Shown here piece by piece: positions 1 through 64,000 of a DNA stretch of 64,000 bases. Location of the stretch: assembly GCF_012932215.1 (NCBI RefSeq), contig NZ_CP048788.1, positions 1,426,001-1,490,000 on the forward strand, written 5' to 3'. The notes beneath the pieces were generated by a model. The model was not told the DNA's origin and ran no database searches. It saw nothing but the letters and a program-made list of their open reading frames with translations. How positions within the stretch are numbered: position 1 is the stretch's first letter; each line of letters begins with the position of its first letter. This stretch comes from Roseobacter ponti (lineage in GTDB: Bacteria; Pseudomonadota; Alphaproteobacteria; Rhodobacterales; Rhodobacteraceae). Position numbers and translations under genes: made by a program.

Positions 1-269
1 GGGATGCCCGCCGTCTCGCCGCCGGCGATGTTATCAAAGGCTTCAAAGCCGGTGTTGCGCATCACCGTCACGGTCAGGAAATCCATCAGCGTCGAGCGGA
101 TCCGCGGATAGCTGATCAGCTTGCGGCAGTCGATGTAGGTCGGGCTGGGCAGACCGGAGGCCAGTGTGAAGGGCTCTGCGGTGTTGAAATGGACCGCTTT
201 GATCTCGAGCAGCATACGCGCGGTGAGGCGGGCCATTTCGGTGGCATCGGGATAGCCGGAGGGGATCAT
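1..269 (-). CDS. pyrE: Orotate phosphoribosyltransferase, partial (C-terminus outside window)
   Basis: Transfers phosphoribose from PRPP to orotate, giving OMP, the fifth step of de novo UMP synthesis. Reading leftward from the ATG at 269 the translation runs [20 protein letters not shown] and continues through [20 protein letters not shown], the typical N-terminal part of PyrE with the TLASG and YIDCR blocks. About 89 residues are present and the frame is open to the window edge; the PRPP-binding loop must lie beyond it. It sits 69 bp downstream of pyrC on the same strand, so the two probably form a pyrCE operon, with an intergenic repeat between them. Family identity is firm; the gene is cut by the window, not broken. 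Confidence 0.88.
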
Positions 270-302
270 GCGGAGCTCCTTGCGGGTGGATTAAAGAGTT
301 TT

Positions 303-337
303 ATGCCTCCGGCGGGGATATTTAAGAGCCAGAGAAG
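303..337. repeat. Rhodobacterales-type intergenic repeat, copy 1
   Basis: The stretch GCCTCCGGCGGGGATATTT followed by AAGAGCCAGAGAA lies just after the pyrC stop codon, in the pyrC-pyrE gap. A near-identical copy lies at 42004-42038, also just after the stop codon of a leftward gene and in the same orientation. The CCGCCGGAGG core is a partial palindrome. Function unknown; I recall similar short elements as frequent between genes of this order. Confidence 0.6.
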
Positions 338-338
338 G

Positions 339-1373
339 TCAGGTCACAGACCAGGTGAGCGGGGTGCCGGGGTCAAAGACGGTCACGGGGCCGTCGTCGG
401 TATCGATCTGGTCGGGGTAGTCGGGCGTAGATTTTACCAGCGTCAGGGTGGTTTCGTTCACCGGCAGGCGGTAGAAGGCGGGGCCGTTCCGTGAGGTGAA
501 GGCTTCGAGGCGATCGAGAGCGCCGTCCTCCTCGAAGACCCGGGCCAGCACGGACATCGTGTTGGTGGCGGTGAAACAGCCCGCGCATCCGCAGGGCTGC
601 AGTTTGCCGGCGTCCGTATGCGGCGCACTGTCGGTGCCCAGAAAGAAGCGGGGCTCGCCGGAGGTGGCAGCCTCGCGCAGGGCAAGCCGGTGGGTTTCGC
701 GTTTGGCCACAGGCAGGCAGTAGTAATGCGGCCGGATGCCACCTGCGAGGATATGGTTGCGGTTGATCACCAGGTGGTGTGTGGTGATCGTCGCCGCCAG
801 ATCATCCCCCTGAGTACGGGCATAGGCCACGGCGTCGGATGTGGTGATATGTTCCATCACAACCCGCAGGCCGGGGGTTGCCCGGCGGATCGGGTCGAGA
901 ACGCGGTCAATGAAGACGGCCTCGCGGTCGAAGATATCGATGTCGGGATCTGTGACCTCTCCGTGTACGCAGAGCGGCAGGCCGGTTTCGGCCATGCGTT
1001 CGAGCACCGGACGGACGCGGTCGAAATTACTCACTCCGCTGGCTGAATTGGTGGTGGCGCCGGCGGGGTAGAGCTTGACCGCGTGCACGAGGCCCTCTGC
1101 CTGCGCTGCTGCCACGTCATCGGGGTCGGTATCTTCGGTCAGATAGAGCGTCATCAGGGGCGTGAAGTCTGAGCCTTCCGGCAGGGCTGCAATTATCCGG
1201 TCGCGGTAAGCTTTGGCCTGGGCGCCGGTGACAACGGGCGGGACCAGATTGGGCATGATGATGGCGCGGGCAAAATGGCGGGCGGTTTCCGGCAGGACGG
1301 CACGCAGCATGGCGCCGTCGCGCAGGTGCAGGTGCCAGTCGTCAGGGCGGCGGATCGTCAGTGTTCGTGTCAT
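339..1373 (-). CDS. pyrC: Dihydroorotase
   Basis: Zinc amidohydrolase that interconverts carbamoyl-aspartate and dihydroorotate, third step of pyrimidine synthesis, cytosolic. The 344-residue protein has the length of the class II (E. coli-type) enzyme. Near residue 12 the metal motif DWHLHLRDG is visible; the lysine that becomes carboxylated is in [12 protein letters not shown]; further metal histidines are in LCVHGEV and VMEHITT; and the catalytic aspartate is in [10 protein letters not shown]. The ATG at 1373 directly precedes the conserved N-terminus. Followed by pyrE on the same strand; upstream is an unrelated hydrolase-like gene 38 bp away, which may share the transcript. Very secure assignment. 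Confidence 0.96.
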
Positions 1374-1411
1374 GGCCCTGCGCTAGCACAGCCGCGCGGG
1401 CAGCGCCAGTA

Positions 1412-2341
1412 TCACTCCGCTGCCGGGTCGTGCAGGGCCTCCAGGCGGCGCGCAAACCGCGGCGCGTGCAGCCGGGCCGCCACATTGGCGCAAAGCCGGC
1501 GGGCAAGTGGTTCCCGGTCATCAGCGTCAAGCCGGCTGAGCAGACGACGCAGGTAGGGCAGGTGATCCCGCCGGGCCCGCGCCATTGCATGAAAGACCCG
1601 CGGGGTCAGCATGCCTTTGCCGGCAAGTTCGATGAGATCGGTCAGCAGCCCCATCTGCAGAAGATCGGTCTGCAGGGCAGCGCCCATATTGGGCATGCGA
1701 AGTCGGGTCACCGCCGGTGTTGAAAAGAGTGCGGCGTGCATGGCGTCCTCGGCCACGCGCGGATCAAAGAGGATGAAGGCCCGCTCGCAGGCTTCTGTCA
1801 TATCGGGCGCATAACCGTAGCGGTCTGTGAAACAGGTGCGGCGCATATGGGTGAACCGGTTGTCCCATTCGGTCATCGCGGGATCGAGGGTCGCCTGGGG
1901 CTGAATGGCGAGGACCCGTGCGCCGGGGGCTGCCACCGAAAAGGCCGCTGCCGCATAGCCGCCGGGGCCTGCGCCGAAGAAGAGCACGCGGTCAAAGCCG
2001 TCGAAAAAGCCTTCATCAACCAGCCTGTCAAAAAGCTCATACACCTTTGCGTCGCGAAACCATGTATCCCCGTCGCTCATGACGGCCAGATGTGACCAGC
2101 GCTGATCGCGCACCAGATCCCAGCCAAGCGGATGGCCCAGCGGCGAGAGCGCCTGAATGCCCTGCAGCGTCTCAAAGGTCACCAGAAGCGTGCTGTTGTC
2201 TTCGATGAAGGTCGCCAGATGTCGTGCACCCAGAGGTCTGATCCAGCCGCGCGCATCGACAATATCGCCAACCTCAGCAATCCATTCCGGTTTGCTGAGA
2301 TCCCTCAGGGAGGGTCCGAAATCTGTCGCCGCATCCGGCAT
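1412..2341 (-). CDS. Uncharacterised alpha/beta-hydrolase-fold-like protein
   Basis: A 309-residue cytosolic protein without signal peptide. The most telling motif is FFGAGPGGYAA near residue 125, which has the shape of a nucleophile elbow (strand, sharp turn, helix) but with Pro where the catalytic Ser or Cys would sit, so ordinary hydrolase activity is doubtful. Sequence similarity to two-domain glycosyl/polysaccharide-transfer proteins with an SxGGYAA motif is an inference from this motif only. The GTG at 2344 is also in frame, but the ATG at 2341 has the better spacing from the AAGGA ribosome site. It lies upstream of pyrC on the same strand and may be co-transcribed. I do not recognise a precise function. 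Confidence 0.65.
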   Translation of the reverse strand: MPDAATDFGPSLRDLSKPEWIAEVGDIVDARGWIRPLGARHLATFIEDNSTLLVTFETLQGIQALSPLGHPLGWDLVRDQRWSHLAVMSDGDTWFRDAKVYELFDRLVDEGFFDGFDRVLFFGAGPGGYAAAAFSVAAPGARVLAIQPQATLDPAMTEWDNRFTHMRRTCFTDRYGYAPDMTEACERAFILFDPRVAEDAMHAALFSTPAVTRLRMPNMGAALQTDLLQMGLLTDLIELAGKGMLTPRVFHAMARARRDHLPYLRRLLSRLDADDREPLARRLCANVAARLHAPRFARRLEALHDPAAE

Positions 2342-2622
2342 CACCGAATCCTTTCAGAACCGGAATTTCCGGCCTTCACACCGTCTGGCGCATTCATACA
2401 GGCCCTTTAAGGCTAAATTGCGGAAACAAAAACGCAGCTGTGCGCTGATTGTCTCCGTGCCGGTGCCTGTGCCCGCGCCAACCGCAGCAGAGACATTACA
2501 TCTTTGTGCCGCCTATGCCCAGAGGCTGCCGGTCGGCACCGGTTGCGGTTGCCGCTGCGGATCAGAACTTGACGCGCCTGCGCAGCAGTGCAGTTAATCG
2601 CGGGACCTCAGGAGGAGCCAGC

Positions 2623-3531
2623 ATGACCCGACCCGCATCTATCGACGCCGTACAGCAGATGCTGTCTGAGCAGGGATATATCTGCGACCGCGCGCTGGGC
2701 ACGGTGGTGTTTTTGTCGCTCAGCCTTGGGCGTCCGCTGTTTCTGGAGGGCGAGGCGGGGGTGGGCAAAACCGAGATCGCGCGCGCGCTCGCCACCGGAC
2801 TGGGCCGGCGGCTGATCCGGTTGCAGTGCTATGAGGGGCTTGATGCCTCCAGCGCGGTCTATGAGTGGAATTTCGCCGCCCAGATGGTGGCGATCCGCAC
2901 CGCCGAAGCCGCCGGAGGCAGCACGAGGGCAGGCCTGCAGGAGGAGCTGTTCAGCGACGAATATCTGATCGAACGTCCGCTTTTGCAGGCCATGCGGCCG
3001 GATGCAGCAGGCGCACCTGTGCTGCTGATTGATGAGCTTGACCGTACGGATGAGCCCTTTGAGGCGTTTCTTCTCGAAGCGCTCAGCGACTTTCAGGTCA
3101 CGATCCCGGAGCTCGGGACCATCGCCGCCCCTGAGCCGCCGATTGTCATCCTGACATCTAACCGCACCCGCGAGGTGCATGATGCGCTCAAACGCCGCTG
3201 CCTGTATCACTGGGTGGATTACCCCGGCTTCGAGCGCGAAATGGAGATCCTTCGCGCCCGGGCGCCCGAAGCTTCCGCGAACCTCAGCCGTGAGGTGGTG
3301 GCCTTTGTCCAGCAGCTGCGCACCGAGGATCTCTTCAAGAAACCCGGGGTGGCCGAAACCATCGACTGGGCCAAATGCCTGCTCGCCCTTGATGTGATTA
3401 ATCTCAGCCCGGAGGTGATCGCCGACACTCTGGGTGCCATCCTGAAATACCAGGACGACATTCAGAAGCTGCAGGGCTCGGAGGCCAAACGCATCCTGGA
3501 CAACGTCAAAGCCACGCTTGAGCCTGCCTGA
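2623..3531 (+). CDS. MoxR-family AAA+ ATPase, CoxD-like
   Basis: A 302-residue AAA+ ATPase of the MoxR group, which usually works with a von Willebrand A partner to mature or activate metalloenzymes. Walker A is EGEAGVGKT (about residues 42-50), Walker B is LLIDELD (about 134-140), and a sensor-1 asparagine lies in VILTSNRTRE. The ATG at 2623 is preceded by an excellent AGGAGG (2610-2615); the open frame extends further upstream but that extension has no such site and no family similarity. The next gene, 63 bp downstream, is a CoxE-like VWA protein, the expected partner. No CO dehydrogenase subunit gene lies beside it, so the client is unknown. Confidence 0.88.
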   Translation: MTRPASIDAVQQMLSEQGYICDRALGTVVFLSLSLGRPLFLEGEAGVGKTEIARALATGLGRRLIRLQCYEGLDASSAVYEWNFAAQMVAIRTAEAAGGSTRAGLQEELFSDEYLIERPLLQAMRPDAAGAPVLLIDELDRTDEPFEAFLLEALSDFQVTIPELGTIAAPEPPIVILTSNRTREVHDALKRRCLYHWVDYPGFEREMEILRARAPEASANLSREVVAFVQQLRTEDLFKKPGVAETIDWAKCLLALDVINLSPEVIADTLGAILKYQDDIQKLQGSEAKRILDNVKATLEPA

Positions 3532-3594
3532 TGCGATTTCCGTCGGATCACGCCGGGGGAGCGTACGAAGGGCGCTCGCGTTCTGGTCGGGCAG

Positions 3595-4860
3595 ATGCCT
3601 GAATACCTGCCGCTTGAATTGCCGGATGATCCGAAGCTTGCCGGTAACATCACGCATTTTGCGCGTGCGTTGCGCCGTGCGGGCATTGCCATCGGGCCGG
3701 GACGGGTTATTGACGCCATCCGCGCGGTTGAAGCTGCCGGCTTTACGGACAAGCGAGATTTTTACTGGACGCTGCACGCCTGTTTCGTGAACCGGCCCGA
3801 GCACCGGATCGTTTTTGCGCAGATTTTCCGGCTTTACTGGCGTGACCCGCGGTACCTGGAACATATGATGTCGATGATGATCCCGGCGGTGCGCGGGGTG
3901 CAGGAGGACCGTTCCGCGCAGTCTGCCGAGAAACGCGCGGCAGAGGCTCTGCTTGACGGGGCCGAGGCGCCGGAGCGCGACATGCCGGATGCTGATCCTG
4001 ACGAGGAAGAACTCGAAATCCGGATCGACGCGAGCCAGACAATGTCCGGGCAGGAGCGGCTGCGCAGTCTGGATTTTGAACAGATGAGCACGGCAGAGAT
4101 CGCGCAGGCCAAACGCATGATTGCGCAGCTGAACCTGCCGGTTAAACCCATCATGTCGCGACGCGCGCAGGCGAGCCTTCGCGGCACGAAGGTCGATGCT
4201 GCCCGCACCCTGCGCCTTGCCATGCGGCAGGGGGGCGACATGCACAAAATCGCGCTGCAACGGCCGCGTCCGCGGTGGCCTAATCTTGTGGTGCTCTGCG
4301 ACATCTCCGGATCCATGAGCCAGTACAGCCGCATCGTTCTGCATTTTCTGCACGCGGTTTCCAATGCACGCGGTGCGGGCTGGGCAAAGGTACATGCCTT
4401 TACCTTCGGCACGCGGCTGACGAACATCACCCGGCATCTGAAGCACCGGGATGTGGATGCCGCCCTCGCTGCAGCCGGCGCTGAGGCGCAGGACTGGGAA
4501 GGTGGCACACGTATCGGTGACTGCCTGGCACAGTTCAACCGCAACTGGTCGCGGCGGGTCATGGGGCAGGGGGCGGTGACGCTGGTGATCACGGACGGGC
4601 TGGACCGGGATGATCCGGACCATCTGGCGCGTCAGATGGAGCGGCTGCACCTGTCCTCGCGCCGGCTGATATGGCTCAACCCTCTGTTAAGGTGGGAGGG
4701 TTTCGCCCCGAAAGCGAAAGGCATTGCGGCGATGCTGCCGCATGTGGACAGCTTTCGTGCGGGTCATTCGATCGCGTCACTCGAAGATCTGGCGCTGGCG
4801 ATCTCCCGCCCTGATGATCACGGCGAAAAAGACCGCCTGATGCAGATGCTGGAGGCGTAA
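3595..4860 (+). CDS. VWA-domain protein, CoxE-like
   Basis: A 421-residue protein with an N-terminal helical region (about 1-110), an acidic stretch around 125-145 and a C-terminal von Willebrand factor A domain. The metal-ion-dependent adhesion site is intact: DISGSMS at about 236-242 and the later aspartates in ITDGLDRDDPD. This is the CoxE (PF05762-type) architecture. Such proteins pair with MoxR ATPases, and the MoxR/CoxD-like gene lies directly upstream, so the two probably form a chaperone complex. In carboxydotrophs CoxD and CoxE help build the Cu-S-Mo site of CO dehydrogenase; here no cox structural genes adjoin, so transfer of that role would be speculation. Confidence 0.86.
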   Translation: MPEYLPLELPDDPKLAGNITHFARALRRAGIAIGPGRVIDAIRAVEAAGFTDKRDFYWTLHACFVNRPEHRIVFAQIFRLYWRDPRYLEHMMSMMIPAVRGVQEDRSAQSAEKRAAEALLDGAEAPERDMPDADPDEEELEIRIDASQTMSGQERLRSLDFEQMSTAEIAQAKRMIAQLNLPVKPIMSRRAQASLRGTKVDAARTLRLAMRQGGDMHKIALQRPRPRWPNLVVLCDISGSMSQYSRIVLHFLHAVSNARGAGWAKVHAFTFGTRLTNITRHLKHRDVDAALAAAGAEAQDWEGGTRIGDCLAQFNRNWSRRVMGQGAVTLVITDGLDRDDPDHLARQMERLHLSSRRLIWLNPLLRWEGFAPKAKGIAAMLPHVDSFRAGHSIASLEDLALAISRPDDHGEKDRLMQMLEA

Positions 4861-4878
4861 CGCGCCCTGCAAGTTAAA

Positions 4879-4908
4879 TTTGCAAAGCTGTCCGCCGGGC
4901 TTTGCAAA
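4879..4908. promoter_or_regulatory. TTTGCAAA-N14-TTTGCAAA paired palindrome, copy 1
   Basis: Two exact copies of the palindromic octamer TTTGCAAA at 4879-4886 and 4901-4908, 14 bp apart (22-bp period, about two helical turns). The arms extend to a 10-bp inverted repeat TTTGCAAAGC / GCTTTGCAAA. It lies in the 49-bp gap between the convergent VWA gene and purL, so it could also act as a weak hairpin, but there is no T-tract. The same pair with the same spacing recurs at 11149 and 14808. Confidence 0.6.
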
Positions 4909-4909
4909 C

Positions 4910-7069
4910 CTAAGAGACTGCCTTGCGGAACGCCGAGCGATAGATGTCGGACAGGCCGCTCAGCGGTGCGGATACGCTGCCAAAACGGATGGCGTCGCCG
5001 CCAAATCGTCCTGCTTCTTCAAGGTGCACTCCGGCGCTTTGAGCTGCCTCTTTAAGTGCCGCGGCCCGGTCCGGTGTGCAGGCCACCAGATACCGCGCCT
5101 GGTCTTCGCCAAACAGCGTGGGAATGTCATCTGCTTCGAGGGTTACGCCGACCCCTGCCGTTTCGGCCATCTCAAAAGCGGCCAGCGCCAGACCCCCGTC
5201 CGACAGATCCGTGCAGGCGCTGATCCGTGCCCGGTTGGCGCGGATGAAATCGCCGTGCGCGGCCTCGCGTTCCAGATCGACCCGGGGCGCGTCGCCTTCG
5301 GCGCGGCCACATACTTCTGCAAGCCACGCGGACTGTCCGAGATGCCCCGTGGTTGCGCCAAGAACCAGCACCAGGTGGCCCGCGGCCACATCAAAGCCGA
5401 TAATATCGTCGGTATGCGCGATCAGCCCCACAGCCCCGATGGTCGGGGTCGGCAGGATGCCCGTACCGTCAGTTTCATTATAAAGCGACACATTGCCCGA
5501 CACGATGGGCATATCGAGCGCCTCGACCGCCGCGCCGATGCCTTTGATCGCGCCGACGAACTGGCCCATGATCTGCGGTTTTTCAGGATTACCGAAATTC
5601 ATATTGTCGGTCGTGGCCAGCGGTTTAGCCCCTGTGGCGCTGAGATTGCGATACGCCTCGGCCACTGCCTGCTTGCCGCCCTCAAAGGGGTTTGCCTTTA
5701 CATATCGGGGGGTTACATCCGACGTGAAAGCCAGCGCCTTGTCTGTGCCATGCACCCGGATTATTCCCGCACCGATGCCGGGGATGCGGATGGTATCGGC
5801 CATGACCATGGTGTCGTACTGCGAATACACCCATTCTTTTGCCGCGTAATTCGGGCTGGAGATCAGGACCTTCAGTGCTTCGACCGGATCGCCGTAAGGC
5901 ACGTCTTCAAGGGGAGCCGGGGCGGGGGATTCCTCCCACGGGCGGTCATATTCAGGTGCGGTGCCGGCGAGTGTTTTCAGCGGCAGATCGGCTTTGACCT
6001 CGCCGTTCAGTACGATCAGAAAGCGGTCCTCTGCGATGGTCTCACCCACAATGGCAAAATCGAGATCCCATTTGTCAAAGACCGCGCGGGCGGCTTCTTC
6101 AAGCTCCGGACGCAGCACCATGAGCATGCGCTCCTGGCTTTCGGAAAGCATCATCTCATAGGCGGTCATGGCCTCTTCGCGCACCGGCACTTTTTCGAGA
6201 TCGAGCCGCACGCCGAGATTACCCTTGTCGCCCATTTCGACCGCCGAGCAGGTCAGACCGGCAGCGCCCATATCCTGAATGGAGATCACCGCACCGGTCT
6301 GCATGAGCTCCAGTGTCGCTTCCATCAGACGCTTTTCGGTAAAGGGATCACCGACCTGCACAGTGGGACGTTTTTCTTCGATGGTGTCGTCAAATTCAGC
6401 GGACGCCATGGTGGCGCCGCCGACGCCGTCGCGCCCGGTTTTGGCACCCAGATAGACCACCGGCATGCCCACGCCGGAGGCGGCCGAATAAAAGATCTTA
6501 TCCGCATCCGCGAGACCTGCGGCGAAAGCATTCACCAGACAGTTGCCATTATAGGCAGGGTCAAACCGCACCTCGCCCCCCACGGTGGGCACGCCGAAAC
6601 AGTTGCCATAGCCGCCGATGCCTTCAACGACGCCGTTCACGAGCGATTTGGTTTTGGGATGTGAGGGCGCGCCGAAACTCAGGGAATTCATTGCGGCCAC
6701 CGGGCGTGCGCCCATCGTGAAAACGTCACGCAGAATGCCGCCAACGCCGGTCGCGGCGCCCTGATAGGGCTCAATGTAGCTGGGGTGGTTATGGCTTTCC
6801 ATCTTGAAAACCACGGCCTGGCCGTCACCGATATCCACCACGCCTGCGTTCTCGCCGGGTCCGCAGATCACCTGGGGGCCGGTGGTGGGCAGGGTGCGCA
6901 GCCATTTTTTGGAGGATTTGTAGGAGCAGTGCTCGTTCCACATGGCCGAAAAAATACCGAGCTCCGTGAAGGTGGGCTCGCGTCCGGTGATCTTCAGGAT
7001 GCGCTGATATTCTTCGGGGCTGAGCCCGTGGCTGGCGATCAGGTCAGGTGTGATGGCTGGCTCTTGCAT
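4910..7069 (-). CDS. purL: Phosphoribosylformylglycinamidine synthase subunit PurL
   Basis: Catalytic subunit of FGAM synthase, fourth step of purine synthesis, using ammonia channelled from PurQ with PurS as bridge. The 719-residue length is that of the small, three-subunit-type PurL. Visible motifs are [11 protein letters not shown] near the N-terminus, the ATP/substrate block [32 protein letters not shown] and SDLSDGGLA-like [12 protein letters not shown] near the C-terminus. The open frame continues 50 codons upstream of ATG 7069, but that extension is Arg/Pro-rich and unlike the family, so the start was placed at 7069. purQ and purS are not in the window. Convergent with the VWA gene. 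Confidence 0.95.
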
Positions 7070-7241
7070 ATGCCGAAATGTCCCCCGGGCTGGCAGATGA
7101 TGCGCACCTCTTACAGGTGTCACCGCCTGCAGGGAAGGGGCGAGTGTCGGGCCCTGTTCCGGGCGTCGCAAACAGGCGTATTTTTGTGCGCTTCGTTCCG
7201 TTGCAGCCGGATGCCGCAAGCCATCGGATCAGCACCGCACG

Positions 7242-7272
7242 AAAAAAGCCGCCCTCCCGGAGGAGAGCGGCT
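7242..7272 (-). terminator. Rho-independent terminator after the acidic secreted protein gene
   Basis: On the minus strand the arms AGCCGC and GCGGCT, with an inner CCTCC/GGAGG pairing, are followed by TTTTTT (plus-strand A-run at 7242-7247). It lies 38 bp past the stop codon at 7311. Confidence 0.8.
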
Positions 7273-7310
7273 GTGATCCTGTCAGCCTGAGCGGCTGCGC
7301 GCCGAAGCGC

Positions 7311-7859
7311 TTAGTTCAGGTACACGGTCTGACGGCCGTTGTCGGCACCCTGATCGCCACCTGCCAGATTGGCAAGTTCGTCAGCATCGACATCAATAAA
7401 GATTGTGCCGCCTGAGATCATGACGTTTTCCGGACCGGTGGTCACGGTCAGCTCGTCGCCGAGGATCTTGTCGCTGTCGGAGATGTCGATCGTCATTTCG
7501 CCTTTACCTGCGTTGTCGATATCCATTTCCAGCAGAGTACCCAGCTTCAGGCCGTCGACCAGCATCACGTCGGACCCGTTGGTGCCTTCAATAGCCTGGA
7601 AAGTGGCCAGTGTTTCGGCACTTACGTCCTTGTCAAACACAGGGTCGATGGCCTGCGGGTTCTGACGGTTGGTTGTTTCAGCGTTCTGCAGCTCAGCGTC
7701 GGTGTCGACCAGAACTTCACCGTCAAAGGTCGTACCCTCTTCGGTTTTTACGATTTCTTCGTTCTCCGCTGCCTGCTCCACGCTGTCGCTCGCGGCGAAA
7801 GCGGATGTGCTGATAAGGGCGGCTGCGGCGGTTGTTGTCATGAGTGTCTTGAGTGTCAT
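7311..7859 (-). CDS. Secreted acidic protein of unknown function
   Basis: A 182-residue protein with a clear Sec signal peptide (MTLKTLMTTTAAAALISTSA then FAA, cleavage near residue 22) and a mature part rich in Asp and Glu. A central Glu/Asp/Thr-rich stretch is followed by a more ordered C-terminal half with alternating hydrophobic residues (MTIDISDSDKILGDELTV and similar) suggesting beta-strands. The start at 7859 has an AAGGAG site eight bases upstream; the frame continues 19 codons upstream without similarity. It stands alone, with its own terminator. I do not recognise a family; a periplasmic or exported calcium- or surface-associated role is possible but unproven. Confidence 0.75.
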   Translation of the reverse strand: MTLKTLMTTTAAAALISTSAFAASDSVEQAAENEEIVKTEEGTTFDGEVLVDTDAELQNAETTNRQNPQAIDPVFDKDVSAETLATFQAIEGTNGSDVMLVDGLKLGTLLEMDIDNAGKGEMTIDISDSDKILGDELTVTTGPENVMISGGTIFIDVDADELANLAGGDQGADNGRQTVYLN

Positions 7860-8159
7860 GTGAACTCTCCTTTTGTTTCTCATTGGGTTCGGGAATACAA
7901 CACGCCCACCGGCCACATGTTCCTGAAAAGATGCATTTTCTCTTTCACCAGATTGTGAGCGGCTGATGCCGGTAAAATCGTCTCAGGGCGGGAACCGAAA
8001 GGCTTCCGGTGCGATCGCGCGCGCACGCGGAAAGATTAATGCCGACAATCTGATCACTTACAGGTTGTGCTGCGTCGCCTGACCGAAGTGTGTCTGCATG
8101 GTGCTGAGCGTTCAGTGCGCAAAGAGATGAGGCCGAGGGACTGCTTCCGGCCGATGCGC
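7860..8159. other. Intergenic region without recognised gene
   Basis: About 300 bp between the secreted protein and the candidate small RNA. It should hold the promoter of the secreted protein (minus strand, just right of 7859). I see no convincing ORF or RNA structure here. Confidence 0.5.
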
Positions 8160-8189
8160 AAAAAAAAGGGCCGGGCACGCGGCCCGGCC
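8160..8189 (-). terminator. Rho-independent terminator of the candidate sRNA / LysR gene
   Basis: Perfect 8-bp stem GGCCGGGC / GCCCGGCC (8169-8176 with 8182-8189), 5-nt loop, followed on the minus strand by eight T residues (8167-8160). Confidence 0.85.
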
Positions 8190-8240
8190 AAGTCCAACAG
8201 GGAGGTTGAAGAGCAGAGCGCTAACTCTGCCATCTTCAAT
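8160..8240 (-). ncRNA. Candidate small RNA with anti-Shine-Dalgarno CCUCCC loop
   Basis: On the minus strand a compact unit is visible: possible promoter TTGATC (8273-8268), 16 bp, CTATTT (8251-8246); a stem-loop of 13 bp whose arms are TTGAAGA-GCAGAG and CTCTGC-TCTTCAA with a two-base bulge (8239-8206); a single-stranded stretch with CCTCCC (8205-8200), complementary to ribosome-binding sites; then a strong GC hairpin and T-run. The predicted transcript is about 80 nt. The hairpin / CU-rich linker / terminator order is that of many trans-acting alphaproteobacterial sRNAs, though I cannot match it to a named family. It could instead be the processed 3' end of the LysR mRNA, whose stop codon is 92 bp upstream. 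Confidence 0.5.
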
Positions 8241-8331
8241 TGGTGAAATAGGGTGCGTTCTGCCTGCGATCAAGGCAGATTCTGAACTCGCGCATTCATG
8301 GCCGTTATGCAGTTTCTGCATGGCTCATCGG

Positions 8332-9240
8332 TCAGTCAGCTTTTCTGTTCTCTCTGAGCTGCCTGCGATAACTGATAATCTCTTCCTGAACGAAGTCTTT
8401 AAAGGCGGAGACCCGCTTGGAATGCCGCAGCTCTTCAGGGTAGGCGAGAAAGACCGGTACATCCGCCGATTCCAGATCTGGCAGCACCTGCACGAGGTCA
8501 GGAAAATCCTGTGTCACATAATCCGGCAGGACACCGATGCCCAGATTGTTTAGCACGCCCTGAAGCACGCCGAAGTAGTTATTCACCTTGAGCAGTGACC
8601 GGATGTCATAGGTCATCAGGTGCTGAACCAGATTGCGCCCCGCGCCAACCTGATCGCTGTTGGTGCTCTGACAGATCAGGCGGTGGTCGGCGATGTCTTC
8701 AATCTCGGTTGGCTGCGCGTGATCGGCCAGGTAATCGGGAGTGGCATAGAGGCACATCCTGATCATCATCAGCTTTTTGCGGATCAGATCGGCCTGGCTG
8801 GGTTCTTTCATACGGATGGCGACATCTGCCTCGCGCATCGGCAGGTCCAGCACACGTTCCTCCAGCATCAGATCGACCTTGAGATCAGGGTACTGTTCAT
8901 AGAGCTTCGGCAGGCGCGGGGCCAGCCAGAGCGTGCCGAAACCGGTCGTGGTGGTCACGCGCAGTTCGCCGAATACTTCTTCCTCGCTGTCGCGGATGCG
9001 TGCGGAGGCTGTATCAAGGCGGCGCGACATCGCAGAGGTTGCGTCAAACAGCAGCTCGCCCTGTTCGGTCAGAATGAGTCCGCGCGCATGGCGGTGGAAC
9101 AGCGTGGCGTTGAGTGATTCCTCAAGCCCGCGGATCTGCCGGCTGACCGCAGACTGCGACAGGTTCAGCTTGTCACCCGCATGGGTCAGCGATCCTGCGT
9201 CCGCAACCGCGTGAAATATTCTCAGCTTGTCCCAGTCCAT
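8332..9240 (-). CDS. LysR-family transcriptional regulator
   Basis: A 302-residue LTTR. The N-terminal winged helix-turn-helix (about residues 1-62) is typical: MDWDKLRIFHAVADAGSLT, then LNLSQSAVSRQIRGLEESL. Residues 90-295 form the two-lobed effector-binding domain. The ATG at 9240 gives the canonical LTTR start. It is transcribed away from the indolepyruvate oxidoreductase gene with about 175 bp between the start codons, an arrangement often seen when an LTTR controls its divergent neighbour, but I could not pick out a convincing T-N11-A site. Ligand unknown. The candidate sRNA lies just downstream on the same strand. Confidence 0.9.
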   Translation of the reverse strand: MDWDKLRIFHAVADAGSLTHAGDKLNLSQSAVSRQIRGLEESLNATLFHRHARGLILTEQGELLFDATSAMSRRLDTASARIRDSEEEVFGELRVTTTTGFGTLWLAPRLPKLYEQYPDLKVDLMLEERVLDLPMREADVAIRMKEPSQADLIRKKLMMIRMCLYATPDYLADHAQPTEIEDIADHRLICQSTNSDQVGAGRNLVQHLMTYDIRSLLKVNNYFGVLQGVLNNLGIGVLPDYVTQDFPDLVQVLPDLESADVPVFLAYPEELRHSKRVSAFKDFVQEEIISYRRQLRENRKAD

Positions 9241-9415
9241 CCCGCGTGCCCCGTCCTTCGTTATGGTTTGTTAGCGGTATCTCCGGGCAAAAGACAGTGC
9301 CCCTTCACGGTCAAACACGGAAATCTAACCGATTCAGTCTATACAGGTCAGCTTTTGTGACCTATTATTGGTGCCAGAATGTGCAAGACTGAAAATGCGC
9401 CGGGGAGGGCCACAG

Positions 9416-12400
9416 ATGAGCACGCAGAAGATTACCCTGAACGACCGCTATGATCTCGACAAAAGCCCGGTGCTGCTGAACGGCACACAGGCGCTGGTGC
9501 GGCTTGTGCTCATGCAGAAGGCCCGTGACCGGGCGGCGGGGCTGAATACCGCGGGTCTGGTCACCGGCTATCGCGGCTCGCCGCTGGGCGCTGTCGACAT
9601 GCAGATGCAGCGGGCGCTGAAACAGCTTGGCGCCCATGATGTGACCTTTCAGCCGGGTCTGAACGAAGATCTTGCGGCAACGGCACTCTGGGGCAGCCAG
9701 CAGGCGGAACTGCGCGGCGAGGGTAAATACGACGGCGTATTCGGTCTGTGGTATGGCAAGGGGCCGGGCGTGGACCGGTCAGGCGACGTGATGCGCCATG
9801 CGAATATGGCAGGCTCATCGAAATACGGCGGCGTGCTGATGGCTATGGGCGACGATCACACAGGCGAATCCTCGACCGTGCTGCATCAGTCGGAATTTGC
9901 CATGGTGGACACCTATATGCCGGTGGTCAGCCCCGCAGGCGTACAGGAGATCCTGGATTACGGTCTTTACGGCTATGCGCTGTCGCGGTTTGCCGGAGTC
10001 TGGGTCGGCCTGAAAACGATGAAGGATACGGTCGAGGTGACATCCGTGGTGGACGGGCGGCCGGACCGGCTGTCCTTTGTGGACCCTGAGTTTGAGATGC
10101 CGGAAGGCGGGCTGAACATCCGGCTCAACGACGAGCGGATCGGGCAGGAAGCCCGGCTGATCGACTATAAACGCTATGCGGCGGAGGCCTTTTCCAACGC
10201 GAACAAAATGGACAAGCGCGTCTGGGGTAAGCCGGGGGCGAAGATCGGTCTGGTGGCGGCTGGCAAGAACTGGCTTGATCTGGTGCATGCGCTGAGCCTG
10301 CTGAACATCGATGAAGCCGAAGCAGAGCGGCTTGATATCACGACTTACAAGGTCGGACAGACCTGGCCGCTGGATATGAAAGGCTTTCACGACTGGGCCG
10401 AGGGGCTCGATCTGATCATCGTTGTCGAGGAAAAGCGCAAGCTCATTGAGGTGCAGATCAAAGAGGCGATTTTTGATGACCGCGACGGACGCCGTGTGTG
10501 GGGCGGGCGCAAAGACGGCAAGGAGTTCTTTACCGCGAAATGGGCGCTGAACCCGATTGTTATCGCGCAGAAACTCGGTGAAGCCCTCATTGAGGAAGGG
10601 CGCAGGACTGATGGCATCGAAGCGGGGCTTGCCAGTCTTGATGAGGCCCGGCGGTCGGATAATGCCGAGGATATCGCTGCGCGACTGCCCTATTTCTGCT
10701 CGGGATGTCCGCACAATACCTCGACAAAAGTGCCCGAGGGCAGCCGTGCCTATGCCGGTATCGGGTGTCATTTCATGGCGCTCTGGATGGACCGCGAAAC
10801 CTCAGGGTTCACGCATATGGGTGGTGAAGGGGCAAACTGGATCGGGGAGGCCCCGTTTTCAAAACGCGCGCACGTGTTCCAGAACCTCGGTGACGGGACC
10901 TATAACCACTCGGGCGTTCAGGCCATTCGTGCGGCGCTGAGCAATGATACGAACATCACCTATAAAATTCTTTATAACGACGCCGTCGCGATGACCGGCG
11001 GGCAGGGCAACGATGGCGACCTGAGCGCGCCGCGCATCGTGCGCGAGCTTCAGGCGATGGGGGTAAAGACCCTGGCCGTTGTCTATGACGAGAAGGAAGA
11101 TGTGGATTTTGACGCGCTCAGGGGCGTGGACATTCACGAACGCGCACATTTGCAAACTGTTCAGGAGAAGTTTGCAAAGACACCTGGCGTTTCAGCGATT
11201 GTCTATATTCAGACCTGTGCCGCCGAAAAACGCCGCCGCCGCAAACGCGGGCTTTTCCCCGACCCGGACAAGCGGGTCTTCATCAACACGGATGTCTGCG
11301 AGGGCTGCGGCGACTGTGGCGTGCAGTCCAACTGCGTCTCTATCGTGCCGAAGGAAACCGAGCTTGGCCGCAAACGGGCGATCGATCAGTCGAGCTGCAA
11401 CAAAGATTTCAGCTGCGTGAAAGGGTTCTGCCCGTCGTTTATCACGCTCGAGGGTGCCGAAGTCCGCAAAGAGGCCACCACGAAACTGGAGATACCCGAC
11501 CTGCCGGAACCTGAACTGCCGGCGATCAAAGGCACGTTCAATGTGGTCATCACCGGGGTCGGCGGCACGGGCGTTGTGACCATCGGCGCGGTGATGGCAC
11601 AGGCCGCACATCTTGACGGTAAGGGTGCGGGCATGATGGAAATGGCAGGGCTCGCGCAGAAGGGCGGTGCCGTGCACATCCATTGCCGGATTGCCGAAAA
11701 TCCGCATGATATCAGCGCGATACGGGTTGCGACCGGAGAAGCCGATGCGCTGATCGGAGGCGATCTGGTGGTGTCTGCCGGGGCGTCGACCCTTGGGCTG
11801 ACGCGCAGCGGGCGCACCGGTGCTGTGGTCAACAGCCATGAGATCATCACCGGCGATTTTACCCGCGACACAGAATTCCGACTGCCCTCTGAGCGGCTTA
11901 CCCTGGCGCTCGAAGCGCGGTTGCGCGACCGGGTCGATCTTTTCGATGCCTCTGATCTTGCAAAGGCTGTGCTGGGCGATTCGATTTTTTCAAACATGAT
12001 GATCTTTGGCGCAGCCTGGCAGCGCGGGTATCTGCCGCTGTCGCTGAAGGCAATCCGCGAAGCGGTGACCCTGAACGGTGCAGCCGTTGAGCGCAATCTG
12101 CGGGCTTTCGAGATCGGTCGCTGGGCTGTGCTTTATCCGCAGGAAGCCCGCGACATTTCCCAGCCCAAAGTGATCGCGCTGCCGCGCACAGAGGCAGACA
12201 AAATCACTTTTCGTGAAGACCATCTGGTGGCCTATCAGGGGCGCCGCCTTGCCCGCCGGTATCGCCGGTTTGTTGATGAGATCGACGACAGGGATATCCG
12301 CGCGGAGGCATTAAAAAGCTATCATAAACTACTGGCGTATAAGGACGAGTATGAGGTTGCCCGTCTGCTCCTGAGCTCCCGGGAAAAGGCGCAGGCCGAG

Positions 12401-12814
12401 TTTGCAGGCGACTTTAAGATGACCTTTAACCTTGCCCCGCCGATGCTGTCGAAACCCGGCCCTGACGGACGACCTGTCAAACGCGAATTCGGACCCTGGC
12501 TTGAACGCCCGCTGCGAATTCTTGCGGGACTGAAAGCACTGCGCGGCACGCCTCTTGATGTGTTCGGTTACACGGCTGAGCGCCGGATGGAGCGTGCGCT
12601 CATCCGCCAGTATGAAAAGGATATGAAAGAGGTCCTGCCGCTCCTGACGGATGCGACACGGGCTGCAATCATCGCGCTCGCGGCCCTGCCGCAGGACATT
12701 CGCGGGTTTGGTCCGGTCAAGCTGGCCGCCGAGCAGAAAGCGGCGAAACGGCGCGAGGAACTGCTTGCCGTGATCCGATCGGGTGGCGCATCTCAGGCAC
12801 AGGCCGCCGAATAG
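9416..12814 (+). CDS. Indolepyruvate ferredoxin oxidoreductase, fused alpha-beta type
   Basis: A 1132-residue thiamine-diphosphate, iron-sulfur enzyme that oxidatively decarboxylates aryl- or branched 2-oxo acids to acyl-CoA with ferredoxin as acceptor; in proteobacteria it serves amino-acid breakdown. The N-terminal pyruvate-ferredoxin-oxidoreductase-like domain begins with GLVTGYRGSPLG; the TPP-binding part contains HMGGEGANWIG and LGDGTYNHSG (about residues 465-500); a cysteine cluster CEGCGDCG with later CNKDFSC is at about 625-670; the gamma-type domain begins with ITGVGGTGVVTIGAV (about 710). This is the single-chain fusion common in alphaproteobacteria. ATG 9416 has a GGGAGGG site; the frame starts 16 codons earlier without one. 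Contains a TTTGCAAA pair at 11149. Confidence 0.92.
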   Translation: MSTQKITLNDRYDLDKSPVLLNGTQALVRLVLMQKARDRAAGLNTAGLVTGYRGSPLGAVDMQMQRALKQLGAHDVTFQPGLNEDLAATALWGSQQAELRGEGKYDGVFGLWYGKGPGVDRSGDVMRHANMAGSSKYGGVLMAMGDDHTGESSTVLHQSEFAMVDTYMPVVSPAGVQEILDYGLYGYALSRFAGVWVGLKTMKDTVEVTSVVDGRPDRLSFVDPEFEMPEGGLNIRLNDERIGQEARLIDYKRYAAEAFSNANKMDKRVWGKPGAKIGLVAAGKNWLDLVHALSLLNIDEAEAERLDITTYKVGQTWPLDMKGFHDWAEGLDLIIVVEEKRKLIEVQIKEAIFDDRDGRRVWGGRKDGKEFFTAKWALNPIVIAQKLGEALIEEGRRTDGIEAGLASLDEARRSDNAEDIAARLPYFCSGCPHNTSTKVPEGSRAYAGIGCHFMALWMDRETSGFTHMGGEGANWIGEAPFSKRAHVFQNLGDGTYNHSGVQAIRAALSNDTNITYKILYNDAVAMTGGQGNDGDLSAPRIVRELQAMGVKTLAVVYDEKEDVDFDALRGVDIHERAHLQTVQEKFAKTPGVSAIVYIQTCAAEKRRRRKRGLFPDPDKRVFINTDVCEGCGDCGVQSNCVSIVPKETELGRKRAIDQSSCNKDFSCVKGFCPSFITLEGAEVRKEATTKLEIPDLPEPELPAIKGTFNVVITGVGGTGVVTIGAVMAQAAHLDGKGAGMMEMAGLAQKGGAVHIHCRIAENPHDISAIRVATGEADALIGGDLVVSAGASTLGLTRSGRTGAVVNSHEIITGDFTRDTEFRLPSERLTLALEARLRDRVDLFDASDLAKAVLGDSIFSNMMIFGAAWQRGYLPLSLKAIREAVTLNGAAVERNLRAFEIGRWAVLYPQEARDISQPKVIALPRTEADKITFREDHLVAYQGRRLARRYRRFVDEIDDRDIRAEALKSYHKLLAYKDEYEVARLLLSSREKAQAEFAGDFKMTFNLAPPMLSKPGPDGRPVKREFGPWLERPLRILAGLKALRGTPLDVFGYTAERRMERALIRQYEKDMKEVLPLLTDATRAAIIALAALPQDIRGFGPVKLAAEQKAAKRREELLAVIRSGGASQAQAAE
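11149..11178. promoter_or_regulatory. TTTGCAAA-N14-TTTGCAAA paired palindrome, copy 2
   Basis: Exact TTTGCAAA at 11149-11156 and 11171-11178, separated by 14 bp, inside the indolepyruvate oxidoreductase coding sequence. Because 22 is not a multiple of three, the two octamers are read in different frames (as ...LQ... and ...FA...), so peptide conservation does not explain their identity. Confidence 0.55.
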
Positions 12815-12899
12815 ATTTACCGGACCGTCACAATTTTGGAGTAAGCTCAGCGCTGACCTGTTATGACAACGGTATCAGACCGGGGACGCGCGCAGCACG

Positions 12900-13772
12900 A
12901 TGCACCAGAATATTGCACGTGACATCAGCTATTCTTACTCAGCGGCGACCCGTGGTGGTCGTGCGCTGATACGGCTGATGGAAAATTCGACCGGACGCCT
13001 GCGCCTGATAAAACGCGCGGCAGGATATGAAAACGACGTGGCTGCCGGTCGTGAATTTTTTGACGTCATGGTCGAACGCTATGGTCTGAGCCTTGATATT
13101 GCTCATGGCGCGCTTGACAATATTCCGCGTGACGGCCCGCTGATCCTGCTGGCCAATCATCCCTACGGGATCCTCGACGGGCTGATGATGGGGCATATCC
13201 TGACGCGCACGCGGGGTGATTTCAGGCTTCTGGCCAATTCGGTGTTTCGCAGGGCCACAGAGCTTGACCGTGTCATTCTGCCCATCAGCTTTGACGAAAC
13301 TAAGGAGGCCGTGGCGCTCAATATCGCAACGCGTAAAGTGGCTCTGGACTATCTGAAAGATAACGGCGCCATCGGGATTTTCCCGGGCGGCACGGTCAGC
13401 ACTGCGATGCGGCCGTTTTCCCGCCCCATGGATCCGGGCTGGCGCAGTTTCACCGCCCGCATGATCGCCAAATCAAACGCCACCGTGGTGCCGATGTATT
13501 TCGACGGGCACACCAGCCGGCTGTTTCAGATTGCCAGCCATACGCATAACACGTTGCGCATGGGGCTGCTGATCAAGGAATTCGGCAAACGCGTCGATAC
13601 CCCGGTTCGGGTGTCGATCGGCCGGCCCATCGAACGTTCTGTTCTTGACCCGCTCTCACGGGACAGCAAAGCGATGATGGATTTCCTCCGAAAAGCCACG
13701 TATGAGCTTTCACCAGACCCCGAAAAACGATTTGATCTGGGGTATGAGTTCGAAGAACGGCACCGGCACTGA
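12900..13772 (+). CDS. Lysophospholipid acyltransferase-family (PlsC-like) protein
   Basis: A 290-residue acyltransferase. The catalytic block reads LLANHPYGILDG at about residues 80-92, an H-x5-D spacing found in the hemolysin/ornithine-lipid-acyltransferase branch instead of the common H-x4-D; the second block IFPGGTVST (about 158-166) corresponds to FPEGTRS, and VPMYFDG follows. It probably moves acyl groups from acyl-ACP or CoA to a lyso-lipid at the inner face of the membrane; the exact acceptor (glycerophosphate, ornithine lipid or other) cannot be told from sequence. Lies 24 bp before murI on the same strand, possibly co-transcribed. Confidence 0.8.
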   Translation: MHQNIARDISYSYSAATRGGRALIRLMENSTGRLRLIKRAAGYENDVAAGREFFDVMVERYGLSLDIAHGALDNIPRDGPLILLANHPYGILDGLMMGHILTRTRGDFRLLANSVFRRATELDRVILPISFDETKEAVALNIATRKVALDYLKDNGAIGIFPGGTVSTAMRPFSRPMDPGWRSFTARMIAKSNATVVPMYFDGHTSRLFQIASHTHNTLRMGLLIKEFGKRVDTPVRVSIGRPIERSVLDPLSRDSKAMMDFLRKATYELSPDPEKRFDLGYEFEERHRH

Positions 13773-13796
13773 TCCGGCGCCTGCGGGGGCCGGGAC

Positions 13797-14606
13797 ATGG
13801 CAGTAGGTATTTTTGACAGCGGGTTGGGCGGGCTGACCGTTCTTGATGCGGTGACGCAAAGGTTGCCGGACGTTCCCTTCGTCTATCTCGCGGACAGCGC
13901 GCATGCGCCTTATGGTGTGCGGACATCAGATGATATCTTTGAGCTGACCTGCAGTGCCGTCGAACGGCTCTTTGATGCCGGCTGCAATCTGGTGATCCTT
14001 GCCTGCAACACGGCATCGGCGGCAGCGCTCCGGCGGATGCAGGAATCCTGGGTGCCGCGTGACAGGCGGGTGCTGGGCGTCTTCGTACCGCTCATTGAGG
14101 CGCTGACCGAACGGCAGTGGGGTGACAACTCTCCGCCGCGCGAAGTGGGCATCAGACATGTGGCGCTTTTTGCAACTCCCGCAACAGTGTCCAGCCGGGC
14201 GTTCCAGCGCGAGCTGGCCTTTCGTGCGATCGGAGTGGACGTCGAGGCACAGGCCTGTGGCGGCGTGGTGGATGCAATAGAAGACGGGGATATGATCCTC
14301 GCAGAAGCGCTGGTGCGCAGCCATGTCGATGCACTGCTGCGCAAAATGCCGCAACCGGACGCCGCGATCCTGGGCTGCACGCATTACCCGCTGATGCAGG
14401 AGAATTTTCAGGCTGCGCTCGGGGCGGATGTACGGGTTTTCAGCCAGGCGTCGCTCGTGGCGGAAAGCCTCGCTGACTATCTTGAGCGGCATCCGGAGAT
14501 GCAGGGAACCGGCGAAAGCGCGTTTCTGACAACCGGAGACCCGGGCCGCGTCAGTGACCGGGCGACGCAGTTCCTGCGACGACAGATCGTTTTCACCGCC
14601 GCCTGA
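13797..14606 (+). CDS. murI: Glutamate racemase
   Basis: Cofactor-independent racemase that makes D-glutamate for peptidoglycan; cytosolic. The 269-residue protein shows the whole signature: [13 protein letters not shown] at residues 4-16, [11 protein letters not shown] (30-40), the first catalytic cysteine in ACNTAS (Cys70) and the second in GCTHYPL (Cys194, His196). ATG 13797 immediately precedes the family N-terminus. It follows the acyltransferase by 24 bp and precedes argC by 28 bp, in a rightward run of genes that continues to the cytochrome c maturation genes. Confidence 0.95.
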
Positions 14607-14634
14607 TTTTTCTTCCGCCTTACGGACAGGACAC

Positions 14635-15663
14635 ATGACACATTCCATCGCGATTCTGGGCGCTTCCGGGTACACCGGCGCCGAACTCATCCGGCTGATT
14701 GCCGGCCACGCCACAATGAAAATCACCGCTCTGGGGGCCAACTCCAAAGCGGGACAAACCATTTCTCAGGTGTTTCCGCATCTGCGTCATCTGGATCTTC
14801 CGCCACTTTTGCAAATCGATGAGATTGACTTTGCAAATATTGATCTGTGCTTTTGTGCGCTGCCCCATAAAACCAGCCAGGAGGTCATCGCCCGCCTGCC
14901 TGCGGATCTGAAGATCGTTGATCTGAGTGCCGATTTCCGCCTGCGTGATCCTGAGGCCTATAAAAAGTGGTACGGCAATGCTCACGCGGCGGTCGCGCAA
15001 CAGGAGGAGGCGGTTTACGGGTTGACTGAATTTTACCGCGATGAAATCCGCTCCGCGCGGCTTGTGGCGGGCACCGGGTGCAACGCCGCCACGGGACAGT
15101 TCGCTTTACGTCCGCTGATTACCGGCGGGCTGATCGATCTCGACGATATTATTCTCGATCTGAAATGCGCGGTCTCAGGAGCCGGACGCAGTCTGAAAGA
15201 GAACCTGCTGCACGCCGAGCTTTCCGAAGGGTATCACGCCTATGCCATCGGCGGTACGCACCGTCATCTCGGTGAGTTTGATCAGGAATTCTCAAAGCTG
15301 GCCGGCCGTCCGGTGCAGGTTCAGTTCACGCCGCACCTTGTCCCGGCTAACCGCGGTATCCTCGCGACCGTTTACGTCAAAGGTGACGCGGAAGCCATTC
15401 ATAATGCTCTTGAAAGCGCCTATTCAGCAGAGCCGTTTATTGAGGTTCTCCCCTTTGGCGAGGCTCCCAGTACGCGGCATATCCGCGGTTCGAACTTCTG
15501 CCATATCGGTGTGACCAGCGACCGTCTGCCCGGCCGTACAATTATTGTCGCGGCTTTGGACAACCTGACAAAAGGCTCCAGCGGGCAGGCGTTGCAAAAT
15601 GCCAATCTGATGTTAGATATTGAGGAAACCGAAGGGTTGATGATGGCCCCGCTGTTCCCGTGA
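14635..15663 (+). CDS. argC: N-acetyl-gamma-glutamyl-phosphate reductase
   Basis: NADPH-dependent reduction of N-acetylglutamyl-phosphate to the semialdehyde, third step of arginine synthesis. The 342-residue protein begins with the nucleotide-binding [20 protein letters not shown] and has the active-site cysteine at 149 in [13 protein letters not shown], slightly unusual compared with the common PGCYPT form. The C-terminal part has [12 protein letters not shown]. The frame opens earlier (14554), overlapping murI, but the ATG at 14635, with ACAGGAC before it, matches the family start. Six bases separate it from ccmE. Contains a TTTGCAAA pair near 14808. Confidence 0.93.
14808..14837. promoter_or_regulatory. 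TTTGCAAA-N14-TTTGCAAA paired palindrome, copy 3
   Basis: Exact TTTGCAAA at 14808-14815 and 14830-14837, again 14 bp apart, within the 5' part of argC. Spacer sequence differs from copies 1 and 2, so only the octamers and their distance are conserved. Confidence 0.55.
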
Positions 15664-15669
15664 GATGAC

Positions 15670-16125
15670 ATGAAAAGTCTGAAAAAACAACGCCGTATTC
15701 AGGTTATTGCCGTTGCCCTGGTGGCTCTTACGCTTTCCACGGTGCTGATCGGCTATGCCATGCGTGACGGGATTAATTTCTTTCGTGCGCCGAGCCAGGT
15801 CATCGCCGAGCCACCCGGGCCTGATGAGGTCTTTCGCATTGGTGGCCTTGTGACCGAAGGGTCAATCCGTCGCGGTGAAGGCGAGACGATCAGCTTCAGC
15901 GTAACCGACGGCGGCGCCGTTGTCCCGGTCACTTACACCGGAGTTCTGCCAGACCTGTTTGAAGAAAATCAGGGGATGGTGGGCACCGGAAAATACATCA
16001 GCGGTGTCTTTGAAGCCACTGAAATACTTGCAAAACATGATGAAACCTATATGCCTAAGGAAGTTGTGGATGCCCTGAAGGCGCAAGGCGTCTATCAGGA
16101 CCCGGACAAAGACCCGGAAGGCTGA
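15670..16125 (+). CDS. ccmE: Cytochrome c maturation heme chaperone CcmE
   Basis: Periplasmic heme chaperone that binds heme covalently and hands it to CcmF/CcmH for attachment to apocytochrome c. The 151-residue protein has one N-terminal membrane anchor (about residues 9-29), then the OB-fold domain with RIGGLVTEGS and VTYTGVLPDLFEENQGMVGTG, and the heme-binding histidine at 123 in LAKHDETYMP with the downstream Tyr127. Six bases after argC. In many relatives ccmE is followed directly by ccmF; here the endolysin and holin genes intervene. Confidence 0.96.
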   Translation: MKSLKKQRRIQVIAVALVALTLSTVLIGYAMRDGINFFRAPSQVIAEPPGPDEVFRIGGLVTEGSIRRGEGETISFSVTDGGAVVPVTYTGVLPDLFEENQGMVGTGKYISGVFEATEILAKHDETYMPKEVVDALKAQGVYQDPDKDPEG

Positions 16126-16150
16126 CAGCGTACGCTCGTCTCAATCTGTT

Positions 16151-16158
16151 TTAACCAT
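16151..16158 (+). promoter_or_regulatory. Possible CtrA half-site upstream of the endolysin gene
   Basis: TTAACCAT matches the CtrA half-site known from Caulobacter and lies 48 bp before the endolysin ATG. The CckA-ChpT-CtrA pathway controls gene-transfer-agent release in Rhodobacter capsulatus. An isolated 8-mer is weak evidence; the placement is what makes it worth noting. Confidence 0.35.
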
Positions 16159-16205
16159 TTGCTGATCATTCTGCCGCCCGTGATACGAGCGCAGAGGGGA
16201 CAGCC

Positions 16206-16817
16206 ATGCAAACGGTCAGAGATATTGCCAGCGATATAGTGGCCCGGGAGGGCGGGTTTGTGAACGACCCTGACGATCCGGGCGGAGCGACCAACCATGG
16301 CGTCACGATCCACACCCTGCGGCGTCTGGGGATCGATAAAAATCAGGACGGGGCCATTTCAATTGCCGACGTTCGGGCGCTTACCCGCCATGATGCCATT
16401 GAAATATTTGAGAAACATTACTTTCGAAAGCCTCTGATTGCACAGCTGCCGGAGCCGCTTCAGGCGTCTGTCTTCGACATGTATGTGAATGCCGGCGGTA
16501 ACGCCGTGAAAATTCTGCAGCGTCTGCTCAGAGACATGGGGTTCCCGCTGGCCATCGACGGCGCGCTCGGGCCGCGCACCATTGCTGCGACGCGGGAGGC
16601 CTGGGCCAGTGCGCCCGACCACCTCGTTGATGCTTATGGTATTGCGCGCCGGAATTACTATTTCCGCATCGCCGACAAGCGTCCGGCAAGCCGGAAATTT
16701 GCGCGCACACGGGCAGGCGGCAAGGGCGGATGGATCAGGCGGGCAGAGGAATTTATCTCTGCGCAGTATCATCTCAGCGATCTTCAGTTTCAGCAAAGGG
16801 TGGCATCATGGGCCTGA
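16206..16817 (+). CDS. Endolysin, glycoside hydrolase 108 type (gene-transfer-agent lysis)
   Basis: A 203-residue peptidoglycan hydrolase. The N-terminal catalytic domain (about 1-95) has the GH108 signature EGGFVNDPDDPGGATNHGVT with the likely catalytic Glu15; residues 100-190 form the PG-binding_3-like domain seen after GH108 (LAIDGALGPRTIAA). No signal peptide, as expected for a phage-type endolysin that needs a holin. Its stop overlaps the holin start by 10 bases, so the two are coupled. In R. capsulatus an endolysin/holin pair encoded away from the main GTA cluster releases the particles, and this pair fits that cassette. An ordinary prophage remnant is the alternative, but no other phage genes are near. 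Confidence 0.85.
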   Translation: MQTVRDIASDIVAREGGFVNDPDDPGGATNHGVTIHTLRRLGIDKNQDGAISIADVRALTRHDAIEIFEKHYFRKPLIAQLPEPLQASVFDMYVNAGGNAVKILQRLLRDMGFPLAIDGALGPRTIAATREAWASAPDHLVDAYGIARRNYYFRIADKRPASRKFARTRAGGKGGWIRRAEEFISAQYHLSDLQFQQRVASWA

Positions 16818-17398
16818 TCACAGGAATACTTACCGCGATTTTTGGCGGTGGACGCAATGTGTTACGCGAGACAGCTGAAGTGTTTCGCGAAAACGCCGAG
16901 GGCGATGCTGTCCGCGATCAGGAACTGCGGATCGAGTCGCTGAAGCAATATGCACGTGAGTTCGAATCCAAACGCGACGGGCTCTTTGACCGGATCATGG
17001 ATGGTATTAACCGTATTCCGCGCCCTGCGCTGGCGCTCGGGACGCTTGGCCTTTTCATCGCCGCGATGGTGGATCCCGTGTGGTTTGCCGCGCGGATGCA
17101 GGGCATCACCCTGGTGCCGGAGCCGCTCTGGTGGTTGCTTGGCGTGATCGTGTCATTTTATTTCGGTGCGAGGCATCAGGTAAAAAGCCAGCAGTTTCAG
17201 CGCTCTGTCGCTCAGACTATGGCGCATGCTCCGCGTGTGATCGAAAATATAGCAGCACTTCAGGCGCTGCGTCCTGACACTCCCGGCCTTGCAGATACGG
17301 GCACCGACGCGCGGCTTACTGCGGTATCGGTCGAACCGGATGCCAACCCGGCCCTTGAAGCCTGGCAAAGCCGCCGCGCAGCCCCCGCGACAAAGTGA
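16808..17398 (+). CDS. Holin of three transmembrane-segment type (gene-transfer-agent lysis)
   Basis: A 196-residue membrane protein. A short N-terminal hydrophobic segment (MGLITGILTAIFGGG), a charged coiled region with FRENAEGDAVRDQELRIESL, then two strong membrane segments (about 75-95 and 110-128: LALGTLGLFIAAMVDPVWFA and PLWWLLGVIVSFYFGARH), followed by a soluble tail. This is the 'holin of 3TMs' layout. It presumably forms the inner-membrane lesion that lets the upstream endolysin reach the wall. ATG 16808 lies inside the end of the endolysin gene. The frame begins earlier (16730), but that would overlap the hydrolase domain by 88 bases without reason. Confidence 0.82.
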   Translation: MGLITGILTAIFGGGRNVLRETAEVFRENAEGDAVRDQELRIESLKQYAREFESKRDGLFDRIMDGINRIPRPALALGTLGLFIAAMVDPVWFAARMQGITLVPEPLWWLLGVIVSFYFGARHQVKSQQFQRSVAQTMAHAPRVIENIAALQALRPDTPGLADTGTDARLTAVSVEPDANPALEAWQSRRAAPATK

Positions 17399-17457
17399 TC
17401 CGGTGAGCGGGCGCTTTGTCATTGGACGGCGCCCGCTGCGGGCTTATAGTCCCGCTC

Positions 17458-19422
17458 ATGATTACAGAATTCGGCCATTTCGCACTTATCCTCGCCTTTC
17501 TCGTGGCGATCCTGCAGACGGTCGTGCCGCTCGTTGGCGCGCACAAACGCTGGCCGGCCTGGATGGCGGTTGCTGAACCTGCAGCTAATGTGCAGTTTCT
17601 GCTGACGGCTGCTGCTTTTGCTGCGCTGATGTGGGCCTTTGTGACCTCTGATTTCAGCCTGCAGCTCGTGGTGCTCAACAGCCATTCCGCCAAGCCGATG
17701 CTTTACAAAATCAGTGGCACATGGGGCAATCACGAAGGCTCGATGCTGCTCTGGGTGCTGATCGTGACGCTGTTCGGTGCCATGGCGGCCTGGTTCGGGG
17801 GCAACCTGCCGCCGACACTGCGGGCGCGCGTTCTGGGCGTTCAGGCGTCAATCGGCGTGGCGTTTTTTGCCTTTATCCTATTCACGTCCAACCCGTTTGT
17901 GCGCATGGCAGTTCCGCCCTTTGACGGGCAGGATCTGAACCCGCTGCTGCAGGATCCGGGTCTCGCGTTTCATCCGCCGTTTCTCTACCTCGGCTATGTT
18001 GGTCTGAGCATGGCGTTCAGCTTTGCGGTCGCCGCCCTGATCGAGGGGCGGGTCGATGCTGCATGGGGGCGCTGGGTGCGGCCCTGGACGCTGGCGGCGT
18101 GGATATTTCTGACCATTGGCATCGCACTTGGGTCCTGGTGGGCCTATTACGAACTTGGGTGGGGCGGCTTCTGGTTCTGGGATCCGGTCGAGAATGCGTC
18201 GTTCATGCCCTGGCTGCTCGCTGCGGCCCTGCTGCATTCCGCGATTGTTGTGGAAAAGCGCGAGAGCCTCAAAAGCTGGACAATCCTGCTGGCTATTCTG
18301 GCCTTTGGCTTTTCGCTGATCGGGACATTTATTGTGCGCTCGGGGCTGCTGACCTCTGTGCATGCGTTTGCGAATGATCCCGAACGGGGTGTGTTCATTC
18401 TGATGATCATGGCGTTTTTCACCGGCGGGGCGCTTATTCTCTTTGCGCTGCGGGCCGGGGCCATGGAGGCGCGCGGCGTCTTCTCTCTCGTCAGCCGAGA
18501 GAGTGCGCTGCTGGCCAATAATCTTCTGCTCGCTGTGTCGTGTTTCGTGGTCTTTGTCGGCACCATGTGGCCGCTGGTGGCCGAGATGTTCTTTGACCGC
18601 AAGCTCAGTGTGGGGCCGCCGTTTTTTAACATGGCCTTCACGCCCTTTATGGTGCTTCTGGGTCTGATCCTGCCGCTGGGGTCCGCAATGCCCTGGAAGC
18701 GCGCGAGCATTGCCCGCGCGGCCCGGCCGCTGCGTTATGTCTTTGTGCTGGCGCTTGCCGCGGGCGGGCTGGCCTGGGCCGTACAGACCGGGCGCAGTCT
18801 GATTGGTCCGGTGGGGATGTTCCTCGCGGCCTGGGTGGTCATGGGTACGATCGTTGATCTTGCGCAACGCACCGGGCGCCGGCCTGGCCGTCTGGCGCGG
18901 CTTACGCGTCTGCCGCGCGCGGACTGGGGCAAGATGGTCGCGCACAGCGGGCTTGGCCTGACGATGATGGGCGTCGCCGGGCTGACGGCCTGGCAGATGG
19001 AAGACATCCGCGTAGCGCAGGTTGGTGAACCATTCGGAGTGGGCAGTTATACCCTGACACTGAACGATGTGCAGAGCGTCGAGGGGCCTAATTATCTGTC
19101 TACGATGGGGTTTGTGACCCTGGCTCAGGACGGGCGCGAAATTGCCCGGCTGAGGCCTGAGAAGCGTATCTATCCGGTGGCGCAGATGCCGACAACCGAA
19201 GCTGCGATTGATTATGATCTGCTGCGTGACGTCTATGTGGTGATCGGCGACGAGCAGATCCAGGGGGGCTGGACCATACGGACCTATATCAAGCCGCTGA
19301 CCAACTGGATCTGGATCGGGTGCGGGCTGATGGCGCTCGGCGGTCTGCTGAGCCTCTCTGACCGCCGGTTCCGTGTGGCTGCTGGTGCGCGCAGACCCGT
19401 GACGGGAGTGCCGGCGGAATGA
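17458..19422 (+). CDS. ccmF: Cytochrome c heme lyase subunit CcmF
   Basis: Large polytopic membrane protein of the heme lyase that transfers heme from CcmE to apocytochrome c. 654 residues with about 14 hydrophobic segments; the tryptophan-rich WWD signature WGGFWFWDPVENASFMPW is present near residue 237. The N-terminus MITEFGHFALILAFLVAILQ at 17458 is the first membrane segment; the 14 codons upstream in frame are not family-like. It overlaps ccmH by four bases (ATGA). 59 bp separate it from the holin, so it may need read-through or its own promoter. Confidence 0.95.
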   Translation: MITEFGHFALILAFLVAILQTVVPLVGAHKRWPAWMAVAEPAANVQFLLTAAAFAALMWAFVTSDFSLQLVVLNSHSAKPMLYKISGTWGNHEGSMLLWVLIVTLFGAMAAWFGGNLPPTLRARVLGVQASIGVAFFAFILFTSNPFVRMAVPPFDGQDLNPLLQDPGLAFHPPFLYLGYVGLSMAFSFAVAALIEGRVDAAWGRWVRPWTLAAWIFLTIGIALGSWWAYYELGWGGFWFWDPVENASFMPWLLAAALLHSAIVVEKRESLKSWTILLAILAFGFSLIGTFIVRSGLLTSVHAFANDPERGVFILMIMAFFTGGALILFALRAGAMEARGVFSLVSRESALLANNLLLAVSCFVVFVGTMWPLVAEMFFDRKLSVGPPFFNMAFTPFMVLLGLILPLGSAMPWKRASIARAARPLRYVFVLALAAGGLAWAVQTGRSLIGPVGMFLAAWVVMGTIVDLAQRTGRRPGRLARLTRLPRADWGKMVAHSGLGLTMMGVAGLTAWQMEDIRVAQVGEPFGVGSYTLTLNDVQSVEGPNYLSTMGFVTLAQDGREIARLRPEKRIYPVAQMPTTEAAIDYDLLRDVYVVIGDEQIQGGWTIRTYIKPLTNWIWIGCGLMALGGLLSLSDRRFRVAAGARRPVTGVPAE

Positions 19423-19874
19423 TCCGGGCACTGGCCTTTGTTCTGATGCTGCTGCCGGGGTTTGCGCTTGCGGTGCAGCCCGATGAGGTGCTGGACAACC
19501 CGGCGCTGGAGGAACGCGCGCGTGACATCTCGAAAGGGTTGCGCTGTCCGGTCTGTCAGAACGAGAGCATCGACGAGAGCAACGCCAACATCGCGCGGGA
19601 CCTGCGGCTGATTGTACGCGAGCGTCTGGTCGCCGGGGACAGCGATGAGGAAGTCGTGGACTTCGTGGTGGCGCGCTATGGTGAGTTTGTGCTCCTGCAG
19701 CCGACCGTTACGGGGGCAAACTGGCTGCTCTATGCGGCCGGGCCGCTGATGCTGATCCTCGCGGGCGGCATCGGTCTTTTGTATCTGCGCGGTCGCGCCA
19801 CGGGGGTGGCCCCCCAGGAGGCCGCTCTGAGTGACGCGGAGAGCGCGCGGCTGAAAGAGATTCTCAAAGACTGA
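19419..19874 (+). CDS. ccmH: Cytochrome c maturation protein CcmH (CycL)
   Basis: Membrane-anchored periplasmic thiol reductant of apocytochrome c within the heme lyase. 151 residues: signal peptide (1 to about 19), the redox motif LRCPVCQ with Cys43 and Cys46, a three-helix bundle, then one transmembrane helix (about 104-124) and a short cytosolic tail. This is the short, single-domain form without the TPR (CycH/CcmI) extension. Translationally coupled to ccmF through an ATGA overlap. ccmI and ccmG are not in the window. Confidence 0.95.
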   Translation: MIRALAFVLMLLPGFALAVQPDEVLDNPALEERARDISKGLRCPVCQNESIDESNANIARDLRLIVRERLVAGDSDEEVVDFVVARYGEFVLLQPTVTGANWLLYAAGPLMLILAGGIGLLYLRGRATGVAPQEAALSDAESARLKEILKD

Positions 19875-19955
19875 CGCCTCGTTTGTCTTTTCTGAACTGC
19901 TCAGTCTGATATGACGGCAGAAGGCCATGCGCCCCCCGTCGGAAAAGGACACCCC

Positions 19956-20732
19956 ATGGATTATCAGACGCTGACCTTTACGCTTGAAAACGGCGTGGCA
20001 ACCGTGACGCTGAACAGGCCCGACAAGATGAACGCGCTGACCACGCAGATGCGTGCCGAGATCGCCTATGCGGTTACGGAGGCTGGCAAACAGGCGCGTG
20101 TGGTGGTAATCACCGGCGCGGGCAGGGCCTTTTGTTCGGGTCAGGATCTGGGTGACCGGGTCGGGGCCGCAAACATCGATCTGGAACGTACCCTGCGCGA
20201 TGAATACGCGCCGATGCTGCGCGCCATTGCGGACTGCCCGGTGCCGACCATCAGTGCCGTCAACGGGGCCGCAGCCGGGGCGGGCGCCAATCTGGCACTG
20301 GCTGCCGATGTGGTGATTGCCTCGGAAAGCGCCTATTTCCTGCAGGCCTTTGCGCGGATCGGGCTTATTCCGGATGCTGGTGGCACATGGGTGTTGCCGC
20401 GCACGATGGGCATGGCCAAGGCGATGGGGGCGGCGCTTTTTGCCGATAAGATTACCGCCCGCCAGGCGGATGACTGGGGCATGATCTGGGAAGCGGTTGC
20501 GGATGCGGATTTTGACGAAACGTGGAAGGCCCGGGCCACGCATCTGGCCGAAGGGCCCACAGCGGCCTACGGCGCCATCAAAACCGTAATCCGGCGCTCA
20601 TGGGACAACGGTTTCGAAGACCAGCTGGCACTGGAAGCGCGGATGCAGGGCAACTGCGGCAAGTCGCGCGATTTCAAAGAAGGTGTCCTGGCGTTCACCG
20701 AAAAGCGTGCCGCGAAATTTGAGGGCCGGTAA
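19956..20732 (+). CDS. Enoyl-CoA hydratase/isomerase family protein, PaaG-like
   Basis: Crotonase-fold enzyme of 258 residues acting on an acyl-CoA. The CoA/oxyanion-hole block is GRAFCSGQDLGDRV (about 62-75) and the second is NGAAAGAGANLALAADVVIA (about 108-127). The overall pattern (FCSGQDL, GLIPDAGGTWVLPR) resembles PaaG, the ring-epoxide isomerase of phenylacetate breakdown; the catalytic acidic residue in IPDAGG fits that subgroup. No other paa genes are near, so general fatty-acid enoyl-CoA hydratase/isomerase remains possible. ATG 19956 has GGAAAAGGA upstream; the earlier in-frame ATG at 19911 lacks one. Convergent with the small gene at 20738. Confidence 0.82.
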   Translation: MDYQTLTFTLENGVATVTLNRPDKMNALTTQMRAEIAYAVTEAGKQARVVVITGAGRAFCSGQDLGDRVGAANIDLERTLRDEYAPMLRAIADCPVPTISAVNGAAAGAGANLALAADVVIASESAYFLQAFARIGLIPDAGGTWVLPRTMGMAKAMGAALFADKITARQADDWGMIWEAVADADFDETWKARATHLAEGPTAAYGAIKTVIRRSWDNGFEDQLALEARMQGNCGKSRDFKEGVLAFTEKRAAKFEGR

Positions 20733-20737
20733 GGCGC

Positions 20738-21046
20738 TCAGTTGCGCGCGGCTGTCACAAAGCGCTCGACCAGAACCACATCGTCCGGTCTGATCCGCGG
20801 ACCCATGGCACAGGCGATCACCGCCACAGCCACGCCATCTGCATGCACCGCCTGCACACCGTCTGAAACTTCGGTCACGGTGATGTGCGGCGGGGTGTCG
20901 CCCCGGTCGTACACGACGGCGACCCGGTCATTTTCAGCGCTGCGATCGTGGATCAGGGCGCATTGCGTCCCCTCGCCACCCACCATCGGCATATCACGGG
21001 CAAGTCCGCCGTCCGGGGCGGTTCTGGATGAAATCACATGCGGCAT
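20738..21046 (-). CDS. Small hypothetical protein
   Basis: A 102-residue soluble protein beginning MPHVISSRTAPDGGLARDMP. Alternating hydrophobic residues (NDRVAVVYDRG, HITVTEVSDG, VAVAVIACAMG, DDVVLVERFV) suggest a small all-beta or alpha/beta domain. Ribosome site AAGAGTG is seven bases before the ATG. The opposite-strand frame here is Ser/Thr/Arg-rich and looks like a shadow. It stands alone, convergent with the enoyl-CoA hydratase. I do not recognise a family. Confidence 0.55.
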   Translation of the reverse strand: MPHVISSRTAPDGGLARDMPMVGGEGTQCALIHDRSAENDRVAVVYDRGDTPPHITVTEVSDGVQAVHADGVAVAVIACAMGPRIRPDDVVLVERFVTAARN

Positions 21047-21382
21047 AAATCACTCTTTATAGCGAACAGGGCATAAGGCCACGGCCCGATGAACCGGGCG
21101 TTAAACGATCTGGTCTGAATGGCTGTGATCCGGCCCGGCCCCCTCAGGCAGAACACCGGAACTGACTATGTCACAACCGGTCCGGCGCAGCTCTGCACCG
21201 GGTTGAGCGGAAGTCTGAGCCCCTCGCAGGGCCAGGTCAAGAAATCGGGTTCATTATGCAAACCCGCGAAACAATGACACATTTGTGCCTTTTTTCACCA
21301 GTTGGAATGGCGACAGTCGGCCCGTTCAGGTGGCACTGAGCACAGGGGGCCAGGACGGAGTGATTCGGGTATTAGGGCATGA
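21047..21382. other. Intergenic region
   Basis: About 335 bp between the small hypothetical gene and the gltA terminator. A TATAAA-like -10 for the leftward small gene lies near 21058-21063. Nothing else recognised. Confidence 0.4.
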
Positions 21383-21416
21383 AAAAAGGCCGGCACCCGC
21401 GGGGCCCGGCCTTTTG
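21383..21416 (-). terminator. Rho-independent terminator of gltA
   Basis: Ten-bp stem AAAAGGCCGG / CCGGCCTTTT with a GC-rich loop, followed on the minus strand by a T-run; 22 bp past the gltA stop. The A/T arms on both sides mean it could work in both directions. Confidence 0.85.
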
Positions 21417-21437
21417 ATTTTGTGCTGACTGTATCGG

Positions 21438-22733
21438 TCAGCGGGTTTCGATATCGCTGTAATCGCGGGCCGTCTCGCCAAGATAGAGCTGACGCGGGCG
21501 GCCGATTTTAAGCTGCGGGTCGCTGATCTGCTCTTTCCACTGAGAGATCCAGCCCACCGTCCGCGCCACGGCGAAAATCGGTGTGAACATCGACGTGGGA
21601 AAGCCCATCGCCTCAAGGATGATGCCGGAATAGAAGTCCACGTTGGGGAAGAGCTTCTTGTCGGCAAAATAAGGATCCGCGAGGGCTGCGGCTTCCAGTT
21701 CCTTGGCAACCTGCAGGATAGGGTTGTTATCGACGCCCAGTAGCTCAAGCACCTCGTCGGCGCTTTCCTTCATCACTTTGGCGCGCGGATCGAAGTTTTT
21801 GTAGACCCGGTGGCCAAAGCCCATCAGCCGGAAAGGGTCGTCCTTGTCTTTGGCACGGGCAATGAACTCGGGGATGCGGTCAACGGTGCCGATTTCGTTC
21901 AGCATCTCCAGACAGGCCTGGTTGGCGCCACCGTGTGCGGGGCCCCAGAGACAGGCGATGCCGGCCGCGATACAGGCGAAGGGATTGGCACCCGAAGAAG
22001 ACGCCAGACGCACCGTCGAGGTCGAGGCGTTCTGCTCGTGATCGGCGTGCAGGGTAAAGATCCGGTCCATGGCGCGGCTGAGGATCGGGTTGACCTGATA
22101 ATCCTCGGCCGGCACGGCAAAGCACATGCGCAGGAAGTTGGACGCATAGTCGAGATCATTGCGCGGATAGATAAAGGGCTGCCCGATGGTGTATTTATAG
22201 GCATTGGCCGCGATCGTCGGCATCTTGGCAATCAGCCGGATGGAGGCCACTTCGCGCTGCCAGGGGTCGGTGATGTCGGTGCTGTCGTGATAGAAAGCGG
22301 ACATCGCACCCACCACGCCGACCATAACGGCCATCGGGTGCGCATCCCGGCGGAAGCCACGAAAGAAGTTCATCATCTGCTCGTGCAGCATCGTGTGGTT
22401 GGTCACACGGCTCTCGAAATCCTCCAGCTGCGCGGGCGAAGGCAGCTCACCATAGAGCAGCAGATAACAGACCTCGAGGTAATGCGATTTGCCCGCCAGC
22501 TGGTCGATCGGATAGCCGCGGTGCAACAGCTCGCCGGCGCCCCCGTCGATAAAGGTGATGGTGCTGTCGCAGCTGGCTGTGGAGGTAAAACCGGGGTCGT
22601 AGGTGAAAACACCCGCCTGAGCATAAAGTTTGCGGATGTCGAGAACATCCGGACCGGCAGTGGGAGAATAGATCGGCAGATCATACTCCTTGCCATCAAT
22701 CGTCAGCTTTGCGGATTTTGTGCTTTCAGCCAT
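21438..22733 (-). CDS. gltA: Citrate synthase, type II
   Basis: Condenses oxaloacetate and acetyl-CoA at the entry of the TCA cycle. The 431-residue length and the N-terminal beta domain ([21 protein letters not shown]) are those of the hexameric, NADH-sensitive type II enzyme of Gram-negatives. Catalytic residues are visible: His in [12 protein letters not shown], His in [15 protein letters not shown], and the C-terminal Asp/Arg block [16 protein letters not shown]. The ATG at 22733 fits the family start. 118 bp downstream of gltX on the same strand; a strong terminator follows. Confidence 0.97.
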
Positions 22734-22851
22734 TATCGGTCCTTCCTGTCGTAGCCGCGGGCGGACCCGCTGTGGGGCCAGTGACAGGCGAAGCGCCGCA
22801 CAAGGCCATCATATCGTTCCGCGCTCCGGGCGCAGGGGCCGTCTCTGCGGC

Positions 22852-24252
22852 TTACGCAGCAGCGTCAGAGAGGCGGGCAAGAGACTCGTCGCGCCCCAGC
22901 ACCAGCATCATATCAAAAACCGAAGGGGTTACAGCCCGTCCCGCAAGTGCTGCACGCAAAGGCCCGGCCAGCTTGCCGAATTTGGTGTCTTTGCTCTCCG
23001 CGAAGCTGTTCAGAACCGCCTCCAGATTTTCTCTGCTCCAGCTAGCATTTTGCAGCTGCGGCGTCAATTCCCCCAGTATACCACGGGATACCGGATCAAG
23101 GTTTTTCGCTGCTTTCTCATCCGGCTCAACCGGACGGGAAGTCAGGGCAAAATGAGCCTTTTCAAGAAGTTCCGGCAATGTCTTTGCGCGCTCTTTGACA
23201 CAGTACATCGCCCGGCCGAGCATTTCCTGCTGTCCCGGTGACAGCGCCGGCGCCTCCGCTGCTGCGAGAAATTCGGTGATTTCACGCTGCAGCGCAGCAT
23301 CATCTGTGACCGCAATGTGCTGTCCGGAGAGATTCTCCAGCTTTTTGAGGTCAAACCGCGCCGGGCTCCTGCCAATTCCGCTGAGATCAAACCACTCGCG
23401 CGCCTCATCGTCGGTAAAGAACTCGTCATCGCCGTGGCTCCAGCCGAGCCGTGCGAGATAGTTGCGCATACCGGCGGCGGGATAACCCATCACCTGATAT
23501 TCCTGAGCGCCCAGAGCACCGTGGCGTTTGCTGAGCTTTTTGCCGTCCGGCCCGTGAATGAGCGGGATATGCGCCCAGACCGGCACGTTCCAGCCCATTG
23601 CATCATAAATCATCATCTGTCGCGCGGCATTGTTGAGATGGTCATCTCCGCGGATCACATGGGTTACGCCCATGTCATGATCATCAACAACAACCGCCAG
23701 CATATAAACAGGTGTGCCGTCCGAGCGCAGCAGGATCATGTCATCAAGCTGGTCGTTGCTGATGCGCACATCGCCCTGAACCTCGTCGCGGATCACCGTC
23801 TCGCCGGTGAGGGGGGCGCGGATGCGGATGACATACGGGGCGTCTGGATGGGTGGCAGGATCGGCATCGCGCCAGGGCGAGCGGAAAAGGGTGCTTTCGC
23901 CTTTCTCGCGCGCAGCTTCGCGGAAAGCTGTGATTTCTTCAGGTGTGGCAAAGCATTTGTAGGCTTTGCCAGCGGCCAGTAATTCGCGCGCAACCTCTGC
24001 ATGGCGGTCCGCGTTTTCAAACTGGCTGACGATCTCTCCGTCATGATCGAGACCCAGCCAGGCAAGCCCTTTCAGGATGGCTTCTGTTGCTTCGGGGGTG
24101 GAGCGCGCCCGGTCCGTGTCCTCGATGCGCAGCAGAAACTGTCCGCCGCGCCCGCGCGCAAAGAGCCAGCTAAAGAGCGCCGTGCGCGCGCCGCCGATGT
24201 GCAGATACCCCGTCGGAGAGGGCGCGAAACGAGTGACAACGGGTGCGGACAT
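22852..24252 (-). CDS. gltX: Glutamate--tRNA ligase
   Basis: Class I aminoacyl-tRNA synthetase charging tRNA-Glu (and, in alphaproteobacteria lacking GlnRS, often tRNA-Gln). 466 residues. The HIGH-type motif is in [15 protein letters not shown] at residues 11-25 and the KMSKS-type motif is GKKLSKRHG in the catalytic domain; the C-terminal anticodon-binding helices follow. Start at 24252 coincides with the family N-terminus [11 protein letters not shown]. Divergent from comEC, with 88 bp between start codons. Alphaproteobacteria frequently carry two gltX copies; whether this one is the discriminating form cannot be decided here. Confidence 0.96.
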
Positions 24253-24340
24253 GCGGGCGTTTACCTTTCAGTAACCATGGGAGGATAGGAATTCTGAACG
24301 TGTCTATCCAGTGCGGGAGACGGGAGCAAGGAGGAGCTGC

Positions 24341-26377
24341 TTGCGCGCGATCACACAGATTCTGCTGCGCCAGCGCAGCCATATGTTTGAGTGGGTGCCG
24401 GTGGCGCTGGCGCTTGGGATCGGCTGGTATTTTTCCCTGCGATTTGAACCCTCTGCGCTGTTGCTTGGTGGTGTTTTTGCGGGGGTCTTCGGGGCTCTGA
24501 TGCTCGCGCGGTATCTTGGCGAAGCCTTTGCGCCGCTGGCCCTGGGGATGGCCGCTGTGGCCGCCGGGTTTCTGCTGGCAGCACACCGGGCGCATGATGT
24601 GGCCGGGCCGGTGATCGGATGGCGCTATTACGGGCCCGTTGAGGGGCGCGTGGTCAATATAGATCGCAGCAGTTCGGACGCCCTGCGTCTGACGCTGGAC
24701 CAGGTGACGCTGGAACGTGTGTCGCCCGCGCGCACGCCCACACGGGTGCGTATCTCGCTGCACGGGGACCAGACGGCATCGGTCATTCCGGTTCCGGGGT
24801 TGCGGGTCATGACGACAGGGCATCTGTCCCCGCCAGGCGGGCCGGTGGAGCCCGGCGGTTTCGATTTTCAGCGCCATGCATGGTTTGGCCAGCTTGGTGC
24901 TGTGGGCTATACCCGCGTGCCGGTTCTGGCCAGTGCGCCGGCCAGCGAAGGGGCCGCGGGGCTTGCTGTTTTCCGGATGCGCATGGCGGCATCGGCCCGC
25001 GTGCAGGATATACTGCCCGGCGATGTAGGGGGGGTTGCCGTCGCCGTCACCACAGGCGCACGGTCCGGCATCAGCCAGCAGGCGCTGGAAGACCTTCGCG
25101 CCAGCAATCTGGCACATCTTCTGGCGATCTCAGGTCTGCACATGGGGCTGCTGAGCGGCTTTGTCTTTGCACTCCTGCGGGTGGTTTTGTCGCTGATCCC
25201 GGCGCTGGCGCTGCGGATCAATGTCAAGAAAACGGCCGCCGTGGGGGCGCTGGCCGCAGCCTCGTTCTATCTTGCCATGTCAGGCGGGAACGTTGCCACT
25301 GAACGGGCCTATGTCATGGTGGCCGTGGCCTTCGGCGCGATCCTGATCAACCGCCGCGCCATCAGCCTGCGCGGGGTCGCAATCGCTGCTGTCATTGTGC
25401 TGTGTCTGCGACCCGAAGCGCTGCTGGGGCCGGGGTTTCAGATGTCTTTCGCGGCCACGACGGCCCTTGTGGCGGTCTTCGGCTGGGTGCGGGATGCCAA
25501 AATCTCAACCGGGCCGAAGTGGGCAGCTCCAGTGGTCGGGGTGCTTATGTCATCCGGCATCGCGGGGCTTGCCACAGCACCGATCGGGGCTGCGCATTTC
25601 AACGCTCTGGCGCATTACGGGTTGCTGGCTAACCTTCTGTCGGTGCCGGTAATGGGGGCTGTTGTCGTGCCCGCGTCGGTGGTGGCGGCGATCCTTGCAC
25701 CTTTCGGTCTGGACTGGATCGGGTTGTGGCTGATGGGGGCGGGACTGCAATGGATCCTCAGCGTGGGCACCTTTGTCGCCGGGCTTGACGGGGCGCGCTC
25801 CTTTGTTCCCGGTCCCGGAGCGGCGGTGCTGCCGATGATGGCGCTGGGATCGCTTTTTGTGATCCTGTGGCGGGGACGGTTGCGCACGGCAGGGTTTGTG
25901 CCGGTGCTGGCCGCTTTTCTGCTGTGGTTTCAGGCGGACCGCCCGCTGGGGCTGATTGCGGAAAACGGCGCGCTCGTGGGTCTGATGACAAATGAGGGCC
26001 GCGCGCTCAGTAAACCGAAAGGAGCCGGTTTCGTCGCCCGGAACTGGCTGGAAAACGACGGCGCGCCGGCGGATCAGGAGGTTGCCGCCGCGCGCTGGCC
26101 GGCAGGGGGCGGGCAGTTGCCTGGGGGGATTTCACTGGTGCATCTGTCGGGCAAAAAGGCGGTTGCAGCCTTCAGCGGGTGCGCACCGGACGAGGTGGTT
26201 GTGGCCAGTCTGGACACATCTCTCAAAGAGACGGGATGCACCGTCTTTGACCCCGCGTATCTGCAAAGCACCGGCGCAGTGGCAATTCACGAAACACGCG
26301 ACGGGCTGAAGTTTATCTCCGTGCGCGATCTGACAGGGTCCCGTCTCTGGACACACTGGAAAGACGAGCGCGGCTGA
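24341..26377 (+). CDS. comEC: ComEC/Rec2-family DNA-uptake channel protein
   Basis: Polytopic inner-membrane protein thought to pass single-stranded DNA into the cytoplasm in transformation; in Rhodobacter ComEC is also needed to receive gene-transfer-agent DNA. 678 residues: N-terminal membrane hairpin and DUF4131-type OB domain, then the Competence domain with LAHLLAISGLHMGLLSGF and about ten membrane segments, and a short soluble C-terminus instead of a full metallo-beta-lactamase domain, as usual in alphaproteobacteria. Start chosen as TTG 24341 because AAGGAGG (24328-24334) sits six bases before it; the in-frame GTG at 24311 has no such site. Confidence 0.9.
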   Translation: MRAITQILLRQRSHMFEWVPVALALGIGWYFSLRFEPSALLLGGVFAGVFGALMLARYLGEAFAPLALGMAAVAAGFLLAAHRAHDVAGPVIGWRYYGPVEGRVVNIDRSSSDALRLTLDQVTLERVSPARTPTRVRISLHGDQTASVIPVPGLRVMTTGHLSPPGGPVEPGGFDFQRHAWFGQLGAVGYTRVPVLASAPASEGAAGLAVFRMRMAASARVQDILPGDVGGVAVAVTTGARSGISQQALEDLRASNLAHLLAISGLHMGLLSGFVFALLRVVLSLIPALALRINVKKTAAVGALAAASFYLAMSGGNVATERAYVMVAVAFGAILINRRAISLRGVAIAAVIVLCLRPEALLGPGFQMSFAATTALVAVFGWVRDAKISTGPKWAAPVVGVLMSSGIAGLATAPIGAAHFNALAHYGLLANLLSVPVMGAVVVPASVVAAILAPFGLDWIGLWLMGAGLQWILSVGTFVAGLDGARSFVPGPGAAVLPMMALGSLFVILWRGRLRTAGFVPVLAAFLLWFQADRPLGLIAENGALVGLMTNEGRALSKPKGAGFVARNWLENDGAPADQEVAAARWPAGGGQLPGGISLVHLSGKKAVAAFSGCAPDEVVVASLDTSLKETGCTVFDPAYLQSTGAVAIHETRDGLKFISVRDLTGSRLWTHWKDERG

Positions 26378-26395
26378 GACCGCGCCCGGCAGGCT

Positions 26396-27097
26396 TCAGT
26401 ACGTGCGGATCAGACCGACCAGTTTGCCCTGCACTTTGACTTTGTCTTCGGTGAAAATGCGGGTCTGATAGGCCGGGTTGGCAGCCTCAAGAGCGACACG
26501 GTCGCCGTCCCGCTTAAACCGTTTCAGCGTGGCTTCATGATCTTCCACAAGTGCCACGACGATATCGCCGTTCTGTGCCACGCTGGTCTCACGGATCACC
26601 ACAACGTCGCCGTTGTTGATGCCGGCCTCGATCATCGAATCCCCCTGCACCTCAAGCGCATAGTGGTTGCCCTGGCCGCTGAGCATCTGTCCGGGCACAG
26701 CGACGCTGGCCGACTGTTCGCTGATTGCCTCGATCGGTACACCTGCAGCAATCCGGCCCATCAGCGGCAATGCCTGCGCCGCGACTCCGCTGACCGCCTG
26801 CGCGCCGGCGGGCATCGGACCATCGGGTCGGTCGCCTTCGATCACGCGCGGGGTGAACCCGTGCTGCGGCGCACCGCCAAGGCTTTCGGGCAGCTTCACA
26901 ATTTCGATGGCACGGGCACGGTGGGCGAGGCGGCGGATAAAGCCGCGTTCTTCCAGCGCCGTAATCAGACGGTGGATGCCCGATTTGGAGCGCAGATCCA
27001 GCGCTTCCTTCATTTCGTCAAAGCTGGGCGGAACACCGTCCCGCTGCAACCGTTTGTTGATGAAATCCAGCAAATCCAACTGCTTCTTCGTGAGCAT
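26396..27097 (-). CDS. lexA: SOS repressor LexA
   Basis: Represses DNA-damage genes until RecA filaments trigger self-cleavage. 233 residues: winged HTH (about 1-65; [18 protein letters not shown]), linker, then the S24 peptidase domain with the cleavage bond Ala118-Gly119 in [11 protein letters not shown], nucleophile Ser154 in [10 protein letters not shown] and the general base Lys192 in [13 protein letters not shown] 27097 with GGGACAGG upstream matches the family; a GTG at 27115 is in frame but less likely. A perfect alphaproteobacterial SOS box lies 33-47 bp upstream, so autoregulation is expected, apart from read-through from moeA. Confidence 0.97.
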
Positions 27098-27129
27098 GTC
27101 CTGTCCCTTCGCCACAGTGATGTGCGTTT

Positions 27130-27144
27130 GTTCTAGTCTTGTTC
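27130..27144. promoter_or_regulatory. SOS box (LexA operator)
   Basis: GTTCTAGTCTTGTTC is a perfect match to the alphaproteobacterial operator GTTC-N7-GTTC. It lies in the 68-bp gap between moeA and lexA, immediately upstream of lexA. Confidence 0.92.
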
Positions 27145-27165
27145 ACGTTTTGTGTCAACCGCCCG

Positions 27166-28338
27166 TCAGATCGGGATGTAGCAGACCATCTCTCCGGCGA
27201 CCCGCGCGGGATCATGGGGCGGGCGCACCAGCAGGGCGTCGGCACCGGCCAGGACGGTGAGCAGGGAACTGTCCTGCCGGTCGAAGGGCGTGATGCCGTC
27301 CTCACCGAGGCGGGCGCGCATATAATGCTCGCGCGGGCCGTTCCCGGGCATGGCCACGGCAAGTGGTGCAGCAGCAAGCCGTGCAGCTTCCATTGGCAGG
27401 CCCTGCATGGCCCGCACGAAGGGAGCGACAAAAACTGTGCCACAGACAAGCGCCGAGACCGGATTACCGGGCAGCCCGATCATCGGCACTCCGCCGAGCC
27501 GTCCCGCCATCAGGGGCTTGCCGGGACGCATCGCGACTTTGTAAAAGGATTGTTCCATGCCCAGACCCGCTGCCACCCCGGCCACCAGATCATGATCCCC
27601 GACTGAGGCACCACCGATGGTGATGATCAGATCGGCCGTGCCGGCGAGTGTCAGCGCTGCGCGCAGAGAAGGCTCATTATCACGTGCGATGGGCAACAGC
27701 CGCGGCTGCGCGCCAAGGGCGGCCAGCTGCGCGGCAAGCCCGAAGGTGTTGGAGGCGATGATCTGATCCGGTCCAGGTGTTTCGCCGGGCATCACAAGTT
27801 CATCACCGGTGGCGAGAATGGCAACCGATGGCGCCTGTGCTACGGGCACGCGCGCGATGTTCATTGCAGCCAGCAGGGCGATATCTGCGGGGTTCAGCCG
27901 TCGCGGGGCGGCCACCTTGTCACCGGCGCTGAAATCACCGCCGGCAGGGCGGATGTTGTCCTTGCCGCCGATGTCGCGCCCGAGCGTGATGAGATCACCG
28001 CGCCGGGTGACATCCTCCTGGATCACGACGAAATCGGCACCCTCCGGGACGGGCGCACCGGTGAAAATGCGGGTGCACTGACCGGGGCCGACAGTGCCGT
28101 CAAAGCGGTGCCCCGCCGCCGCCTCGCCGATCACCTTGAACATCGCATCCGGTTCGACCTCAGCCCGACGCAGCGCATAGCCGTCCATCGATGAGGCGGG
28201 AAAGGGCGGTTGTGTCCGCGCGGCAGTGACATCGCGCGACAGCACCCGGCCGGCGGCGTCGCGCAGTGCGACCTCTTCGGTCTCAGGCTCCGGCACCAGG
28301 GCAAAGAGCTGCGCAAGCGCCTCGGCGACCGAAATCAT
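27166..28338 (-). CDS. moeA: Molybdopterin molybdenumtransferase
   Basis: Inserts molybdate into adenylated molybdopterin to finish molybdenum cofactor. 390 residues with the MoeA domain order: N-terminal DSMDGYA-type block ([11 protein letters not shown]), substrate loop [16 protein letters not shown], the [11 protein letters not shown] motif and the C-terminal beta-barrel. [11 protein letters not shown] is the conserved MoCF motif. ATG 28338 overlaps the moaC stop by four bases (ATGA), so the pair is coupled. Followed by lexA. Window context suggests molybdoenzymes are made, but none is encoded here. Confidence 0.95.
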
Positions 28339-28814
28339 GACGCCTGATACCGGCCCGACTTGCCGCCGTCCTTCAGCACCACGCGGGTGCCGCCGATCTC
28401 CATGCCTTTATCGACGGCCTTGGCCATGTCATAGACCGTCAGCGCCGCGACCGAGGCCGCGGTCAGCGCTTCCATCTCGACGCCGGTCTGGCCGGTCGTT
28501 TTCACGGTGGCCTCAATACGGTAGCCGGGCAGGTCCGGATCAGGGGTCAGCTCCACCGCAACTCTGGTGACAGGCAGCGGATGGCAGAGCGGAATAAGAT
28601 CGGGCGTGCGCTTGGCAGCCATGATCCCGGCCAGTCGTGCAACGCCCAGAACATCGCCCTTTTTGGCGCGGCCTTCCTGAATGATATCAAAGGTTTCCGG
28701 TAGCATCCTGATGTGACTTTCGGCCACAGCGATGCGACTGGTCACGGGCTTATCGCCCACATCGACCATATGTGCCGCGCCCCTGCTGTCGAAATGGGTG
28801 AGCTTTCCTGACAT
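28335..28814 (-). CDS. moaC: Cyclic pyranopterin monophosphate synthase
   Basis: Second enzyme of molybdenum-cofactor synthesis, acting on the product of MoaA. 159 residues; the signature [18 protein letters not shown] is near the N-terminus, the substrate-binding [16 protein letters not shown] in the middle (about residues 70-85) and the catalytic [20 protein letters not shown] later. ATG 28814 starts one base after the trpC stop codon, and the 3' end overlaps moeA by four bases. Its place inside a tryptophan operon is a gene-order feature, not a pathway link. Confidence 0.96.
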
Positions 28815-28815
28815 G

Positions 28816-29628
28816 CTACATCCCGCCGGCGGTTGCCGGATTGGCGAGCAGTGTGCGGGTGGCCGCTTCCACATCATCATAGCGCATCAGGCTTTCGCCG
28901 ATCAGAAAGACGCGGGCGCCATAGCGGGCCATATCGGCCAGATCCTCAGGGGTGCTGAGACCGGATTCCGTGACGATCAGGCGGTCGGCAGGCACATCGC
29001 GCGAAAGCTTACGCGTGGTGTCGAGCGAGGTTTCAAACGTTTTCAGATCACGATTATTGATCCCGATCATGCGGCTTTTCAGCTGGCTCGCCCGCGCCAG
29101 TTCTTCGGCGTTATGTACCTCAAGGAGCGCATCCATGCCCCATCCGGCGGCCGCCTCTTCCAGCTCTTCGGCCTGGGCGTCCGATACGGAGGCCATGATG
29201 ATCAGGATGCAGTCAGCCCCGAGCGCGCGGGCCTCGGCCACCTGATAGGTGTCATACATGAAATCTTTGCGCAGAACCGGCAGGTCACAGGCGGCGCGTA
29301 CGGCCACGAGATAGTCTTTGGATCCCTGAAAGCTCGGCTCATCCGTCAGCACCGACAGACAGGTCGCACCACCGTCCGCATAGGCTCTTGCAATCGCCGC
29401 GGGGTCGAAATCAGCGCGGATCAACCCTCTGGAAGGGCTGGCTTTTTTCACTTCAGCGATCAGACCATAGGCTTTGATTGATTCCTGATGCAGCGTTTCC
29501 GCAAAGGGCCGGACCTTGGGTGCGGCGCGGGCTTCTGCCTCGACCGCCTCAAGTGGCTTTGCAGCCTTATCGGCGGCTACTTCTTCGAGCTTATAGGCTT
29601 TGATTTTATCAAGGATTGTTTCAGTCAT
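28816..29628 (-). CDS. trpC: Indole-3-glycerol-phosphate synthase
   Basis: Ring closure of CdRP to indole-glycerol phosphate in tryptophan synthesis. 270 residues, a TIM barrel: [12 protein letters not shown] at the start, the catalytic lysine in [13 protein letters not shown] (about residue 65), LRKDFMYD with the second catalytic Lys, [10 protein letters not shown] and [12 protein letters not shown]. Start 29628 overlaps the ung stop by four bases. Single-function form, not fused to TrpF. Confidence 0.96.
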
Positions 29629-30287
29629 GGGGCCTCCGGCGCATCGGCCCAGTTTATGGACCGATGACCGCGTTCCTGCAACCATGCATTGGTCCGGCTG
29701 AAGGGACGGGAGCCGAAAAATCCACGCCGGGCGGAAAGCGGCGAGGGATGCGCCGTTGTAATTTTGAGATGCATCTCCGGATCCACAGCGGCGGCGGCCT
29801 TATGCGCGGCGGCCCCCCACAAAAGCCAGGCGCGGGGTGTGCCCGCCAGACGGTCGAGCACCTGAGCGGTCAGCACCTGCCAGCCGAGGCGGGCATGACC
29901 ACCGGCATCACCGGCCGGAACGGTCAGACAGGTGTTCAGGAGCAGTACCCCCTGATCGGCCCAGAACCGCAGATCCCCGGTCACCGGATGTGCGCCGGTA
30001 TCAGCTTCAAGCTCTTTGAAAATGTTGCCCAGCGACCGGGGCAGAGGCGACACGCCCGGCTCTGTGGAAAAGGCAAATCCGTGCGCATGTCCGGGTGTGG
30101 GGTAGGGATCCTGCCCGAGGATCACAACGCGCACATCATCGGGTGGGGTGCGTTCCAGTGCTGCAAAAATCCGGTGCTGCGGGGGCAGGATCTGCCGCGT
30201 CTCAGCGGTCAGCTCTGCCTCGATCCCGGGCAGGGTGTCGCGGAAAAACGGCAGGTCTGCCCAGGCCCCTGGCGGATGCAGGTTCAC
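29625..30287 (-). CDS. ung: Uracil-DNA glycosylase, family 1
   Basis: Removes uracil from DNA in base-excision repair. 220 residues with the active-site block [15 protein letters not shown] (Asp60 is the water-activating residue), the [17 protein letters not shown] region, [12 protein letters not shown] and the leucine-loop [13 protein letters not shown] with catalytic His180. It sits between trpD and trpC, overlapping each neighbour by four bases, so it must be translated from the tryptophan-operon mRNA. A DNA-repair gene inside trpGDC is an unusual but clean arrangement. Confidence 0.96.
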
Positions 30288-31303
30288 GCGCCCTGCGTGA
30301 TCCGCGCGACAGCCGCGATTTTCTCAGCCGCCGCACCGCTGTCGATCGAGGTCCGGGCCATTTCGACGCCTTCCTTCAGATCGCCGGCGGCATCAGCGAC
30401 CACGAGGGCCGCCGCGGCATTCAGCAGAACCGCATCCCGATAGGCGGAGGCTTCACCGTCCAGCAGCGCTTTGAAGTCGCGCGCATTTTCCTCAGGTGTG
30501 CCGCCGACGATCGCCTCGAAAGGATGCACCGGCAGGCCCGCGTCATCGGGGTGGATCTCCATATCCGTAACGGTGCCGTCGGGACCGAGGGCTGACACCC
30601 AGCTCACCCCTGTTATCGTCAGCTCATCGGTACCGTCAGAGCCATGCACCAGCCAGGCCTTTTCCGAACCCAGTGCGCCGAGTGTTTCGGCCATGGGCCG
30701 GATCAGATCGCGCGAAAAAGCACCGGTGAGCTGGCGTCTGACGCCCGCGGGGTTGGTCAGGGGGCCGAGAATATTAAAGATTGTGCGGGTGCCGAGCTCT
30801 GCGCGCGTGGGCATCACATGGGCAATTGCCGGGTGATGCATTGGTGCCATCATAAAGCCAATGCCCGCCTCTTTCAGCGCTTTTTCAACGATTTTGGGGC
30901 CGACCATCACATTGAGCCCCATCTGCGTCAGCGCATCTGCTGCTCCGGATTTCGACGAGAGGTTCCGGTTGCCGTGCTTGGCCACCACCACACCCGCGCC
31001 TGCAACCACAAACGCTGTGGCGGTCGAGATGTTCAGTGTGCCCTTGCCATCCCCACCGGTGCCGACGATGTCCATCGCCCCGTCGGGTGCCCGGACCGCG
31101 TTACACTTGCTGCGCATGACAGCGGCGGCGGCGGCATATTCCTCTACCGTTTCGCCGCGGGTGCGCAGCGCCATCAGCAACCCGCCGATCTGGCTCGGTG
31201 TCGCTTCGCCGTCAAAGAGAATGCCAAAGGCTTCTTCGGCTTCGGCGCGCGACAGAGCACGGTCCGCTGCGGCACCAATCAGCGGTTTCAGGGCGTCACT
31301 CAT
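30284..31303 (-). CDS. trpD: Anthranilate phosphoribosyltransferase
   Basis: Joins anthranilate and PRPP. 339 residues. Motifs: the glycine-rich PRPP loop [17 protein letters not shown] (about 80-96), [17 protein letters not shown] with the metal/diphosphate-binding residues, and [30 protein letters not shown]. Four-base ATGA overlaps with trpG upstream and ung downstream show a tightly coupled operon. Not fused with trpG. Confidence 0.97.
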
Positions 31304-31881
31304 GCGGGCACCTGCATTTCACTGATGAAGTTCTTCAGCAGGGCGTGGCCGTGCTCGGAGCGGATCGATTCCGGATGAAACTGCACGCCATGGATCGGCA
31401 GGTCGCGGTGTTGCAGCCCCATGATGGTCCCGTCTTCCAGATCCGCGGTGATGCGCAGCGTGTCTGGCAGGGTCTCGCGTTCGACGATCAGCGAGTGATA
31501 GCGGGTGGCCTCGAACGGTGTTGGCAGGCCGGCAAAAAGCCCGCTGCTGTCGTGGCGGATATGGCCCGTTTTGCCGTGTACGATATCTTTTGCGCGTACC
31601 ACGCGCCCGCCGAATGCCTGACCGATTGTCTGGTGACCAAGGCAGACACCCATCAGCGGTGTGCGGGTTTCCGCCGCTGCCTGCGTCAGGGCAAGGCAGA
31701 TCCCCGCCTGATCAGGGTCGCAGGGCCCGGGCGACAGCAGAATGCCCGAGGGGCGCATCGCCATGGCTTCCTGCACATCCAGGGCGTCGTTTCGCCGGAT
31801 AACAACATCTGCCCCGAGGCTGCCCAGATAGTGGACGAGGTTGTAGGTAAAACTGTCGTAGTTGTCGATCAGCAGCAACAT
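31300..31881 (-). CDS. trpG: Anthranilate synthase glutaminase component
   Basis: Supplies ammonia from glutamine to TrpE; may also serve aminodeoxychorismate synthase, as in many bacteria. 193 residues: [32 protein letters not shown], the nucleophile Cys80 in [15 protein letters not shown] and the His-Glu of the triad in GVQFHPESI. The start at 31881 is the family N-terminus; the frame runs 57 codons further upstream without similarity. First gene of trpG-trpD-ung-trpC-moaC-moeA-lexA. TrpE is encoded 5.5 kb away, so the two subunits come from separate transcripts. Confidence 0.96.
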
Positions 31882-32085
31882 GTTCAAAACTTTGCAATCA
31901 GGGCTGGAGACTGGGCCCCCGGGCGCGGTATAGTTCGTGCGTACTTGTTCAGGGTTGGCAGGCTGCGTCAAGAGGCGGCACCGGTCCTGTGCAGAGCGGC
32001 AGCCTTGCAGGGCGGTCCGGGCACAGGGGTGCGTCAGGACCGGAGGCTGCACCAGTGAGACATATAACGCGAGGGTGGGCAGACC

Positions 32086-34083
32086 GTGGCAAAAGGATTT
32101 ATCAAAGGCGCACTCTGGGGCAGTTGTGTCAGCCTCAGCGCAGTCGTGCTGGTGTCGGTGTTCAGCAGCGGGCTGCCCCGGCCGCCGGCAGATCCGGCCG
32201 GCACGGCACAGACGCCGCCTGGTTCAACGCCGCCCGCAACAGCACCCGCTGAAACACGCGACACCGCAGCAGCGCAGCCGGACGCGACATCCGTCCCTGA
32301 ACAAAGCACAACCAGTAAGGGTGCCGGTGCGGATAGGACCACCCTGGCCGCCGCAGGAGCGCCGGACACGCTCGACGGGTTGCGCGAAAGCGATATGACA
32401 CCGGCGGCTGTGCCGGATGCGGGCTCCGCTGCGGCGGTACTGCAGCAGGATGCAGCCAGCACAACGGGCACGGCACCCGCTGCACCCCGGACCGATGCAC
32501 CGGTCGCAGGCGCGGGGCAGACTGCTGCTCTGACGACGCCCTCGACAGAGCCTGCCGTGACAGTCTCGACCAGCTCCGCCGCACAACCGGCAGAGGCGCC
32601 GGAGGCTCCGTCAGAGACAACTGCCGCAGCGCCGGTGGTGCAGACGGATATTGCGGCCCTCGCACCCCCCGTCGACCCCGCAGAACCCCGGTCCGCGCCT
32701 GAACCGGATGAGGGTTCAATCTCGAACCTTCCGATGCAGCCGCCGGCGCCTGACCTTCCGTCAGAACGCACCGCCTTTACCGAAGCGGCACCCGATACGA
32801 TTGCGGCTGCCGATCCGGCGCAGCCACAGCCCCCGGCGGTTCTCGCCTCAGGCACCGCCTTTGACGACAGCACCCGCCCTGTCAGCGATGATGCCGGGCC
32901 CGAGGTTGCAGAGATTACCGCAATGGCGCCGGCGACCGTGCAGCCGGACAGCGACGGGGGCACCGCAGCGCAGGTTTACGCCAGCACCGATACCGCGCCG
33001 GCCAGCGTACCCGAAGCCCAGGTCGCCGTGACACCTGAACCGGAAGCCGGAACTCCCACCCGGGAGCCCGACGCGACTGGTCCGGAACCGGAAGAAGCAG
33101 GGCCGGAAAGCCGGACCGCCGTGCGCCGGCCCGATCCGGTGACACGTGATGTGGCAGAGGATATTGCCGATACCTCCTCGCAGAGTGCGCCGCCTGCACA
33201 GACGGCTGAGCCCGCTCCGGTGGTGAGTGCTCAGAATTCTCTGGAGGGCAGCTTTGCAGACAGGACAGACGGGGTGACCACAAACCGGCTGCCCAGTCTG
33301 GGCGATGATGAACCCGAAGCAGAAGTCGCGCCGGCCGACCCGCAGGCTTCCGGCGCTGCAGATGTGTCGGATGCGGCCGGTGACCCCTCCGCGTCGGTGT
33401 CCCCGCTGGAGCAGTTCGCGCGGCCCGCAGAGAACCCTGAAGGCAAGCCGGTCATGTCGATTGTTCTGATGGACGACGGTGTTGACCTTGCCGCTGCTGC
33501 CATCGGGCTGCCTGCGCTGCGCCGCTTTCCACATCCGGTGACATTCGCTGTCGAGGCGAGCCTGCCGGACGCCGCCAGCCGTGCCGGGGCCTACCGCAAC
33601 GAGGGCTTTGAGGTGCTTGCGATGATCAATCTGCCTGAAGGCGCTTCTGCGACCGACGCCGAGGTTTCGGTCGCAGCTGCGCTTGCCGCTGTTCCCGAAG
33701 CGGTTGGCGTGCTGGAGGGTCCGGGCACCGGGGTGACAACAACGCCTGACGCAGCGCGCCAGGTCTCTGAGATCCTCGCGGCGAGCGGGCACGGACTGGT
33801 GACGCAGAACCGCGGGCTCAATACCGCGCAGAAGCTCGCAGCGCGTGCCGGCGTGCCGTCGGCTGTGGTTTTCAGGGATTTTGACAGCGAGGGACAATCA
33901 CCTGTGGTGATCCGGCGGTTTCTTGATCAGGCCGCGTTTCGTGCAGGCCAGGAGGGCGGCATCGTGATGCTGGGCCGGCTGCGCGAGGATACTGTTTCGG
34001 CTCTTCTCGTCTGGGCCCTGCAGGACCGCGCGGACAGAGTTGCGATGGTGCCGGTGAGCGGCGCTCTTTCGGTATCGGAGTAA
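32086..34083 (+). CDS. Divergent polysaccharide deacetylase (YibQ-like) with long disordered linker
   Basis: A 665-residue envelope protein. An N-terminal membrane anchor/signal (about 5-28: KGALWGSCVSLSAVVLVSVF) is followed by about 400 residues dominated by Ala, Pro, Thr, Glu, Asp and Ser, clearly low-complexity and probably disordered. The C-terminal 220 residues hold the divergent polysaccharide deacetylase domain: SIVLMDDGVDLAAAAIGLP, VTFAVEASLPDA, LEGPGTGVTTTPDAA, HGLVTQNRG. The usual family is much shorter, so the linker is the odd part; it may let the domain reach across the periplasm to the wall. The GTG at 32086 is chosen as start. Divergent from trpG; convergent with the GGDEF-EAL gene, only 10 bp apart. 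Confidence 0.75.
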   Translation: MAKGFIKGALWGSCVSLSAVVLVSVFSSGLPRPPADPAGTAQTPPGSTPPATAPAETRDTAAAQPDATSVPEQSTTSKGAGADRTTLAAAGAPDTLDGLRESDMTPAAVPDAGSAAAVLQQDAASTTGTAPAAPRTDAPVAGAGQTAALTTPSTEPAVTVSTSSAAQPAEAPEAPSETTAAAPVVQTDIAALAPPVDPAEPRSAPEPDEGSISNLPMQPPAPDLPSERTAFTEAAPDTIAAADPAQPQPPAVLASGTAFDDSTRPVSDDAGPEVAEITAMAPATVQPDSDGGTAAQVYASTDTAPASVPEAQVAVTPEPEAGTPTREPDATGPEPEEAGPESRTAVRRPDPVTRDVAEDIADTSSQSAPPAQTAEPAPVVSAQNSLEGSFADRTDGVTTNRLPSLGDDEPEAEVAPADPQASGAADVSDAAGDPSASVSPLEQFARPAENPEGKPVMSIVLMDDGVDLAAAAIGLPALRRFPHPVTFAVEASLPDAASRAGAYRNEGFEVLAMINLPEGASATDAEVSVAAALAAVPEAVGVLEGPGTGVTTTPDAARQVSEILAASGHGLVTQNRGLNTAQKLAARAGVPSAVVFRDFDSEGQSPVVIRRFLDQAAFRAGQEGGIVMLGRLREDTVSALLVWALQDRADRVAMVPVSGALSVSE

Positions 34084-34093
34084 CGGCCGGCCA

Positions 34094-36196
34094 TCAGGCC
34101 CGCCGCCCGGCAGTCTCCTCATGACAGTTCAGAGCCCATGCGTGAAAATCAACAGCGCGCATTGGTTTGCCGATCAGATACCCCTGCACGGTGTCGCAGC
34201 CCATGCCGGCCACGAGTTCAAGCTGTTCTTCGGTTTCGATCCCTTCTGCCACCACGGTCATGCCGAGGCTTCGCGACATCGTGACGAGGGCTGAGATGAT
34301 GCTTTCCGCGCGCGGCTGCGGGACCGGCGAGATCAGTGACTGATCCAGTTTGATGCCGCTCAGCGTGAGCTGCGAGAGCGTGGACATCGACGCATATCCG
34401 GTGCCGAAGTCATCCAGCGAAACGGCAATACCCGCGTCTGCAATGCGCGCGATGGTGCGGGCGGCCATATCATCTTCGCTTTCGATCAGCGTGCTTTCAA
34501 GAACCTCGACCACAAGGTCCTGCGGCGAGAGATGCCGGCTGCTGATTTCCTGTATCAGGCGTTCGGGCAGATGCGGATCATGCAGGGTCGCAGGGGAGGC
34601 ATTGACCGATATCTTTGGCAGATCGATGCCCGCAGCGCGCAGGTCTTCGAGCTGATCCAGGCCTTTGCTGAGCATCATCATATCAATGGCGCGCAGCAGC
34701 CCCGCCTGTTCAGCCGCTGCAAGAAAAATGGCCGGCGGCACGATCCCGCGCGTCGGGTGGTTCCAGCGCACCAGGACCTCGCATCCCGCAAGCCGCAGGG
34801 TACCGGCACAGACCTGTGGCTGCATCCAGGCCTCAAACTCGTCGCGGTCAATGGCGGTTCCGATCTCTGAGAAGAGCGCATGACGGGTCTCAATATCGGC
34901 GCGCAGCTCGTTGGAGTATTCGTGCGCGCGCCCGCGCCCGGTCCGTTTTGCCTCATAAAGCGCCAGATCACTTTCGATCAGCAGCTGGTCCGGGGTCGCG
35001 GTTGAGGACCCCGCGAGCGTGTAGCCTGCTGAGGCGCCGGTACGACAGGTCCTGCCTTCAAACACAAAAGGTTCAGAGAGTGCGTTCACGATCCTGCGCG
35101 CCAGAGCTTCGATGGCCTGAACGGAGGCGGGTTCGGTAACCACAACCACAAACTCATCGCCGCCGATGCGCCCGACCAGATCTCCGGGCGATGTCTCACG
35201 GCGCAGCAGAGTGGCTGTCTTTTTCAGCAGCGCATCACCGGCAGCATGGCCAAACCGGTCGTTTACCGATTTGAAACGGTCCAGATCGATTTTGAGAACG
35301 CCCAGCGTAATATCCGCCTTCGTATGTGCTGCTGGCAGCTGACTGAGAAATTCATTGATGGCCCGGCGGTTGGCCAGTCCGGTGAGCGTGTCGTGGTTGG
35401 CAGCATGGGCGAGGGTGCGCCGCGCGCTCATCAGTTCGGAATTGCGCGCGCGCAGCGCGTCATAGGATCCGGAGAGCTGTTTTTTGCGCCGTTCCAGCCG
35501 CGAAATTGCCCGCGTTACAGAAATCTGGGCGGGCAGAAAAATCAGCGCGGCCTCCAGCACGAATATGAGCACGGCGATGTAGAACGTGGTGTGCTGGATG
35601 TGCAGTAACTGGCGGCTTTGTGCTTTGGAGTGGTTTTCGAGCAGCGTTACGGCCTCGTTGAGCCTGCCGAGAAGGTCATATTCGCCCCAGACCGTGAGCT
35701 GGTCCCGGATGTTGATACGCTCCACGCCCTGAGCGCCCGGGTAATATGCGGCCATCGCAGCATAGCGTCTGGTGAACATATCGAGCGGGATCGGTTCGGC
35801 ATCGTGATAAAGTGTTACCAGCGCGTCCGGCAGACCGGGTCGGTTGACCAGCAACTCGTGGGCCTGCTCAAACTCCGCCACAGTTTTTTCCAGTCCGGCC
35901 ATAGCGGCACCGCTGCTGCTGTTGTGCAGGTCGCTGACATAAAACAGAATGCGCTGGCTCAGCATGCGTTGCCGTCCGGCAATATTGATCAGCTCTGCGT
36001 ATCCGTCGGTGGCGCGTATCGACATCAGCGAGGTCACATGCGATGCGCTCATCAGACCGCCGATCAGCAAAAAGGCCAGCAGGTATCGTTTCCACAGCGA
36101 CTGTGGTCTGACCAGGCAGACGTGGCGCGCCACAACCTGCCGTATCCATTTTCCCGGCCATCTCACTGGTTTCATTCCGGAGCTCCGCACTGACAT
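34094..36196 (-). CDS. Membrane GGDEF-EAL cyclic-di-GMP protein with PilJ-like sensor
   Basis: A 700-residue signalling protein. Membrane segments at about 37-57 and 203-224 frame a periplasmic domain with INIAGRQRMLSQRI (70-83), the type IV pili methyl-accepting (PilJ) signature. Then a GGDEF domain with intact GGDEF at 345-349, and an EAL domain in which the first motif is EVL (473-475) and the other metal and catalytic residues appear present (SVNASP, EVLEST, LDDFGTGYAS, IKLDQS, AEGIET, VQGYLIGKP). The RxxD inhibitory site before GGDEF is replaced by SPGD, so product inhibition there is probably lost. Either activity could dominate. Targets unknown. Confidence 0.9.
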   Translation of the reverse strand: MSVRSSGMKPVRWPGKWIRQVVARHVCLVRPQSLWKRYLLAFLLIGGLMSASHVTSLMSIRATDGYAELINIAGRQRMLSQRILFYVSDLHNSSSGAAMAGLEKTVAEFEQAHELLVNRPGLPDALVTLYHDAEPIPLDMFTRRYAAMAAYYPGAQGVERINIRDQLTVWGEYDLLGRLNEAVTLLENHSKAQSRQLLHIQHTTFYIAVLIFVLEAALIFLPAQISVTRAISRLERRKKQLSGSYDALRARNSELMSARRTLAHAANHDTLTGLANRRAINEFLSQLPAAHTKADITLGVLKIDLDRFKSVNDRFGHAAGDALLKKTATLLRRETSPGDLVGRIGGDEFVVVVTEPASVQAIEALARRIVNALSEPFVFEGRTCRTGASAGYTLAGSSTATPDQLLIESDLALYEAKRTGRGRAHEYSNELRADIETRHALFSEIGTAIDRDEFEAWMQPQVCAGTLRLAGCEVLVRWNHPTRGIVPPAIFLAAAEQAGLLRAIDMMMLSKGLDQLEDLRAAGIDLPKISVNASPATLHDPHLPERLIQEISSRHLSPQDLVVEVLESTLIESEDDMAARTIARIADAGIAVSLDDFGTGYASMSTLSQLTLSGIKLDQSLISPVPQPRAESIISALVTMSRSLGMTVVAEGIETEEQLELVAGMGCDTVQGYLIGKPMRAVDFHAWALNCHEETAGRRA

Positions 36197-36314
36197 GCAC
36201 CCTGCGGCGCCGGGTCAATGTGCCTCACGGAAGTTGATGAAGCGTCGCGAAAGGAGCAAAACCTGCCCGGAAAATACCGTCAATTTGAGATTAACCCGCC
36301 CGTTTAGCAGAGGC

Positions 36315-37352
36315 TCAGATGATCTCGTCCTCGTCAAAGAGCGGATCACTTTCAAGCTGTGCCGCAAGGCCCCCGACGGTGTCGCCTGAGGCTTCGGGGC
36401 TGAGTGCCGCCAGATGAAAAACCGCGTCGCCTTCGTTGACGACGGGCAGAATGGCCCGACCGATCAGGATGCCCGGCGCCGGCGAAAGAAGGTCGGTTTC
36501 AACCTCGCCGAAAGGGTCAGACACGGTGGCCAGCACATCGCCTTTTTCCACGGTTTCGCCCTCGGCGCGGAAGGTTCGCAAAAGACCGCCCGCCGGCGCC
36601 CGCAGCCAGCTTGAGGATTTGCAGATATAGGGCCGCTCTTTGGCTTTTGCGATGCCGCGTGCCGGCAGCATATCGACGCTTCGCATCACGCGCAGAATGC
36701 CCGCAACCCCTGCGCGCACGGCCATTTCGTCAAAGCGCAGGCCTTCACCGGCTTCATAGAGCAGCACGGGCGTGCCCCGCGCCGCGGCCTCGCCCCGCAA
36801 AGATCCGTCGCGCAGCGGTGAGGTCAGCACGACCGGCGCGCCAAAGGCCATTGCCATCGCCCGCGTGGTATCGTCGCCAGGCGACAGGCGGATCTGTGGC
36901 AGGTTGGTGCGGTGAATGGCCGCTGAGTGCAGATCGATGCCGAAATCACAGCGCAGCACCACTTCCTGCAGAAAGATATGTGCCAGACGCGAGCCCAGCG
37001 AGCCGCCCGGGTGGCCCGGAAAGCAGCGGTTGAGATCCCGCCGGTCGGGCAGATAGCGCGATCGGTTGAGAAAGCCGAAGGAGTTTACAACCGGGACCAC
37101 CAGCAGCGTACCACGCAGAGACGCAAGCTGCGGTGCGCGCAGCAGACGGCGCACGATCTCGACGCCGATCACCTCATCGCCGTGAACTGCCGCCGAGACG
37201 AACATCGTGGGGCCGGCGCGTTTGCCGTGATGGACCTGCACCGAAAGATGGACCGGCGTATGATCGGGCAGGATCGAGACCGGCAGATTTACTGTGCCGC
37301 TTTTCCCCGGTGCGAAACGCTCACCGGCAATCTCAAAGGGCGCGCGGGCCAT
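36315..37352 (-). CDS. Succinylglutamate desuccinylase/aspartoacylase-family protein
   Basis: Zinc carboxypeptidase-like hydrolase, 345 residues. Zinc ligands are in AAVHGDEVIG (His and Glu, about 54-63) and IDLHSAAIH (second His, about 138-146). The N-terminal half is the M14-like AstE/AspA fold; the C-terminal third (about 245-345) looks like the lipoyl/barrel-sandwich domain seen in this family (VEKGDVLATVSDPFGEVE). Substrate unknown; N-acyl amino acids are typical. It begins three bases after trpE, so it is part of the ppiD-trpE transcript. Confidence 0.85.
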   Translation of the reverse strand: MARAPFEIAGERFAPGKSGTVNLPVSILPDHTPVHLSVQVHHGKRAGPTMFVSAAVHGDEVIGVEIVRRLLRAPQLASLRGTLLVVPVVNSFGFLNRSRYLPDRRDLNRCFPGHPGGSLGSRLAHIFLQEVVLRCDFGIDLHSAAIHRTNLPQIRLSPGDDTTRAMAMAFGAPVVLTSPLRDGSLRGEAAARGTPVLLYEAGEGLRFDEMAVRAGVAGILRVMRSVDMLPARGIAKAKERPYICKSSSWLRAPAGGLLRTFRAEGETVEKGDVLATVSDPFGEVETDLLSPAPGILIGRAILPVVNEGDAVFHLAALSPEASGDTVGGLAAQLESDPLFDEDEII

Positions 37353-37355
37353 GGC

Positions 37356-38867
37356 TCAGCCGTTACCTTCGCCTGAGAACCGCGCGGCATCGGCTGCCGC
37401 GCGCCGGATCGCGTTGGATTTGTGCACCGTTTCCTGGTACTCGGCCTCCGGGTCGCTGTCATAGACAACGCCGCCGCCGGCCTGGATGTAGAGTCTGCTG
37501 TCCTGCACCACCGCCGTGCGCAGCGCGATGCACATATCCATATCGCCTCCCGCACTGAAGTAGCCGACACCGCCGCCATAAACGCCGCGCTTTTCAGGCT
37601 CCAGCTCGTCAATGATTTCCATCGCGCGCACCTTGGGCGCACCGGAGACAGTGCCCGCCGGCATGCCCGCGAAAAAGGCGTCGAGCGCGTCTTTATCCTC
37701 GTGCAGCTCGCCCACCACGTTGGAGACGATGTGCATCACATGGCTGTAGCGTTCTACAATAAACTCTTCGGTCGGGTGCACGGTGCCGATCCTGGCCACG
37801 CGCCCCACATCGTTGCGGCCCAGATCAAGCAGCATCAGATGCTCGGCCAGTTCCTTTTTGTCGGCCAGCAGATCGGCCTCAAGCGCATTGTCCTCGGCGG
37901 GGGTGGCCCCGCGCGGACGCGTGCCGGCAATGGGGCGGATCGTGACCTCGCGGCCAAAGACCCGCACAAGAATTTCCGGGCTGGCGCCGATGACCTGAAA
38001 GCCGCCGAAGTTGAAATAGAACATGAAAGGCGAGGGGTTTGTGCGCCGCAGTGAGCGATAAAGCGCAAAGGGGTCCTGGGCGAAATCCTGGGTCCAGCGC
38101 TGTGCGGGCACGACCTGGAAAATGTCGCCGGCAATGATATAGTCGCGGGCCTTTTCGACGGCGGCCTTGTAGCCCTCATGGGTGAAATTGCTGACCGGCT
38201 CGCCGGGTGCCGCGGCCTCGCCCAGATCGCGCGTCGCAGAGGGCATCGCGCGTTCAAGATCGCGTACCGCGTCCATCACCCGTTCCGCCGCCTGAGCATA
38301 GGCCGCGCGTGCCGTCTGGCCGTCGGAGACCCAGGCGGGAGAGACCACTGTGACCTCGCCCTTTACCCCGTCAAGAACGGCGACCACCGAGGGGCGGAGC
38401 ATGACCGCATCGGGCAGGCCCAGCGGGTCGGGGTTCACATCCGGCAGATGCTCGATCAGCCGCACCATGTCATAGCCCAGATAGCCGAAAAGCCCGGCGG
38501 CGGCCTGGGGCAGATCTTCGGGCAGATCAATCCGGCTTTCAGCGATCAGCGACCGCAGCGCGTCCAGCGGATTGCCCTCCATCGGCGTGAAAGCATCGCT
38601 GTCATACCGCGCCGCGCGGTTGACCTCACTCTGCTCACCCCGGCAGCGCCAGATCAGATCGGGTTTCATGCCGATGATCGAATAGCGCCCGCGCACTTCG
38701 CCGCCGGTGACTGATTCCAGAACAAAGGCGTCCTTTTGTGCGCCGGTGAGGCGCAGCATCAGCGAAACGGGCGTGTCGAGATCAGCAGCCAGACGGGTCC
38801 AGACGATCTGGTTCCGTCCGGCGGCGTATTCCGCCTCGAAGGCTGCAAAATCAGGGGTCAGCGCCAT
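37356..38867 (-). CDS. trpE: Anthranilate synthase component I
   Basis: Makes anthranilate from chorismate with ammonia from TrpG. 503 residues with the chorismate-binding domain in the C-terminal half: VPAQRWTQDF, IGASPEILVR, RPIAGTRPRGATPAEDNALE, LMLLDLGRNDVGRVA, HIVSNVVGEL, FPAGTVSGAPK-like MPAGTVSGAPKVRAMEII, YGGGVGYFSAGG and IQAGGGVVYDSDPEAEYQE. The N-terminal LMLRLTG region corresponds to the tryptophan feedback site. It lies seven bases after ppiD and three before the aspartoacylase-like gene, so no leader peptide or attenuator can sit directly in front of it; any attenuation would have to act upstream of ppiD. Confidence 0.97.
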   Translation of the reverse strand: MALTPDFAAFEAEYAAGRNQIVWTRLAADLDTPVSLMLRLTGAQKDAFVLESVTGGEVRGRYSIIGMKPDLIWRCRGEQSEVNRAARYDSDAFTPMEGNPLDALRSLIAESRIDLPEDLPQAAAGLFGYLGYDMVRLIEHLPDVNPDPLGLPDAVMLRPSVVAVLDGVKGEVTVVSPAWVSDGQTARAAYAQAAERVMDAVRDLERAMPSATRDLGEAAAPGEPVSNFTHEGYKAAVEKARDYIIAGDIFQVVPAQRWTQDFAQDPFALYRSLRRTNPSPFMFYFNFGGFQVIGASPEILVRVFGREVTIRPIAGTRPRGATPAEDNALEADLLADKKELAEHLMLLDLGRNDVGRVARIGTVHPTEEFIVERYSHVMHIVSNVVGELHEDKDALDAFFAGMPAGTVSGAPKVRAMEIIDELEPEKRGVYGGGVGYFSAGGDMDMCIALRTAVVQDSRLYIQAGGGVVYDSDPEAEYQETVHKSNAIRRAAADAARFSGEGNG

Positions 38868-38873
38868 GGCAGA

Positions 38874-40712
38874 TCAGGGGAAGTTGACGTGCACGGCCTG
38901 CAGCGCCTGCTGGTTGATCTGCGGGTCGGCGCGACGGGTTACATCGCCACGGTAGATGTCAAAAATATCCTCGGCCAGCGCCTGACCCGCCTGTGCGCGG
39001 ATCTGTTCGCGCAACGCGTCGGTTTCTGCGCCGTCTTCAGGGCCTGCGGTGCTGTCCAGCCGGACGATGACCACGCCGCCCTCGGCGTCGAGGGTGCGCA
39101 CCTCGCCTTCCTGCATCTCAAAGACGGTGTTCATGAAGCCCGCAGGCGTGCCGCCGACATAGTCGCTGCGCAGCAGGTTTTCTTCACGCACCGCATCAAA
39201 GCCGAGCTCCGAAAAGTCAGTGCCCTCTTTGAGCTGTGGCAGGGCAGCTTCGATCTCGATATTGAGCAGACGCGCCGTTTCGGCGGCGCGCCAGTGCGCG
39301 GCGACCGCTGCGCGCGCGTCTTCAAAGGGAGCAGGGCGCGGTGGCAGAACCTCATTGAGGCGCAGCGCAAAAAGCCCGCCGTCATCCAGTTGTCCGATTT
39401 CCGGGAAATCCTCGGGGGTGACCGCACGGGCGGCCTCGCGGAAGGCCTCATAGCCTGCGATATCCTCGTCGCTTTCTTCGGTCCAGTCGATCTCGTTCAG
39501 TACCATATCGGTATCTGTGGCAAGCTCTTCGAGCGTGGCACCGCCCGCGAGCATATCGTCAAAGCTCTGAGCCTGCACATCCACCAGCCGCTGGGCACGG
39601 TCATTCACGAGCATCGGGCGCAGCATTTCCTGCGCTTCCTCAAAGGAGGTTTCAAGCGGGGGCAGCACACCGTTCACCCGGAAGAGCGCTGATCCGAGCG
39701 GGCTTGGCAGCGGTCCGGCCACTGCGCCGACTTCTGCGGCGAATACTGCCTCGCCCGCGTCGCCAAGCTCATCCCGGGCCACATCTCCCAGATCAACGTC
39801 CTGCAGGGTCAGGCCGCGCTCTTCGACCAGATCCTCGAAGGTCGCCCCTGTCTCAAGGCTGGCCAGTGCAGCGGCGGCGGCCTCTTCGTCGAGAAACGCC
39901 AGGCGTTCCACCAGACGGCGTTCGGGCTGGTTGAACTCTTCGCTGCGCGCGTCATAAAGCTCACGCAGAGCGCTTTCTTCGATCTCCACCTCATCGATCA
40001 GCATATCGGGTGTCAGCAGGGCATAGGTAATGCGCCGGGTCTCCGGCAGGGTAAAAACGTCGGTGTTGTCGTCATAATGCGCGCGCAGGGTCGCCTCATC
40101 GGGCGCGGGCACGGGCTCTGCAAGATCGCCTTCACCCAGCAGTGTCCAGGTAAAGCTCGCACGGGCGCCGACATAATTTATCAGTGTATCGACATAGGTA
40201 TCGGGCATGGCCACGCCACTGAGGACAGCGCCCTGCAGCAGCGTGCGCGCAACCTCTTCGCGCAGCTGTTCTTCAAATTCAGCCTCAGAAAGGCCGCTCT
40301 GTTCCAGCGCAAAACGGTAGCCTTCGCGATCAAAGGTGCCGTCGAGACCCCGGAAGGCGGGGATGTCGAGGATCCGGTCACGCAGATTTTCGTCGCCGAT
40401 CGACAGGCCCATTTCGGTGGCTTCGTGATCCAGCGCGCGGTCTTCGACGATGCGCTGCAGCACCGCGCGGTCGAGGCCGATCTCGCGGGCGCGCGCGAAA
40501 GGAAGCGTCTGGCCGGTCTGTTGCTCAAAGGAACGGATTTCCTGCTGGAGGGCCCGGAAATAGCTGTCCACCGGCACCGGCTTGTCCCCGACCGTGCCGA
40601 TTGTGCGGATGTTGCCGGAAAGGTTGGTGGCACCGAACCCGGCAAGGCCCAGGATCAGGAGACCCATCAGGATCCACATTGCCGTTTTCGAGATGCTTTT
40701 GCCGGCTGCCAT
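38874..40712 (-). CDS. Periplasmic folding chaperone PpiD-like (peptidylprolyl isomerase family)
   Basis: A 612-residue membrane-anchored periplasmic protein. One N-terminal transmembrane helix (about 12-30: TAMWILMGLLILGLAGFG) is followed by a SurA/PpiD-like N-terminal helical domain (VLQRIVEDRALDHEATEMG), then a rotamase-like region and a C-terminal helical part. The highly acidic, Ala/Glu-rich composition fits the alphaproteobacterial PpiD group, in which the parvulin domain is degenerate. It probably helps fold secreted proteins at the SecYEG exit. ATG 40712 has GGGGAC upstream; the GTG five codons before is in frame. Immediately precedes trpE. Confidence 0.85.
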   Translation of the reverse strand: MAAGKSISKTAMWILMGLLILGLAGFGATNLSGNIRTIGTVGDKPVPVDSYFRALQQEIRSFEQQTGQTLPFARAREIGLDRAVLQRIVEDRALDHEATEMGLSIGDENLRDRILDIPAFRGLDGTFDREGYRFALEQSGLSEAEFEEQLREEVARTLLQGAVLSGVAMPDTYVDTLINYVGARASFTWTLLGEGDLAEPVPAPDEATLRAHYDDNTDVFTLPETRRITYALLTPDMLIDEVEIEESALRELYDARSEEFNQPERRLVERLAFLDEEAAAAALASLETGATFEDLVEERGLTLQDVDLGDVARDELGDAGEAVFAAEVGAVAGPLPSPLGSALFRVNGVLPPLETSFEEAQEMLRPMLVNDRAQRLVDVQAQSFDDMLAGGATLEELATDTDMVLNEIDWTEESDEDIAGYEAFREAARAVTPEDFPEIGQLDDGGLFALRLNEVLPPRPAPFEDARAAVAAHWRAAETARLLNIEIEAALPQLKEGTDFSELGFDAVREENLLRSDYVGGTPAGFMNTVFEMQEGEVRTLDAEGGVVIVRLDSTAGPEDGAETDALREQIRAQAGQALAEDIFDIYRGDVTRRADPQINQQALQAVHVNFP

Positions 40713-40790
40713 AGTCGTCCCCGTCACAGAGTTTCACGCATGCCGCACTGTCTATGCGCAGGCGGACCGGGGAGCAAGGGGCAGCGGGCC

Positions 40791-41966
40791 TCAGCCGGTA
40801 AAGGCGCGCAGCCGGTCAAAGAGTTCCGCGATGCCGGCGGCATCCAGATTGGCGAAAGCGATGCGCAGCTGAGAGGCGCCGGCGGGGTCATCTGTGGGGC
40901 AGAACATTGTGCCGGGCAGGCACAGGATGCCCTGATCGCGCACCAGCTGTGGTGCCAGATCCGCCGAGCTGACCGCAAAGGGATGGGCGACATAGGCAAA
41001 ATAAGCACCGAGCCCCAGGAGGCTCCAGCCGGCTTTTTCCAGTGCCGGGAAGCCCGCTTCAATCGCGGCGCGGCGGGCCAGGATCTCATCGCGTTCGCCG
41101 GCCAGCCACTGGTCCAGGCTCTGCATCCCCCGGAGTGCCGCGTACTGGCCGATCTGCCCGGGGCAGATTGCAACCGTGTCGAGGAATTTTTCGACCTCCG
41201 AGAGGCGCGCGGGGCTGGTGACGAGCGCGCCCACCCGGTGACCGGTCAGACGGTATGCTTTGGAGAAGGAATAGAGGTGAATGAGCGTGTCGTCCCAGCC
41301 GGCGTCCTCAAAGAGGCTGTGCGGTGCGCCGGGTGCCGCATGAAAATCGCGGTAGGTTTCATCCAGAATCAGGGCGATGCCGCGGGCGCGCGCGAGATCG
41401 AAAAAGGCGCGCAGCAGATCGTCGGGGTATTCCACGCCCGCCGGGTTGTTGGGCGAGACAAGAGCGATGGCCCGGGTGCGGTCGGTGATCAGGGCAGCGG
41501 CCTGATCCGCCACGGGGCGCAGATCGGCACCGGTCTGCAGTGGCACGGTTTTCACGCCCGCCATATCGAGCCACATTTTGTGATTAAAGTACCACGGCAC
41601 GGGCACGATGACCTCGTCGCCCTCGCCGCACAGGGTAGAGATGGCCGCGGCAAAGGCCTGGTTGCAGCCTGAGGTGATGGCCACCTGGTTCGTGTGTACC
41701 GCGCCGCCGTAGATCTGCGAGGTGCGCCCGGCCAGGGCCTCGCGCAGCGCGGGCATGCCGAGCACCGGGCCATAGAGGTGCGCGTCATCGCGGTTGAGGG
41801 CGGCCTCGGCCATGGCTTCGCGCAGGGTGCGCGGGGGCGGGTCGACCGGGGCGGCCTGGCTCACGTTGATGAGCGGGCGGTCAGGCGGAAAGGTGACGCC
41901 GTCGAGCCAGCGCCGCGCCTCCATCACGGGCGGTCGGAAGGTGCTGGCGGTGCGGGTCAGGGGCAT
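40791..41966 (-). CDS. PLP-dependent aminotransferase, class I/II (fold type I)
   Basis: 391 residues. The PLP lysine is in YSFSKAYRLTGHRVG (about residue 234), the ring-contacting aspartate/tyrosine in LILDETYRDF, the asparagine in VSPNNPAGVEYP and the C-terminal carboxylate-binding arginine in QLRIAFANLD. The pattern matches aspartate/aromatic or alanine-type aminotransferases that roseobacters carry in many copies; the amino donor cannot be inferred. Lies 78 bp upstream of ppiD on the same strand, and separated from gpt by the intergenic repeat. Confidence 0.85.
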   Translation of the reverse strand: MPLTRTASTFRPPVMEARRWLDGVTFPPDRPLINVSQAAPVDPPPRTLREAMAEAALNRDDAHLYGPVLGMPALREALAGRTSQIYGGAVHTNQVAITSGCNQAFAAAISTLCGEGDEVIVPVPWYFNHKMWLDMAGVKTVPLQTGADLRPVADQAAALITDRTRAIALVSPNNPAGVEYPDDLLRAFFDLARARGIALILDETYRDFHAAPGAPHSLFEDAGWDDTLIHLYSFSKAYRLTGHRVGALVTSPARLSEVEKFLDTVAICPGQIGQYAALRGMQSLDQWLAGERDEILARRAAIEAGFPALEKAGWSLLGLGAYFAYVAHPFAVSSADLAPQLVRDQGILCLPGTMFCPTDDPAGASQLRIAFANLDAAGIAELFDRLRAFTG

Positions 41967-42003
41967 GGTGAGAAACTTCCTGTCAGCGCGGGGGGCAGGG
42001 GCG

Positions 42004-42038
42004 GGAGCCTCCGGCGGGGATATTTTTAAGCCAGAGAA
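42004..42038. repeat. Rhodobacterales-type intergenic repeat, copy 2
   Basis: GCCTCCGGCGGGGATATTT followed by TTAAGCCAGAGAAA, matching copy 1 at 303-337 over about 30 positions with small indels. As there, it lies about ten bases after the stop codon of the leftward gene on its right (gpt). Confidence 0.6.
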
Positions 42039-42049
42039 ATACTGTGGTG

Positions 42050-42565
42050 TCAGTCGGTGCCCCGGTAGGGCTCGACGTATTGCAGCGCCATGTCCCAGGG
42101 GAAGAAGATCCAGGTGTCCTGGCTGACTTCGGTGATGAAGGTATCGACCTGGGGGCGGCCTTTGGGTTTGGCATAGACAGTGGCGAAATGCGCGTTCGGG
42201 TACATCTCTCGTACGACTTCAAGGGTTTTGCCGCTGTCCACCAGATCATCGATGATCAGGATGCCGGTGCCGTCGCCCATCAGCTGAGCGTCCGGGGCTT
42301 TGAGCACGCGGGCGTCGGACTGTTGCTGGTGGTCGTAGGATTTGATCGAGATCGTGTCGACGGTGCGGATATCCAGTTCGCGCGCGGCGATCATGGCAGG
42401 GGCCATGCCACCGCGGGTGATGGCGACGACAGCGCGCCAGGCGCCGTCATCGGGGCCCTGGCCGTCAAGACGCCAGGCCAGCGCACGGCTGTCGCGGTGG
42501 ATCTGGTCCCAGCTGATGTGAAAGCCCTTTTCATGGGGCAGGCGGGCAGGGTCTTTGGTGCTCAT
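42050..42565 (-). CDS. gpt: Xanthine phosphoribosyltransferase
   Basis: Purine salvage enzyme converting xanthine/guanine and PRPP to nucleotide. 171 residues; the PRPP-binding signature is [14 protein letters not shown] (about 100-113), the Gpt hallmark [18 protein letters not shown] comes before it, and the C-terminal WIFFPWD block contacts the base. Length and motifs fit Gpt better than the Hpt type, although hypoxanthine may also be used. Three bases after the LysE-like gene. Confidence 0.93.
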
Positions 42566-42568
42566 GGG

Positions 42569-43171
42569 CTACCTTTCGATAAGCAGTCGCAGGCCGAGGG
42601 CGCCGAGCAGCGTGGCGGCGATCCGGTCCAGAAGGGGTTTGGCGCTGAGATAGCCGCGGCGCGCAGATGCGCCGGAGAGCAGCAGCGCAAAGAGCGTGTA
42701 AAAGGCGATCTCAAGAAGGAGGTGGTTGGCCACGATGAGCGCAATCTCTCCGGGGGCGAGGCCCTGGGGAAAGACGAGTACGATCACGGCGGCGGCAAAG
42801 AGCATGGATTTGGGATTGCCCGCGTTCACCATCAGGCCGGACAGGAAGGCACGCCCGCGCGGCCGGATCGTCTCAGTCAGGGGCGATGTCGCGTGGCGCC
42901 ACGTCTGAACGGCGATCCAGATGAGATAGAGTGCACCGGCAGTTTTCAGCCCGGTGTAAGCCCAGGGGAAGATGAAAAAGACGCTTTCAAGGCCCACGAG
43001 GGCCGCAAGCGTCCAGAGCGAGGCTGCGAGCCCGAGGCCCGCGCCTGTGGCGATCCCGGCGGCACGGCCTGCGCTCACACAGGTTTTGATGAAATACAGC
43101 AGCGCCGCCCCGGGGCTCGCGATGGCGGCCGCGAGCACGATGTTGAAGGCAATGAGGCTTTCGGGGCTCAC
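42569..43171 (-). CDS. LysE-family amino-acid exporter
   Basis: A 200-residue inner-membrane protein with about six hydrophobic segments. The LysE/RhtB signature is visible: PGAALLYFIKTCVSAGRAAG near residue 20, GAGLGLAASLWTLAALVG, and the mid-protein ALYLIWIAVQTWR followed by FLSGLMVNAGNPKSMLF. Exports amino acids or derivatives; substrate unknown. Seven bases after fabI and three before gpt, so co-transcribed with both. Confidence 0.88.
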   Translation of the reverse strand: MSPESLIAFNIVLAAAIASPGAALLYFIKTCVSAGRAAGIATGAGLGLAASLWTLAALVGLESVFFIFPWAYTGLKTAGALYLIWIAVQTWRHATSPLTETIRPRGRAFLSGLMVNAGNPKSMLFAAAVIVLVFPQGLAPGEIALIVANHLLLEIAFYTLFALLLSGASARRGYLSAKPLLDRIAATLLGALGLRLLIER

Positions 43172-43178
43172 CTGGGGC

Positions 43179-43985
43179 TCATTCTTTGCTCATATCGGGT
43201 GCGTCCACGGCCTTCATGCCGACCACATGATAGCCCGCATCCACATGCAGGTTTTCGCCGGTCGTGCCGGATCCGAGATCAGAGAGCAGAAAAAGGGCCG
43301 CTTTGCCGACATCCTCTGTCGTGACATTGCGGCGCAGGGGCGAGTTATATTCGTTCCACTTCATGATATAGCGGAAATCGCCGATGCCTGAGGCCGCCAG
43401 CGTCTTGATCGGGCCGGCGGAGATCGCATTGACGCGGATACCGTCCTTGCCGAGATCTTCGGCGAGATACTGCACCGACGCCTCAAGCGCTGCTTTCGCT
43501 ACGCCCATCACATTATAATGCGGCATGACTTTTTCAGCACCATAATAGGTGAGCGTCAGGCAGGAGCCACCGGGGTTCATCATCTTTTCGGCGCGCTGCA
43601 CCACGGCGGTAAAGGAATATACCGAAATATCCATCGACATCGCGAAATTGCTGCGGCTGGTGTCAACATAACGGCCGCGCAGTTCGTTTTTGTCGGAAAA
43701 GCCGATGGCATGCACGATGAAATCGAGGCTGCCCCATTTTTCTTTCAGCGCGTCGAAAAGCGCATCCATCGAGGCTTCGTCCCCCACGTCGCAGGGCAGG
43801 ACCGTGTCGCTGCCCAGCTCAGCAGCCAGCGGGCCCACGCGTTTTTTCAGTGCCTCACCCTGGAAGGAAAATGCCAGCTCCGCGCCCGCGTCGGCACAGG
43901 CCTTTGCGATCCCCCATGCAATCGACTTGTCATTGGCAAGCCCCATTATCAGACCGCGCTTGCCGGCCAGCAGATCATTTCCCAT
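43179..43985 (-). CDS. fabI: Enoyl-ACP reductase (NADH)
   Basis: Last reduction of the type II fatty-acid elongation cycle. 268 residues, short-chain dehydrogenase fold. N-terminal nucleotide-binding GLIMGLANDKSIAWGIAKA, then DFIVHAIGFSDKNELRGRY, and the FabI catalytic tyrosine/lysine arrangement Y-x6-K in YYGAEKVMPHYNVMGVAKAALE (shown in two parts: YGAEKVMPHYN and MGVAKAALE). ATG 43985 with GAGGG upstream; the frame opens 19 codons earlier. This is the triclosan-binding-type enzyme family. Divergent from pdxH, 144 bp between starts. Confidence 0.95.
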   Translation of the reverse strand: MGNDLLAGKRGLIMGLANDKSIAWGIAKACADAGAELAFSFQGEALKKRVGPLAAELGSDTVLPCDVGDEASMDALFDALKEKWGSLDFIVHAIGFSDKNELRGRYVDTSRSNFAMSMDISVYSFTAVVQRAEKMMNPGGSCLTLTYYGAEKVMPHYNVMGVAKAALEASVQYLAEDLGKDGIRVNAISAGPIKTLAASGIGDFRYIMKWNEYNSPLRRNVTTEDVGKAALFLLSDLGSGTTGENLHVDAGYHVVGMKAVDAPDMSKE

Positions 43986-44129
43986 GGAGCCCTCACAATG
44001 TATAATCAGTCGTGCTGCCCCGCTGAATAAGCGATTGCGCATGTACCATCAAGGGACCCCGCGACAGGGGTTGACCTTTGGTGCGTTCCGGCCACCTCTT
44101 GGGCACCAGCAGATCCCGGGGAGAGACCG

Positions 44130-44735
44130 ATGGAAAAGAGAACAGGTAAATTTGCGGGCGAAGATCCTTTTGTGCTGTCACGGGCATGGCTGGAAGAGGC
44201 TGAAAAGACCGAACCGAACGACCCGAATGCGGTCGCGCTGAGCACTGTTGATCAAGACGGACTGCCCAATGCCCGAATGGTGCTGCTCAAAGAAATCAGT
44301 GCCGACGCCTTTGTGTTTTACACAAACTATACCAGTGCCAAAGCGGGCGAGATTGATGCGGCAGGCAAGGCGGCCTTTGTGATGCACTGGAAATCGCTGC
44401 GCCGGCAGATCCGGGTGCGCGGCCTCGTAAGCCGGGAAGACGGAGAAAAGGCGGATGAGTATTATGCGACCCGCTCGCTCAAAAGCAGGTTGGGGGCCTG
44501 GGCGTCAGACCAGTCAAAACCGCTGTCGTCGCGGGCGGCGCTGATGGCGGAAGTTGCCAGGGTCACCGCACGGCACGGCACCGATCCCGCACGGCCCCCC
44601 TTCTGGGGAGGTTACAGGGTTGTACCGCTGGAGATCGAATTCTGGGCGGATGGTGATTTCAGGCTGCATGACCGGTTCGTCTGGCGCCGGGCCTCGGCCG
44701 ATGCGGGCTGGGAAATCACCCGTCTGAATCCATAA
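44130..44735 (+). CDS. pdxH: Pyridoxamine 5'-phosphate oxidase
   Basis: FMN enzyme that oxidises pyridoxamine- or pyridoxine-phosphate to pyridoxal 5'-phosphate. 201 residues with the FMN motif [20 protein letters not shown], the substrate-binding [36 protein letters not shown] and the C-terminal signature [25 protein letters not shown] precedes the ATG by eight bases. Monocistronic on the plus strand, divergent from fabI. Confidence 0.96.
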
Positions 44736-44979
44736 AGTTTCGCAGAGTAAAACAACACGGCGACTCACTCGGTTCACCGCTGCACAGATTCTGTGCGCGA
44801 ACCGCAGGACCGGGGTCTCGCGGGTATGTAATCGGACATACTACACGCATAAAGGGTATAAAAATTCCTGTCACAATTCTGTGATACTTGCGGAAGGGTG
44901 ATTCCGTCTGTACCAAGCGGTTTAATTGATCAGCGACGGCATTTACGGTTGATCCGGGAAAGGCATATCGCGCAAGATT

Positions 44980-45549
44980 ATGTTACAGTCTCCGAGTATG
45001 GCGGGAATGCACCGAGTGAACGAAACCGCAGACATATCCAGACCCGTATCCGGGATGGTTAAATGGTTCGATCCGGTCAAAGGGTTCGGGTTTGTCGTCG
45101 CGGACGCGGGCGGCCCGGATATTCTGCTGCATGTGAACGTGCTGCGCAACTTCGGGCAAAGCTCGGTTGCGGATGGCGCCCGGGTGGAACTGGAAATCCA
45201 GCAGACAGACCGCGGTGTTCAGGCAACACAGGTGCTGGCCCTGCAACCGCCGGAGACGAGCGATGCGGTCGGGCTTTCGGATATTGCAGCACTTGATCCG
45301 TCCGTCGTGGCCGCCGCGCCGCTTGAGCCTGCAAGGGTGAAATGGTTCGACAAGGGCAAAGGCTTCGGCTTTGCCAATGTCTTTGGACGGCGCGATGACA
45401 TCTTTCTGCACATGGAGGTTCTGCGCCGTTCCGGGCTGTCGGATCTTGCACCGGGCGAGGCGCTGGCGCTGCGTGTGATCGAAGGCAAGCGCGGCCATAT
45501 GGCGGCCGAGGTTTTTGCCTGGGAAGCCGCACTGGACCGCGACGACTGA
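44980..45549 (+). CDS. Cold-shock protein with two CSD domains
   Basis: A 189-residue nucleic-acid-binding protein with two cold-shock domains joined by a linker. The first has GMVKWFDPVKGFGFVVADAGGPDILLH split as KWFDPVKGFGFV and DILLHVNVLRN (about 26-90); the second has KWFDKGKGFGFANVFG and DIFLHMEVLRR (about 120-185). Both RNP1-type motifs (KGFGF) and RNP2-type motifs (DILLH, DIFLH) are intact. Double-CSD proteins are standard in alphaproteobacteria. The start is uncertain: ATGs at 44980, 44998 and 45007 are all in frame and none has a strong ribosome site. Overlaps the DUF192 gene by one base. Confidence 0.88.
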   Translation: MLQSPSMAGMHRVNETADISRPVSGMVKWFDPVKGFGFVVADAGGPDILLHVNVLRNFGQSSVADGARVELEIQQTDRGVQATQVLALQPPETSDAVGLSDIAALDPSVVAAAPLEPARVKWFDKGKGFGFANVFGRRDDIFLHMEVLRRSGLSDLAPGEALALRVIEGKRGHMAAEVFAWEAALDRDD

Positions 45550-46013
45550 TGCGCTTATGCGCGCTTGCGATCTTCTTATTCCTGTTCACCGCTACCGGGC
45601 TTGCGGCGCAGTGCCGTGAGGATGCTGTCATGCTCCGTGGCGACTGGGGGGAGGCGCGGTTTGCCGTCGAGATTGCTGATGATGACAGTGAGCGTGCGCA
45701 GGGCCTGATGCACCGCCCGTCGATGCCGCTTTCTGCCGGCATGCTCTTTATCTACGAGCGACCGCAGCGGCTGTCGTTCTGGATGCGCAACACGCTTATC
45801 CCGCTCGATCTGCTCTTCATCGATCCTCAGGGACAGGTGCAGCACATTCATCACCTTGCCGTTCCGCTGGATGAAACGCCGATCCCCGGCGGTGACGGTC
45901 TGACCCATGTGCTCGAGATCAATGGCGGTCTGGCCCGGCGGATGGGCATCACCGAAGGCAGTTTCGTCCGGCACCCGTCATTTGATCAGGGTAATGCTGT
46001 CTGGCCCTGTTAG
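45549..46013 (+). CDS. Secreted DUF192-family protein
   Basis: 154 residues. Signal peptide MRLCALAIFLFLFTATGLAA, then the small DUF192 beta-barrel: FAVEIADDDSERAQGLMHRP, MLFIYERPQRLSFWMRNTLI, PLDLLFIDPQGQV and VLEINGGLARRMGI. Function of the family is not established; it is widespread, usually periplasmic. Translation is coupled to the cold-shock gene by a TGATG overlap, a neighbourhood I recall as common in this order. Ends 41 bp before tRNA-Pro. Confidence 0.85.
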   Translation: MRLCALAIFLFLFTATGLAAQCREDAVMLRGDWGEARFAVEIADDDSERAQGLMHRPSMPLSAGMLFIYERPQRLSFWMRNTLIPLDLLFIDPQGQVQHIHHLAVPLDETPIPGGDGLTHVLEINGGLARRMGITEGSFVRHPSFDQGNAVWPC

Positions 46014-46054
46014 GGCTTTTCAAATCAGACGCGGCGGTCTAAGGAAGCGGCAGT

Positions 46055-46131
46055 CGGAGCGTGGCGCAGCCTGGTAGCGCACCTGTTTTGGGTACAGGGG
46101 GTCGGAGGTTCGAATCCTCTCGCTCCGACCA
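46055..46131 (+). tRNA. tRNA-Pro (anticodon TGG)
   Basis: 77 nt with encoded CCA. Acceptor stem CGGAGCG / CGCTCCG, D-arm GCGC...GCGC with AGCCTGGTA loop, anticodon stem CCTGT / ACAGG with the seven-base loop TTTGGGT giving anticodon TGG, variable GGGTC, T-arm GGAGG-TTCGAAT-CCTCT. All stems pair fully. Confidence 0.96.
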
Positions 46132-46281
46132 CTTACAAAAATCTCTGAGTGAGTAACGCGGTGCCCCGGGGGGGGCCTGCCGGATTTCCTGCGTCGTCAG
46201 AGTGACGCCGCGGGCCGGTCAGGGATCGCGACTCACCGCGGCCGGTCGCCGTATTCCGGAACTTTTATGGCCTGAGGGCTG

Positions 46282-46297
46282 CCACAACATATTGTGG
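46282..46297. promoter_or_regulatory. NrdR-like box, distal
   Basis: CCACAACATATTGTGG has perfect six-base arms (CCACAA / TTGTGG) around CATA and resembles the NrdR consensus ACACwAtATaTwGTGT. It lies 630 bp before nrdJ with no partner at the usual 31-bp distance. Confidence 0.45.
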
Positions 46298-46684
46298 CTT
46301 TGCCTGGACCTTTACGCCAGCCTCGCCATATCTGGTGAGTTGCTTTTCCGCCAGAAGCTTTCCGCGACACAAATATGTAACACTGCGTGAGTAGTGTTAA
46401 CGGGTGCGCGAATTTTTTTGCGCGACTGCTCTGCCGCGCCGTTCCGGACGGGGGCCCCCTGTGGATTACGCCGGGCGCCGCCTGAGGTCTTTTCCGTAAG
46501 CCATCCTATGTATTCAGGAAATCGGCCCGAGTCGGAAACGAGAGCCGACCTGCTTTCCGGCGAACGCTGCCGCAGCGTCACTGATCTGAATCAGGCTATT
46601 ACGGTGGCTGCTGAAAACAATACCTGCGTCAAGCCTGATTGTTTCGGAAAAAGTACAAAAAATCCGTTGACCGGATAGGGCAAT

Positions 46685-46731
46685 ATACGTCAGTTTGTGG
46701 AGGCCGACGATCTCGCCACAACATGTAGTGG
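46685..46731. promoter_or_regulatory. Probable tandem NrdR boxes upstream of nrdJ
   Basis: CCACAACATGTAGTGG (46716-46731) is a good NrdR-type box; centred exactly 31 bp upstream is a degenerate copy, ATACGTCAGTTTGTGG (46685-46700), whose right half fits. Paired boxes about three helical turns apart are typical of NrdR-controlled ribonucleotide reductase promoters. Confidence 0.55.
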
Positions 46732-46926
46732 TTAAACACTCAGGGCGGATCGGCGGGACAGGGGCAACAGACGATCATCAATATCGATCTGATACCGGGA
46801 ACGGTGGCGCGGGGAACGTGGCCACCGGTGCGGTACATTTTGTCCGGTCCTTTCGGCGGAGGCTGGGATGGCGCCGCAATGACGGTGTGGTTCTGAAGAT
46901 GAAAAGCTGGATATGAGGCAGCGAAA

Positions 46927-49900
46927 ATGAAAATTGAACGCAGATTTACCAAAGCCGGGCAGGACGCCTACGCCGAGCTGGATTTTATCACCACCGCATC
47001 CGAAATCCGCAATCCCGACGGCACCATCGTGTTCCGCCTTGATGACGTGGAAGTGCCGGGCACGTGGAGCCAGGTCGCCAGCGATGTCATCGCGCAGAAG
47101 TATTTCCGCAAAGCCGGCGTGCCGACCGCGACACGCAGGGTAAAAGAAAAGGGCGTGCCTGAGTTCCTGTGGCGCTCGGTGCCGGCTGAGGGCGCTTCCA
47201 TGGGCGGCGAAACATCTTCCAAGCAGGTCTTTGACCGGCTCGCCGGCGCCTGGGCTTACTGGGGCTGGAAGGGTGGCTATTTCACCACCGAAGAAGACGC
47301 GCAGGCCTATTACGACGAGATGCGCCACATGCTCGCCAGCCAGCGTGCCGCGCCCAACAGCCCGCAGTGGTTCAACACCGGCCTGCACTGGGCTTACGGC
47401 ATCGACGGTCCGGCACAGGGTCACCACTATGTCGATTACAAATCCGGCAAGCTCACAAAATCCAAATCCTCCTACGAGCACCCGCAGCCGCATGCCTGCT
47501 TTATTCAGTCGGTCTCGGACGATCTGGTAAATGACGGCGGCATCATGGATCTCTGGGTCCGCGAAGCGCGCCTCTTTAAGTACGGCTCCGGCACCGGCAC
47601 CAACTTCTCAAGCCTGCGCGGCGAGGGCGAAAAGCTCTCGGGCGGCGGCAAATCCTCCGGCCTCATGGGCTTTCTGAAAATCGGTGACCGCGCGGCGGGC
47701 GCCATCAAATCAGGCGGCACAACCCGCCGCGCCGCCAAGATGGTCATCGTCGATGCCGATCACCCGGACATCGAGGATTTCATCAACTGGAAAGTCATCG
47801 AAGAGCAGAAAGTGGCCTCCATCGTCGCCGGCTCCAAGATGCACGAGCAGAAACTCAACGCGCTCTTTGAGGCGATCCGCACATGGGACGGTGCCGAGGC
47901 CGGCGCCTATGACCCCGCGAAGAACGACGCCCTGAAACAGGCCGTGCGCGACGCCAAAAAGGTCTCGATCCCCGAGACATATGTGAAACGCGTGCTGGAT
48001 TACGCAAAGCAGGGCCACACCTCGATTGAGTTCCCGACCTACGACACCGACTGGGACTCCGAGGCCTATAATTCCGTCTCCGGCCAGAATTCCAACAACT
48101 CGATCCGCGTGACCAACGCCTTCCTCACCGCCGTCGAAAAGGACGCCGACTGGGAACTCATAAGCCGCGTTGACGGCTCGGTCACCAGAACCGTCAAAGC
48201 CCGCGATCTCTGGGAGCAGGTCGGCCACGCCGCCTGGGCCTGCGCCGATCCCGGCATCCAGTATCACGACACCGTCAACGACTGGCACACCTGCCCGGCA
48301 GACGGCGCGATCCGCGGCTCCAACCCCTGCTCGGAATACATGTTCCTCGACGACACGGCCTGTAACCTCGCGTCGATGAACCTGCTGACCTTCCTGCAGG
48401 ACGGCACCTTCCAGGTCGAAGACTACATGCACGCCACGCGTCTGTGGACCGTGACGCTGGAGGTCTCCGTGCTGATGGCGCAGTTCCCCTCAAAGGAAAT
48501 CGCACAGCGGTCTTATGACTTCCGCACGCTGGGTCTGGGCTATGCAAACATCGGCGGTCTGCTGATGAACATGGGCTACTCCTATGACAGCGACGAGGGC
48601 CGCGCCCTCTGCGGCGCGCTCACTGCGATCCTTACAGGCGTCTCCTATGCCACTTCCGCCGAGATGGCCGGCGAGCTTGGCCCTTTCCCGGGCTATGCGA
48701 AAAACGCCGACCACATGCTGCGGGTCATCCGCAACCACCGCACCGCCGCCCATGGCAAAGCGGGTGGTTACGAGGACCTCGCCGTCAAACCGGTGCCGCT
48801 CGACTATAAGAACTGCCCCGACGAGACGCTGATCGACGTCGCCCGCGGGTCCTGGGATCTGGCGCTGGAGCTGGGCGAGAAACACGGCTACCGCAACGCG
48901 CAGGTTTCCGTGATCGCGCCCACCGGCACCATCGGTCTTGTGATGGACTGCGACACCACCGGGATCGAGCCCGACTTCGCCCTGGTGAAATTCAAAAAGC
49001 TCGCCGGCGGTGGGTATTTCAAGATCATCAATCAGTCGGTTCCCGCAGCGCTTGAAAAACTTGGCTACGGCTCGGCGCAGATTGAGGAAATGGTATCCTA
49101 TGCTGTCGGTCACGGCACCATCGGCAACGCGCCGGGCATCAACCACACCACGCTTGCGGGGCATGGCTTTGGTGCCAATGAACTTGCCAAGGTGGATGCG
49201 GCACTGGCCTCGGCCTTCGATATCCGGTTTGTGTTCAACCAGTGGACCCTGGGCGAGGAGTTCTGCACGCAGGTGCTGGGCATCCCTACCGAAAAGCTGA
49301 ACGATCCGACCTTTGACCTGCTGCGCCACCTCGGTTTCAGCAAAAAGGACATCGATGCGGCCAATGACCACGTCTGCGGCACCATGACCCTCGAAGGCGC
49401 GCCCTTCCTCAAAGACGAGCATCTGCCGGTCTTTGACTGCGCCAACGCCTGCGGCAAGAAGGGCAAACGCTATCTCAGCGTCAACAGCCACATCCATATG
49501 ATGGCCGCGGCCCAGTCCTTTATCTCCGGCGCGATCTCCAAGACGATCAACATGCCCAATGATGCCACCATCGAGGACTGTCAGCGCGCCTATGAGCTGA
49601 GCTGGTCGCTGGGTGTCAAAGCCAATGCGCTCTACCGCGACGGCTCCAAACTCAGCCAGCCTCTGGCCGCATCGCTCGTCGAGGACGACGAGGACGCACA
49701 GGAGATCCTGGAAAGCGGGTCGGTCACCGAAAAGGCCGCCGTGCTGGCCGAAAAGGTCGTCGAGAAGATCATCGTCAAAGAGATCGTCAAATCGCACCGC
49801 GAAAAGATGCCTCAGCGCCGCAAGGGTTATACGCAAAAGGCCATCGTCGGCGGGCACAAAGTGTACCTGCGCACCGGCGAGTATGAGGACGGCAACCTTG

Positions 49901-50577
49901 GCGAGATCTTCATCGACATGCACAAAGAGGGTGCGGGCTTCCGGGCGATGATGAACAACTTCGCCATCGCGGTCTCGGTCGGTCTGCAGTACGGCGTGCC
50001 GCTCGAAGAGTTCGTCGATGCCTTTACCTTCACCAAATTCGAGCCGGCGGGCATGGTGCAGGGCAACGAGACCATCAAAAACGCGACCTCGATCCTCGAT
50101 TATGTGTTCCGCGAGCTTGCGGTTTCCTATCTCGACCGCACCGATCTGGCGCATGTGGCGCCCGAAGGAGCCAGCTTTGACACCATCGGTCGCGGCGAAG
50201 AGGAAGGCGTGCGCAACGTCTCCGAAATCTCCGAGACGGCGGCCACCAGATCGCTGGAAGTGCTGCGTCAGATCAGCTCGACGGGCTATCTGCGCAACCG
50301 CCTGCCTCAGGAACTGGTGGTCCTGCAGGGCGGGGCGGAAGTGCCGGCCACAGCCTTTGACGGGCTGGCACCTCTTGAGGCGACGACGGGCGGTGTTGCC
50401 ACGATGACCACGACAACGGCGGTCGCCAGCGGCTCGGTGAGCATGGACGCGCGCACCAAAGCCAAGATGCAGGGCTATGAGGGCGAGGCCTGCGGCGAAT
50501 GCGGAAACTACACGCTGGTGCGCAACGGCACCTGCATGAAGTGCAACACCTGCGGCGGCACGAGCGGGTGTAGCTGA
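46927..50577 (+). CDS. nrdJ: Vitamin B12-dependent (class II) ribonucleotide reductase
   Basis: Reduces ribonucleotides to deoxyribonucleotides using adenosylcobalamin, independent of oxygen. 1216 residues, the usual length of the large proteobacterial NrdJ. Features in order: N-terminal domain; [18 protein letters not shown]; the substrate-site segment [20 protein letters not shown] (about 460-480); [20 protein letters not shown]; the glycyl/cysteine barrel region; and a Zn-like C-terminal tail [15 protein letters not shown] with later [13 protein letters not shown] carrying the redox cysteines. No intein. GAGG lies 10 bases before the ATG. Codon use is strongly biased to C-ending codons, suggesting high expression. 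A TGATG overlap couples it to the next gene. Confidence 0.96.
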
Positions 50578-51125
50578 TGGGCAGAGAGAAAAAACAACTC
50601 TTTCTGCGGCAAACACGTCTCAGGCGACAGACCGAATACGATCTCGGTGGCAGCGAAGCGATAGGTTGCTTCGGCGGATTGTACATAGTGGGAGAGGAAG
50701 ACGCCACCTACAGTAACTTTAGTGTTGGTGGCGGCCACTTCGGAGTTGTGGCCGATAACACAAAAAACGTGATCGTTGAGGATGCAGAAATAGACGAGTG
50801 CAAAATTCCTGTTACCGCGCACGGATCTGAAAATTTTGCACTGCTGAATGTCAAGATAAACGGTTGGAAATTAACGGATTTTACTGGTGATTTTGATTTT
50901 TTGCACGTGGTCTCTGTTGATGAAGTCTTGCACCTCGGGCAGATACTCAGTGAAGCGGATGTAAAAGACCATCTCGAAATCCTCAAAAGCAACAAGCTGT
51001 ACGATTTCTTGGAAAGTAAGAAGGCGAAAAGGAGCGCTACTGCTATCGCGTTACTCTCCGCGCCGGAGCTTGTCTCCAAGTTTATTGGCCACCTGATTGC
51101 ACTGGCGCAAAACACGGGTGGATGA
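50577..51125 (+). CDS. Unknown protein coupled to nrdJ, AT-richer than neighbours
   Basis: A 182-residue protein starting at the ATG that overlaps the nrdJ stop by one base (TGATG). Residues 1-25 are basic ([18 protein letters not shown]). Residues 25-115 show short repeated strands of the type G-x-Y/F-x-V...N-V-x-V-x-x-A (IGCFGGLYIVGEE, GGGHFGVVADNTKNVIVEDA, FALLNVKINGW), reminiscent of a right-handed beta-helix. Residues 120-182 are predicted helical and end in a hydrophobic stretch (LLSAPELVSKFIGHLIALA). Base composition is visibly more AT-rich than nrdJ, with AAA/GAT/TTT codons, suggesting later acquisition. The structured RNA follows immediately. I do not recognise a family; no catalytic motif is apparent. 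Confidence 0.7.
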   Translation: MGREKKQLFLRQTRLRRQTEYDLGGSEAIGCFGGLYIVGEEDATYSNFSVGGGHFGVVADNTKNVIVEDAEIDECKIPVTAHGSENFALLNVKINGWKLTDFTGDFDFLHVVSVDEVLHLGQILSEADVKDHLEILKSNKLYDFLESKKAKRSATAIALLSAPELVSKFIGHLIALAQNTGG

Positions 51126-51425
51126 AGAAAACGCGTCCCTGGGGGCGTGTAGGGGTCCCGGTCTCAGCCCAAGCGGGCCGGACCCCGACGAACAGGGTGG
51201 GAACGGTACTTTGTTCCTTCCCACCTTTACCGGGGTGGTTCTCAGCGTCTGCTCGCAGACGATCAACGCCACCCCGTCGCCCCGGTGAAGACCCGGAGCG
51301 ACAAACAAGGGGCGGGTGCGCTCGCCCTTGACGACGTTCAGGCCGCAGGCAGAAAAATACCGAGCGGTTAACAAACTGAGCCTGAACGGCGAAACTAACG
51401 GGGTCCTTCGGGGCCCCGTTTTTTC
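51126..51425 (+). ncRNA. Highly structured candidate RNA ending in a strong terminator
   Basis: About 300 nt in which hairpins follow one another: 51131-51150; GGGGTC/GACCCC (51152-51186); GGTGGGAA/TTCCCACC (51196-51225); GGGGTGG/CCACCCC (51232-51275) enclosing CGTCTG/CAGACG; GTCGC/GCGAC (51276-51302); GGGCG/CGCCC (51310-51327); and a perfect nine-bp stem CGTTCAGGC/GCCTGAACG (51335-51388) enclosing an A-rich loop; then the terminator. No frame with coding character crosses it. It does not carry the landmarks of tmRNA, RNase P RNA, 6S or SRP RNA that I know. It may be a stand-alone RNA or the 3' UTR of the gene at 50577. Confidence 0.55.
51397..51425 (+). terminator. Rho-independent terminator of nrdJ/unknown gene/structured RNA
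   Basis: Ten-bp stem AACGGGGTCC / GGGCCCCGTT (one T-G wobble) closed by a TTCG tetraloop (51407-51410), followed by a T-run to 51424. Very stable. Confidence 0.92.
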
Positions 51426-51687
51426 TGCCGATGCGGGCTGAGGGGCCATTTCCGGCGGTTCCGGTGACACCCCGCGTCGTAATTGTGCGGTGCATCTTAT
51501 TGCGCCGTCGGAAACCTGCGAAAATTTGCGGACGCTCCGGAAACCCGGATTTCCGATTATCTCCCGGATCCGCGACAATATCGCCTGATTACGATCATTG
51601 TTTGAACTTTCTGCGCGTCGGCGTGTTGTGCCGGTGAACGCAATGAGGCGCGGGCATCGGTCTGCGCCGTACTGAAAGGAGAAACGC

Positions 51688-52248
51688 ATGACACAGATCA
51701 GTAATGCAAAAATCGCCATTCTCGCCACACACGGCTATGAGAAATCAGAACTTTTCGAACCTAAACGCCAGCTGGAAGAGGCCGGTGCAGAGGTCGTCAT
51801 CGTATCGCCGGAGAAGGGCGAAATCACCAGCTGGGATGATCAGTCCTGGGGCCGCAGTATCAGCGTCGACATGGATATCGCGGACGCCCGCGTCGAGGAT
51901 TTTGACGCTCTGGTTCTGCCAGGTGGTCAGATCAACCCCGACATTCTGCGCACCGACGAGCACAGCGTGAAGTTTGTACGTGACTTCTTCAACACCGGCA
52001 AAACGCTGGCTGCGATCTGTCACGCGCCCTGGATGCTGATTGAGGCGGATGTCGTGCGGGGCCGAAAGGTGACGTCGTGGCCCTCGGTCAGAACCGACCT
52101 CGTGAACGCCGGCGGCGACTGGGAAGACAGCGAAGTTGTGGTTGATGAGGCACTGGTCACCTCGCGCAACCCCGGTGATCTGGACGCATTCTGCGCCAAG
52201 ATCATCGAAGAGGTCCGCGAAGGACGCCACGACCGCGCCGCGGCATAA
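51688..52248 (+). CDS. DJ-1/PfpI-family protein (YhbO-like)
   Basis: 186-residue class I glutamine-amidotransferase-like fold. The nucleophile elbow is AAICHAPWML with Cys111 and His112, and the acidic partner is probably the Glu in GYEKSELFEP. Close to the PfpI/YhbO/general stress protein 18 branch: VVIVSPEKGEITSWD, LVLPGGQINPD, VTSWPSVRTDLVNAGG and LVTSRNPGDLDAF are its hallmarks. Such proteins are reported as stress-induced proteases or glyoxalase/deglycase enzymes. AAAGGAG precedes the ATG by seven bases. It has its own upstream region of about 260 bp and a good terminator, so it is monocistronic. Confidence 0.92.
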   Translation: MTQISNAKIAILATHGYEKSELFEPKRQLEEAGAEVVIVSPEKGEITSWDDQSWGRSISVDMDIADARVEDFDALVLPGGQINPDILRTDEHSVKFVRDFFNTGKTLAAICHAPWMLIEADVVRGRKVTSWPSVRTDLVNAGGDWEDSEVVVDEALVTSRNPGDLDAFCAKIIEEVREGRHDRAAA

Positions 52249-52706
52249 CGACCGCGACCAGAAATAACACTGCCCTTTGACTGTGAGGCCGGAGTTCTGC
52301 TCCGGCCTCTCTTTTTGCCCGTTGCGTCCCGGATGTGGCGGCCAGCCGATCAGGTTACAGCGCCCAGCAGATCTCGCAGGAGACCGGAGCACGCCCCGGA
52401 GCTTCGGTTTCTGCCGTCACTCTTCTCAGGCCCTTGGATTCATCGCATCACGGGGTGCAGGCCGTCCGGTGCCACATCCGTGGGTGAGCGGCGGTAATGT
52501 GCCGGACGGGGCCCGCGGTCAGTCAGATCCCGCCGAAATGCCCCTGCGCGGGATTTTGCCCGGCAACTCCTTACCGAAAGCGGCACCCGTTTTGCGCGAG
52601 CGCGCGCCGGTTTTCACGCCTCAGACGACCGGGGGATGCCGACCGCATACCGCTCTGGCATCAGAACCGGGCGGAGATGTTCCGCGGATAACCGGGAGAA
52701 AAGACC
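52249..52706. other. Intergenic region
   Basis: About 460 bp between the PfpI-like gene and the EF-hand gene. Apart from the terminator at 52286 I see no gene or structured element; the frames here are Pro/Arg-rich shadows. Confidence 0.4.
52286..52317 (+). terminator. Rho-independent terminator of the PfpI-like gene
   Basis: Perfect ten-bp stem GAGGCCGGAG / GAGGCCGGAG complement (52286-52295 with 52301-52310), loop TTCTG, then TCTTTTT. Confidence 0.92.
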
Positions 52707-52940
52707 ATGACCACACGTATGACTTCAGCCTTCATTCTGTCCCTCTGCATCGCCGGCGCAGCCGGTGCGGCCACCGAAGCGGACGCCAACGGCGACGGTG
52801 TGCTGACCATTGATGAGGTGCAGGCGGTGATGCCCGAGGTGACCGCCGATGACTTCAACACGATGGACCTGAATGCGGACGGTGCGCTCGACAGTGCCGA
52901 GATCGAGGCCGCGCAGCAGGCCGGTCTGATGCCTGCCTGA
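52707..52940 (+). CDS. Small secreted EF-hand calcium-binding protein
   Basis: 77 residues: signal peptide (MTTRMTSAFILSLCIAGAAG, cleavage after AA near 22), then two EF-hand loops, DANGDGVLTIDE (about 26-37) and DLNADGALDSAE (about 54-65), each with the D-x-[DN]-x-DG pattern and a terminal Glu. GGAGAAAAG lies seven bases before the ATG. Probably a periplasmic calcium-binding protein of the small calmodulin-like type common in this group; target unknown. Confidence 0.85.
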   Translation: MTTRMTSAFILSLCIAGAAGAATEADANGDGVLTIDEVQAVMPEVTADDFNTMDLNADGALDSAEIEAAQQAGLMPA

Positions 52941-53057
52941 ACCTCTTTGCTCTGCTGATCCGGGTGCGGGCCGCATGCCCTGAGCAGTCCTGCGGCGCTT
53001 TGATCAGCGGGCAGTCATCCGGCCCCTTTGCGGGGGCCGGGCGATCCTCCTGCACGT

Positions 53058-54596
53058 TCAGGCGGGCAGATAGATGCGGAAAGCCTCGCGCAGGCGCGCA
53101 TCCAGCGCCGGATCAAACCGCGCAGCCGAGCGGTTGGCAAGGATTTCTTCTTTGCGCGCGGTGGCCCGTTCAATCAGGTCCGGTTTGCCTTTCTCATCCC
53201 ATTCCTTGGGTGACGTCCGGTCGCCGAGCGCCGGATAGACGTGATCGGCTTGCATGCGCCCCAGGGTCTGGCTCGTGCCCAGATAATGCCCCGGCCCGCC
53301 GATGCAGACCTCGCGCATCTGATCAAGCGCCATGGTCTCATCGGACACCTCAATGCCCCGCACGCAGCGCAGTGCCTGGCCGATCAGGTCGTCGCCCAGA
53401 ATGAGCGACTCGTGGCAGAACCCGAGCAGCGAAGCATGCATGCCCGCGGCCTCATAGACCATGTTCAGCCCCGACAGACCCGCCATGACATTCGAGCACA
53501 TCTGCTCCCAGCCGGCCTGCATGTCGGGCAGTTTGGCATCGGCAATACCTGCCGCGGCCCCCCCAGGCAGATCATAGTATTTGTGCATCTGCGCGCAGCC
53601 CGCCGTCAGCAGCGCCTGTTCTCCGGACCCGCCGGTCATCGCACCGGTGCGCAGATCGAGACCAAAGGGCCAGGTGCCGAAAATCGCCGGATGGTCGGGT
53701 TTGACGGCCTGCACATACACCAGACCGGCGAGGCATTCCGCCACCGCCTGAACAATGGCGCCGGCGACGGTGGAGGGCGCTGTGGCCCCGGCCATGCCCG
53801 CCGACAAAAGCAGTACCGGCATGCCATATCTGATGCACTCCTCCATCACGAGGCAGGATTCCGTGGCGAATTTCATCGGCGGCACGACAAAGCAGTTGGA
53901 ATTGCTCATGAAGGGTCGTTCGCGCCACCTGTCCTCGCCGCCTGCGATCATGTGCAGCATGTCGATGGCGGGTTTCACATGCGCAGGGTCATAAAACGAT
54001 GTGCCGATGTGTTTGGTGGTGCCGCTTGTGGTGGCATAGACCGTGTTGAGATCCATTTCGCAGTTGTCGGTGATGTCCCGTGCGACCATCGGGCGCTGCA
54101 GAAAGTGGATATTGTCGAGCACATTGGTGATGCGCGCGGCGTCATGCAGATCCTGCAGCGTGCTTTCGCGATAGTTGCGGCCCAGAGCGTCCACCAGGTG
54201 CACGGCAGCCCCGGCCGTTCCGTAGTGTACCCGGTGGCCTGAGAGATCGAGGTCATGGGCAGGATCCCGGCCGCAGAGAACGATGCGGCGGTTGGCCCGT
54301 GCGATGGCGTCTTCCACGAGCGCGCGCGGAAAGCGGATGCGCCCGTCGGCCCCCTGTTCTGCCCCTGCCGCGGTCAGGTATCCGACACCCGAAGGCGGCG
54401 CATCGGCAAGGCCGATTTCCTCAAGCGCCTGCAGGGCGGCCCCGTGGATGCGGTCCATCTCCGCCGGGGTCAGCGGTTTATACGTACCCCCTTCGAGACC
54501 GGGGCGCACAGGGCGCAGGTGATCGGGCAGAGCGGTGGCGCGGGCGGCGCGCCGGGCGGACCGGCCGCCGCTGCGGGTCTGGGTTTTCTGTGTCAT
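53058..54596 (-). CDS. Trimethylamine-methyltransferase (MttB) superfamily protein, non-pyrrolysine
   Basis: 512 residues, full-length TIM-barrel MttB homologue. Motifs of the family: EMDRIHGAALQALEEIGL near the N-terminus, GTAGAAVHLVDALGRNYRES, NIHFLQRPMVARDI, and the C-terminal GGPGHYLGTSQTLGRM and HVYPALGDRTS. The coding frame is continuous, with no in-frame amber where pyrrolysine sits in methanogen MttB, so it belongs to the MtgB-like group that demethylates quaternary amines such as glycine betaine with a corrinoid protein. No corrinoid-protein gene is adjacent. The N-terminus is Arg/Ala-rich and disordered. A tiny ORF with a good ribosome site lies upstream. Confidence 0.9.
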   Translation of the reverse strand: MTQKTQTRSGGRSARRAARATALPDHLRPVRPGLEGGTYKPLTPAEMDRIHGAALQALEEIGLADAPPSGVGYLTAAGAEQGADGRIRFPRALVEDAIARANRRIVLCGRDPAHDLDLSGHRVHYGTAGAAVHLVDALGRNYRESTLQDLHDAARITNVLDNIHFLQRPMVARDITDNCEMDLNTVYATTSGTTKHIGTSFYDPAHVKPAIDMLHMIAGGEDRWRERPFMSNSNCFVVPPMKFATESCLVMEECIRYGMPVLLLSAGMAGATAPSTVAGAIVQAVAECLAGLVYVQAVKPDHPAIFGTWPFGLDLRTGAMTGGSGEQALLTAGCAQMHKYYDLPGGAAAGIADAKLPDMQAGWEQMCSNVMAGLSGLNMVYEAAGMHASLLGFCHESLILGDDLIGQALRCVRGIEVSDETMALDQMREVCIGGPGHYLGTSQTLGRMQADHVYPALGDRTSPKEWDEKGKPDLIERATARKEEILANRSAARFDPALDARLREAFRIYLPA

Positions 54597-54635
54597 GGGG
54601 ATGTCCTGATATCGTGAGGGGGAAGGCCAAGTCGG

Positions 54636-54728
54636 TCAGACCGCCAGGGGCCTTCCGCGTGCCGCGCGGCCCCGTTCCGCGCCGATGGTGCGTACAATCA
54701 GACTGATCTTGCTCCAAAGACCCTGCAT
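54636..54728 (-). CDS. Possible 30-residue small protein upstream of the MttB-like gene
   Basis: A minus-strand ORF starting at ATG 54728 after GAGGAGAGCCG, with AGGAG five bases before the start. The peptide begins MQGLWSKISLIVRTIGAERG and is followed by an Arg-rich tail, ending at a TGA 40 bp before the MttB-like gene. It could be an amphipathic small protein or a translated leader. Support is only the strong ribosome site and its position. Confidence 0.35.
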   Translation of the reverse strand: MQGLWSKISLIVRTIGAERGRAARGRPLAV

Positions 54729-55012
54729 CGGCTCTCCTCGTCGATATGCCCGCAGCCTGCGGCAGGCCGCCGCATCCGGTCAAGCCTGTTTGCGACGGCC
54801 GGTCGTTTTTGAACCACCGGCAAAACCGGGAAATCCGGCGGCCCGTGGCCCCGGCCCAGTTATCTCCGGGCCGCGATGCACCGCCGCCGAACCATTGCCC
54901 CGTGCGGCCTCACGACACTGTGAGCCCCTGTGCGTTGAACAAAAAACGGTGCTGCACAGTTGGAGTGGGCAGAGGGGCATAAAAGCCCCGGAAAAGTTCA
55001 GGAGCAGACAGG

Positions 55013-55612
55013 ATGAAACGTACATATATCGCAGCCGCCCTGACGGGCATGACAGCTCTGACCGCCCCGGCCTTTGCCGGTGCCCTTGAAGAGCCCGTGG
55101 TCGAGGCGGCGCCTGCCGCCCCGGTGGTTCAGGAGACATCCTACGGGACCTGGACCGGTGCCTATGGTGGTGTGCAGCTTGGCTATGGCGATGTCAGCGG
55201 TGACGGCGCGCTTGACGGTGTGGATGGCAACGACAACCTTTATGGTGTTCACATCGGTTACAATTATGACTACGGCAACTGGGTGTCGGGTATCGAGCTT
55301 GATTACGACGATGCCGATATCGATATCGGTGGCGGTGCCGCCACGGTTGATGACGTGACCCGGCTGAAACTCAAAGCCGGCTATGACATGGGCAACTGGT
55401 TGCCCTATGCGACCGCCGGTGCTGCCCATGCGGATACCACGGCCGGCAGTGATACAGGCTCTTTCTACGGTCTGGGCGTGTCGTATCAGGCGACGGAGCG
55501 CTGGCTCGTAGGGGCCGAGGTGCTTCGCCATAATTTCAGCGATCTTGGCGGGACGTCCGGCCTTGATGCGGATGCCGATACCTTCACGGTTCGCGCATCG
55601 CTGCGCTTCTGA
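55013..55612 (+). CDS. Outer-membrane beta-barrel protein (Omp25/OmpA-like porin family)
   Basis: 199 residues with signal peptide MKRTYIAAALTGMTALTAPA (cleavage near FAGA, residue 23), a short Ala/Pro/Val linker (about 26-40) and an eight-stranded-type barrel: WTGAYGGVQLGYGD, LYGVHIGYNYDYGNWVSGIE, RLKLKAGYDMGNWLPYATAGA, SFYGLGVSYQATERWLVGAE, ending in the C-terminal FTVRASLRF whose final Phe is the usual outer-membrane assembly signal. Structural or adhesion role likely. CAGGAGCAG precedes the ATG. A terminator follows the stop. Confidence 0.9.
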   Translation: MKRTYIAAALTGMTALTAPAFAGALEEPVVEAAPAAPVVQETSYGTWTGAYGGVQLGYGDVSGDGALDGVDGNDNLYGVHIGYNYDYGNWVSGIELDYDDADIDIGGGAATVDDVTRLKLKAGYDMGNWLPYATAGAAHADTTAGSDTGSFYGLGVSYQATERWLVGAEVLRHNFSDLGGTSGLDADADTFTVRASLRF

Positions 55613-55636
55613 GCGCAGACGCATACCGGAAACCCG

Positions 55637-55667
55637 GCCCGGCGGCTCTGTGTCGCCGGGCTGTTTT
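55637..55667 (+). terminator. Rho-independent terminator of the barrel protein gene
   Basis: Perfect eight-bp stem GCCCGGCG / CGCCGGGC, nine-base loop, then TGTTTTT. It reaches the end of the convergent aminotransferase gene. Confidence 0.85.
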
Positions 55668-56842
55668 TATGCGGCGGCAAGTGTTTCCGCATGGGCACAG
55701 AGCCTGCGCAGCGCGGTGACAAAGACGTCATCGGCCACCGTCATCGCAACCCGGATATGGCCTGAGGCGGCCTCGCCAAAGCTTTCGCCCGGCATGACGG
55801 CGATCCGGTGTGTGTCGAGCAGATCATTGGCAAAGCCTTCCCCGGAAAGCCCCGTCGCCCGCACATCCAGCATCAGATACATCGCCCCCTGGGCGGGCAC
55901 CATCGCAACGGCATTCTGACCGGCCAGCACGTCATGCGCCAGTTGCCGGCGGCGGCGGAAGGGCTCTGAGATCTCCGCCTCAAACGCCTCTCCCTGGCGC
56001 AGCGCAAAGAGGCCCGCGAGCTGAATAAACCCCGGCACGCCATAGGTGATATTGGTCGCCAGACTGATCAGATCGGTGATCGCCTCTTCGGGCCCCACAA
56101 GCCAGCCACAGCGTGATCCGGTCATGGCGTGTGATTTTGACAGCGATCCGACAACCAGCGTGCGCTCTGCCATACCAGGCAGGCTGCGCGGGCTGATATG
56201 CGCACCCTCCCAGACCTGGGTGTCATAGACCTCGTCCGAGATCAGCCACAGGTCGTGATCGGTGCAGACCTGTGCGATACCCTCAAGTGTGGTCCTTGAA
56301 TACACCACGCCGGTAGGGTTGTTGGGGCTGTTGATCAGCAGCGATTTTGCCCCGGGAGCTCTGGCGGCGATGGCCTCTGCGCGGGGCTGAAACGCATCCG
56401 CGGCACGGGCCCCGATGCTCACCGGCGTCGCACCGGCGGCGCGCACCGTATAGGGATAGGTGGCATAAAACGGGTCGATGATAAGCCCGGTGTCGCCGGC
56501 ATCGAGCGCTGCGATATGCGCCGAATAAAGCGCGGACTGTCCGCCCGGCGTGATCAGCACATTGGCGGATGTGGTCGGCACGCCGGTGCGCGCGCTCACG
56601 CGGGCGGCCACCGCTTCGCGCAGCGCCTCAATACCCGGCACCGCGGCATACCCGGTGTTTCCGGCAAGGGCCGTGTCATACATTTCGCGCAGGACCGGGG
56701 CGGCGGTGCCGATGTCATGCTCGCCGATGGTCAGTTCGGTCACGTCCTCGCCTGCGGCTATCATCTTCCGGGCTTTGAGAAAAACGTCCCACCCGTCTGA
56801 TCCGCCACCGTTGATGCCGCGCAGGCGCTGTGAAAGCTGCAT
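55667..56842 (-). CDS. PLP-dependent aminotransferase, class I/II
   Basis: 391 residues, fold type I. PLP lysine in VGSLSKSHAMTGSRCGWLVG (about residue 234), SDEVYDTQVW with the aspartate, NSPNNPTGVVYSRT with the asparagine, and the C-terminal GHIRVAMTVADD with the substrate arginine. The N-terminal GGGSDGWDVFLKARKM and TIGEHDIGTAAPVL blocks resemble arginine--pyruvate or aspartate-type transaminases, but the substrate cannot be fixed. The start at 56842 has GGAG nine bases upstream. Convergent with the barrel gene and divergent from cysS. Confidence 0.85.
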   Translation of the reverse strand: MQLSQRLRGINGGGSDGWDVFLKARKMIAAGEDVTELTIGEHDIGTAAPVLREMYDTALAGNTGYAAVPGIEALREAVAARVSARTGVPTTSANVLITPGGQSALYSAHIAALDAGDTGLIIDPFYATYPYTVRAAGATPVSIGARAADAFQPRAEAIAARAPGAKSLLINSPNNPTGVVYSRTTLEGIAQVCTDHDLWLISDEVYDTQVWEGAHISPRSLPGMAERTLVVGSLSKSHAMTGSRCGWLVGPEEAITDLISLATNITYGVPGFIQLAGLFALRQGEAFEAEISEPFRRRRQLAHDVLAGQNAVAMVPAQGAMYLMLDVRATGLSGEGFANDLLDTHRIAVMPGESFGEAASGHIRVAMTVADDVFVTALRRLCAHAETLAAA

Positions 56843-57065
56843 GTCATGTCTCCGCTGGAATGCCCGCGCAGGGGCGCAGAGGCAGTATGATTCGTCAATT
56901 GTTCTTGACCGCTGCGGGGGTGCCGGGCTAGTCAGTCTCCATGACCGCCACTGCACTCATTTGCTGTATTATTATCTGAACGCAGATCTGCGGGCAGTTT
57001 TCGGTCGTTTTCATTCTGACACATGATTGCTATGCCCGCGCTGACGCCGCGCAAGGACGCATGCC

Positions 57066-58550
57066 ATGACGACACTTACGCTCTACAATACCCGCACCCG
57101 GGCCAAAGAGGCCTTTCAGCCGATCAATCCGGAAAACGTGCGCATGTATGTCTGCGGGCCGACCGTATATGACCGCGCGCACCTGGGCAACGCGCGTCCG
57201 GTGATTGTATTCGACGTGTTATTTCGCCTGCTGCGGCATGTGTACGGGCCGGAGCATGTGACCTATGTGCGCAATTTCACGGATGTGGATGACAAGATCA
57301 ACGCCGAGGCGCAGCGTCGAAAAGATGCCGGCGCGCCCGGAACCCTGGAAGAGCTGATCCGCGAGCGTTCGGATGAGACGATCGCCTGGTATCTGGAGGA
57401 CACAAAAGCCCTCGGCACGCTGGAGCCTGATCACATGCCGCGCGCCACGGAATATATCGCGCAGATGGTCGCGATGATCGAAACGCTCATCGCGCAGGGC
57501 CATGCCTATGTCGCCGAGGGGCATGTGCTTTTTGCCGTCGACAGCTGGAAAGAAGACTATGGCCGGCTCTCGGGCCGGTCGGTTGATGACATGATCGCCG
57601 GCGCGCGGGTCGAGGTCGCGCCTTACAAGCGCAACCCGATGGATTTCGTGCTCTGGAAGCCCTCGGGCGAGGATCTGCCGGGGTGGGACAGCCCCTGGAG
57701 CAGGGGGCGGCCAGGCTGGCACATCGAATGCTCCGCCATGGCAAAGGAACTGCTGGGCGACACCTTCGACATTCACGGCGGCGGCAATGATCTGATGTTC
57801 CCGCACCATGAAAACGAGATCGCCCAGAGCTGCTGCGCCAATGAGACCGAAGCGATGGCCAATGTGTGGATGCACAACGAAATGCTCCAGGTCGAGGGCA
57901 GGAAGATGTCCAAATCTCTGGGCAATTTTTTCACGGTACGCGATCTGCTGGATCAGGGGGTGCCGGGCGAGGTGATCCGCTTTGTGATGCTCTCCACCCA
58001 TTACCGCAAACCGATGGACTGGACGGAGAAAAAGCGGGCGGAGGCGGAAAAGACGCTGCGCCGGTGGCGGGGTCTTGCAGCGGACATCGAGCCCGCTGCA
58101 AGCCCGGCGCCCGCGGTGATCGATGCGCTCAGTGACGATCTGAATGTGCCGGGCGCGATTGCGGCGTTGCACGGGATGGCAAGAGAGATCGAGAGCCGGC
58201 GGCGGGACGAGGTGCCAACAGGTGCGGTTGCCACTTTTGTCGCGTCGGCGCAGGTGCTGGGGCTCCTGGAGAAGAGCGCTGTGATGGGTGGATGGGCGCA
58301 GACAAAACTGGAGACACCGCAGGATGGTATCTTGATAGTTGCGGACATTCGCGTGACGCAGTCATTAGATGGGATCCGTCGACTAGCAAAAGTTTGGCGC
58401 GAGATGCGATCCAATAAGGACTTTCTGTCCGCAGACGATCTGAAAATACGACTTGCAGAACACGGAGTTGAACTAAAAGCGACTACTGAGGGTGTTGAAG
58501 TATTTGTCGCGCGGCCTTTTGATCCTGCCGCTCTGGAGGCGTTGAGATGA
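57066..58550 (+). CDS. cysS: Cysteine--tRNA ligase
   Basis: Class I synthetase of 494 residues. Zn-binding Cys30 and the HIGH-type motif are in [19 protein letters not shown]; zinc His/Cys appear again in [10 protein letters not shown] and [11 protein letters not shown]; the KMSKS motif is [10 protein letters not shown]. The C-terminal part (about residues 418-485; 58318-58520) is visibly AT-richer, with codons such as TTA, CTA and AAA that are rare in the rest of the gene, yet its protein pattern ([23 protein letters not shown]) is normal for the family. This suggests replacement of the 3' end by recombination. Divergent from the aminotransferase. Confidence 0.95.
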
Positions 58551-58762
58551 CCGGACGCGGATACAGGGACATATCTGCGCGACGGGTGGCGGGGACGCCC
58601 CTTCATCCTTCACCGGCGCGCACCTCGCGGCGGCGGTTGTCCGGCCACGGGGCGGGCGGTGGCGGCCTGAGCACCAACCGGCCTGCATTGCGTGCCGCTG
58701 CAAATCCCGAGGGAGCCCTGCACATGCAGCGCGGCTGCCGATGCACAGTCCCGGTGCACGGA

Positions 58763-58795
58763 TGTCATACGCCTGTCATACGCAGATCATACGCC
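58763..58795. repeat. Three tandem 11-bp repeats upstream of cimA
   Basis: TGTCATACGCC, TGTCATACGCA and GATCATACGCC in direct tandem, period 11 bp (one helical turn), ending 23 bp before the cimA ATG. An iteron-like or operator-like array; no known factor recognised. Confidence 0.6.
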
Positions 58796-58818
58796 CGTTT
58801 TCCCGCCGGAGCCCCGAC

Positions 58819-60441
58819 ATGACCCGTGAACGGCTTTACCTTTATGACACCACTCTGCGCGACGGGCAGCAGACCCAGGGCGTGCAGTTTTCCACCGAGG
58901 AAAAGCGCACCATCGCCTGCGCGCTGGATGCGCTTGGTGTGGATTACATCGAGGGCGGCTGGCCGGGTGCCAACCCGACCGACAGCGCGTTCTTTGACGC
59001 AGCACCTGAGACACGTGCGCGGATGACGGCCTTTGGCATGACCAAACGCACCGGCGTCTCCGCCGACAACGACGACGTGCTGGCCGCCGTGATGAATGCG
59101 GGCACGACCGCCGTTTGTCTCGTGGGCAAGACCCATGATTTCCACGTGCGCACAGCGCTGGGTATCGAACTCTCTGATAACACGGACAATATTTCGAAAT
59201 CTATTGCCCATATCACCTCACGCAAACGCGAGGCGATTTTTGATGCGGAGCACTTTTTTGACGGCTGGAAAGCCAATCCGGAATACGCACACGAAGCGCT
59301 GCGGGCGGCATATGATGCCGGCGCGCGCTGGATCGTGCTCTGCGACACCAACGGCGGCACGCTGCCCGGTGAGGTGGGCCGGATCACGGCAGAGGTGATC
59401 GCGGCGGGCATCCCCGGCGACCGGCTCGGCATACATACCCACAACGATACCGAAAACGCGGTGGCCTGCACGCTGGCTGCGGTTGATGCCGGCGCGCGAC
59501 AGATCCAGGGCACGCTCAACGGTCTGGGCGAGCGCTGCGGCAATGCCAACCTCACGGCACTGATCCCGGTGCTGCTGCTCAAGGAACCCTACGCCAGTCG
59601 CTTTGAGACAGGCGTCAGTGAAGAGGCCCTGAAGACCCTGACGCGCACGTCGCGGATGCTTGATGAGATTCTCAACCGGGTGCCGCGCGCGCAGTCTGCT
59701 TTTGTCGGCGCCTCGGCCTTTGCCCATAAGGCGGGGCTGCATGCGTCCGCGATCGTCAAAGACCCCACGACATATGAGCATATTGACCCGGCAGAGGTCG
59801 GCAATGCACGGATTATTCCGATGTCCAACCAGGCCGGGCAGTCAAACCTGCGCCGTCGCCTCGAAGCGGCCGGCCTGAAGGTGGAGAAAGGCGACCCCGC
59901 GCTCGGGCTGATCCTCGACACGATCAAGGCGCGTGAGGCCGAAGGCTATTCCTATGACACGGCACAGGCGAGCTTTGAGCTGCTGGCGCGCAGCGCGCTT
60001 GGCCGGATGCCGGAGTTTTTCGAAGTGAAACGCTACCGGGTCACGGTGGAGCGACGCAAAAACAAATATGATAAGATGATCAGCCTCTCGGAGGCTGTTG
60101 TCGTGGTCAAAGTGGATGGTGAAAAGAAGCTTTCGGTCTCGGAATCCATGGATGAAACCGGCAGCGACCGGGGCCCTGTTAACGCGCTTGCCAAAGCGCT
60201 GGCCAAGGATCTGGGGCCTTATCAGTCGATCATCGACGACATGCGGCTGGTGGATTTCAAGGTGCGGATCACCCAGGGCGGCACCGAGGCCGTGACCCGC
60301 GTCATTATCGACAGCGAAGACGGGCAGGGCCACCGCTGGTCCACTGTGGGCGTTTCGGCCAACATCGTCGATGCCTCCTTTGAGGCGCTGCTTGATGCGA
60401 TCCGCTGGAAAATCCTGCGCGACCGGGGGCCTGTCGCGTGA
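58819..60441 (+). CDS. cimA: Citramalate synthase
   Basis: Condenses pyruvate and acetyl-CoA to (R)-citramalate, the threonine-independent entry to isoleucine. 540 residues, the length of CimA with a C-terminal allosteric domain. DRE-TIM barrel: LYDTTLRDGQQTQGVQFS at the start, HTHNDTENAVACTLAAVDAG with the metal histidines, GTLNGLGERCGNANL; the C-terminal LeuA-dimer-type domain begins with FEVKRYRVTVER. The start 58819 fits the family; 26 earlier codons in frame do not. The GTG of the next gene overlaps the stop. An isopropylmalate-synthase-like role is the alternative; the GERCGNAN form favours citramalate synthase. Confidence 0.9.
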   Translation: MTRERLYLYDTTLRDGQQTQGVQFSTEEKRTIACALDALGVDYIEGGWPGANPTDSAFFDAAPETRARMTAFGMTKRTGVSADNDDVLAAVMNAGTTAVCLVGKTHDFHVRTALGIELSDNTDNISKSIAHITSRKREAIFDAEHFFDGWKANPEYAHEALRAAYDAGARWIVLCDTNGGTLPGEVGRITAEVIAAGIPGDRLGIHTHNDTENAVACTLAAVDAGARQIQGTLNGLGERCGNANLTALIPVLLLKEPYASRFETGVSEEALKTLTRTSRMLDEILNRVPRAQSAFVGASAFAHKAGLHASAIVKDPTTYEHIDPAEVGNARIIPMSNQAGQSNLRRRLEAAGLKVEKGDPALGLILDTIKAREAEGYSYDTAQASFELLARSALGRMPEFFEVKRYRVTVERRKNKYDKMISLSEAVVVVKVDGEKKLSVSESMDETGSDRGPVNALAKALAKDLGPYQSIIDDMRLVDFKVRITQGGTEAVTRVIIDSEDGQGHRWSTVGVSANIVDASFEALLDAIRWKILRDRGPVA

Positions 60442-61160
60442 GCCATCCATACTGGCAGGCGTTTTTTGAGCTGCACCGGGATCTGCCGCGGGAGGGACCG
60501 GGGTGTCCGGAAGATGTCGCCTGGGCAGGAGATGTGGTGCGCCTGAAACCGGATGCGCGCATTTGCGATGCGGCCTGCGGACCGGGCGCTGACATCGCGT
60601 CACTGCTTGCTGCCGCACCGGAAGGTCGTGTGACGGCGATGGACAAAACACCTGATTTTGCCGAAGTCGCCGCGCGGCGTTTTGCCGGCAATCCGCAGGT
60701 GACAGCAGGGCAGGGCGATATGGCAGAGATCACCGGGCCCTTTGATCTGATCTGGTGCGCCGGGGCCCTTTATTTTCTGGGTATCACGCCAGGATTGACC
60801 CTCTGGCGTGATGCGCTGGCACCCGGCGGGGCGGTGGTTTTCTCCGAGCCCTGCTGGTTCACTGACGACCGGCCACAGGCGGCTCGTGACGCCTGGGCGG
60901 AATACCCGCAGATGACGGATGAAGCGGGCATCCGCGAACAGGCAGAGGCCGCCGGGTATCAGGTTCTCGCCACACGCCGGGTGCCGGATCACGCATGGGA
61001 AGCCTATTACACGCCGCTTGATCCGCGCATCGCAGAGTTGCGCCCCGGAGCCGGCGAGGCGCTGAGCGGCGTTCTTGAAGAGGCCATAGCCGAGGCTGCA
61101 GCATGGCGTGCGCACCGGGACGTTTTCGGCTATCTTCTCTGCGCTGTCCGCAAAAGGTGA
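60438..61160 (+). CDS. SAM-dependent methyltransferase, class I
   Basis: 240 residues. SAM motif I is ICDAACGPGADIASLL (about 43-58), acidic residue in VTAMDKTP, motif II/III FDLIWCAGALYFLG and LAPGGAVVFSEPCWF. Substrate unknown; it resembles small-molecule methyltransferases of the UbiE/Methyltransf_25 type. GTG start at 60438 overlaps the cimA stop as GTGA, so translation is coupled. Its own stop also overlaps the next gene's likely GTG start, giving a three-gene coupled unit. Confidence 0.82.
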   Translation: MSHPYWQAFFELHRDLPREGPGCPEDVAWAGDVVRLKPDARICDAACGPGADIASLLAAAPEGRVTAMDKTPDFAEVAARRFAGNPQVTAGQGDMAEITGPFDLIWCAGALYFLGITPGLTLWRDALAPGGAVVFSEPCWFTDDRPQAARDAWAEYPQMTDEAGIREQAEAAGYQVLATRRVPDHAWEAYYTPLDPRIAELRPGAGEALSGVLEEAIAEAAAWRAHRDVFGYLLCAVRKR

Positions 61161-61924
61161 CTTTCGACGCCGATCTCACGGCCTGTGCGGCGCTTGTTGA
61201 AAAAGCTGATCCGGAAAGGTTTGCCGCAACGATGGTCAGCCCGCCGGCTGCCCGGCCCGCGCTGTTCGCGCTTTATGCCTTTAACGTCGAGGTCTCGCGG
61301 GCGCCCTGGGTGACGGCTGAGCCGATGATCGCTGAGATGCGGCTGCAGTGGTGGCGCGATGCGCTGGAAGAAATTGCCGGTGGCGGTCCTGTGCGCCGGC
61401 ACGAGGTTGTCACCCCGCTGAGCAGAATACTTGATGCGCAGGGGGCAGGGATCCTCGATCAGCTGGTGGCGGCGCGCCGCTGGGACATCGGGAAAGACGC
61501 GTTTGAAGATGCAGCCCAGATGGCGGAATATCTCGATCGCACCGCAGCCGGGCTGATGTGGGTTGCGGCCCGCGCGCTTTGCCCTGACATCGCTGGCGAT
61601 GCTGCAGCGCAGGCGCGGGTGCGGCGTCCCGGCCGTGCAGCAGGCCTCGCCCGTTTTCTCCGCGCGGTGCCCGCGCTTGAGGCCGCTGGCCGGATCCCGA
61701 TGGTGGATGGCCGCCCGGAGGCAATCGCCGCGCTGGCCACAGAAGCGCTGGCTGGCAGCAGACGCCCCGGCGGTCTGCCCCGCGCTGCACGACCTGCGAT
61801 GACCGAAGCTTTTGCCGCGCGGGATATCCTCACACAGGCCGCGCGCGATCCGGTTCGGGTGGCCGAGGGAACGCTGGCTCTCAGCCCGCTGAAACGCAGT
61901 TTTCGCCTCTGGCAGTGGTCCTGA
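61157..61924 (+). CDS. Squalene/phytoene synthase-family protein
   Basis: 255 residues related to trans-isoprenyl diphosphate head-to-head synthases and the NDUFAF6 assembly-factor branch. Visible: ALVEKADPERFAATMVSPP, PALFALYAFNVEVSRAPWVT, and EMRLQWWRDALEEIAGG with the helix that normally bears DxxxD. The Asp-rich motifs of true phytoene synthases are weakened, so an assembly role (complex I in mitochondria) or another prenyl substrate is possible. The GTG at 61157 overlaps the methyltransferase stop (GTGA); an upstream in-frame ATG at 61103 is the alternative start. Confidence 0.78.
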   Translation: MTFDADLTACAALVEKADPERFAATMVSPPAARPALFALYAFNVEVSRAPWVTAEPMIAEMRLQWWRDALEEIAGGGPVRRHEVVTPLSRILDAQGAGILDQLVAARRWDIGKDAFEDAAQMAEYLDRTAAGLMWVAARALCPDIAGDAAAQARVRRPGRAAGLARFLRAVPALEAAGRIPMVDGRPEAIAALATEALAGSRRPGGLPRAARPAMTEAFAARDILTQAARDPVRVAEGTLALSPLKRSFRLWQWS

Positions 61925-61983
61925 AATTCACCGGTTACCCAGCGCCGGGGGAGGCCAGCAGTCACGACGGAAGGAGCGCGCCC

Positions 61984-63195
61984 CTAAACCGTCCGGCGCC
62001 CGGGGCGGAACATGAGCCAGATCAGAGCCGAGCCGGCCAGAGCCAGAAACGGTATCATCGCCAGATTGACCGCAGCCCAGCCTTCTTCGGGTGTCCCGCC
62101 GGAGCAGTTCATCAGCCCGCCCGAGGACAGGGACGCAAGCGTGACACCGCCAAATACGATAAAGTCGTTTATCCCCTGCATGCGCCCGCGCTCTTCCGGG
62201 GTGTGCTCGCCGGCGAGCATCGTCGTGGCTCCGATGAACCCGAAATTCCAGCCGAGCCCGAGCAGAATGAGCGCAACAAAGAAATTCTCCAGCGCAACAC
62301 CGGAGAGGGCCACAAGACCCGCACCCGCCAGGATCACCAGACCCGTCGCCATGATCCGCTGGGTGCCGAACCGTGCAATCAGATGGCCGGTAAAGAACGA
62401 GGGCACATACATCGCCAGAACGTGGGCGCTGACAATATCGGCCGCATGGGCCTTGTCATAACCGCAGCCGACCACCGCGAGCGGTGTCGATGTCATCACC
62501 AGATTCATCAGCGCATAGGTGACGGTGGCGCAGATGACGGCCACCGCGATGCGCGGCGTGCGCAACAGTTCGAGGCGGCTGCGCCCGCGCGGAGCATCCT
62601 TCTCAGGCGGGGCAGGCTTTGGGATGTCCAGAAACAGGAACAGAGCCGAGCCCGCGATGTTCAGCGCGATTACAGCGATATAGGTCCCGGTAAAGGGGAT
62701 CACCCAGGCATCCGCCGTCAGTTTGACGATCTGCGGGCCGATAATCGCAGAGGCGAGGCCACCGGCCATTACGTAGGAAATCGCGCGGGGGCGGTAGGTG
62801 TCCGAGGCCATATCCGCCGCCGCAAAGCGGTAAAACCCGTGTGCCGAGAAATAAATGCCGGTGATCAGGCTTCCTGCGAGCAGCAGGGGAAAGGACGCGG
62901 TATACAGCCCCCAGGCGCCCACGGCACCACCGATTGCGCCCCCAGCAGCGCCCACGAAAAACCCGGCCCGCCGCCCGAACCGCTGCATGATGGCCGAGAC
63001 CGGATTGGCGGCCAGCATCGAGCCCAGAACGATCAGCGTGATCGGCAGGGTGGCAAAACAGATGTTGGATGCCAGCGACTGGCCTGCGAGGCCGCCAACC
63101 ACGAAAAGCATCGGCATCTGAGCCCCCAGGATCGCCTGAGCAAGCACCAGTACCACGACATTGCGCTTTGCACGGCTGTCCTGAGCGATTTCCAT
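61984..63195 (-). CDS. Major facilitator superfamily transporter
   Basis: 403 residues with about twelve hydrophobic segments in two halves (1-190 and 215-403) around a charged loop (PKPAPPEKDAPRGRSR). The first cytoplasmic loop carries SAIMQRFGRRAGFF, a form of the MFS motif A, and the second half has GHLIARFGTQRIMATG. No close drug- or sugar-transporter hallmark is visible, so substrate is unknown. AGGGG lies before ATG 63195. Divergent from cobK. Confidence 0.88.
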   Translation of the reverse strand: MEIAQDSRAKRNVVVLVLAQAILGAQMPMLFVVGGLAGQSLASNICFATLPITLIVLGSMLAANPVSAIMQRFGRRAGFFVGAAGGAIGGAVGAWGLYTASFPLLLAGSLITGIYFSAHGFYRFAAADMASDTYRPRAISYVMAGGLASAIIGPQIVKLTADAWVIPFTGTYIAVIALNIAGSALFLFLDIPKPAPPEKDAPRGRSRLELLRTPRIAVAVICATVTYALMNLVMTSTPLAVVGCGYDKAHAADIVSAHVLAMYVPSFFTGHLIARFGTQRIMATGLVILAGAGLVALSGVALENFFVALILLGLGWNFGFIGATTMLAGEHTPEERGRMQGINDFIVFGGVTLASLSSGGLMNCSGGTPEEGWAAVNLAMIPFLALAGSALIWLMFRPGRRTV

Positions 63196-63272
63196 AAGCC
63201 CCTGACTATGCTGCGCACCGCGGCGTCGCAAGCCCCTTGTCTGTGCTGCATTTGAGGCTCACAGTGCGGCCC

Positions 63273-64000
63273 ATGAAGCACGGTGGCACGACCCTTGTTC
63301 TGGCAGGCGCGCGCGAGGCGCACGGGGTCGTGGCCGGGCTCGCTGAAAGCGGTGAAACGGTGATCGCAAGTCTGCCGGAACCCGAACGCGGGGTGCCACC
63401 ATTGCCGGTGTCTGTGCGGCAGGGCCGGTTTTCCGGTGAAGATGAGATGCGGGCCTGGATGGGCGCGCAGGATGTTCGCCGGGTTCTTGATGCCAGCCAT
63501 TCCTTTGATGATGATATCAGCAACATGGCCGCGGAGATCTGCCGCGCCGACGGTATGCCTTATCTGCGTATTCTGCGCGACGGCTGGATGCACACCGCCG
63601 CCGACCGCTGGAGCCGGTTTGCCACGATCTCTGAGGCCGTTCGCACCGTGCCGCAGGACGCGCGGATCTTCAGCAACACAGGGTTCGGCAGTCTGCGCCA
63701 TTACGCAGATTTTCCCGGGCAGCGGCTTTTTCTGCGCCAGACCGGACAGGCTGAGGCGACACCGCCATGGCCTTTCGTCACCATCGTCGCGGGACAGCCG
63801 CCGTTTTCCGAAGCGCAGGAGCGCGATCTTTTCACAGAACTGGCAATCACCGGGCTTATCTGCCGGGATGTGGGCGGGCCGGCCAGCTTTTCCAAACTGG
63901 CAGCGGCGCGCGCGCTGGGTCTGCCCGTCCTGATGATCAACCGTCCGGATCCGCCTCCGGACGTGACACTGGCCAGCACCGTGGCAGAGGCTCTGGCCTG
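63273..64000 (+). CDS. cobK: Precorrin-6A reductase, runs to window edge
   Basis: NAD(P)H-dependent reduction of precorrin-6A in corrin-ring synthesis. The frame from ATG 63273 begins MKHGGTTLVLAGAREAHGVV (nucleotide-binding start) and contains VLDASHSFDDDISNMAAEIC, PYLRILRDGW, VAGQPPFSEAQERDLFTELA and the CobK/CbiJ hallmark ITGLICRDVGGPASFSKLAAA, with LPVLMINRP near the end. 242 codons are open to the last base; the final two bases TG may begin the stop codon. ORF finders would miss it because it lacks a stop here. Links to the B12-dependent nrdJ in the same window. Confidence 0.9.
   Translation, partial: MKHGGTTLVLAGAREAHGVVAGLAESGETVIASLPEPERGVPPLPVSVRQGRFSGEDEMRAWMGAQDVRRVLDASHSFDDDISNMAAEICRADGMPYLRILRDGWMHTAADRWSRFATISEAVRTVPQDARIFSNTGFGSLRHYADFPGQRLFLRQTGQAEATPPWPFVTIVAGQPPFSEAQERDLFTELAITGLICRDVGGPASFSKLAAARALGLPVLMINRPDPPPDVTLASTVAEALA

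Follow-up and report, generated by a model that had tools for sequence, protein, structure and literature searches.

The window, by which we mean the whole stretch of 64,000 nucleotides of Roseobacter ponti DNA analysed here, carries on its plus strand the ribonucleotide reductase gene nrdJ, followed by an ORF of 182 amino acids and, two bases 3′ of that ORF, a structured RNA which ends in a terminator (Table 1). A preliminary description made from the sequence had taken ORF and RNA to be one undescribed module, in which a beta-helix-like protein would be part of an RNA-guided or RNA-inhibited accessory system. The ORF indeed begins with the final base of the nrdJ stop codon (TGATG, a one-base overlap), an arrangement which, judged from the order of the genes, could give nrdJ-driven transcription, and its foreign-looking, AT-rich composition was confirmed, its GC content being 0.479 as compared to 0.621 in the 900 nt at the 3′ end of nrdJ. 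Over 115 codons compared with a relative in a congener (genome G004), the first, second and third codon positions show 53, 37 and 79 changes, respectively, a substitution pattern that points to a coding gene. The resemblance to a beta-helix proved weak, with Pfam Beta_helix at E 0.011 and 15.8 bits against a cut-off of 25.9 and an AlphaFold model whose mean pLDDT of 44.5 was too poor for a fold search, and the protein had no family match in PADLOC, NCBIfam or PHROGs. By eye, the stop codon of the ORF and the bases behind it (TGAAGAAAACGCG) correspond to the context of the nrdJ stop in cargo-free congeners, which reads TGAGGAAAACGCG, TAAGCCAAACGCG and similar.

Table 1. Features at the 3′ end of nrdJ, in positions of the window
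Feature	Position	Strand	Basis
nrdJ, B12-dependent (class II) ribonucleotide reductase, 1216 aa	46927..50577	+	ORF; Pfam Ribonuc_red_lgC, Ribonuc_red_2_N, TSCPD
182-aa ORF, AT-rich, probable cargo	50577..51125	+	ORF list; GC; coding pattern as compared to G004
Stop codon of the 182-aa ORF and next bases, TGAAGAAAACGCG	51123..51135	+	Context of the nrdJ stop in cargo-free congeners; by eye
Block A, conserved in the nrdJ 3′UTR, with two hairpins and GACGAA	51128..51192	+	Covariation, pattern search
Further hairpins, the first (51193-51227) recurring in relatives, the others variable	51193..51304	+	Fold, relatives
Block B: hairpin 51309-51328; long-range stem 51336-51343 with 51380-51387; inner stem 51344-51349 with 51360-51366	51305..51399	+	Covariance model, covariation
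UUCG-capped intrinsic terminator closing block B	51400..51425	+	Fold; covariance model match 51305-51425

The RNA itself was predicted to fold with -151.7 kcal/mol over positions 51126-51425 (z -5.87), and none of 200 shuffles was as good. The long-range stem and the UUCG-capped terminator named in the preliminary description are both present in this fold, while its count of seven hairpins varies with the way in which the fold is counted. As had been stated, none of the usual structured RNAs fits: an Rfam search of positions 50560-51700 gave no match at gathering score, even with matches up to E 5 listed, and the best sub-threshold match, Atu_C8 (RF02502), aligned weakly over its full length to block B and the terminator at 20.4 bits, as against a gathering score of 50, with an E value of 0.37 in a 1.1 kb search. 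An Rfam scan of seven loci likewise gave no gathering-level match at the RNA. Elsewhere in the window, on the minus strand, Rfam gave a match to the small RNA SorX at 8163-8245 (56.8 bits, gathering 46.6) and one to PYLIS_3 at 53447-53545 (41.2 bits, gathering 38); the latter falls within an ORF (53058-54596) and probably reflects conserved coding sequence, not a pyrrolysine element.

A DNA search with the RNA of the window found a match in 31 of 59 genomes, its own included, and the matched RNA consists of two conserved pieces, namely block A and block B, the latter taken together with the terminator (51305-51425). A covariance model of block B, built from 29 sequences, matched 203 of 295 sampled genomes of the family, own genome included, with one copy per genome except in G544 (three) and G560 (two), and 4 of 289 genomes in a class-wide sample, all four from the same family and own genome among them. 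Weaker extra copies were seen in tandem behind the first at two loci, three in L041 (1501-1880) and two in L010 (1501-1790). The core pattern of block B was found in at least 119 stretches of named genomes; among the matches listed, 79 of 80 titles gave Rhodobacteraceae, Paracoccaceae, Rhodobacterales or genera belonging to these groups, and the 80th gave Alphaproteobacteria only. Genomic context was analysed for loci from the DNA search, the class-wide sample and the family model search together with 80 further fetched matches, other matches of the family model being left out. It was established that nrdJ lies directly upstream of block B on the same strand in 136 of 137 loci (the exception, L025, has no nrdJ in reach) and upstream in 110 of 119 named loci among the matches listed; eight of the remaining nine have less than 450 nt of stored upstream sequence, and one (L205) has 3.9 kb but no nrdJ. 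Block B had no match in 92 genomes of the family, and among 20 of these that were checked, 18 possess nrdJ and two are incomplete assemblies, indicating that the RNA can be lost or diverge past the model.

The covariation proposed as a check on the RNA was found in both blocks. In an alignment of block B not fitted to the structure, 96.1% of cells were paired and 72 both-side changes were counted as compared to 21.7 in shuffles, 0 of 500 of which reached 72, while for 135 distinct sequences the corresponding values were 97.9% and 141, whereas 200 shuffles averaged 24.7 and did not exceed 35; pairing among these 135 sequences dropped to 27 to 50% when partners were slid. The long-range stem noted earlier is supported, one of its pairs being TA in 74, AT in 35, CG in 10 and GC in 8 of the 135 distinct homologues, and the core of block B also holds nearly invariant unpaired bases. 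For 52 distinct copies of block A, 95.2% of cells were paired, with 73 both-side changes against a mean of 21.25 and a maximum of 34 in 200 shuffles; block A is less widespread, a pattern having found it in 37 of the 86 loci whose gap between nrdJ and block B measures at least 80 nt. Position, conservation and covariation show block B, together with its terminator and often with block A before it, to be a conserved nrdJ 3′ untranslated RNA of the family: in different genera it is found on the nrdJ strand immediately 3′ of the gene, and its structure is kept by compensatory change, as would characterise a cis-linked 3′UTR RNA.

The protein has an entirely different distribution. In what was apparently the same sample of 295 family genomes as that used for block B, a profile of the 182-aa protein matched one, its own, and a further search found it in 2 of 99 relatives, namely its own genome and congener G004; no kin were found in the viral contigs, plasmids or phages searched. 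A short look-alike at the same place in Shimia aestuarii (L161) has 16% identity to the 182-aa protein and is only suggestive of kinship. The joint module of the preliminary description, with a protein and an RNA that work together, draws on their adjacency in the window and in G004, the gene standing before the RNA in both, so that both known carriers of the gene do have the RNA. The RNA, however, occurs mostly without the gene (203 of 295 genomes as compared to one), and unrelated ORFs occupy the same place in other genomes. While the RNA is real and has no Rfam family, the partnership thus did not stand, nothing points to an RNA that guides or inhibits the protein, and we regard such a system as exceedingly improbable.

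As to the role of block B, the most likely one is to confer stability on the nrdJ mRNA or to give rise, by release, to a 3′UTR-derived small RNA. A cis-acting sensor or protein-binding site which acts on nrdJ termination or translation appears somewhat unlikely: the nearly invariant unpaired core bases resemble a binding site more than a plain stem, and block B starts less than 20 nt from the nrdJ stop in 42 of 229 loci, but it stands behind the gene, beside the terminator, and at distances of up to 919 nt. We know of no ligand or protein for block B. Block B would have parallels in the 3′UTR-derived small RNAs UdsB, UdsC, UdsD, UdsH and SorX of Rhodobacter sphaeroides (PMC8625941), which share with it the 3′UTR position, the terminal intrinsic terminator and the bacterial family; none of them is placed at nrdJ as far as the main text of that paper goes, in which 'nrd' occurs 0 times. 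The HRC-28-1 motif, as described in PMC8632094, is a conserved multi-stem RNA with a terminator at its end and a proposed 3′UTR element, but it occurs mostly in Polynucleobacter and behind another gene, the comparison being one of descriptions. Among titles and the beginnings of abstracts, no open-access paper was recognised as describing an nrdJ 3′UTR RNA or a cargo slot, and 'nrd' or 'nrdJ' occurs 0 times in the main texts of PMC4809877, PMC5107571, PMC8632094, PMC8625941 and PMC6238624. The best reading is that the nrdJ 3′UTR RNA is family-wide and undescribed.

The space between nrdJ and this RNA is variable. Distances range from 2 to 919 nt, and in 229 distinct loci the gap between the nrdJ stop and block B measured less than 20 nt in the 42 mentioned above, 20-79 nt in 53, 80-279 nt in 80 and at least 280 nt in 54, this last class usually containing one sense-strand ORF, mostly AT-rich and from varied families. 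Such cargo ORFs were collected from the 57 loci with a gap of at least 200 nt in which the longest ORF on the sense strand reaches 45 codons; their GC content was below that of nrdJ in 44 of 57 loci, and an antisense ORF was at least as long as the chosen one in 10 of 57, so that part of the chosen ORFs are due to chance. In one locus, L002, there are Ns at the cargo position. The cargo ORFs form 27 clusters, several of which extend across different genera, the largest comprising 11 loci, with one member matching Pfam Peptidase_M78 and PADLOC capP (E 2.2e-17). Among the families in the slot are ImmA/IrrE peptidase, GIY-YIG, DUF2188, DUF3892 and Mrr_N, while others match nothing, and the DUF2188 cargo corresponds to the PADLOC candidate PDC-S16 (E 2.3e-22). 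As to the proposed check of whether neighbours in other genomes are defence genes, other cargos in the slot match the defence models capP and PDC-S16, and the 182-aa protein matches no defence model. A slot at the nrdJ 3′ end hence exists, and the 182-aa ORF of the window is probably a cargo of this kind, with the nrdJ 3′ end as the putative place of insertion.

Behind the cargo, four genomes have a displaced 3′ end of nrdJ that measures 35 to 123 nt and includes the stop codon. At L192 the cargo is followed by another copy of the stretch for the NrdJ C-terminus, 123 nt long with 4 differences, which extends through the stop codon in the direction of block B; L289 (genome G079) has 86 nt of the nrdJ end, 83 of them identical, L301 (G382) 81 nt, all identical, and L158 35 nt with 3 differences. 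The 5′ cut points of the four differ while the 3′ side is whole in all, which fits one crossover with DNA bearing an nrdJ end and indicates no single fixed crossover site. The genomes of L158, L289 and L301 have no block B match, so that cargo, displaced end and native RNA clearly occur together in L192 only. A shuffle test with a 140-nt query, which left out L207 and L238 because their upstream sequence was too short, found a displaced end in 2 of 55 gaps of cargo size as compared to 0 of 80 control gaps. An earlier test with a 60-nt query on 37 loci had given p <0.05 for L158, L005 and L020; the match in L020 falls within the cargo ORF and was attributed to chance, and that in L005, absent from the matches of the 140-nt query, is suggestive only, as is the ORF of L111, which ends in GTSGCS like NrdJ (p 0.26 by shuffling). 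The nrdJ tail pattern was found in 268 of 295 genomes, four of which have two tails: G079 and G382, which are those of L289 and L301, G415, whose second tail lies on another contig, and G074, which was dropped because of a gap filled with Ns in the assembly. The 60-nt query detected no displaced end in the window (p 0.42), although the stop context of the cargo equals that of the congeners' nrdJ, and entry of the 182-aa gene in this manner is what we infer. The displaced C-terminus at L192 is an open frame of 53 codons with its own ATG and might be translated as a free C-terminal piece.

In twelve cargo loci, unrelated ORFs are preceded by a shared structured leader of about 146 nt, which follows nrdJ. 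This leader RNA was observed right after the nrdJ stop in L007, L010, L011, L016, L018, L034, L036, L048, L058, L103, L113, L136 and L157-L159, and by eye also in L301 and L304. Its helices covary, one of them spanning more than 80 columns; a further count of pair types was not above shuffles (353 of 500 reach it). Among 120 genomes of the family, a model of the leader matched 4, in each case immediately behind nrdJ, and it did not match the genome of the window, whose cargo is without it; it matched 0 of 142 genomes of the class sample, a sample without any positive, and no Rfam match to the leader was found in the three carrier loci scanned (L007, L010 and L018). Separately, a double-hairpin module, CTCCGCAG..CCGCTCTGTC, was noted in L148, L149, L153 and L154, in several nrdJ gaps and also, with 4 of 11 matches in 34 genomes, at intergenic sites elsewhere, and resembles a small interspersed repeat. 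The notion that all the hairpins are mobile repeats was rejected: this one variable module does occur elsewhere, but block B is nearly always single-copy.

It seems likely, and we hold it with some confidence, that two independent layers are superimposed here, a family-wide nrdJ 3′UTR RNA and a slot for single-gene cargo at the nrdJ 3′ end. The 182-aa gene would be a cargo that arrived when DNA with a piece of the nrdJ end and a cargo gene recombined with the chromosomal nrdJ end, leaving nrdJ whole with the cargo behind it on the same strand; the old nrdJ end would be pushed behind the cargo and then decay, as the displaced ends in four genomes suggest. This footprint would be expected from a single crossover with a circular molecule or from homology-anchored illegitimate recombination. 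Ordinary drift, by which the space behind nrdJ would tolerate insertions like any 3′ intergenic region, is in our view unlikely. The continuous spread of gap sizes, the junction points that vary between loci and the CTCCGCAG..CCGCTCTGTC repeat at other intergenic sites are in keeping with drift, but it accounts poorly for one gene on the nrdJ strand as the usual content, for cargo families that recur in different genera, for a structured leader common to unrelated cargos and found only after nrdJ (4 of 4 genome matches), and for the displaced nrdJ ends; the frequency of inserts was counted behind nrdJ only.

The cargo slot invites comparison with two known kinds of arrangement. Integron gene cassettes are small single-gene units on one strand that belong to many unrelated families. 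The nrdJ cargos share these traits, and L304, an IMG/VR contig end which looks like bacterial flank judged from its nrdJ end, apparently has two successive cargos (ORFs by eye) followed by a weak block B match of 22.4 bits. Unlike integron cassettes, the nrdJ cargos have junctions that vary. The integron integrase model TIGR02249 was over its cut-off in 0 of 59 relatives and also in 0 of 14 control genomes, so that this search had no positive control. Genomic islands that insert at the end of a gene and restore it, for instance at dusA (PMC4482086), likewise leave the host gene whole and have a direct repeat of the gene end at their far side, a trait of 3′-end integrative elements which L192, L289, L301 and L158 display and which was not detected in the window. 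Such islands carry an integrase, whereas no recombinase was noticed inside the nrdJ cargos, either among the cargo ORFs examined or in the family searches of sample members, and the repeats behind these cargos measure 35 to 123 nt.

More tentatively, the nrdJ 3′ end of Rhodobacteraceae might be an integron-like cargo port without an integron, a possibility we rate below even chances, at which small cassettes that combine one gene with a piece of the nrdJ end, and often with a structured leader RNA as well, would dock by recombination, could stack and would be expressed from the nrdJ transcript, drawing on an exchangeable pool of small, partly defence-type genes of which the 182-aa gene may be one undescribed cargo. 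The nrdJ 3′UTR RNA would add a family-wide structured RNA without an Rfam entry at an essential metabolic gene, and the slot would be a compact place in which to find small uncharacterised and defence-type genes. The displaced nrdJ ends would let one trace how individual genes come to be placed behind a housekeeping gene where no dedicated recombinase was noticed close by.
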